From Onchidella celtica (Eukaryota; Mollusca; Gastropoda; Systellommatophora; Onchidiidae), in NCBI GenBank assembly GCA_963931925.1, contig OZ007570.1, forward strand, positions 42,119,687-42,183,686: DNA of 64,000 bases, in the 5' to 3' direction. The notes under the pieces were generated by a model. The model did not search any database. It saw only the letters and a program-made list of their open reading frames with translations, and was not told the origin of the DNA. Made by a program: the position numbers and the translations under genes. Shown here in pieces: positions 1 through 64,000 of this stretch. Positions within the stretch are counted from its first letter, which is position 1, and each line of letters opens with the position of its first letter.

Positions 1-460
1 TCCCGCCAGAATTGACCCAGGTCTCGAATCGCAAAGGATTCGAGGCCTAACCGATGAGTGGCATGGGTCAAAGCGGTGTGTCGGAAAAGGAGCAGGCGGA
101 CTGGTCCACCCTCAACCATCAGAATCGCATTCTCCCCCATCACAGGTCACACCCTCACGGTCAAAGAGGCGCCCACGCTATGGGGACATACAAAGTGGTT
201 CTGCTTTTTGCTAGGCCGGAAACCACACGCGGCGTGGAAGAAAAGGACAAATGAAAAGCGGGACGAAGACAAAACAAGGGAGGACAACAGCTGTCACCCA
301 CAGGCCGCCGAGATGTGGCGGTCTGTGAGGACAACCCACCATTGGTGGGGTTTTATCACTGCAGTTGTGACAGTGGGTCAGTTTCTACACTCCTCGGACG
401 TACTGGTCCACAGCGGTAGGAGTTATTGACCTCGAGCACTTTAGGTCAAATTCCGTCCAG
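1..460 (+). repeat. 3' end of a LINE, copy 1
   Basis: This stretch is related along most of its length to 5820-6290. Shared pieces include CTCGAATCGCAAAG, GGCCTAACCGAT, GACTGGTCCACC and a CAGTGGG block near the end. In one frame both copies read like the C-terminal Cys/His knuckle of a LINE ORF2 (TLTVKEA, where many LINEs have a CxxC-LTVxH motif), followed by a 3' untranslated part. The reading is broken and the left end is cut by the window edge. The LINE assignment rests on that weak knuckle; the repeat relationship itself is clear. Confidence 0.45.
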
Positions 461-1837
461 TTAGAACGGGCAAGGTTCCATGTGGTCAACTGGACTGCTG
501 GTTGTGGGTGGTTAGGTGTGAGGCAGATTGGCAAGTGATGAAAAGTATACAGGACGGACCAGGAGTAACCTAAAACTTTAAAGATAGTGTCGGATGGATT
601 AGTGTGGGGTCTAATATTAGAAAGTGTGCCTATGGACTGATGTAGAAAGACTGGAAGTTTTATCATTATGAAGGAAAATGTGTGTCTCCGAAACATTGGG
701 GGCGGGGGGGGGGGGCGCAACTTGCTCTATCTCTTCAAATAAGCGTTGAACCTGGCACTGAAAAGTATCTTCTTGTTTGTTGTAGTATCATTTCAAGTGA
801 CCCTCTGGGCCTAAGAAAAAGAAACTGCCATGTATAATTGGCTAAAGGATGGCCTTGCGTATGGAGACGCGATTATGCTCCCAATTTTATTTAGATAATA
901 TAGCTCAATTTTAACGGGGATGGGGTAAGAAAATATTCAATACTTTCTTGGTCTTCTACCAAAAGCTTTGATACTCTGCATACTTACTCTCGAAAAGACA
1001 GGCCAGGAACTGAAAGCTTCAGATGTATTATTTTTTTCATTATTCTGCGAATCATGGGTCCGGAACTCTGTACACGTTAAAAAATCTGTAAATTTCGAAT
1101 AAATTATCTCGGATCAATGTTTATAGTGACCAGTATGGTACTATCTCAATATTTTATCACAGATGTGCTTGAAAGATGCTACCAACATTTTGAATTTGCT
1201 AATTGTAACATTAATCCCCAAAGAATGTAAATTCAGAATTTGGCTATTTGAGCCTAGCGTTTGGGCGTATTGAAAATTTTATAGCTGAATTGGCTTGTCA
1301 TAAAGTTACTGATCTCGGCTCAATTTGATGCCACCTGATGCCAGTCGAGTGTTGTTTTTTTATGAGAAGCCAAAATGCTTCGCTATCATCAGTAACAATG
1401 CCTTCGTATGCACCGATACTAGGCAGTCACGGTACTGCAACACTAGCGATCCACTGATGTTCCATCTTGTGACGTCGCAATATCGATGTCGAATATCGAC
1501 GATCCTGTTTACGATACTGTTCGATCTTGGGAAATATAGAATAAGGCACACTTCTATCTGTCAGGAGGCCGGTAAACTACCTGACCAACCTGCAGCGAGA
1601 TGCTCACTGAGATCAATTAAAGACTTCTTGAGATCAGGACTTACCACCAAATTCACTAAATTTGCAAGATAGCATACCTGAGACATGCGCGAACAGAGAA
1701 CTGGGATGCCAACGGACGACCCAATCGTGGACAAGCTGCTTTGCTGAGACTGTTTATCATGGCTGATTTTGTAGGGGCAGAAAATATGGGTGGGAGGGGG
1801 GCAGAAAGGGAAGATGACTGGCCTTTTCATTTGATTG
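461..1837. other. No gene seen
   Basis: AT-rich DNA with only short chance ORFs and no protein motif. A run of 12 G lies at 704-715. Confidence 0.5.
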
Positions 1838-2036
1838 CAGCGTGATGATGCTGCCATATTTTTCGCAGAAAATCACAACAGCTACGCACACTGCAGGCTG
1901 TATTACCTGCTTTTCGTACAGGGCCACCGTACATCTTGATCTCGTTAAGAGATTTCTCTCCAGTAGACATGCTGTGCATCGTAAGTCGGTGTGCGGCATG
2001 GCAATTGGTGAAATCTTTTCATTGAAACGACCTAAA
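1838..2036 (+). pseudogene. Decayed N-half of a multicopy metazoan gene family
   Basis: With stops ignored, the + strand reads FFAENHNSYAHCRLYYL and then, about 40 residues on, VRHGN..NLFIETT. This is the FFA.xHNxYA...LYYL and IEQ.LMR-like pair I know from a large uncharacterised gene family in corals, molluscs and lancelets. The matching region of a second copy lies on the minus strand at 56470-57180. The fragment stops at a trinucleotide-tailed repeat at 2037, and the C-half of what looks like the same family continues at 2881-4150. Family recognition is from memory, the function is unknown, and the copy is clearly dead. Confidence 0.4.
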
Positions 2037-2110
2037 TAATAATAATAATAATGTATAGCATTTATATAGCGCACATCCATTTAAAATGCTCCACGCGCTT
2101 TACAGAAACA
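2037..2110. repeat. (AAT)n plus TTTATATAGCGC repeat
   Basis: Six AAT units are followed by CATTTATATAGCGC and then CCACGCGCTTTACA. A second copy is at 21725-21815 (AAT array, TTTATATAGCGC, AAAGCGCTTA). The AGCGC..GCGCT halves can pair. This motif is a common short interspersed repeat of marine invertebrates; here it separates two halves of a dead gene. Confidence 0.65.
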
Positions 2111-2880
2111 ACATGTCAACCACAGAGCAGAATGGAGCTGCCGGCGAAGCGCTCAACACACTGCACTGCTTCTTTCTCTCTCCCTGTCTCGCTCACACTC
2201 TCTCTCTCTATCTCAGAGCAAATTGTAACGCAGCCTGTTAGGCGCAGTTCACAACTCACAACAGTTCACAACTCACATCAGTTCACACAACACACAACTC
2301 AAATAATATTTGAATATTTATTAATAACAATATATATTTAATAATGAATAATAAATTCTGGCGGGGGGGGGGGGGAGGGGGGTGATATGGATAACTTTTA
2401 ATCTATTAATTTCAATTTTCAAAATGCCCCCCCCCCCCTCCAAGGCTCCAGCAGAAAACTGATAAAAACGTATCGCTGGTCAAGTTATGTAACCACATGA
2501 AACTATATAAGTGCAGGGGACAAATTTTGCAGGGGGGAGAAAAATAATTTCTTAAAGTGCATTGATCTTTTTACGTTTTTAGCTATAAATATTTTGAAGA
2601 CTATACTTTTCTTTCATAAGTAGAAAAAAAAATGAAATTTTTGCATAGAGTGTGTAGACTACTGGGCAAAAGAGAGTTGTCATCTGCACTTGTAAGAACA
2701 CATTTGTGTGATTTCACGGTAGGACCAGGGGTATAGCTTCCACTCTTGAGCTAAATATTATTGATCCTGTATTCAACTGTGCATGCGTTTCTAGCCTAAT
2801 AGAGACTTTGGTCTCATAACAAGTCACTCACTGTCGCCATCTCTCTTTGGTGAAATGATGGAAATGCAGTCTATCAGCAA
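2111..2880. other. No gene; simple-sequence patches
   Basis: A CT-rich patch (2160-2215), CACAACTCACA near-repeats (2248-2300), a run of 13 G at 2363-2375 and a run of 12 C at 2427-2438. The opposed G and C runs could pair. No coding signal seen. Confidence 0.5.
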
Positions 2881-4150
2881 GTCACTGTTGAAACAAAGCA
2901 AGATTTGTGCCGAAAATTTAACCATTGGGTTTCAGAGGCAGTCATCCTTGCCTCCTGTGGACCCATGGCACGATCAGTTTCCCCAAACAAAATGTTTGTC
3001 TTTATCACTTCTGCAGTGAAGAGGCTTATCCGCCGTGATGAGAATGCATGTGTTCTGCATGTGGTTTTTGACCAATGTTTCAAACTAAGTAGAAAATCCT
3101 GCTGCATGGTTCCCCCCAACCCCACCCAGAGAGGGCTCGGACGTCTTTTTTTTAACGCTACAACGAACCGTCGCGTCCCCAGTAGACCGATGCGCTCACC
3201 GTCACTACGTACGAAAAACAAACAAGACGGATGACTGTCAGCCAGCTGAGGTCTGTATAGTATTCAGAGGGTGCATGTATCTCTTTGTCATAGGCCCAGA
3301 CCCACAACCAATACAAATGGGACGTGGAATTCAGCACACATCTATCAATCATGAGAAAGCTGGTGTTCGTGGCATGTCACATGATTCAGGAAATCAGTGC
3401 TGGGCATCAGAACATCGAAACTCAGATGACAGAGACGTACTGCTATATCTCACATGGAATTCTGGTTATGATGGTACCTTTCATGAAGGCATTATCGCCA
3501 ATCGGTAATGTCATGTCCGTTAATACTGTTTGTCAGCTTCCCCAAAGGCACAATGCTGAGCATCCTCGCAACTCATGCTCTCACTGGGCGGGACACTGTT
3601 TCCTCGCTTGCTGTCATTGGAAACCCTACAGTTCTTAGCAAGTTAAAAATGTAATGTTCTCTGGTCTTCCAAGAGTTGGTAATACATATTAAACAGGGGA
3701 ACAAATCATAGAATCCTGCTTCACTTCATAGCTCCGCTACATCATTAGGCCCCGGGAACATTCTTGAAGAAAATGCATCTTTTCAGAACGAAAATGCAGC
3801 CAAGAGGTATGTCACACCAAAGCTGCTTGTTTTTCTACCATCTATGAACACTATCAGACACACTGTCTCGTCGTTCAGCATCAAGTGTTACCGTGGAAAG
3901 TTGCTGCTGCCTCACTTCCACCAAACTTCAACCCTCTACAGGGTGACTAGATGGGCTGTGGAGGTACAGCTGAGAGCACTAAAAAGCTTCTTAATCTGTT
4001 TAGTGCAGTTGCAAACTGAGTTGCACCACAAGCTAATTTACTGATCTGTATTCAGTTGTGCAAACGCAAAGGAGACAACCTCTATAGAAATCCTGCTTGG
4101 GCTGTAGCAGCTGAGACGAGTCCAGCTGAAGACCACTAACAACCAGTTTC
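2881..4150 (+). pseudogene. Decayed C-half of the same multicopy gene family
   Basis: Broken-frame pieces appear in the expected order for this family: VVFDQCFKLSRKS near 3065-3105 (family VVFDRY..SIK), LFVIGPDPQP at 3280-3310, INHEKAGV at 3345-3370 (family THEEADV), DDRDVLLYL at 3430-3456 (family DDTDVFVLL), and THALTGRDTVSSL at 3570-3608 (family HALTGCDTV). Several frame changes and stops separate them. In living members the acidic DDTD motif and the HALTGCD motif are the best conserved parts; their biochemical role is not known to me. Together with 1838-2036 it forms one dead copy interrupted by a short interspersed repeat. Confidence 0.5.
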
Positions 4151-4699
4151 CTGCCTCATGGCTGAATTGAATGTTACTGGTGAGATTAATCCTTGCCTTA
4201 AAATGAGAATTGTCCTGATGAAGTTACTATGGCTGAAGTAATGGCGCATTGGTGAAAAAACAGTGATGGCATGAAAGAAGATCATTTACGACCACATCTA
4301 TTGATACAGTGGTGATCAGTTTATAGGTGTCTTTGGTGACTGAACGTATCTGCATCACACCTCAGCCATTCAACAATGGCTATGTTCCAATTAGGATTAA
4401 AGAATTGGCACCAAGTGTATGTATGTCTATTTCGATAAGTTTCTATTTGTTTTTACAAAATCGATTATTTCAACTTGAAAAAAAAAACAACCCACAACTT
4501 TCGAAGTTGTTCTCATTTGTGAAGGATACCCGACCTTTTCAATAGCGGTCATCTTCGATTTCGTCACTGATTGAAAAATTTCAAAGAGGCTCAAATTTTC
4601 ACGGATGGCATCGATCGGATCTGGAATCAGAATCTAATTTTCATTGAAAATCACCGGGAAACGTTCTATATAGGCTACACCTAACAGGGTATACGTAGG
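4151..4699. other. No gene seen
   Basis: No ORF with a recognisable motif and no clear repeat. The sequence TCGAAGTTGTTC..AAGGATACCC at 4500-4530 is unremarkable. Confidence 0.4.
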
Positions 4700-5690
4700 T
4701 CAGGCTGGGACTGATAGTTTGTTGAAGGTTGTTGAAGGACTAAAAGGCGCTTCTCCATGCGAGGGGTAGACGAGGCGTAGTAGAGGAGCTGTCCAGATGG
4801 GATGTGTGCGTTGAAGAAATAAGAACGGAAGTTGTTCGATGGGATCTGTAAGTTCAGGCGGTGGAAGGCATATAGAGGAGAGAGTGAGAGGTTTGCCGGC
4901 TGTGAGCCTTAACAACTGCAGCTTGAAAGGTAGTTAGTTAATTGGATAGGTTTGTTGAGCATTCTCTGATTCATTAAGTTAGAGGTTCCAAGGCTTAGCC
5001 CGTCGGTACCTCGAGCATGGCAGTGGTAGGCTGCGTTGTTTCTGATTGTGACTGGGGTGTTTGGATTCTTGGAGGCAGACTGCCGCAGGCCGATGTATGG
5101 ACATCAGCTACTGTAGTTCTGGTAGGTTGCCCGCAGGCTTCTGCAGTTCCATTGAATTAGTGAAATTGAACTTGACATGTTGTTTTTCTGGTGTTTGGTG
5201 GGCGTCATTCCGGCCTTCGGACCACCCTCGTCTTCTAGGTCTGCCAAGGGTGCAAACTTATTTGAGGTTCCTACTGCTTAGGAACTATTGTTGCCTCATT
5301 TTCTCCGTCTAATTCACGGGTGGGAATTACGCACGAGAACTGTTCAGGGTTATGTGGGGCTGAACAGTGACTGGCACACCGTTGAACAAGGTTTGTGTTA
5401 GCAGGTTCAGTGAGTGCTGTTTCTTGACGCACTCCACCAGCATTTCGCCAGTTTCCATTCCATTAACCGATTTTGGTTCTCCAACTGTGGTTTTTTACCA
5501 TTTCGTAGAGATAACAAATTCGCTCAACTTAGCTAGTTTTATCTCAAGGTTTTGGCTGCTCATCACCAAGAAAGGTGGCCAAGCCTGCCCTATGTCAACA
5601 ATGTTCAGATTCAGCATTGCAACGTGTCTTTTGCGAAGGCTGGAGGGTTCAGCCGGTTCCCAAGGGTCAAGGGTTTTGTTTGTTTCCGCG
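4700..5690 (-). mobile_element. Broken jockey/I-group LINE: ORF1 end and ORF2 endonuclease start
   Basis: Read on the minus strand, 5690-5330 gives pieces typical of the ORF1 of jockey-group LINEs: GEPKSVNGMETGEMLVE, then KKQHSLNLL, then GVPVTVQPHITLNSSR. From about 5180 the start of an apurinic-type endonuclease follows: SISLIQWNCRSLRATYQ, then HRPAAVCLQESK, and further on SSICLPPPELTDPIEQLP at 4830-4900, where intact relatives have S.YLPP...L..LI.QLP before GDFNAHNP. The catalytic GDFNAH segment and everything after it (reverse transcriptase) are missing, and the frames are broken. LINE integration by target-primed reverse transcription is the known role. Confident as a LINE; the exact clade is less sure. 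Confidence 0.75.
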
Positions 5691-5819
5691 TGTCACTGGG
5701 ATAGTTCTTCATTTCTGGGGTTCCCCATCCGCCACGGAATTCAGCAAGGAGACACACTATGCTCCGATAGCCAGAGCTCTTGTGCCAGGGCTACTCCAGA
5801 GATATGCTCCTCACAGATG

Positions 5820-6290
5820 TTAACCTGCCAGGATTGTCTTGGCTCTCGAATCGCAAAGAATTCCTGGCCTAACCGATTGGATGGCTTTTGGGTCATAGCA
5901 CCCCCCCCCCCCGCCCACGTCTTAGGGGAAGGATGGGTGGATGTGGCTTGTTGGTGGAGGGCAGTCCTCAGACTGGTCCACCGGAACCACCAGAATTCCC
6001 CCATTACAGGTGGCACCTCACGGCCAATAAGGTGTTCACCCTGTGGGGAATGCGGAGATGGTCCCATCGTTGCTAGGTAAAGAACCACTTGGCGTTAAAT
6101 GGATAGACAAAGGAGTAGTCGGATAGAAGACAAAAGCAAGGAATGACAATTGACAATGGGTGTCACCCAGGTGCTCTCGAGAACTGGCAATCTCTGGGCT
6201 ACAGCACACCTTCGGTGGAGTTTCACCACATGCAGGTGTGGGCAGTGGGCGTGTTTAACCCGTGCGATGGTGATCGGGTTACATATGACC
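5820..6290 (+). repeat. 3' end of a LINE, copy 2
   Basis: Second copy of the repeat at 1-460, with the same GGCCTAACCGATT block, GACTGGTCCACC block, knuckle-like region (HYRWHLTANKVFTLW) and following untranslated part. It carries a run of 12 C (5901-5912) absent from copy 1. It abuts the minus-strand LINE relic, so the reading frame running across 5367-6080 is a chance join of two repeats. Confidence 0.45.
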
Positions 6291-6655
6291 CGACCCAATT
6301 TTAAACAGCTGCCATTTTGCATTATTATAATGCAGTTAGAGTTCTGGAATTGTTTCCCTTTTTCCTAAGATTCATTTATGCAAATTGTATGCCAAGTATC
6401 AAATAAAAATATACACACAAAGTCGCTTGACCAGCGGGTTCTGACCATGCCCCCCTTAAATAGTGATCGGGTCCTATGTGACCCGATAACTATAAAGAGA
6501 GGATGGTGATCGGGTCTTATACGATCACGAATCCCTCTTTAAAGTCGTCGGGTCGTATAAGAACCAATCACCATCCTCTGTTTACAGTTATCGACCGATT
6601 AGTATAAAGAAGGATTCGTGATCAGGTCTTATAGTTAAACGACCCGAATATCGCA
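6255..6655. repeat. Nested palindromes built on TGATCGGGTC
   Basis: The block ATGGTGATCGGGT(C/T) occurs at 6265, 6466 and 6503, with opposite-strand versions in between. Arms 6486-6525 and 6552-6591 are inverted copies (GATAACTATAAAGAGAGGAT against ATCCTCTGTTTACAGTTATC). A second overlapping pair is 6520-6560 against 6600-6650. The DNA could fold into either of two cruciforms. No coding sequence; possibly a foldback/MITE end. Confidence 0.6.
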
Positions 6656-7024
6656 AAATGTAGACATGGCCATAGTCTCATGAATGTTTACATGAGAACA
6701 GTAGAGGTCAACACCAACAAGTTATTATTTCTATATTTTCTTTTTCTTTTGAAATTTTGCGCCCCTAGGAATTTTGCCCCCGGGGCAAACCCCCTTGTGG
6801 CACCCCTTATGCGTCGCCACTGTACAAAACATAATGGAAATTATTTTTTAAATCTAGAATATTATTACGTGTAGTTACTTAAGCTCAGCCTATGGACTTG
6901 AAATCAATAGGAGACGCCTCTCCTGATGTTCACTGACGTCTTGAACTCGTTTTTAAGAAAAGAGGACAGAGATTACTTGTAAACTGGTGGGATCAAATAC
7001 TGGCTGTACTTTATGGCTTACGGA
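6656..7024. other. No gene; possible transposon end
   Basis: At 6755-6822 the minus strand begins CAGTGGCGACGCATAAGGGG and contains an inner palindrome CCCCGGGG. CAGTGGCG is a frequent start of hAT-type terminal repeats, but no partner end was found, so this is only a hint. Confidence 0.25.
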
Positions 7025-7165
7025 ATAGATAGCCAGACAGATAAATAGATAGATACTCAAATGGATGGGTAGGCAGGCAAGCAGGCAGGTAGGCAGGCAG
7101 GAAGACAGACAAACAGACAGACAGACGGACAGACAGACAGACAGATAGATAGATAGATAGGTATC
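7025..7165. repeat. GACA/GGCA/GATA tetranucleotide tract
   Basis: Mixed tetranucleotide microsatellite running from GATA through GGCA and GACA back to GATA. Short ORFs reading SVCPSVCLF on the other strand are products of the repeat. Confidence 0.9.
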
Positions 7166-7214
7166 AAGAAGCGAGAGAGAGAGTTGGGATTTGCTGTCGG
7201 CTGTCTGACATAGA

Positions 7215-7920
7215 GAGCCCCCCCCCCCCCCCCAGACACACTAATGCTGGACAGAGACTCTGGATGTAATTATCGGGTCGGGAGGAATTTCGATCGTGGA
7301 AGATAATAATAACGAAATGGATCACAATAATAATCCTCGACAATGTAGATGGACTAGTGGTGCCTAGTATGAGGAAAAAAGAGCCTGATCATGTAAAGGG
7401 AACAAACATAATTACTGACTGCGTGTTGTGTAGGGACAGACTCCAATGATCGAGAAGCCGCTCTGTAACAAGTAAAACTGACGGGGTCATCTCTCCACTC
7501 CCCCCCCCCCCCCCGGCCCGTCCAAACCGTAACCAGATGCTCATATAACATCCCCCCCCCCCACTATCTTAACCTTCTCAATCTATCTATGCATTTCTCT
7601 ATCTCTCTCTCTCTCAATCTATATTCTCTCTCTCTCTCTCTCTCTCATAGATTGACTATGTATTTATTTCTCTCTCCTTTCAATATTCTATGGTATCTCT
7701 TTCTCTCTCTCTCTCTCCTTCCAATCTTCTATGTATGTGTGTATATATATCTCTCTCTCTCCTTCTGTGTGTGTGTGTGTGTGTCTGTCTCTCTGATGGC
7801 ACACGACCGAACACTGGATTCGGTGCTTTTTGTTCGTGGAATGTACACAATATGTAGAATATCTAATATAGAACACACGCGCGCGCGCACACACACACAC
7901 ACACACAGAGTAACGGTATG
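7215..7920. repeat. Low-complexity block: poly-C, CT and GT/CA repeats
   Basis: Runs of 16 C (7218-7233), 15 C (7500-7514) and 11 C (7552-7562) are followed by CT-rich DNA (7590-7800) with (GT)n at 7767-7785 and (CA)n/(CG)n at 7873-7906. The (GT)n and (CA)n parts are mutually complementary. No gene. Confidence 0.85.
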
Positions 7921-8074
7921 TATGCGAAGACACAGGTTCATTTAACTAACGTACAGATCTAAAACACATGCAGTCTAGCAAGAATCTACCTCATATTCAT
8001 AACAATTAGGTACATGCAGGTAAACGAGCAAAGTTGAGACATACAAAAATCGACAAGATATATGGATAGCGGAT

Positions 8075-8260
8075 GGGAATGAATGGATCGATGGGTGGGT
8101 AGGTGGTTGAATGGATGGGAGGATAGGTGGATGGATGAGTAGACGGATGGATGAGTGAGTGGGTGGATGAATGAGTGGGTGAATGAATGGATGGTTGGAT
8201 GGATGATTGAGTGGGTAAGTGAGTCGATGGATGGATAGATGGGTCGATGGATGATGTGTC
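8075..8260. repeat. Degenerate GGAT/GAGT minisatellite
   Basis: Roughly 180 bp of 4-bp units (GGAT, GGGT, GAGT, GAAT). The reverse strand reads as repeated PSIH/THSFIHP peptides, which is repeat shadow and not a gene. Confidence 0.85.
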
Positions 8261-10074
8261 TACAATAGCAGGACCCTGGGGGACATGTGTGGAATGTTCC
8301 TGAAGACTCAACAGTCAAACAGATAGACAATTTGTAATATAGAAAAACACAATTAATATAATAAACACTTTGGGAGGAGTTCCTCGACTCATACGATAAA
8401 GATATTTCAAGGACGCGACTTTAGAACCCACGCAGGGGGTCACACGGGGACTCTGCTCTTCCCCCCCCCCGCCCCCATGCGAGTTAGTCCTCTGGATGAA
8501 TGTTTTTATATGCCCATTGCGAATGACGTCACAGGGTGCTTTTGTTTTGTTCTGCCGACACCCAAGATGGCAGGTGAATTAGCTGATGAGTGTAACTTCG
8601 AGATATGTCTAAGCGGTTAAATTGCTGCTGATGGCATTGTAGTTGATTGTTATGACAGGGTGGAAAGGATGAATCCAAACTGGTCAGATTCCCTACCAAC
8701 CGCGTAAACAAGTGAAAGGAAGTGAAAGAATTGACCGAACGACTCCCATGTGCATGTACACACATGTCAATGTTTACTGTAGTAAACTACTTTTAGCTCA
8801 CCGCCGATTGGTTCGCGACGCCTGAAGTGCTTGCAGTGCTAACGAATCAAAATCAATACCACAATCGCCATGGTGATGCGTCGGTCCTTACCTCAAAGAT
8901 GGCGGATATGCGCAATGGGCCCTTAGTAAATGCGCTGCTCATCCATTAGCAGTTAGAACATGAAATATGTGCCTGACTAAGTTGTGTAATTCAAATGGTA
9001 CTCCTTCCACAAGTTTAAAATAATAAATCTTACCTTTAGTAGTCCATCACCTTCAAATAATCCACAGTGGGACAATTCAGTAATCCACAAAACGTATTTC
9101 AAAAACACAAAACACAATAGACACACTCGGCTATAACTTTTCATCCGCAGAAATGAAATCACAATATTTTCACCACAAAACGTTTACATCCAACCTGAAA
9201 TATTTCTTCACAATTTCTTCACGAAATGAGAAAAGCACTTCCAAACTCTGGATCCAAATCATTATCTTCATAATTTTGTCATGATCTGAGGAAAGCATTT
9301 CCAAACATTAGAACTGAATCAAAATTATTTTTAAATGACCCTCATTTGTAATGGCGACATTTAGAAATCAAAATCGTTGTAAAAACGAAGGCGTGTGGAA
9401 TTTTTTTGAAAAGTGAAAATCGCTCACAACAAACACGCCCCCCGCCCTGTCCCCTTCCTGACCATCATTTAACGAGCGTACGGCCATGAGAATAGTGGAC
9501 GTCCATGACATAGCTTTGAAAAATTGAAAGGCTTAGAATCAGAATGGGTGATACCCCACCCTCCCTCATTTTTTAAGGCGGTCAGAATTACATGGGATCC
9601 AAGTGCCAGTGCACTAACAAAAAAATCTTGTAATTCTAACCCCTTTATTTGTATTATTCCAAAATATTATTGCATAGGCTGCATGTATTTGACTATTTCT
9701 ATATCTCTGACTATATACAAACAGAATAGTTTGACTGATAAGTGATATGTAGCATGTATCTCTCCTCCCCCACCCCATCCCCCCACCCCCTTTTTTTTCC
9801 TACCTTGTCTGAATTCATGACACGAGTTAGAGTTGGAGGCGCATTGAGTCATTCTCCATCCCATCCCAGTCCACGGGTACCGGAAAACTGAGCCGGATTT
9901 TTAATCCTATTGTTCAAAACTTCAAAGGTAGCTCGTAAAAGCTGTTGGAAGACTGAGCCGGTTTTTGGCATATCGATACTTCATTTTTCTAACGACCAGT
10001 CAACCTCTTCCGTTCACCACTTATCGAGACTGTTTCTTTGCTTTTTTTTCTGGTGAATTTGATAAGAATTAAAT
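8261..10074. other. No gene seen
   Basis: Only chance ORFs. A run of 10 C lies at 8461-8470. Two short direct repeats, GAAAACTGAGCCGG and GAAGACTGAGCCGG, lie near 9882 and 9948. Confidence 0.45.
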
Positions 10075-10660
10075 GCATGTAATTATACCCCCTACTTTTT
10101 TTTTTTAAAAACAAGTCAAGACCACAGTTTATTTCAGCCTGTTCTTTATCATTGTCATCAGATATCATATTAATACATACATGGACACATTCTTGACACC
10201 TATAAATTATAATACAATTTATTTCAGCCTTAGTTTAAATTGGTGTACATACATACATTCTTCACTCCTGTAAATCATGATACATTTTAGAGGAAACAAA
10301 CATGCATTAAAATGCACCGATATACAAAAGGGTTGAGTATCCATTCAAACTGATATGATTAGACTTTAGCATTGATTTCACTCACATCTGTTGATATTAT
10401 TATTATTATTATTATTATTATTTGATAATTGGTTGGCCATGAGTAAATCATGCCTTGTATTTTTTGTTACGATGATGCAAAAGAGAAAAGACCTGAAAAG
10501 AACACACAATCCATAGAAAGAAAAAACAACAACACGATAATAACCCAACTGACAGTGACAGATGGTTCAATTCCATCATCCTGCAGACATGAAATACTTC
10601 ACATAAAACTAAATAGGCACTAAACATTTTCGCCTGATGAACTCCACTTGTCCAGATCCA
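10075..10660 (-). repeat. Dispersed repeat R600, copy A (inverted)
   Basis: This is the reverse of 12020-12640: the complement of TATACCCCCTAC, CAAGTCAAGACCACAGTTTA, CAGATATCATATTAAT, CAAACATGCATTAA and the GATGGTTCAATTCCATCATCC block all recur there in reverse order. The outer end (TATACCCCCTAC) matches the point where copies B and C meet the foldback element. No protein is encoded. Probably a non-autonomous element. Confidence 0.75.
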
Positions 10661-10734
10661 CTTGCAAATACACAAAAAGTCTCTAAAATAACGTCATTTT
10701 TATGAGTCTGTTAATTATTTCATCCAATGCGACT

Positions 10735-11066
10735 AAGTGTATGTCAGTGCCAAACAGACAATCCAGTGCAAGTTTTACTCATGGACAACCAGCTACAAAA
10801 ATAACTACAACATGACAATGAACGTGAATGAAATGAGGGTTAAAGTTGAATCATATCATCAGTTTGAATGGATATTCAACCCATAGTATATCAATACATA
10901 TTAATGCATGTTTGTTCCTTTGAATTGTATTATGATTTACGGAAGTCAAGAATGTATATGTATGTATGTATAATTACTATTATGATGCCCAATGACAGTG
11001 ATAAAAAAAACAATTAAATCAAGACTGAAATAAACTGTGGTCTTTATTTGTATATTGTATAAAAAT
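10735..11066 (+). repeat. Dispersed repeat R600, copy B (partial)
   Basis: Direct copy of the right half of 12020-12640: AGTGTATGTCAGTGCCAAAC, CAGTTTGAATGGATATTCAA, ATTAATGCATGTTTGTTCC, GACTGAAATAAACTGTGGTC. It ends at the start of the foldback element at 11067. Confidence 0.75.
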
Positions 11067-11350
11067 AGGGGGTATAATCTGGACTGGTGGAATATAGTAT
11101 GGCCTAGCCTAAAGTATACCCGTGGGTATATACTGGCTTAGCCCAGAATATACCCAGGGACATAAAATAGGCGAGGTTCCTTTAACCCCTGGTGTAGTCT
11201 GGCGGGGAGATAATCTGGCCTGCTACACTGGGGTTAAAGTGGCTTAGTCTTTTTTGTACCCCAGGTTTATTCTGGGCTAGGCCAGTTTATACACGAGGTA
11301 TACTTTGGGCAAGGCCAAACTATATTCCACCAGTCCAGGTTATACTCCCA
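11067..11350. repeat. Foldback (MITE-like) element with long inverted arms
   Basis: The left arm 11067-11170 begins GGGGTATAATCTGGACTGG and contains TGGCCTAGCC..AAGTATACCC. The right arm 11262-11350 is its reverse complement with scattered mismatches. The middle carries GGTGTAGTCTGGCGGGG..TGCTACACTGGGG, itself partly inverted. A half copy lies at 12641-12766 and a short piece at 56222-56272. No ORF. Non-autonomous DNA transposon by structure. Confidence 0.75.
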
Positions 11351-12019
11351 TATTCAGGCAGAATATTCAAGGATACAACATTAACTTTTTAAAATTTTAT
11401 TTCACCCGCAAGTGACATGCCTTTATTCACTATAACACATAATTGCAATCCTTCAAATGCCCTGCAAACTAATTCAGGGCCTTAAACCATGAGCTACATG
11501 AAATGTATATCTTTCCACAAATAAGCTATCAAAGAATTTACTAACAAGAAATGTTAACACAACATGATCCATCGAATTTTTGCCGTAACATACTGTAATT
11601 ATTTTGTACAATGCAGTGTTGTCTCGGTGGTTTTAATCTGTCAGTTTACACGACTATCAAAGCTTTCTGTCCAGTTCTGCTTGAACAGTTGAAAAGATTT
11701 AACCCATTTTTTACATATAGTTGGGACACACACATTGCTGCTTATAGATTCTAGAATGATGTGTAAGTCATTTTTATATTCCCTCTTACCTTTATGTTCT
11801 TCCAAGATGATGATGATTCTGATATTGATTTTTTTTTGCCAAAATGAATAATTGAATTTTGTCAAATCACGTTGGCAGTGACCACCCAGGTTTCCCCAAC
11901 GTGGCTGCATTTACTCAGTAAATGTTCTACTCATATATTTTCAAGAGTAAATAAGATGATTCAGTGTTCTTATTAGTTATTATTGTACATTACTGGTTAG
12001 CATTCTGTAACGTTTCAAT
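11351..12019. other. No gene; R90 repeat inside
   Basis: At 11827-11915 lies an inverted copy of 16497-16585 (GCCAAAATGAATAATTGAAT, then CACGTTGGCAGTGACCA, then TTTCCCCAACGTGGCTG). Nothing else recognised. Confidence 0.5.
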
Positions 12020-12640
12020 TGGATCTGGACAGGTTAAGCACCATGTGAAAAAATTTTAGTTTGTATAAAATTTAGTTTTGTGGGAAGTATTTAATGTCTG
12101 CCGGATGATGGAATTGCACTATCTGTCAGTTGGGATATTAATATGTTGTTCTTGTTGTTGTTTTTTCTCTGTGTATTCTTTCCAAGCCTTTTCTCTCTGC
12201 ATCATTGTAACTTTGTATGTAGGTCTAATTGTTCTGACACATCAAGCACATTTCTCATTTTCAAATATTAAAATAAAATTCAGAAGACTTTACATTTTTT
12301 AGTCTTACAATTAGTTCATACCTTGCCACAAAGTGTATGTCAGTGGTGCCAAACAAAAAAATAGAATACATGTTTAACTCATGCACAACTAATTACAAAA
12401 AAACTAACAGACACAAGTAAAATTAGTGTTAAAGCCTAATCATATCAGTTTGAATGGATTTTCAATCCTTTGTATATCAATGTTTATTAGTGCATGTTTA
12501 TTTCCTTTTAAATGCACCATAATTTACAAGAGTCAAGAATCTATGCTTCAATATGATATCTGATGACAGTGACGATGAACAATTTACACTAAAGTTGAAA
12601 TAAACTGTGGTCTCGACTTGTTTTTTTAAAAAAAGTAGGG
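12020..12640 (+). repeat. Dispersed repeat R600, copy C (longest)
   Basis: Longest copy of the family, in direct orientation to 10735-11066 and inverted to 10075-10660. It ends in AACTGTGGTCTCGACTTG and a poly-T/A stretch just before the foldback terminus GGGGATATAATCTGGACTGG. Confidence 0.75.
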
Positions 12641-12766
12641 GATATAATCTGGACTGGGGGGGTATAGTCTGGCCTAGCCCAAAGTATACCCCGGGGTATA
12701 AACTGGCTAGGCCATTTTAACTCCGGGTATAGTCTGGCGGGGGTATAATTTGGCCTGCTACACCGG
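12641..12766 (+). repeat. Half copy of the foldback element
   Basis: Corresponds to the left arm and centre of 11067-11350: TATAGTCTGGCCTAGCCC, AAGTATACCCCGGGGTATAA, GGCGGGGGTATAATTTGGCC, TGCTACACCGG. The right arm is absent; R230 follows directly. Confidence 0.7.
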
Positions 12767-12991
12767 AACCAATCTTAGTTACATTAATTTGCCGAAAAAA
12801 TAGACCGAACGCCAATGTGTCGCAACCTATAAACTAATACAAACGTTCTGCGAATTATTAATTATGTTTTTATTTTCTGTGCCGGGGACACGACGACAGT
12901 CTATACTAAGCGTTGTATAAAATCTGAGGGCCACCGAATCAGCATTAGCAGAGGAGAACGTAGCAAAAGGCGCGCTGCAATTGTCGTAAGG
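12763..12991 (+). repeat. Dispersed repeat R230, copy 1
   Basis: About 230 bp, present in inverted orientation at 44021-44250 (ACCGGAACCAATCTTAGTTA at one end, CTGCAATTGTCGTAAG at the other). The two copies differ at scattered sites, and one contains a short indel near AGCAGAGGAGAACG. No recognised protein. Confidence 0.8.
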
Positions 12992-13117
12992 TTTCACTTT
13001 TATTAATATAGATGCTGGTGAACTTCTTCCCTTCCCCTTTCTCCCTCCGAGCATACGTATTTTATGGGTGGCCGTTTTAACTTTCTTGTTATTCGTTTTT
13101 GATTACAATTTTGAAAC

Positions 13118-13570
13118 AACATGTACGGATATGGACAGTGCATCCGTACAACGCACACAATTCGATGACGTAGACCACACACCAGAAGACTCACGGTCAG
13201 CACCAATGACCTAAATTAATGACCTTGTTAATTTGCATAGTTTTTAAAAATATGAATCGGCTTAGTATTAAAACAATCCGACTTCAGCTGCTCGGAGATT
13301 GCGTGATCTGCGCTAATAATATTATACTTGAGTGTACGTCGATCACCAATGGCTACCCCAGCCCCTTTTCGACTGATCAGTCAATCTGACTACCGCCCAT
13401 TGATACAAACTGACTAGACCCTCACGCCCCCAGGTCCATCTGACTATTTTATGTGTTGTTACTTCAAATTCGTGAACACCATACCAAGTTTTGTTTCATC
13501 AAACTTTCACCAGTCGCGCTTTTGGTAAACATGTTGTACGGATATGCACTGTCCATAGCCATACAACGTG
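13118..13570. repeat. Inverted pair of imperfect palindromes
   Basis: 13118-13155 (CATGTACGGATATGGACAGT..) and 13528-13570 (TTGTACGGATATGCACTGTC..) are reverse complements of one another and each is itself near-palindromic around TGTACGGAT. About 370 bp of unrecognised DNA lies between. Possibly the ends of a small foldback element. Confidence 0.5.
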
Positions 13571-13989
13571 TTGTACGGATCCATACAATGTGTTCTACGG
13601 ATAAACACTTCCAATTTTGAAACGTATTTGTCAGTGGCCAAAAACGAAAACAAAACAAACAATCAGACAAGGGAAATTAGTACTAATATCTTTGTATGGT
13701 TGTCATTCATAACAAATAACATGGTGGAAATTAAGACCAAGAGCTGCAGACTTCTATTTTTTGTCATAATGATCATTCCAGTGGTTCAAATAATATTTTT
13801 CAATCCATGGAAACATAAAGCTTACTAATCTAAATGACGGAAAATTTTTCTGAAGTAAATATACGCAAGGTCTGATTAAATATTCAACATTGTTCTCTTT
13901 GTAATTGATTCGTCCAGAACCAACAGCTCTGTCAACCTGCGACCATGCTGTATATAAGGTAGGCCCGTTCTTCCTAGCTTTAGGAAAGG

Positions 13990-15900
13990 TAAATTGGGCA
14001 AAGTAACACGCAGCTCATTACCAAAAGTTTTAGAAAACGAGGCAAACAATATTATTGAACAGTTAGGATATTTGGGATTAAAAGCAAACGCCTCGAAAAC
14101 ACAATTAGTCTTTTATAACTCAAAAAAGAATGGAAAAGTCCAAATTCAAGGCACCCCTGTACATTCCACGTCATCGGCAAAATTTCTGGGGGTCATTTTG
14201 GATCGAAATTTAACATATAGGGAGCAGATCGGTGACAGAGCCAGAAAGAGTTTGGGGGCCTTAAATGTAATGAGAAGGATTTCCGGCTGGAGATACGCCG
14301 CCCCCTTCAAAACTAGGCTTCCTCTATAATAATTATATTAGGGCTAGATTTTCATACGGGGAGGAGCTCTATCACACAGGAAACAAAACTAGCTTAGACA
14401 GCCTGGATTCTATACAGTACTCAGCCCTTAAAAATCTTTCACAAATACACAGTGGACCCAGTCAATTAAAATTAAATGCGGCTCTTAAAATACCCCCTTT
14501 ACATCTGGAAAGAACTAAAAGCATTCTGAAATACTGGGCCAGAACAAAATTAAATCCAGGCAACCCTATAAACATCATCATTGAAAACTATGAAACTGAA
14601 ATCCAACTTAAACGAAAGCCGCGACTAGACACATTAAGAAATAAAAGTTTAATCCATAACATGATTGATCTATCCCACAAACTCGGGGGCGGTAATCTCC
14701 AGCTGGACTGCCACCTCCCACTTCCACCAACCTGGGGGCTCGCGGGACTCACCTTAGACACCGCCCTGGCAGATGAAATCAGTAAAAAACTAGATACACC
14801 TACCATTATGAAAGCCAGGGTGTACGAGAACACATAGAAAGATACTACAAACACACAGAGAAAATTTACACGGATGGGTCGAAGACAGAGGACGGGCGTG
14901 TGGGATTGGGCATCTACAGCACAGACACAGACTTAGATAGGTCAATCAGAATCACAGACAACACGAGTATACTCACCGCAGAGCTACACGCAATACAACA
15001 AACACTTATAGAATTGGACGCCCGCCGGATCACGGACCGACGGGTGACCATTCTTACAGACTCATTATCAGCCATAAAGACAATACAGACAGAAAGCCAG
15101 TCTAACAGCAAACACAACATGATACACAGCATTATCACACTTGTAGATAGGATTTTCAGATGTGGTCCTGCTATGGATACCGGGCCACGTGGGGGTCACC
15201 GGGAATGAACCGGTGCACCCGGGACCTCCTGGCTAAGAGTGCCACAACAAAAACAGAAATTTTAAACATTAAACTAGATAAAAGTGACATCTATAGTCTA
15301 ATTAAAAAACATATAAATGAAATTTGGAAAACTGAATTTGAAGGATACCTAAATCAAAAAGTAAACATAATAAAGCAGATATATCAGAACTGGGAAACAT
15401 TTGTTATGGATTTTAGCACTCCCAGCGAGCTAGGCCTAAATACCCTAAGAATAGAAACTTATATAGACTTAGGGGCAACTTTAATTGTAATCTCTGCGAC
15501 GTGCCCATGACGACAGAGCACATTCTTTTTAACTGTAAGAAAAATGTAATAGAAAGGAATAAACTCAAAAGGTTATTTAATGAAACGAAAAAACCATTTA
15601 CATTGGCCGGTGTCCTGTCTCTTGTAGACAATAGTTTTAAAAAAGAAAAAAGGGCCCTTGTCAACAAAATAAATCTATACGTTGACTGTAGCAAAGCTGG
15701 CACCCCTGACCTGGCAGATCATGGTAGCAATGGCACCACTCAAAATCCCATCGCGGAATAGCGTGCTGAGGTCGGCCACCGGTGGGGGCCGGAGGCTGGG
15801 TGACGCCGTTTCAACCGCGCACGGACTGACAGAGGGCTCGCCAGCTATAAAATATAAAACAAATAAATATATACGTAACTACAATATTTTAATTAAAAAA
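13990..15900 (+). mobile_element. 5'-truncated LINE with RNase H domain (I/jockey group)
   Basis: Pieces of one ORF2 in order. The end of the reverse transcriptase (13994-14329) has the LGLKANASKTQLVF and AKFLGVILDRNLTYREQI motifs. A linker in a second frame follows (14335-14840). An RNase H domain runs from 14862 with YTDGSK, TAELHAIQQ (14976), TDSLSAIK (15055) and WIPGHVGVTGNE (15168). A tail follows with GNE-R..LLAKSA and a CxxC..H..C knuckle (CNLCDVPMTTEHILFNC, 15486-15536). All acidic RNase H residues (D, E, D) are present. At least two frameshifts (near 14330 and 15205) and a stop near 14836 kill it. The RT catalytic FADD box lies in the missing 5' part. The tail is A/T-rich near 15860-15930. 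RNase H after RT is known in the I, Ingi, LOA and Loner clades. Confidence 0.85.
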
Positions 15901-15949
15901 TCTTAAATAAATAAATATATTAATATACAAACACATTGTTTTGTGATAT

Positions 15950-16200
15950 AAATTTATTTTAGAATAGTTATCCTTTTATCTGCCAGGGCCGACAGACTCT
16001 TTCTGCCGACCCAGCCATACAGGCAGAAACAATGGCCTCGGATGCCTATTGCACCCGGGACCACCCAACGCAGAGTTTTTAATAAGATCCCTGAAATTAT
16101 GCTCTGCTGCGGGACTAGTCTTGGTGCCGCCAGGCTCCCTGGCGGCACCAAGAACTAAAGACCAAAATTCAAAAACTCTAGAGCCCTGCTAGGTCCTAAT
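15950..16200. repeat. Unassigned segment with a perfect hairpin
   Basis: At 16121-16153 CTTGGTGCCGCCAGG and its exact reverse complement are separated by three bases (15-bp stem). The minus strand before it (15950-16090) reads VVPGAIGIRGHCFCLYGW and ends SALADKRITIL, which could be the end of another LINE, but this is weak. Confidence 0.5.
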
Positions 16201-16496
16201 ATCTTATTACTAGTTTTAACTGGGGCTCCAGAAGAAAACAGTCAATTAGTGACATGTTATAATGGCTATAAAGGGATCAAACTCCTGAAAGGGACAGTGT
16301 CCTAGAACTGCTTCTCTACCTTCCCCTTTTTTCTGTCTTGTCCTTGCCCTTGCCTTGGCGCATCCCAAAAATTAATAAATATAAAATACCACGAAGAATG
16401 AAGAAACAACAGAAAGAAAGGAAAAAAGAACAAACAAGAAAGACCAAAGAGAGACAAAATCAAGAACAGGAAACAAAAGAACTCATCCTAGAAGTG

Positions 16497-16585
16497 CTTA
16501 ACAGCCACGTTGGGGAAACCTGGATGGTCACTGCCAACGTGATTTTAAAAAATTCAATTATTCATTTTGGCAAAAATTTTTATTT
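16497..16585 (+). repeat. Dispersed repeat R90, copy 2
   Basis: Inverted copy of 11827-11915: AGCCACGTTGGGGAAACC, TGGTCACTGCCAACGTGATT, ATTCAATTATTCATTTTGGC. The short lysine/glutamine-rich ORF running into it (16338-16604) is low complexity and unlikely to be a gene. Confidence 0.65.
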
Positions 16586-16589
16586 CATA

Positions 16590-18725
16590 TTGGATTCTCA
16601 TTAACAATCCTCATCTTAATGAGCTTATCAGGTTTTGAAAAAGCTTAGCCATGTTTAAACTATTTAAAAACAACAATTTTTCAACATCTTTTTTTTCTGC
16701 TGAAACGAGACAAAACACCTTTAATTTGTCAAAACGCCTATTTTTCGAAATAAAGGCGTTCGCATGAGGCCGATTGAGATGAAAAGACGTCTTTACTTCG
16801 CCAAACCGTCGTTATGTAAGTGGAAAAAATGATTTTTTTCGACATGATTTGTTACTGGGACAAAATGAATATATCTTTTCATTAAGAAGCCTCCCTGGTA
16901 GTCGAGTCTTCCTTTCATTGTCCTTTCACATTAGGCTGTCTCGAGTTCAATAAAACTATCTTCTGACAATTTTTGTCTCTCACAAATCTTCATTTAACTC
17001 AGTAATTGCCAGCATTGTATTAAATTTTAATGCCGTTAACATTGTTAACGCTATTGTGTATAACGATCATCAAAAATTAGTTTTAGTAACTCTCAAACCC
17101 AGGACCGCCCCCTTGACCTTGTCTACGTAACATTGCCTAACATTCTCCGCTAGCTCACACACAGACGATCATCTGAGGTTGCGTCCACACTGGGCGGCGA
17201 TGCCCGTTAAAGAGGGAAAAATCTAACGATATTTCCCCCCACCGAGGTCATCTGTTGACCATCATGGGAGATTCCATGATCCGCGATGACGTGATGTTCC
17301 AGCGACGGCTAGAATCTTCGGTCAAAGTGGGGGACGTAGTCGTTCCAATTGTTACTCAACTTTTCTTGTTCCGAGACTTTATATGCAGCAGAATTTTTAA
17401 AACAAAGGCAGTTCCAGATTTGAATTTCATAGTGAAGTCTCTCTCTCTCTGCCCTGCTGCATTCACATCATCACCAACTCTGTTCCCATGAACCCTTAGG
17501 ACTTTTTCAAGGAGTTCAAAGCCTCACGCAGGGCGTCGAATGTCGGTGTCGACTTCCAAAGCGTTCACGCCACACGGGCGGGTTTAGTTGGCAAGGTCAA
17601 GCTGACCGCGCCACGCGCAAGTCGTATTTTGACGTGTCGGGTCACTGGCCTTTTTGAGACGTAACCACCGTCTTATTGTTCACTGTATCTCTTGTAAATC
17701 AAAGGCATTGTGACAAGGACATCTTAACCAGTGAACCGCTGGTCGGAATCAAAGACTCTCCCGACACTATCAAAAGATGTAACATCGGCATGCAAACTGT
17801 TGAATGGTCTTTGCCCCAAATGCCCACATTGGTTTATTAGTCAATCAGGATGAGACTATTTGTGTAGGGATTGGGAGGGCGTGGCTAGTTATCATGCTTC
17901 GTTCTCAAGAAAACTACAGCTGTCAGTTTGGAATCATAAGTCAGATCATTGGTTAGAGACTGACAAAGGTTTTGCTGGTTAATTCATTATCAAGCATGAT
18001 AAGGCATAGCGGCGAATGTTTTCATACAGATCAAATACAAACCGAACCACGTGGACAGCGGTAGTGTGATCATCACACACCGGCAAGGGCCAGTGACCCC
18101 AGATAAGATTCACCGTGAGTAAGGTCACTGACCGGACAGCGGGCTTTAAGCCGTCGCGCACAGGGTGAGCGTTAAGTTGTACCCGTTGCCTCTTAAAGAT
18201 CAGCGGGTTTCCCGAACTAAGGGAAGGAAGCAAGCAATTTTGGTGGTAGTAAATATTTTAGTAATTGCTTCCCTTTTACAAAGCGCCCATGGGAAGTGAT
18301 GTAGCGCGTTGACCTGTCCAAGACAATCCGAAATAAATTATTTTGTATACTGCACAATTTTTAGCTCTTTCTACTTGCAAACTGAAATAATTGTTTGGTT
18401 GTTATTCATCGGTACGAAATATATATTTATAACATTTTATAACACCCAGGTACGTTGCATGTGCTACGCCGGGCTTGCTATGCACAACCCAAAATAAAGC
18501 ACCCTGTTAGCTTTTATAGTGTTTGATAAGAACAGACTGGATAAATCACACACAAAATAATGCCAACAATACGATGCATGATTCTTTTGGGAGGCGAGCC
18601 CCTACGGTATTAAGATGGACTACATCCAGCTAAATAACCAGAGCAACATTTACTTTTAGTGCAATAATTGTAACACAACTGCGCCCGTGAGAATTCACTA
18701 AAGTTGCGCCTGCAATTATTTCAAC
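16590..18725. other. No gene seen
   Basis: Chance ORFs only, all under 90 codons and without motifs. A short CT run lies at 17440-17455. No repeat recognised. Confidence 0.4.
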
Positions 18726-18729
18726 AGTC

Positions 18730-19440
18730 AGCAGAGTTTGCGGAAACATTCTACACCAACCAGCCAACCAGCGCATGTATTTCCTCAGAAAGCTCCGCTT
18801 TTTAAAAGTTAGAAAAAGCATTCTGAAAATATTTTACACCATGGCTGTTCAGGGCGTTTTAATGTACGGATTTGCCTGTTGGGGAGGATACATCTTACAA
18901 AAAGATAAAAATAAGACCAATATTTTAATTTTTAAAAAGCCTAAAAAATTTGTAACTGTGATCTGCCATACTTTGATGAGCTATACACTGGTGCTTGTAT
19001 TAAATAAGCTAATAATATAATAAATGACCCCCAACATCCCCTGAACAAAGAATACATAAGATCTGTAAGAGGTTTTAAGGCTGTTGTCAAAGAAAACTAA
19101 AATTGAACCCTACTTTAAATCGTTTATTCCATCATCAACTAGGATGTTACAATAATATCATCATCTTGATCGTAATCTGTGTACAGTTGAATTGTGTCTT
19201 GCGTGCCAGGTCAATGTGTTTTAGTAACGGAAGCATAGTGTGCGCACTGTTAATTTTGTTTATTTATTAGTGTGTGTGTGTATATATAGGCCTACATATG
19301 TGTGTGTGAGTGTGTGTGTGTGTGCGTGTGCGCGTGCGCTATATATCATAATTTCTGTAACTGTATTGTTATGTATTCAATTATCAAAACAAATTTCCTT
19401 GTACAAGGACGAATAAAATTTATCTTATCTTATCTTTTCT
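18730..19440 (+). mobile_element. 3' fragment of a second LINE (CR1/L2-type tail)
   Basis: The reading frame 18730-19018 ends a LINE reverse transcriptase: QRMYFLRKLRFLKVRKSIL, then FYTMAVQGVLMYGFACWGG, followed after stops by DPQHPLNKEYIRSVRGFK. LRKLR.....L..FY..V...L..G..CW is the standard C-terminal signature of CR1/L2/Rex-like LINEs. The 3' UTR ends GACGAATAAAATTTATCTTA followed by more (TTATC) units, the microsatellite tail these LINEs are known for. The 5' part is missing and the frame is broken. A related tail occurs in the minus orientation near 35421. Confidence 0.75.
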
Positions 19441-19618
19441 TACACCTCCCTCGAGTCCGAGAGAAACCGCTCTGCGTGACAAGTCAACGCTATAAAAGTG
19501 GTTAACTTGCGGCTCGAAAGGTCGAGGCAATGCACACATCCTTTGAAGAAATGCTAGTTCATGTAAATGATGCTATGGATCGCTCGCAGTGGGGGTGGGT
19601 TCAAAGCTAGTCATTATA

Positions 19619-20887
19619 TCGGGTGGTCAAAAAAAAAAAAAATACCCGTCCCAACATTGACACCAAATATCTTGCAATCCTTTTGATGACTCTGTGAGAA
19701 ATTTTGGTAGATTTATAGATTTGGGTATTATTTCTCACGCGGGGCTTCGGTACATACAACTTTTTCTTTTTGCCCAATTTTGACAGTCCATTATTTTATG
19801 TGTAATGCTGTGTTAAAATTTCATCAAGATTTAATCATTACTTTTAAAGATATTTTAGATTAAGTGAGTGTCTGTCAAAAATTAATAAAACAAGCCAGCT
19901 GATCTAAATTGTAGTCAAAGTTCAGTTGCAGGAATTGCTAAGAATGACTTAAAACAGAGCCTATAAAAGAATAGTTACCTCGAGGAAGGATGTCAATGTG
20001 AGAGAAAAACGAAAATCACGGTCTAGATTGCTTCTACAAAAAAATTAAGAAGGATGATATTACTATTAGCCGTATCGTCCTTACCGATGAGTAGGATTTC
20101 ACGCTGGAGATACGCACAGACACATTGATGTACTGTATGGCACTGATAAGTCCTCCATTCCTCTAGAGCGCCTTTATCATGAAGAAAGCCGTTTTTCAAA
20201 GAAGATTATGGTCCTTGCCGGAGTATCATGAAATGGTAAAACTGATATTCATTTCACAGTTACATTCGTTTGTTGCGAGAAAACCTGCTTCCAGACTGTG
20301 AACGCTAATATCTAAACAGGAATTTCATTTTCCAGCAGAATGGAGCAACAGCACACACTAGTCATACAACTCAAAATTACATTCAATCATTGAACATCAC
20401 ATTCATAAAAAATGAGTGGCCACCACAGTCTCCAGACCTTAATCCAATGGATTACTTTGTATGGAATGCTCTGAAACAAAAGGTCTACGCAGGTCAGCGC
20501 CAACCGTTTACAGAGAGATTGCTACGGGAGAGAATTTTGGAATGTTGGGCTCAGATTTCTCTTGATGAAATCAGGAAAGCAATATTTGCTTGGAGGAAAA
20601 GACTGCGATGTGTAATGCAGGAAGATGGCAGTCCCATCGACCATTTGAATCACTAGATTGTAAGTACAGATTTTTATTGTACATCATGTTTTTTTTTCGC
20701 ATTTTGACCTACCTTAATGCTTTACTTCCTAATTTTTTTTTCAATGCAGCTATTTCATTCAATTTTCGTATGCATACACATTATGTATTTACCCATACGC
20801 AAGTGAAATATCATTGAGATCGAATGAGCGGTTCATGAAATATAAAGCTTCAAATTTGGGGCAGTTTTATTTTTTTTGCTCACCCAA
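19619..20887 (+). mobile_element. Mariner-like DNA transposon, complete but dead
   Basis: The ends TCGGGTGGTCAAAAAAA (left) and, reading inwards from the right, TTGGGTGAGCAAAAAAA form terminal inverted repeats, with TA on each outer side (19617-19618 and 20888-20889) as the target duplication expected for Tc1/mariner. The length is 1,269 bp, normal for the family. It contains one transposase relic on the + strand. A 61-bp piece of the same family is at 32441-32501. Confidence 0.85.
20080..20656 (+). pseudogene. Mariner-like transposase relic
   Basis: Broken frames give VLTDE (first acidic motif), LYHEESRFSK-like debris, then an open C-terminal part: FQQNGATAHTS, EWPPQSPDLNPMDYFVWN, LKQKVYAG, ECWAQISLDEIRKAI, W.KRL..V.Q..G.PIDHL. 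In relatives the second catalytic residue is the D of QQDGATAHTS; here it is N. The distance from that position to the D of PMD is 37, close to the DD37D arrangement of some mariner relatives. The upstream part has several stops, so the protein is not made. Cut-and-paste transposition at TA is the family's known activity. Confidence 0.85.
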
Positions 20888-20959
20888 TATATACATCAAT
20901 CTGTTTATTAAGAAATCCAATATTATTGCAGTAATACTATTCCCATATAGTTATATTAA

Positions 20960-23900
20960 TGTACTAGTAACTGCCACTTCCTCGAATGGGGAAAAAAATC
21001 ACTTCAGACCGAAAGGAATCAACACAAAAACATTGGTGCCGAGATGCGCAGGGTCATCCACAAAACTCAGCTTTTAATAGATTGATAGGAAATAGCACTC
21101 GTGCATGATTTGTGATTGTAGTGTGCAGTGGCGCGCACCGAGAATTTTTCAGGAAGTGATAATGCCATGGGCTCATGTGTTCGAGAAAATGAAGAGTCGG
21201 AGGTAGTCAGTTAGCGACACAAAGCAAATAAAAAATACTTCCCAATCATTTCAAGTCTCCAAATCTAAAAAAGAACGTTTTGCGGGTCGAAAGGAAGGCA
21301 TCTTTAAAATTTCATGCAAATACGAGCTGTGTGAGCGGCGCTAGATCTTGTTAAGAATTGGGCGAGTTGTTTTTTGTTGTTGTTGTTGCTATTATTATTA
21401 TACTAGCCATCACGCTAGCATTTGCTCGGGATAAACTGTTTATTAGTTTTCAATTCTGGGTGATAGTAAGCGGTCTGCTTCAGTTTGCACGTTCCTTTCC
21501 GTTCATTTCGTCATTGTTTGTTTGTATGCAAAGAGGTTATATATTATTATATTTGTTTGTATGTTTGCTTTTAGATTTAGTCGCGTTCTACATGCTCGCT
21601 AATGCTCTACGCACGTCATCAGCATTTGACGTTAAGTTCATCATATGCACACTGGGTCGTTAGTTTGTTTAAGTATCTCCCATAGACGTATAATTGTATA
21701 GATTGCGCACTCACACTATTATACATCTATAATAATAATAATAATAATAATAATAAGTACATTTATATAGCGCTTTATGCCTAGACCTCAAAGCGCTTAC
21801 CAACTACGTGAGCAATAAGGAGGTGGCATAGGCGGTCAAGAGGTGTGTTTTGTTCTGTGGCGAATGAAAGAAAGTAGGCTTAATGTGTGTTAACCAAAGC
21901 GTGTCGACTCTGCGTGGATGATGTCGCGGAAAGGAGTGATGACATCACGTGCTCATGTGTACTTGAAAAGGAGAATGGAAGACCAAATTAACGACAGAAA
22001 GCAAACTCAAAAAAATATTTCCCCACCATTTCAGGTCTCCACATCTAAAAAATAATCCTCTGCGGGTCGAAAGGATGGCACATGCAAAATTTCACGCAAA
22101 ACCGAGCTGTGTGAGGGGCGGTAGGGCTTGTTAAATCGGGCGAGTTTTTTTTTATTATACTAGTAATTGCCCCATTCTTCGAATGGTTAAGCACAGCACT
22201 CCAGACCGACAGGAATCAGCAGACAATGATGTCGAGACACCTTGGGTCATCCACAAAAAAATTGGCTATTAATAGATAGATAGGAGAATTTTTCAGGAAA
22301 TGATGACATCATGGGCTCATGTGTTCGTAAATAGTGGAGGATCAAAAGTAGACAATTAGCGGCATAAAGCAAACTCAAAAAGTACTTCCCCACCTTTTCA
22401 AGACTCCAAATCTTAAAAAGAACCTTTTGCGGGTCGAAGGGCAGGCACATGTAAAATTTCACGCAAATCCGAGCTGTGTGAGCGGCAGTAGGTCTTGTTC
22501 AAAATCCCGTGATTGTTTTTTTTTTATATTACAACAAATACCGGTGACGTCATCGCACTAAAAACTTGCAACGCAGCGGATGGGGCTTCCCCGAGGCTTT
22601 CTGTACGGCACAAATCAATTTCAAAAAAATACTTAGAGGACAGGTGGACAAACCAAACCTAGAAAAGGACCTCTTTTGGATGAAAAGGAACTTGCATACA
22701 AAATTTCATGCAATTCTGGGCAGAAACAGTGGAGCTAGGCCATTTCAAAAATCGAGCGAGTTTTTTTTTTATAATAGATAAGACTAGCTGAAGTCCCCAG
22801 CCCTGCTCGAGATAAATCCGTTCATTATTTTCAGTTCTGGGTGGCTTTAATTGGTCTGCTTCACCTTGCCCACTCAGGGTTATTTTGTTGTAGTTGTTTA
22901 TTTGTTTGTTTGCTTGCTTTTATTGCACCACCTTTGCGCATTTACGTCCTACGCACCGCGTCAGGATTCGTGCAATTGCAGTATATCTGCGCAATGGGCG
23001 GTAAGTTTAATAGTGTACACATCGCAGGAAGTGATAACATCATGTGGTCGTGGAGAAGAAAGGATCTGGGGGCGAAATTAGCGACACAAACCAAACTCAA
23101 AAAAATACTTCCCCCCTTTTCAGGTCAGCATTGTCTAAAAAAAAATAACTTCTGGCGGCCAAAAGGAAGGCACCTGTAAACTTTCAGGCAAATCCGAGCT
23201 GTCTGAGCGACGGTAGGTCTTGTTAAAAATCCTTCGAGTTTTTTTATTTTTATTATTATCTTTTATTACTAGATGAAGTTCCCGGCATTATCCGGGATTA
23301 ACCTGTGAACTCACCCTTCCATCTCTCTCTCTCTCTCTCTCTTTGGTCTAGAAAGCTTCCCATATTTTACAATTTTACTACAATTTCATGCGCACCAGAG
23401 CACTACGCACTAATTTCTGGTTGACGCGCACCGAATTGAATGCGCATTAATACATCGTTTCCGGTGCGGTGGATTTACTACGGGGAGCCAAAACAAAGAT
23501 CAGTGTAGTTTATTTTTTTACCACTTTCAATACCTGAAACTTGAATCAACATAATCGGGCGATACAAAAGCGACTGGACTGGATTCGTTGACACTTAGGA
23601 AAATTAACTTCATGATTGTTGAAACTGTCATTTAAGTTCTAGTGCTGAGCAAAAAAAGGGTCAAAATTGCACCACAATGAATTACTTCCACCACTATTTT
23701 TTTTATAATCTTACTAGATGAAGTTCCCAGCATTATCCGGGATAAACCTGTGTTCTCTCTTTTTGGTCTAGAAAGCTTCCCATATTCTGCAGTTTCACTA
23801 CAGATTTCGTAGGCGCCAGAGCACTATGCACTCTTTCTTGGTAGTGAAACTGCGCGTACCGAATTGAACGCGTATTAATACATCGTCCCCGGTGCGGTGG

Positions 23901-24145
23901 GCTTACTACAGGGAGCCAAAACAAAGATCATTGTATTTTACATTTTTACAACTTTTATTTCAAAATACCTGAAACTTGAATCAACACAATCGGTCGACAC
24001 AAAAACGATTGGACTGCGTTAGTTGAAACTTAGGAAAATTAATTTTATAAGTTTTGAAACTGTCCTTTAGGCTGTAGCGTTGAGCAAAAAAAAGGGGCGA
24101 AATTGCACCACAATGAATTACTCCCACCACTATTTTTTTTTATAA
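20960..24145 (+). repeat. Head-to-tail array of hairpin-headed elements (Helentron/HINE-like)
   Basis: At least seven units lie in the same direction. Heads start ACTAG followed by a short GC hairpin, for example CCCGGCATTATCCGGG, and GATAAACC: 20961, 21401, 22159, 22786, 23268 and 23714. Tails end GAGCTGTGTGAGCGGCG..GGTCTTGTTAAAA..CGAGTTTTTTTTATA (21372, 22150, 22527, 22775, 23240) or CCACTATTTTTTTTATAATC (23700, 24145). Each next head begins just after the previous T-tract. No protein is encoded. The layout (5' hairpin head, T-rich end, tandem growth) resembles non-autonomous Helentron-derived elements such as DINE-1 or Lep1; that family name is inference. Confidence 0.65.
21725..21815. repeat. 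(AAT)n plus TTTATATAGCGC repeat, copy 2
   Basis: Nine AAT/AATA units, then CATTTATATAGCGCTTTATG and CAAAGCGCTTACC. Same repeat as at 2037. It interrupts the second unit of the hairpin-headed array. Confidence 0.65.
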
Positions 24146-24147
24146 TC

Positions 24148-24425
24148 TTTATTAAAAAGAATAATGGTGGGAATAATTCATTGTGTTGCAATTTTTACCC
24201 CCCCGCCCCCCTTTTTTTTTTTTTGCCTAAATTAATGAGAGTTTCAACAATTATAAAGGTAATTTTCCTAGGTGTCAATGAATCCAGTCCGATCGCTTTT
24301 GTATCGATGGATTAAGTTGATTAAAATTTCAGGTATTTTGAAATAAAAGTTGTAAAAATGTAAAATACAATGATCTTTGTTTTGGCTCCCTGTAGTAAGC
24401 CCACCGTACCGGGAACGACGTATTA
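24148..24425 (-). repeat. Hairpin-headed element, inverted and truncated
   Basis: Reverse complement of the middle of the 23714-24145 unit (TGGCTCCCTGTAGTAAGC, TACAATGATCTTTGTTTTGG, ATAATGGTGGGAATAATTCA). It lacks its head because repeat R500 begins at 24426. Confidence 0.75.
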
Positions 24426-24687
24426 ATAGAGAGTCCGCGCATAGACGTGACGTCGGCGAAAGTTACCCAACGCGGAGGAATTTGTCCATTTTCGCACTAT
24501 CTTGGGTCGCGCTTAGTTGCGATTCGGCTGTGAGAGTTACGAAAGTAACTTTGCAACTTTGTCGATACGGAGCTTCTGTTTGTGAACTTTTCACCTGGAA
24601 ACAAGCTTTTTTTCACGATATGAATGGATTTTTATGACATATTAACCTTTTTTCTTGCGAATTTGATGGCCATTTTTTCCTGCCCAT
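24426..24687 (+). repeat. Repeat R500, left half (host of the transposon)
   Basis: Starts GAGAGTCCGCGCAT and runs to CATTTTTTCCTGCCCAT. It matches 32682-32938 nearly base for base. The right half resumes at 29910 after the 5.2-kb insertion. Contains GGTCGCGCTTAGTTGCGATT and GACATATTAACCTT. No gene. Confidence 0.85.
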
Positions 24688-24713
24688 CGTTAACGGTATG
24701 ATGAAATCGGCCA
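24688..24713 (+). repeat. Left terminal inverted repeat
   Basis: Begins CGTTAACGGTATGATGAAAT and ends CGGCCA. It pairs with 29884-29909 with one mismatch (A against G at position 11). The outermost 9 bases contain the palindrome GTTAAC. Confidence 0.9.
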
Positions 24714-24852
24714 AACGCCCCAAATACCGTAACTCATTTTTTTACTGAAAAATAATGTCCACTTAAGGGCCCATCATTCTATGAAACTCACAGGGCTGAA
24801 TTTCAATTAGAAATTGCCAAAATATTACACTAATGTTTTCGACCATATCCAT

Positions 24853-24910
24853 CCGGCATTATGAAGTCGGACACCCGACAGAGCGCCGATTAGACGATTT
24901 CGTCATGCCG
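24853..24910. repeat. Left subterminal motif copies
   Basis: CCGGCATTATGAAGTCGG at 24853-24870 and, on the opposite strand, GATTTCGTCATGCCG at 24896-24910. Both are variants of the terminal core GGYRTGATGAAATCGGCC. Such clustered copies are usual transposase binding sites in other transposons (inference here). Confidence 0.65.
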
Positions 24911-25916
24911 ATTAGGGGGCCTTGGCGTCTCTTGACCGACCGGGCGCCACGGGTGTCTATACAATGAGACGCTCTAATTGCGTCCTATTGTAAGGTGTCT
25001 GGCGGATTAAAATCCTTTGATCTATTGATCTTGGTCGAACGGCAGTTCCCATCTGGTAAGCTAGCTCTTACCCATCCCTCACGTTTATTTATTTATTTAT
25101 TTATTTTTAAAATTCAGAATCAATCAAAGATGATTAAAGCTAAATGTAAAGGATACTGCCAGAAGAAAACGAACTTAAAATCAAAACTCAAATTAGAAAT
25201 TGCATAAAGTACAAAATTGCTGCTATTATTTTAATGTTTGTGTGAGGGAACTGGGTAAAAAATGTGCAGTGCTGGATTATTCTATGTTATTTACCTAGAG
25301 AATTTGCAGTGATGCAATTCAGGTTGCAATAAAAGATTCTCTCACACATACGCATCTGAAATAATTCTGTGAAAGTTTAATTTTCTAAGAGGGTTGTTGG
25401 GTTGGAACCTTTAAGTCTGGGTTAAAAGTTATTCAATGTTTTTCTGTTTAAAAAAGTGCGGGGACTTTAAATCCCCGTCAGTAAAGAAAGCCGAATGTGA
25501 TTCTGTTTCTATTTCTCATTTTGGCGAAAATCTAGGAATACAAGTACTGACCGTATGTATGTAATGATGATGACGTTGGAGGGGAGTAGGGGAAGTCTTG
25601 AAAATATTTTGATACAGGTATGTAACTTCAGCCACTGCCGGCGACATCAAAGGAAAACAGTCGGAACAAGTTTACCGTAGCCAACAGATGGTCCGCTGAT
25701 TAAGCAAACCAATCAGACTGCACATCAATGATTGGTGACCATCCCATCTTGTCCAGACCATTTTCATTGGCTTATGTCGCGTCGAAGATTGGAAATGAGC
25801 TACCCGGGAATATTCGGGCTTCACTCCGAACTTTCTTCTCATCCACACTGACACGAAAGTTTGTTCATACTCATAAATTTATGTGCAAGGGATAAGTTTA
25901 CTCGATTTAGGCAGCA

Positions 25917-28900
25917 ATGAATCCCCTCAGCAGAGCGGGAAGAATTTTGCAGTTGTCAAAAGAACTTAATTCCAATTCAAGTGAGGATAAGAAACATCAA
26001 GAAAATGAACCTATTCTGGATATATCGCCGACAACGTCGCAAAGAGTTGTGAATGATGTTCTTTTCAATGACACTGTCGATATGGATATCTCTGTGTCAG
26101 TTTTTGACGAAATCTCCAGTGAAAATAATGTGAGTGTAGGATGTTCAACCCCAAGACAGAAAGCCAACTATACAGGCAATATTCGGCGGGATGAAACAGG
26201 TGAGTGATTGATAAAATATTTTAATTTATATTTTCTTATCATGTTTATCAGTGTATTCAATCTTCCAAGCTTTTGAGGAAATTCTTTTTTTAAAGGAAAA
26301 TCTACATTCAATATTCCGGTGTCAATTTCATTGTTAAGCACCATTTATATGTCAGAATTTAATATCTTTAATGTGTATTCTTCCTGTTCCACGTACCTCA
26401 TCACCACATCTTCTTTTTCTTTCTATCACACTCCATTTTTTTCTCCTTCTGTTTCATTCGATTTTTCACCAGCTTTACTTTAGGCTATTCTCCTTCCTTT
26501 AATATTATTAGTAGTCTAATACTTTTCTTCTCCCAGTTTCTGCTCGTTCAATACTGTCCTAGTAGCAGTAGTAAGGGATATCAAAACATTTTATTCTTTT
26601 AGATTTGACGTCACCACCGGCGAAGTCTGGCCATACTCCAAATTCTGGGCCATCTCGTGTCAAACATGATTCTCGGATCTCATCCAGTTTCGGATCACTT
26701 TCGAATGATCAGTCAGATCTACAAACATTGATACCTAGTATTCAGCCAGACCTTAGTCTTTCACCATCCGGTGTCCTAAAATACTTCCAACCGTCTCCAA
26801 ACAACAATCAACCAGACCCTCAGCTATTAAAGACGTCAAAGGTCAATGACCGACCGGACTCTCAGCCTGAGTCAAACGGTACTCAACTGTGTCCTTCACC
26901 GACAGAAGTCATTTATCGGCCAGATCCGCAGTTGCCGTCCATCAGTGCTAAACGGACAAGTGACATACCTGACCATGAACAGGCATCCGCCTTTGCTCAA
27001 TCGCCTTCCCTCTCCCTAGAGGCACAAAGCTGCAGTCATCCAGATCTTCAGCTGGCATCCTCCAGTAGTCAACTTTGTCCTTCAGCGACACAAGCCAGCG
27101 ACCCTCCTGACCCTCAAGCGGCATCAACACTAACTCAGCTGTATCCCTCTACTACGCAAGCCATTTGTCAACCTCAGCTAGCATCAGCCTCTACTCAACC
27201 AGACGTTTTGACAGACGAGCACAACATTACGAACGTTAAAAAACAACAGCCAAAAGGCGAAAGCGAATGGAAGCAGAACACCAGAAAGCGCCGAAGAGAG
27301 ATGGGAAGTGAGTACGTCAGCTGCACGGGGAAAATAATGCCAGCAAAAACCTTGAAGGATCCTTGCTCATGCAAGTCTAAGGACACTAAATGTTCCGAGT
27401 TTTCTTTGGATGTCAGGAATGAAATTTTCCTTCAAGTATGGTCACTCACTTGGAACGAAAAAAGAAATTATATTTATGGATTAGTTGACCAAACAGGTGT
27501 GAAAAGAAGACGAACAAAAGGTATCCCTTCGAGGAATGTTACTTTTCAATATTCTTTAAAAAAGAATGGACAAAAGCTGCCTGTTTGCCGCACCATGTTT
27601 TTAGGCACCACCGGCCTGACAAAGTACTTCGTCCACTCATGTTTCGATTCGAAAAAGGAGGACACAACTACAGACAATCTTTCCTTAACTGAACAGGGCA
27701 GCTCTGAGCAAGAGATAGCCCAAGTGAAGAACACTACAAGTCACAGCATTTCTAAACAGAAGAGTAGGCCGTGCAATCCTCATTACGAGAGAGGAAATGA
27801 AGCCCATGACTTTCTCCAAAAATTTTTCGATGACCTGCCTAAATTGCCTAGCCACTATTGCAGGAAGTCCTCTGCCAAAATGTATCTGGAGAGAAGGTAC
27901 CGCTCCTTAGCGGAACTTCATAAACATTACCAACACCATTGTCAATCCAACAATAAGAATTCATTTCAAATCAGAGCATTTTCCAAAGAATTCCATAAGA
28001 GAAACTTGTCCATCTATGTGCCCAAGAAGGATAGATGTGACCTCTGTGTAGGATATGAAACTGGCAATGTGTCCCAAGACGAATGGCAAGACCATAGGAA
28101 TTTTTTACAGCAAGCTTTGGAGCACAAGGACAATGACAAACAAAGAGCGTTGCAGAGCAAAGCCAACGATGATGGCCAGTTTGCAGCATTTTGCATGGAC
28201 TTAGAATCCGTGCTGCTGGCACCAGACACCAATGCTTCAGCCATGTACTTTAAAACCAAGTTATGTGTCCACAATTTTACCATCTACGACTTGGCGACTG
28301 CAGATGTTACCTGCTATGTGTGGAACGAAACTGAGGGTGGACTGTCTGCAAATGAATTTGCTACCTGCATTATAGATTACCTCAAAGGAAGAAATGTGAC
28401 CAAAGAAGTTGTAATCTACAGTGATGGCTGCACATATCAAAATCGCAACCAAATTCTTGCCAATGCCATCCAGTATTTTGTGGAAACATCAAAAATCAAA
28501 GTCCACCAAAAGTACCTAGTCAAAGGACACACCCATATGGAGGTGGACTCTTCACATAGCCTCATTGAGAGAGCCCTCAAAGGCGTATCAATCAATGTTC
28601 CACATGACTATATCAACGTTATTAAATCAGCGCGAAAGAACCCCAGGCCTTTCACTGTAAGATATTTACACCATGATTTTTTCAAAGATTTTTCAAAATG
28701 TGGACCCTACACCAGTATCCGCCCGGGACGTAAAAGTGGAGACCCAGTGGTGACTGACATTCACAGCCTGCTTTATACGCCAGCCACCGAAGATGGACAA
28801 AAACATGTCATACAGTACAAAATGTACTTTAATGACGAATATCAAGACTTGCCCCATCCTCCCAGGGACCTTCAAAAGCACGTATTTAAAGAACCTGGTG

Positions 28901-29031
28901 CTCTGCACCAAGAGAGACTTAAGATCCCAGCTTCGAAATATAAACATCTGCAAGAGCTAAAAAGGGTCATTGACAAAGAGACTGCCATGCATTCTATGAC
29001 TCACTGCCTCATCAGTAAAAAAAAATGTTGA
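25917..29031 (+). CDS. DUF7869-like DDE transposase-type protein (two exons)
   Basis: Exon 1 is 25917-26199 and exon 2 is 26603-29031. The donor CAG|GTGAGT and acceptor TTCTTTTAG|A join in phase (split codon GAT), giving about 903 residues. The start is the first ATG after an in-frame TAG at 25908. Residues 1-300 are Ser/Pro/Gln-rich with degenerate repeats of a PDPQ..S..TQLCPS type. A Cys cluster follows (C335, C349, C351, C358), then CRTMFLGTTGLT, SHYCRKSSAKMYLERRY, YVPKKDRCDLC (C573, C576), and a core with D627 (FCMDLESVL), D702 (YSDGCTYQNRNQILANA) and KGHTHMEVDSSHSLIE (E741, D743 or E750 as third acid). That spacing and fold pattern suggest a DDE nuclease. The name DUF7869 is from memory. 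Its place as sole gene between inverted repeats makes it the likely transposase of the surrounding element. Not a standard host gene. Confidence 0.88.
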
Positions 29032-29555
29032 TTCGCTAAGTTTTACTACAGCTATGAGAATCAGACTTGCAGACAAAAGACGAGACAGATGACATATAAA
29101 GGGAGAAAGGGAAGGGAGTGGGGAGGGGTGAGAAGATATAAAACCTATAGTATTGATGTCCTGGTCGGTTAATCTAAAAGATATTTCTCTTTTTTTTTTT
29201 TTTTTGTATTCATAAAATGAAACGAATGTTGAATTTTCTAGCCATATTTTGTCGCTACTGTCGTCATCATCATCATCATCTTCATTGTTATCATCTTTCA
29301 CTCATTTTCTAAAGAAGATTGATCGTTTGATTAAATTAATTATTATCTGTTTAAATCTCTGTTCTAGTTTTATTTTATAAATGTTTAATTGTTGCTTGTT
29401 GTTGCTGTTGCACTTCTGATCACTGTGTGTTGTGGTTGTTTTGGATGTCTCTTGTTGTTGATGTTAAAAATTTCCGTCGACAATATTGTGTTAGTTCATA
29501 AAAGCCCATCAATTTATCATCAAATAGTCGGCCATCTACCGCGGTCGACCCCAAT
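29032..29555. other. 3' non-coding part of the transposon
   Basis: Between the stop codon and the right subterminal motifs: AG-rich DNA (29090-29135), a T run at 29191, an ATC/CATCAT tract at 29265-29282 and a GTTGTT-rich stretch at 29390-29460. No canonical AATAAA stands out, so the polyadenylation site is unknown. Confidence 0.5.
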
Positions 29556-29704
29556 GCGGCATGATGAATTCAGCCAGTGCGCCAGATGTCGATTGGCCGA
29601 AACCGCTACTCTGCGGCTGGCCTCGATCCGGCATGATGATTTCAGCCAGCACGGTTAATGTCGCTAGGCCGATTTCATCGTGCCGCTTCACTTCGGCCAT
29701 ATCC
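29556..29704. repeat. Right subterminal motif cluster
   Basis: Three copies of the terminal core: GCGGCATGATGAATTCAGCC from 29556, CCGGCATGATGATTTCAGCC from 29628, and GGCCGATTTCATCGTGCCG inverted at 29667-29685. CGGCCATATCC at 29694-29704 is also mirrored on the left by GACCATATCC at 24841. The cluster is denser than on the left, so the ends are asymmetric. Confidence 0.75.
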
Positions 29705-29883
29705 AACATTTTATTTTCAAGAGTTGCTATCTCTGAAAATTGCCAACGTTGAACATTATTGTAAGACACGTAAGAGGAGAAAGTATTTCTGTATTATTTG
29801 AATTAAGTATTATAGTAATTTGTGCGAACCTCTTTAGTGAATTCAGTTTTTTAGCTCTCCTGTAAAGTTTGGTGTTATGCACA

Positions 29884-29909
29884 TGGCCGATTTCATCACA
29901 CCGTTAACG
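29884..29909 (-). repeat. Right terminal inverted repeat
   Basis: Reads TGGCCGATTTCATCAC then ACCGTTAACG on the + strand, the reverse complement of the left end. Followed by CCAT (29910-29913), the target duplication. Confidence 0.9.
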
Positions 29910-30160
29910 CCATGACTGTTGTGCTAACTAATCTTCATTTCTCAACATGTGGTAAAACCCGAGTTCGCTGTGGTAGCGTAGCATCCTTGTGGTAGTGTAG
30001 CGCCCTACTTTTTCATGTTCGCATGGCCTTTATCGAAGTTCGGCTGCCTTCCCGATTCAGAACTTTAAAATCAGATTAATGTTCGTTCCGTAATCCTGTT
30101 GGTACCACAGTATTGTGGACACGACTTTATTCTGACAACTTACTAACATTTATCCTTTTT
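29910..30160 (+). repeat. Repeat R500, right half
   Basis: Matches 32935-33185 with few differences (GACTGTTGTG.TAACTAATC, CTGTGGTAGCGTAGCATCC, TATTCTGACAACTTA). Together with 24426-24687 it reconstitutes one R500 copy around the transposon. Confidence 0.85.
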
Positions 30161-30374
30161 TTTTTACAATAGGAGGGCGCAATCACGGGCAAGCTTGAAA
30201 AAAATGTGTCTGACTGCGAACGTAGATTTAGGTCACATTGATTTCGTTGTTCATTCAACTTTCTGAAAGAGAGAGGGAAGGGGGGGGGGTGGAAATGGTA
30301 CACCTCGTGATTACATAGGTCTAATGCAAAAGATGTACAAAAAAATGTAGCCGCAGAGAGATGGACCAACAGGC

Positions 30375-30942
30375 TGTGAGCCAAAGACTTTTTGAAAACA
30401 TACTTTCAAGTCCCAGAATTTGGCCATATTCAAACACCGCTAAGTCAGTGCGACACGTGTGTACGAGGTAACATGGAAGGCTCATAAAAGCAAATGATGC
30501 ACAGACTTCTAATGCCAAATAAAAACTACTTGCTGAGCATGGGGATGTTGTAGTGACAACGATGGGTTTGCAGGCAAAGGTCATCGCTCCATGTCTAAAT
30601 GCACTGGCGTCATGTTACAAAAAGAAACGTGTATGTCCATAACTTTTCAATCCACAACCTGGCCATTAAAGATGACGTGGAATGCTTCTTGTGGCATGAG
30701 GTGGAAGGAAAGCTAATGCCCAATGAATTCGCATCTTGTGTGTCTTACAACTTGGGAGCTACAAAAGGTGCATCCAGTACATCGAGGGCTGTACCTACGA
30801 GAAGAGCAACCTTATTCTGGCCAAAGCTCTTCTCCGCTTTTCAAGACTAAGAGCTACTAACATGGAGCAGAAGTATTTAAAGAAGGGTCACACTATAGCG
30901 GGATGTGACTGCGTGCATTCAGCAGTATTGTTCCACCGCACG

Positions 30943-30945
<3 letters not shown>
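30375..30945 (+). pseudogene. Decayed relative of the DUF7869-like gene
   Basis: Broken frames show the family order: CDTCVRGN (where the intact gene has CDLCVGYETGN), APCLNALASCYKKKR, then YVHNFSIHNLAIKDDVECF, LWHEVEGKLMPNEFASCV, IEGCTYEKSNLILAKAL and EQKYLKKGHTIAGCDCVHS. These align with YFKTKLCVHNFTIYDLA, WNETEGGLSANEFATC, YSDGCTYQNRNQILANA and KYLVKGHTHMEVDSSHS of the intact gene. The D of SDGC is E here, frameshifts lie near 30760 and 30640, and a (GA)n tract replaces the C-terminus. It differs too much to be a recent copy of the gene at 25917, so it is another, older family member about 0.5 kb beyond the element. Confidence 0.85.
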
Positions 30946-30989
<44 letters not shown>

Positions 30990-31330
30990 AGGAAGTCATT
31001 GAGAATAAAGAGAGGGGGGCTGGGTGAACGAGGGAAGAGATAAAACGTGAGAGCGAAAAAACGAAAGAGAAAGAAATAAAGAAAAGTGGAGAGGAGGGCG
31101 GACGGGTGAGAAAGAGAGAGGGGGAGGGGGAGATGGGTGAAGAGAGGGAGGGCCGAGAGATGAGACCTGGTAAGAGGAATTATATAGAAGGAAGGAGGAA
31201 AAAGGGGGAAAGCATGGAAAGAATGGATGAATGAAAAGGCGGAAAGAATGAGCCGAAAAGGCTGAAAGAGAAAGTCTGCACGTTTTTGTTTTTCTTTTTT
31301 AAAGTTTATTTTTAATTGATAAACCGTCTT
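30945..31330. repeat. (GA)n microsatellite and purine-rich DNA
   Basis: About 40 bp of pure GA from 30945, then GA-rich DNA to 31270 and a T-rich stretch. The 150-codon minus-strand ORF across it (Ser/Leu/Phe-rich) is composition, not a gene. Confidence 0.85.
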
Positions 31331-31353
31331 TTTTAATTCCCACAATATAAAGA

Positions 31354-31500
31354 ACTAGATAACCTACCGGGCATTGCCCGGAATAAACAATCATGTGCTC
31401 CCCCCCCCCCCCATCTCTCTCTCTCATATAATAATAGTAATAAACTACAGCCTTGCTTCAGAACTCATGCGCACCAGAACACTACGCACCAAACTGAACG
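31354..31500 (+). repeat. Hairpin-headed element, head only
   Basis: AACTAGATAACCTACCGGGC then ATTGCCCGGAATAAACAA, a run of 13 C, a CT patch, then TCATGCGCACCAGAACACTA as in the units at 23268 and 33199. It breaks off near 31500. Confidence 0.65.
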
Positions 31501-32440
31501 CTTGATACGGTTTCTTTTTATGACATGCACGGTACTATATATTACGAAACAAACATGCAAAAATACAGATGTTATATAACAATAAACATTGTTATTGTTT
31601 TTAAATATATGCTTGAAGTAAACAACTTTTAATTATAGCCATCATCTTCCTTATCTCAATTGCCACCTTCCTGCCAAATTTAAGGCCTGAAGAGTGTATA
31701 GTTTGGTCAGTGACTCATGCCAAAGGTTGCAAGTTAGTGAAATATTAATAGATTGCCCATGCATTGTATGTTTTTTAATGTTTTTATGTGTCTATATGGA
31801 ACGTCTTTAACGTCTTCTAGTTTACTTCATTGCGGTTACCCGTCTTCCATTTTCTCCAAATATTTTTCCACTTTTACTAAAGTCACTTTATATCCGTCCT
31901 GTCGCTATACAACTTCATCCATGTCTGGTACACACCTGATTTGCCCTCGAAAACTAGCCTTCACAAAGGCAAAACGAAAACATGCCTGGATAAAGAGGTT
32001 TGCTGGCCAGTGAGAGAGGGGAAATGCGCACAATAAAACCGCCTTAAGGATAAGGAGGTTTTATCGTGCGGATTTCGGTCAGCAAACCTGCTAAACACCT
32101 AAAACATAATTGTAATCATAATCATCAGGATGAGACATCAGGCAGTGTATTAAGTTGTAAAAGCAAATGTATACTAGTGAGAAAATTTCAAGAATCTGCG
32201 ACCTGTGGTTTGGAATAAATCAGTTTTTTCCTTCTCCTGTAAAATTTCCCAAACCAGCTTTGTGAGGTTTTATTATGCGGGCGACGACAGGTAGCTTAGT
32301 TAAGCCACCTTCGTTGAACAGCCGCTGCAGTGCACATGAATCACTATTGTTCTATTTTTTTTTACACTTGAAAAAGGTGAAAGCCGAAAATTTGTGTATT
32401 TTCCTGTTTTCTTTTTAGTTTGCTTTGTATCGTTTGAGTT
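31501..32440. other. No gene seen
   Basis: Chance ORFs up to 86 codons without motifs. No repeat recognised except short T-rich runs. Confidence 0.4.
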
Positions 32441-32501
32441 TTATTTCTCACGCAGGGCTTCGCTACATACAACTTTTTCTTTTTGCCCAATTTTGACAAT
32501 C
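32441..32501 (+). repeat. Fragment of the mariner-like element
   Basis: Matches 19728-19788 (TTATTTCTCACGC.GGGCTTC, TACATACAACTTTTTCTTTT, TGCCCAATTTTGACA) with only a few differences; no terminal repeat is present. Confidence 0.8.
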
Positions 32502-32604
32502 ACTGAATTAGTAGGGAAGACGCCGGAAGGAGTGATGCATGCAAGGCTAGCCTAGCGTCCTTTCTGGTCTGCTGTTCCACGCGAATAAGCTCCCGTCTCT
32601 CCCC

Positions 32605-33185
32605 TTAGCACCGAACAGCACGTCGATGCGCCTCCCTACGATAATGAGTGTTTCACGATGCACTTCGGGTGGTTTATAGACAGTCCGCGCATATACTCAC
32701 CGTCGGCGGAAGTTACGCAACGTGGAGGAATTTGTCCGTTATCGTACTATTTTGGGTCGCGCTTTGTGGCGATTCGGCTGTGACAGATACGAAAGTGACG
32801 TTGGAACTGCTGCCATTACGGAGCCAAAATTTTTGAACTTTTCATCCAGAAGCAAGCTTTTTTTTCACCATATGTATGGACCTTATGACATATTAACCTT
32901 GTTTCGTGCGAATTTGATGGCCATTTTTTCCTGCCCATGACTGTTGTGTTAACTAATCTTCATTTCTCAACATGTGGTAAAACCCGATTTCGCTGTGGTA
33001 GCGTAGCATCCTTGTGGTAGTGTAGCGCCCTACTTTTTCATGTTCGCATGGCCTTTATCGAAGTGCGGCTGCCTTCCCGATTCAGGACTTTAAAATCAGA
33101 TTAATCTTCGTTCCGTAACCCTGTTGGTACAACACTATTGTGAACAAGACTTTATTCTGACAACTTATGAACATTTATCTTTTTT
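32605..33185 (+). repeat. Repeat R500, uninterrupted copy (empty site)
   Basis: 32682-32938 matches 24426-24687 and 32935-33185 matches 29910-30160, joined at a single CCAT. It therefore shows the locus as it was before the 5.2-kb element entered. The extra left part (CCGAACAGCACGT..TGCGCTTCGGGTGG-like) also occurs at 33620-33690. Confidence 0.88.
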
Positions 33186-33189
33186 CTTT

Positions 33190-34275
33190 TGCAAATATAT
33201 GAATTTCCCGGCATTATCCGGGATAAAACTGTGAACCTACCCTTCCATCTCTCTCTCTCTTTTTGGTCTAGAAAGCTTCCCATATTTTACAGTCGTACTG
33301 CAGATTTCATGCGCACCAGAGCACTATGCACTCATTTCTGGTAGGGAAATGGCGCGCACTGAATTGAACGCATATTAATACATCGTTTCCGGTGCGGTGA
33401 GCTTACTACAGGGAGCCAAAACAAAGATCATTGTATTTTACTTTTTTACGACTTTTAATTTAAAAATACCTGAAACTTGAATTAACACAATCAGTCGATA
33501 GAAAAGCGATTGAACTGGATTTACTGACACATAAGAAAATTAATTTTATAACTTTTGAAACTGTCATTTAGGTTGTAAAGTCGAGCAAAAAATGGGGCAA
33601 AACTGCACCACAATGAATACCGAACAGCACGTAGGTGCGCGGAGTGTCCTTCGCTACGATAAGGTGTGCATTACGATGCGCTTCGGGTGGCTTTTGATAA
33701 GTAACTTTAGGCCAACGTGATGCCCCGGCGCGGACTCTCTAATACTTCAATTCGGTGCGCGCAGTTTCCCTACGAAGAAAGAGTACATAGTGCTCTGGTG
33801 CGTACAAAATCCGAAACTAGTAAGATAAAAAAAAAAATAGTGGCCGGAGTAATTCATTGTTGTGCAATTTCGCCCCTTTTTTTGCTCGGCTCTACAGCCT
33901 AAATGACAGTTTCAATTTTATAGAATTAATTTTCTTAAGTGTCAATGAATCCAGTCCAATCGCTTTTGTGTCGACCGATTATGTTGATTCAAGTTTCAGG
34001 TATTTTTAAATTAAAAGTCGCAAAAAAGTAAAATACAATGGTCTTTGCATTGGCTCCCAGTGGTAAGCTCACTGCACCGGAAACGATGTATTAAATACGT
34101 GTTCAGTTCGGTGCGGGCAAATTTCCCTACCAGAAATGAGTGCGCTCTGGTGTGCATGAAATCTGTAGTAAGAAAGTACAATAATGTAAAGTTTTCTGGA
34201 CCAAAAAGAGAGACAGATGGAACGATGGGTTCACAGATTTATCACGGATAATGCCGGGAACCTCATCTAGTTATA
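33190..34275. repeat. Hairpin-headed elements, one direct and a tandem pair inverted
   Basis: The direct unit runs from about 33199 (GAATTTCCCGGCATTATCCG) to about 33618. After an R500-like piece (33620-33740), a partial unit and a full unit lie in reverse, ending at the head GATAATGCCGGGAACCTCAT (34247) and CTAGTTATAATAG. Internal sequence (GGAGCCAAAACAAAGATCAT, CACCACAATGAAT) matches the array at 23.3-24.1 kb. Confidence 0.7.
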
Positions 34276-34279
34276 ATAG

Positions 34280-35340
34280 AAGATAATATTAATTTGTCTA
34301 TCTGTGTTTATTCAGAAACTACAAAAGGCAAGAGGCAAGTGTCTAAACCCAATACACACTGCTTCGGCATCACCCAGGGAAGCTGTGTATATCTATATGA
34401 CACTTATTTGGACCGGCGACAGGTTGTTTAGGTATCAAGTGAGGACAGAGCAAAATACTGTCAAGATCGCTAAGCCATGAGCCTGTGACGTCTTGCTGTT
34501 CACTACAGTGCAAGTTCCACACACAAAAATACCCATCATAAGAAAGTGAATCAGAACGGCTGAGAGACCATAATAGTAATGACCCATTGGTTTGCTTCAC
34601 TTATGCCACCCAAATTCGTGACGTTGACGCCGACGTTTTGCAAGTCATCTCTTGGCTGCACCATATTAAGAGTGCCCAAAATGAGATTGTGCGGAAAGGT
34701 GAAATAAAATATATAAAATTTCTAAGAAGTAGAAGTTATGTAACGTCAGACAAAACAAACAACAAGGATACAATCACAAATCACGCACGAGTGCTATTTC
34801 AAATCCTGCAAAATGTTATGTAAAATGTGTTTTAACTGTGTAAAAAAAACTTGATTCCTTTGCACAGAGAAAAGAACGAACCGTGGGTGAAAATTTAACT
34901 GATGCAAAATGAAAAATAATATTGATGCAGAAAACCGTAGATTTTCTTAAAAGAACAAATTTGGTGAACGAAAAAAGAAGAAGAAGAAGAAGAAAAATTG
35001 AAACTCTTTGGAAACGAAATATGGGAGTACCACACAAAAGATGTGAAAGGCGATGCATTCCAAAAAGTAGTATGCATTAGGAATGACAAAATTTTATTAA
35101 GAAATTGAAACTATTATAGACTTCCCTATGGGGTGCGCAACCAAAATAAATCAAGACAGACTAAAAGTTTTGTTTCATGACTGTGTTAGTGTATATCTCA
35201 ATATTCACGATGCCATGCCCATAGTGCCTTGCAGCTTTACTACGAGCATAGAGATACTATAATACTACGAGAGACGAAATGAATTTCAAAATCTCATAAG
35301 AGTGCATTTTCTGTGACGTCAAACGAAACAAACCAGTACA
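34280..35340. other. No gene recognised
   Basis: One 78-codon ORF (34587-34823) reads VISWLHHIKSAQNEIVRKGE, which I cannot assign. An AGA repeat lies at 34975-34995. No repeat structure was seen. Confidence 0.35.
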
Positions 35341-35399
35341 TTACTGAAGAGAAAAGTAAAGAGGCGGGTAGATAAGGGGGGGGGAGATGGAGAAGGAAG

Positions 35400-35735
35400 G
35401 GTGGGAGAGGGAAGGAGAAGAAGATAAGATAAGATAAGATATAACTTTATTATGATAATATCCTGTTTCCAGGAAATTTGTTGTCACAATATCAGTAGTG
35501 GTACAACCGTAAATACAATATCTAAGACCCACAGGTCTTTAACGTATACCACACACGCGCACATTGCTCACACAACATTACCAGCAGGTGAGAACATTAC
35601 TAACACACACACACTGTCAGAACAATCCATTTGGAAAACTAATAACAGCATACGACATCAGGAAACACTACTAGTACTACTTCGAATTGCGGATGGCAAA
35701 AAAGATCGTCTGTAGTGCTCTCTGTTTGTTTTTAA
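35400..35735 (-). repeat. LINE 3' tail, inverted
   Basis: Reading the minus strand, the segment ends AAAGTTATATCTTATCTTAT with further TTATC units, the same kind of tail as the LINE at 18730-19440, and carries a CA/TG-rich stretch as that one does. No coding part remains. Confidence 0.5.
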
Positions 35736-35740
35736 ATAAT

Positions 35741-36290
35741 ACTAGTATTGAACCCGCGAAATTCGCGGGGGGGGGGGGGGGGATAGCTATCATGTAAAGA
35801 CATGATGAAACGTGGACTTCAAGATCTAGATCTAGAGCCAGCTTAGATATCTGTTAGTAGATAGGTCTATTATAAAAATTGAAAATCTTCATCAACGTAC
35901 CTGAACAAATGGATCATCACGAATGTTATGGATGGACTCGGCATGTTTTTGCCACACTGTCACTGCAGCAAGAACCACGAATGTTATGGATGGACTCGGA
36001 AGCACGGTTTTAAATTTGGGGAACCGGACGTTGAGATCGCACGGTGGAGCGCAAATTCAGTGACGTCATGCCACATAAAAACTCACGCCCGGATGGTATT
36101 TATTTGGAACAAATGCAAATTTGCGTAGTTCAAAAAAATACTTACGGAGAGTGTTCAGCAATGAGTGTAGCAAGGAATCAACTTCAGACCAAAAGAAATT
36201 TGTATGCAAAATTTGAGCTCGATTGGTGCACAGATAGCCGAGCTACGGCTTTTACAAAAAAAGCGAGTTTTTTTTTTATAATAGATTATT
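35741..36290 (+). repeat. Hairpin-headed element with short tandem duplication
   Basis: Head ACTAGTATTGAACCCGCGAA then ATTCGCGGG (perfect hairpin) followed by 16 G; tail GCTCGATTGGTGCACAGATA..AAGCGAGTTTTTTTTTTATA. A 24-bp direct repeat starting CACGAATGTTATGGATGGAC occurs at 35918-35941 and 35976-35999 (period 58). Confidence 0.65.
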
Positions 36291-36734
36291 ATTATAGTAG
36301 TATTCGTCCACTTCTACAGGATCGGACTACCTGATGGAACAAGGTGTGGGAGGAATCATTTAGAATTGATTTTAGTTTCTTTTTGCACGAATGCACAAAT
36401 AACTCATCAATGTTCACGTATTCACCGTCAGTTCGATAGCAAGCGTTGTTTTTTTTTAAGCTAACCGTTTTATATGAAGAGGAAACCGTTCACCTATGAG
36501 CTACTGAAATCACTTAGATCTAAGCACCTGATATGCATTCGAAAAACTATCACAGTTTAGTGCATTATTTCTAATGTGGAAGAGGTATTTAGCCCACTTC
36601 TATGATCCAGGTCCAAAACAAAACTGTTTAGTAAGAGGGAAACAATGAGAATGGGAGGAGGGGAGGGGGTTTCCGGGAGGAGAGGGGTGAAGAAGAGGAG
36701 AGAGGGCAAGAGAAAGGAAGGAGAGGTGGTGGTT

Positions 36735-36860
36735 TATCCCGAGCGTTGCCGGGTGCCTCTCTTACTACTCTTAGTTAGTATAATAATACATTAATTATGA
36801 TAGGAGCATGACTAACCCCCGGGGTAGCCCGGGATAAACGTTCTTCCACTTCCCTCTCTC
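36735..36860. repeat. Two diverging hairpin heads
   Basis: TTTATCCCGAGCGTTGCCGG at 36732 reads outwards on the minus strand, and GGGGTAGCCCGGGATAAACG at 36821 on the plus strand. About 60 bp of A/T-rich DNA lies between, then a CT run. The element bodies beyond them were not delimited. Confidence 0.5.
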
Positions 36861-36869
36861 TCTCTCTCT

Positions 36870-39800
36870 CTCTCTCCGTAATCTCACTGCTCCTCACCTC
36901 TCCACCCCATTCTCTTTATTGCTCCCTTGGTGATGACAAGAAAATCGAATTTTAAATTTTAAATGACAGCAGTTTCCATGCAATAGACAGTGTTACTGAA
37001 GGCCATGTTAGATTGTCGCACTTCTTTGGACCTAATTTTCAAATTTCATCGTTCTATCGTTTCACTTTGCTATCTGGCTCTACCTCAATTAGCTGTGTTT
37101 GCTCCCGGCACAAATATAATACAAGTATAATATTGGTGCAGTAATAGAACGCACAAAATCAACAACAAACCACATAAATATTTTGTATAGAATTCCATTA
37201 CAGGCAATCCTACATTTTAGTGTACTTTTCCCGAAAATCATGACAGTTTTTTGACACATTCAACACTGCTAACATTCAACTGAAATGGCCAATGTTGGGA
37301 ATTGACGGGGCCTTTTCGTTTTCTTTACGATGCTATTGCTACCAAAGGCAGTGACAAATTCGAGCAGATGTCGATAATAAGTTTCTCTTCTAAAACAAGA
37401 AAGAAACCTTTGTTACGCAAAACCCTGGTTCCAAGAAACAAAATATGCTGTACGTGGGAATGGAAGACTGAACACACCAGAAAATTAAGGCCAAGATTCA
37501 TCAAATTATTTCATGCACATTCTGTCTTTATTCATTTATGCATTGATGAAATAATGCTTAATTTTTTTCAAATAATGCACAGGCACTGCTCTCTTTCATG
37601 GCCAAATGAAACGTCTATGGACGCAATCATATGTGGTTCACAATCACATTCCCAGCTCTCGTTCAATTTCACATCAGCCGAAGAGCATAATATATCCTCG
37701 CATACACACCACAAAACTCACTCGCATGTGCATTAAAACTAGAAACACACATTATGTGCTATGAGGTCACACCTTCTCCATCTGGGCGAGCTACGTTACT
37801 CGGTGAACGCGATGCGATGCCACACTCATTTCATTGATCTCTCGGCACACATGCAGGTCGATATTTTGCCAGACGGCTGGAATCACTCACCGCCTCCCCC
37901 CTTTTTTCCCATAATCTGTCCGTTGCTTTGGAGCTGTATCCAGGGGCGTTTAGCTTCAGGTCTCCTTCATTTACTCTTTGTCATTCTAACTGCAAGAGTG
38001 CAAGTGACCTGCTTACGCAAAGTAGAAGGTTTATAACTGCCCCCTTCACATATTTGCTCTGCGGTCTAGGCCCTAGTTGCAAAAGATAAAAGTCCGCTCG
38101 TTTACGTTCAGCCCAACAGTGCAAGCCAATAAAGCATTGTGCTAAAGCTGCGGCATCCGTTTAGCATATCGGCTGGAACTTTGCTGTGCTGGTCACTATG
38201 AACAGACCCTTGATAAATTAATGCCACTTTATAGGGAAAGTCCGTAGAAACAGCTACTAAGGACTGTTTATCCACCTCAACACATGCTTCCTTCAAGATA
38301 AATGAATAGGTAAACAAGCAATTTATGCACAGATTAGGATGTGATGGAAATGAACACACGGAGCAAGTTTGTTTGTTTGACTTATAAAATTGTGCTACGG
38401 AGACTCACTTAACTGCCGGGGAAGTCACATTTTAAATTTGTAAAGTCTATACCTACAAATAATGAGGAAGTCCGAAACATAAATTTGAACGTATGTGCTT
38501 TTATAGTGCAATATTTTTGTTCATATCCTGATCATGAGAAAATGGTGCAGTTGAACAGACGTGCCAGTAAAGCGAATTTATCTTACAGCGTTACGAACAT
38601 CCTGGTATTTGTCTTATTGCATATTATAATAGCATTCAACATGGCGTTGTCTTCAAGAGAGTCGCACTGGCAGGCTAACTCATTTACTTTTCAAGTGGAT
38701 ACATGCATTTCTGGGATTTAGGGGCTTCGTTGGAATAACAGAATATTATCTTACGTGAATAAACGAAAAAGGAAAGACAATTTACAGCACGCAGAAACCG
38801 GCCTACGTACAGTAACTGAACCATAGTCATGATGAAATTGTATCGACCCTTGTGCTCTGACGTCACTTTAAGGTAAGTTCAACGATCCTCAAAGACTAAA
38901 ATCAGTTTTATTCATGTGATTCCACGTGAGAATAATTACTTTGCACTTTTTTTTTGCTGATAGTGATTGTGATATACGTATATATCGCTCCTTAGTACTG
39001 ACGATATTTGGTGGCGTGTATCCACAGAGATTTTTGTTAGACCAGCGCATGCGGCCATCTTTCATTTTATTATCATCCTTGTTTGTCCACAAACACCAGG
39101 AACACCGGTGAAAGAATTCATTATGTGAACCTAATGGAAGTTTGAGACACAGTCTGCGTTTTCATATCAACATCTTTAAACATATCTTTATGTGTTTGCC
39201 CACATCCACCATCCTGTTCAGAATCAGAGATTTGAAACTGACGTACCGTTTCTCTTCTTTTGTGGCTCACCAAAATTCCCACCCTTCTGTAAGAAGAGAT
39301 GTGCAATGGGGACCTTTGACTGTTTTAAAAATTCCCTTCCAAATTTTGTTCTGAATATCCTTCTTAGGTTGTAAATTTATTTTTTCCTCGACAACCCCTA
39401 CCCTCACTTTAGTTTCTCCGCGAACATGTGAGATGGGACGTTGTCATGGCAAAACTGCGACTATAATCTGAGAGGGTCTCAAATATCTCATGAATATTCG
39501 CCGAATAGGATTTAATAGTCAACGATTTGTGCAGGACGATTTAATCTTCAACTAGTTGTAATGCAGTGACTTTCATAATGCACAGACAATCGTGAAATTA
39601 ATTATAATCATCAAAATCAGTCCTTTAACGAACAAACAACCAAACAAAAGAAAAAACTCATGAAAAATTTGAGACTCTCTGATTATACAGAAGGTTGAAG
39701 ACTTACCAAATTAATTCCTTTCACGGTGGGAAATATTTACGTTTATTTTGAAAAAGAAAAAAAAACAACATAATTGTGTTATGTTGACACATCTGAACAT

Positions 39801-40726
39801 CTTTCTAGCCATATTTGATCTAGTGTCTCGCGTACAAGATACACGTACTAGATTTTCAAAAGCATATTATGTACTCTAGTTATGAGCATGTTGTGGGATT
39901 GGAGGAAGGGGAGAGGGAGGGGGCGGGGGAGGAGACAAAAGAAGGAATGTGTTTTTCTCTTGCTTTTATTTTCATCTGTTTTATTTTTACTTGGTCTCCC
40001 TATACATGCCGTCACTAATACTGAGATGATCCATCCCCTCCTCGTCCTTATTCCCTCTCACCATTATATTTCAGTCAGTTTGTCATTGTACAAGCTAACT
40101 GAAAAACAACAAACAACAAAAACAGATTAACAGGGGAGGCCAGGAGGAGGAGGAATTCTGCAATATAATATTGTTGTTCTTTCGTTCCACGACACCGTCC
40201 TAACTTGCATGTTCCTAGAGGCAATAAAAACTAGACACGATCGCGGTTATAAACTTCTGTCACCGATTCACCGGATTAAACACCTTTAAAAAATTCTCCA
40301 ATTCGAATAACCACTCGGGAGGGCATCACTTCGGGTCGGAGTTTGGACTTGCTGGAAAGGAAGTGGAGGACTGGTGTTATTGGAAAAATTATGGCTTCTA
40401 CTCTCGAAGATTTTTGTAGGCCTATCAGAAAGCTATCAGAACAATGTATGTCTGTCCGCGGTGATAACACTGATTTCAATGCATGCCATTTAGGCAAACA
40501 TCAGACTTCTTTTCAGGTGCAATGTACAACCGAGCGTTGGTGTGCAAGTTTGAGTTCGAAAGTGCGAATGTTTTTGTGTTTGTTATTTTCCCAAAGGCCT
40601 GCTTGTGATTAATCAGAAAAAATTATTTGAAAAAAAAAAAAAGAATTTCAGACATTTATTTTAAACTTCTAACTTTGTACCCTTTAATCTCTGTTCACTG
40701 TTACGGATTTTTTTTTCTCTCAACAG
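36870..40726. other. No gene seen; probable upstream region or first intron of the JIP1-like gene
   Basis: Mostly unique, AT-rich DNA without recognised repeats. ORFs at 37302-37736 and 38485-38721 lack motifs and believable starts. A 5' exon of the JIP1-like gene must end in phase 2 upstream of 40727, but none could be supported here. Confidence 0.4.
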
Positions 40727-62859
<22,133 letters not shown>

Positions 62860-64000
62860 GTAAGAAAATACTATCTAAAAAATAATATTGATTTCACATC
62901 TACACTTCCAGTATAAACTTTAGAGAAGGATGGGTTCTTTATTTACTGCACAGTTGTGCAATGTTAGTAATCGAAAGTATTAAATTTCATCCAACACTAA
63001 AGCTTAGATTAACATAAGTAAAAATAACCAAAAAAACCAGAAAAGTTCAAGCGATTGTTTCCCTTTGATAACCAAATCAAAATTCATGATTACTTCAAGA
63101 GAAACATTAAATACCGGCTTTTTTTTTTTTTTTTGGGAGGTGGGGGAGAGGGGAAAGGGGAGGAGGGGGTTCCACATACAAATCATTTTCAAAATAACTG
63201 ACGTATGATTTATTTTTTTCTGTTAGCCACCCTATTAAGCACTACCAAATTAGCAAAAATAACTGGAAAAATCGGGGAAACTTTTATTGTTGTTAATAAC
63301 ACATCAGCCATTTGAATTTTAGTTAGGAATAGTGGCAAATTTCAAAACCAGCAACCTTCAACTTAATTAATGCACATATATTTCAGGCATCTTAACTCAT
63401 ATAGAAGGGTTTATTTATATCGTTGCTAATTTATTCTCATAATCCCCGTGGAAATGCTGAACTAGGTTTTTTCGAGAAAACTTCACTCTTCGTTAAATCT
63501 GTGTACCCGAATTTTGCATGGTCTTTTAAGCCATTTTGTCTTATCTGAAATATATTCTCTCATTTACATTGCAACAGTAGGCAAGGAGGTAGCTTTTATA
63601 TATTAAAATCGGTAACAAGGGATTTGTTTGAACGCTAGGAGTTTTACTGAACGCGTCATAAATAACAAAAATGTTAAAAAGTTCACATATTTGAATCATT
63701 GCTGATTTGTCAAACTTTACCGTCATTTTTTAAAAAGAAAAAAAATCCCTTGTGTAGATTACATTTGTTTTGAACACAGTATATTTCCTTATTAGAGTAT
63801 ATTATAGAAGCGTAGAGGGGAGCGTAAAAGGGGAAAAACAAAAATGGACAAATATTTAAAATGGCACAACCTACCGCATCAATTTCAAGCCATGTATTTG
63901 AACAAGGGAAAAACAAAAAATGGATAAATATTTTTAGCGGAAGTCTAAATAACCTCGGATCCAAATAATATTGCCTCTGTGTCTGATGGGATGACGCATT
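62860..64000. other. Intron DNA, nothing recognised
   Basis: AT-rich; T run at 63120-63134 followed by a GA/GGGG-rich stretch. The repeated words GAAAAACAAAAATGGA / AAAAACAAAAAATGGATAAA at 63833 and 63909 form a short direct repeat. No exon candidate with a JIP PTB motif. Confidence 0.45.

Follow-up and report, generated by a model that had tools for sequence, protein, structure and literature searches.

The sequence at positions 24684-29913 of a 64-kb stretch of Onchidella celtica DNA is very probably a recently inserted cut-and-paste DNA transposon, which makes a 4-bp target duplication and carries one gene, for a DUF7869 transposase whose RNase H core has a DDD triad (D627, D702 and D743). 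We refer to the whole stretch analysed, 64,000 nucleotides, as the window. The analysis shows both ends with the flanking duplication, insertions that arose independently, an empty site belonging to a related family (family B), a predicted fold and the conservation of the residues; DNA binding and catalysis would, by analogy, be the functions of the DUF7869 protein. An earlier note on this DNA had proposed a cut-and-paste transposase of the DUF7869 type, and the duplications, the empty site and the predicted RNase H core all support that proposal.

The element and its ends

The element spans 5222 bp, from 24688 to 29909. It is bounded by 26-bp terminal inverted repeats (TIRs), the left one, CGTTAACGGTATGATGAAATCGGCCA, at 24688-24713 (+ strand) and the right one at 29884-29909 (- strand), which are 96% complementary and differ at one position. 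Directly outside them, the target-site duplication CCAT can be read at 24684-24687 and again at 29910-29913. Both the inverted ends and the flanking CCAT are thus present as the earlier note had described them. With up to 3 mismatches allowed, the 26-bp end pattern finds the two TIRs as its sole matches in the 64-kb window (mean of 0.00 in 100 shuffles), and a 14-base segment of the pattern, again at 3 mismatches, occurs at chance level in the window (6 found, 10.87 expected).

We found that the ends of all three families whose ends were read (the window's own family A and the sister families B and C) start with CGT-N8-(T/C)GATGA-N3-CG at an equal distance from the border. Furthermore, copies of the TIR core, CGGYATGATGA, lie inside both ends of the window element. 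On the left these are at 24854-24864 (+ strand, one mismatch, oriented as the left TIR) and 24900-24910 (- strand, one mismatch, inverted); on the right they are at 29675-29685 (- strand, one mismatch, oriented as the right TIR) and at 29629-29639 and 29557-29567 (both + strand, inverted relative to the right TIR). Accordingly, each end reads inward as a terminal copy, a same-orientation copy and an inverted copy, with a second inverted copy on the right. With up to one mismatch, the core has 8 matches in the window, namely the two TIRs, the five subterminal copies and one elsewhere (49476), where 1.61 are expected and 0 of 100 shuffles reach 8; this enrichment is only descriptive, because the motif was chosen after the repeats had been noticed. 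The subterminal copies are putative transposase-binding sites.

The transposase gene and the state of this copy

The gene lies on the + strand and consists of exon 1 (25917-26199, 94 codons and one base), an intron with GT..AG borders (26200-26602) and exon 2 with the stop codon (26603-29031); the joined exons encode 903 residues. The protein matches Pfam DUF7869 (PF25273) with 40.5 bits, above the curated cut-off of 26. The longest open frame of the element has 818 codons and the next 114. Both intron borders are found in 6 of the 9 family A copies that have two ends, the window's included. The intron model is independently supported by the intronless family B, since its N-terminal stretch, which begins MDPNSRAGRILQLS where exon 1 of the window begins MNPLSRAGRILQLS, runs on unbroken in one continuous open frame.

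The description of one intact, intron-containing gene holds in that the frame is open and the intron is supported, but the protein departs from its family in two respects. Its C-terminus is ..SMTHCLISKKKC, against ..DCHAFYDSLPHQ in two other copies (L033 and L034) and HxFYDxLPH in the family consensus; the proteins of L031 and L036 likewise terminate in SKKKC. Furthermore, a coding repeat of ~138 bp (26952-27091, + strand) is single in the window copy, and 11 of the 16 further places have at least two units of it. The suggestion that this copy may still be active is therefore doubtful, because its C-terminus departs from that of the family.

Copies, target duplications and an empty site

A search of the 1.14-Gb genome with the window protein gave at least 86 matches, from which 16 further family A-like places were fetched, making 17 with the window. 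Allowing up to 4 substitutions, we located both ends in 9 of these 17, the window among them, and a single end in the other 8. The 9 two-ended copies diverge by 0.19-1.43%, and 8 of them carry perfect 4-bp duplications (CCAT, ATAT twice, AAGT, ATAA, ATGT twice and ACAT), so that further copies with the same ends and duplications, the genomic check proposed for the element, do exist; the flanks of the ninth, L036, are unmatched (ATAA/ATAT).

Some family A copies are damaged. One (L038) has a stop after 280 codons, and three of the nine two-ended copies (L032, L035 and L039) lack the stretch with the intron donor site. An internal gap at element positions ~1356-1843, common to these three and to L040, takes out the last part of exon 1 and the greater part of the intron; these four may represent a sub-line able to spread despite an incomplete gene.

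The family B sample comprises 17 places (L014-L030), and the genome matches include further family B places outside it. The element is 4.6-4.8 kb long and its protein (taken from L017) is 45.1% identical to the window protein. Exact-match ends were both found in 16 of the 17 places, and all 16 copies have perfect 4-bp duplications (ATAT 12, ATTT 2, ATAA 1, ATGT 1). In family C, of which two places were fetched (L047 and L048), the protein is 43.9% identical to the window protein, and one copy of the two has a target duplication, with ATAA on each side of L047 and unmatched 4-bp flanks at L048. Collectively, 25 of the 27 two-ended copies of the three families have perfect duplications (ATAT 14, ATTT 2, ATGT 3, ATAA 3, and ACAT, AAGT and CCAT once each), which bears out the claim of 4-bp target duplications.

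From the 9 family A and 16 family B copies with two ends we took 50 flanks, each at most 180 bp long and one of them 25 bp, and compared them by BLAST with the low-complexity filter on. At E <= 1e-6 no flank resembled that of another copy; the only match was between the two flanks of a single family B copy, L023. This copy interrupts an 88-bp tandem repeat. When the element is taken out together with exactly 4 bp, the restored repeat unit is 97.7% identical to its neighbours, whereas taking out 0-3 or 5-8 bp instead gives 18-40% identity. For family B, this empty site is therefore direct evidence of the borders and of the 4-bp duplication. With unrelated flanks and an empty site, chance and assembly artefact are ruled out as the source of these structures.

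Three of four close pairs show purifying selection (dN/dS); the remaining pair, L014/L015, has a dN/dS of 1.33 based on six differences. Within family B, 13 copies at distinct places (L018-L030) are 99.73-99.94% identical to L017 across the element, which makes this family a good candidate for an animal transposon that still works. To our knowledge, the superfamily in question has barely been studied biochemically.

A predicted RNase H core and a proposed mechanism

The fold prediction that the earlier note had called for gave an RNase H core of the integrase/transposase type. The predicted core, from its first strand to the helix of the third acid, is encoded at 28180-28578 (+ strand), and D627, D702, E741, D743 and E750 are all found at the residues claimed. 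The likely first catalytic residue, D627 (28198-28200, + strand), lies in the first strand and is Asp in 182 of 182 aligned rows. The likely second, D702 (28423-28425, + strand), stands in SDGCTYQNRN directly after the fourth strand (Asp in 181/182), and D743 (28546-28548, + strand) stands in GHTHMEVD in the helix after the fifth strand (also 181/182). The acids proposed earlier were therefore well chosen, and conservation and position favour a DDD triad in which D743, rather than E741 or E750, is most likely the third.

Foldseek searches of the PDB with two models returned no match at E <= 0.001, and their top rows include unrelated folds (NurA, MutS-beta and a poxvirus resolvase). Against viral models, two rows reached E <= 0.001; one is an IS4 family transposase (4.8e-4), the other a phage protein that bears the name transactivator/viroplasmin (9.4e-4). 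A sequence search of PDB chains with the window protein gave none at E <= 1, and a sequence link to solved structures was rejected, as the best hit of a profile search (E 0.037) was a histone chaperone.

By analogy with known DDE/D transposases, we propose that the N-terminal part of the transposase would bind the ends, where the recognised core may be CGT-N8-TGATGA-N3-CG, the motif common to the three families and repeated subterminally in the window element. The RNase H core would then cut the ends and insert them at staggered positions 4 bp apart in the target DNA, preferably at ATAT-like sites, and host repair would produce the 4-bp duplication.

Distribution of DUF7869

Among 306 candidates in the O. 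celtica genome, PF25273 gave at least 150 scored matches, every one of which exceeds the cut-off, and none of 14 control genomes gave a match. Other DUF7869 matches (for example G000:C1:54823861-54824277) fall into groups that share both score and open-frame length (1014, 841 and 491 aa), which suggests further recently spread transposon families. Among the protein matches listed (120 of 434, 120 of 308 and 53 of 53), most are without a name; those named come from molluscs, arthropods and one Sedimenticola MAG record, which is perhaps host DNA, and no dictyostelid name occurs among them. A prokaryotic or viral origin was considered and rejected: 22 stretches in viral contigs and 34 in genome contigs matched a pattern, and tblastn confirmed none. 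Pfam states no function for DUF7869, whereas our analysis places the domain in the catalytic part of a transposase. The DUF7869 family of mollusc and insect gene lists thereby gains a mechanism, and its members, as transposases, should be masked and not counted as host genes.

Other features of the window

Two adjoining open frames at 14274-15208 (+ strand) resemble the 3' portion of a non-LTR retrotransposon; the second of them contains an RNase H domain (PF00075, E 4.4e-8). An open frame at 42795-43199 (- strand) with helix-turn-helix matches below the Pfam cut-offs (HTH_21 and HTH_Tnp_Tc3_2) is probably a Tc1/mariner-type transposase remnant. Long tetranucleotide arrays occupy 46487-47942 (AGAG/AGAT) and 51108-51290 (TAGA x 45.8, 100% matches). 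At 60347-60435 (+ strand) ARAGORN places a tRNA-Asp whose anticodon, atc, is unusual; this may be a false or SINE-like match.

Classification

The window element probably belongs to Sola2, a placement made against published descriptions of Sola2. The sections of PMC3627910 concerned give Sola2 TIRs of 12, 13 or 21 bp, a length of 888 aa for the Dictyostelium fasciculatum transposase, and AT-rich 4-bp target duplications of the form AWWT (ATAT, AAAT, ATTT). The features of the window element fit these descriptions, in keeping with one possibility raised earlier, a branch of Sola or of another 4-bp superfamily. Of the claims made for the DUF7869 protein, the transposase, the cut-and-paste mode and the 4-bp duplication stand, and the novelty of the superfamily is unsupported.

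We consider it unlikely that the DUF7869 transposases form a cut-and-paste superfamily unnamed in Repbase and the literature, that is, a large animal superfamily with ATAT-like 4-bp duplications, CGT-N8-TGATGA-N3-CG ends and a DDD core with SDGC-x2-QNRN and GHT-x-ME-x-D, which would then be still spreading in the genome of O. celtica. DUF7869 is absent from the literature searched, it is the only Pfam domain to match widely (62 of 65 family members), and at least among the matches listed (120 of 434 and 120 of 308) the named relatives are called uncharacterised, hypothetical or unnamed, or bear domain names (DUF7869, integrase catalytic domain). However, the AT-rich 4-bp duplications, the ~900 aa, the DDD triad and the element size agree with what parts of PMC3627910 and PMC10741241 say of Sola2, and excerpts of other reports already place Sola1-3 in bivalves (PMC10294476) and Sola2 in a parasitoid wasp (PMC7822920). 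Furthermore, Repbase is unlikely to have missed a family that is so common among molluscs and insects.

That the element instead branches from a different named superfamily with 4-bp duplications (Sola1, Sola3, Chapaev, Academ, Ginger, Kolobok or piggyBac) appears quite improbable. Chapaev, Academ and Ginger do make 4-bp duplications, but Chapaev ends are CAC where the ends here start CGT. Chapaev (CMC) and Academ have terminal motifs and transposase signatures of their own. None of the 65 members has a Pfam match to an integrase or named transposase domain at E <= 0.01, which argues weakly against these superfamilies; as to Ginger or a retroviral-type integrase, no Pfam match to an integrase core domain was found at that threshold, and the predicted fold is alike but common to many superfamilies. 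Sola as a whole makes 4-bp duplications (PMC10741241, in part), as do Kolobok and piggyBac, but the latter two are TTAA-specific in the portion of PMC9587614 that treats them, and TTAA is found in 0 of our 25 duplications.

That the gene is a host gene or passenger, the element being moved by another transposase, is highly improbable: the gene is the sole long open frame of the element, is carried by three families with different ends, would encode an integrase-type fold with a conserved Asp triad, and evolves under purifying selection in three of the four close pairs.

Comparison with known systems

The transposase domains of Mos1 mariner and SETMAR (Metnase) are 8-9% identical to the window protein in the matching rows, and Tc1/mariner elements make 2-bp TA duplications (PMC10741241, in part) against 4 bp here. 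Retroviral integrase (HIV-1/SIV) is 9% identical in the matching row, and differs in its biology and flanking domains.

The duplications of Sola2 are also 4 bp and AT-rich, and 16 of our 25 follow AWWT (ATAT 14, ATTT 2); the other 9 (ATGT 3, ATAA 3, ACAT, AAGT and CCAT) do not, so that AWWT is a preference and not strict. The window transposase, at ~900 aa, is close to the 888 aa of the Sola2 protein. PMC10741241, in the part that summarises Sola overall, gives a DDD transposase, 4-bp duplications, lengths of mostly 2-9 kb and TIRs of 11-1124 bp; the window element, with 5.2 kb and 26-bp TIRs, lies inside this range, and its predicted RNase H core with three near-invariant Asp suggests the same DDD triad.
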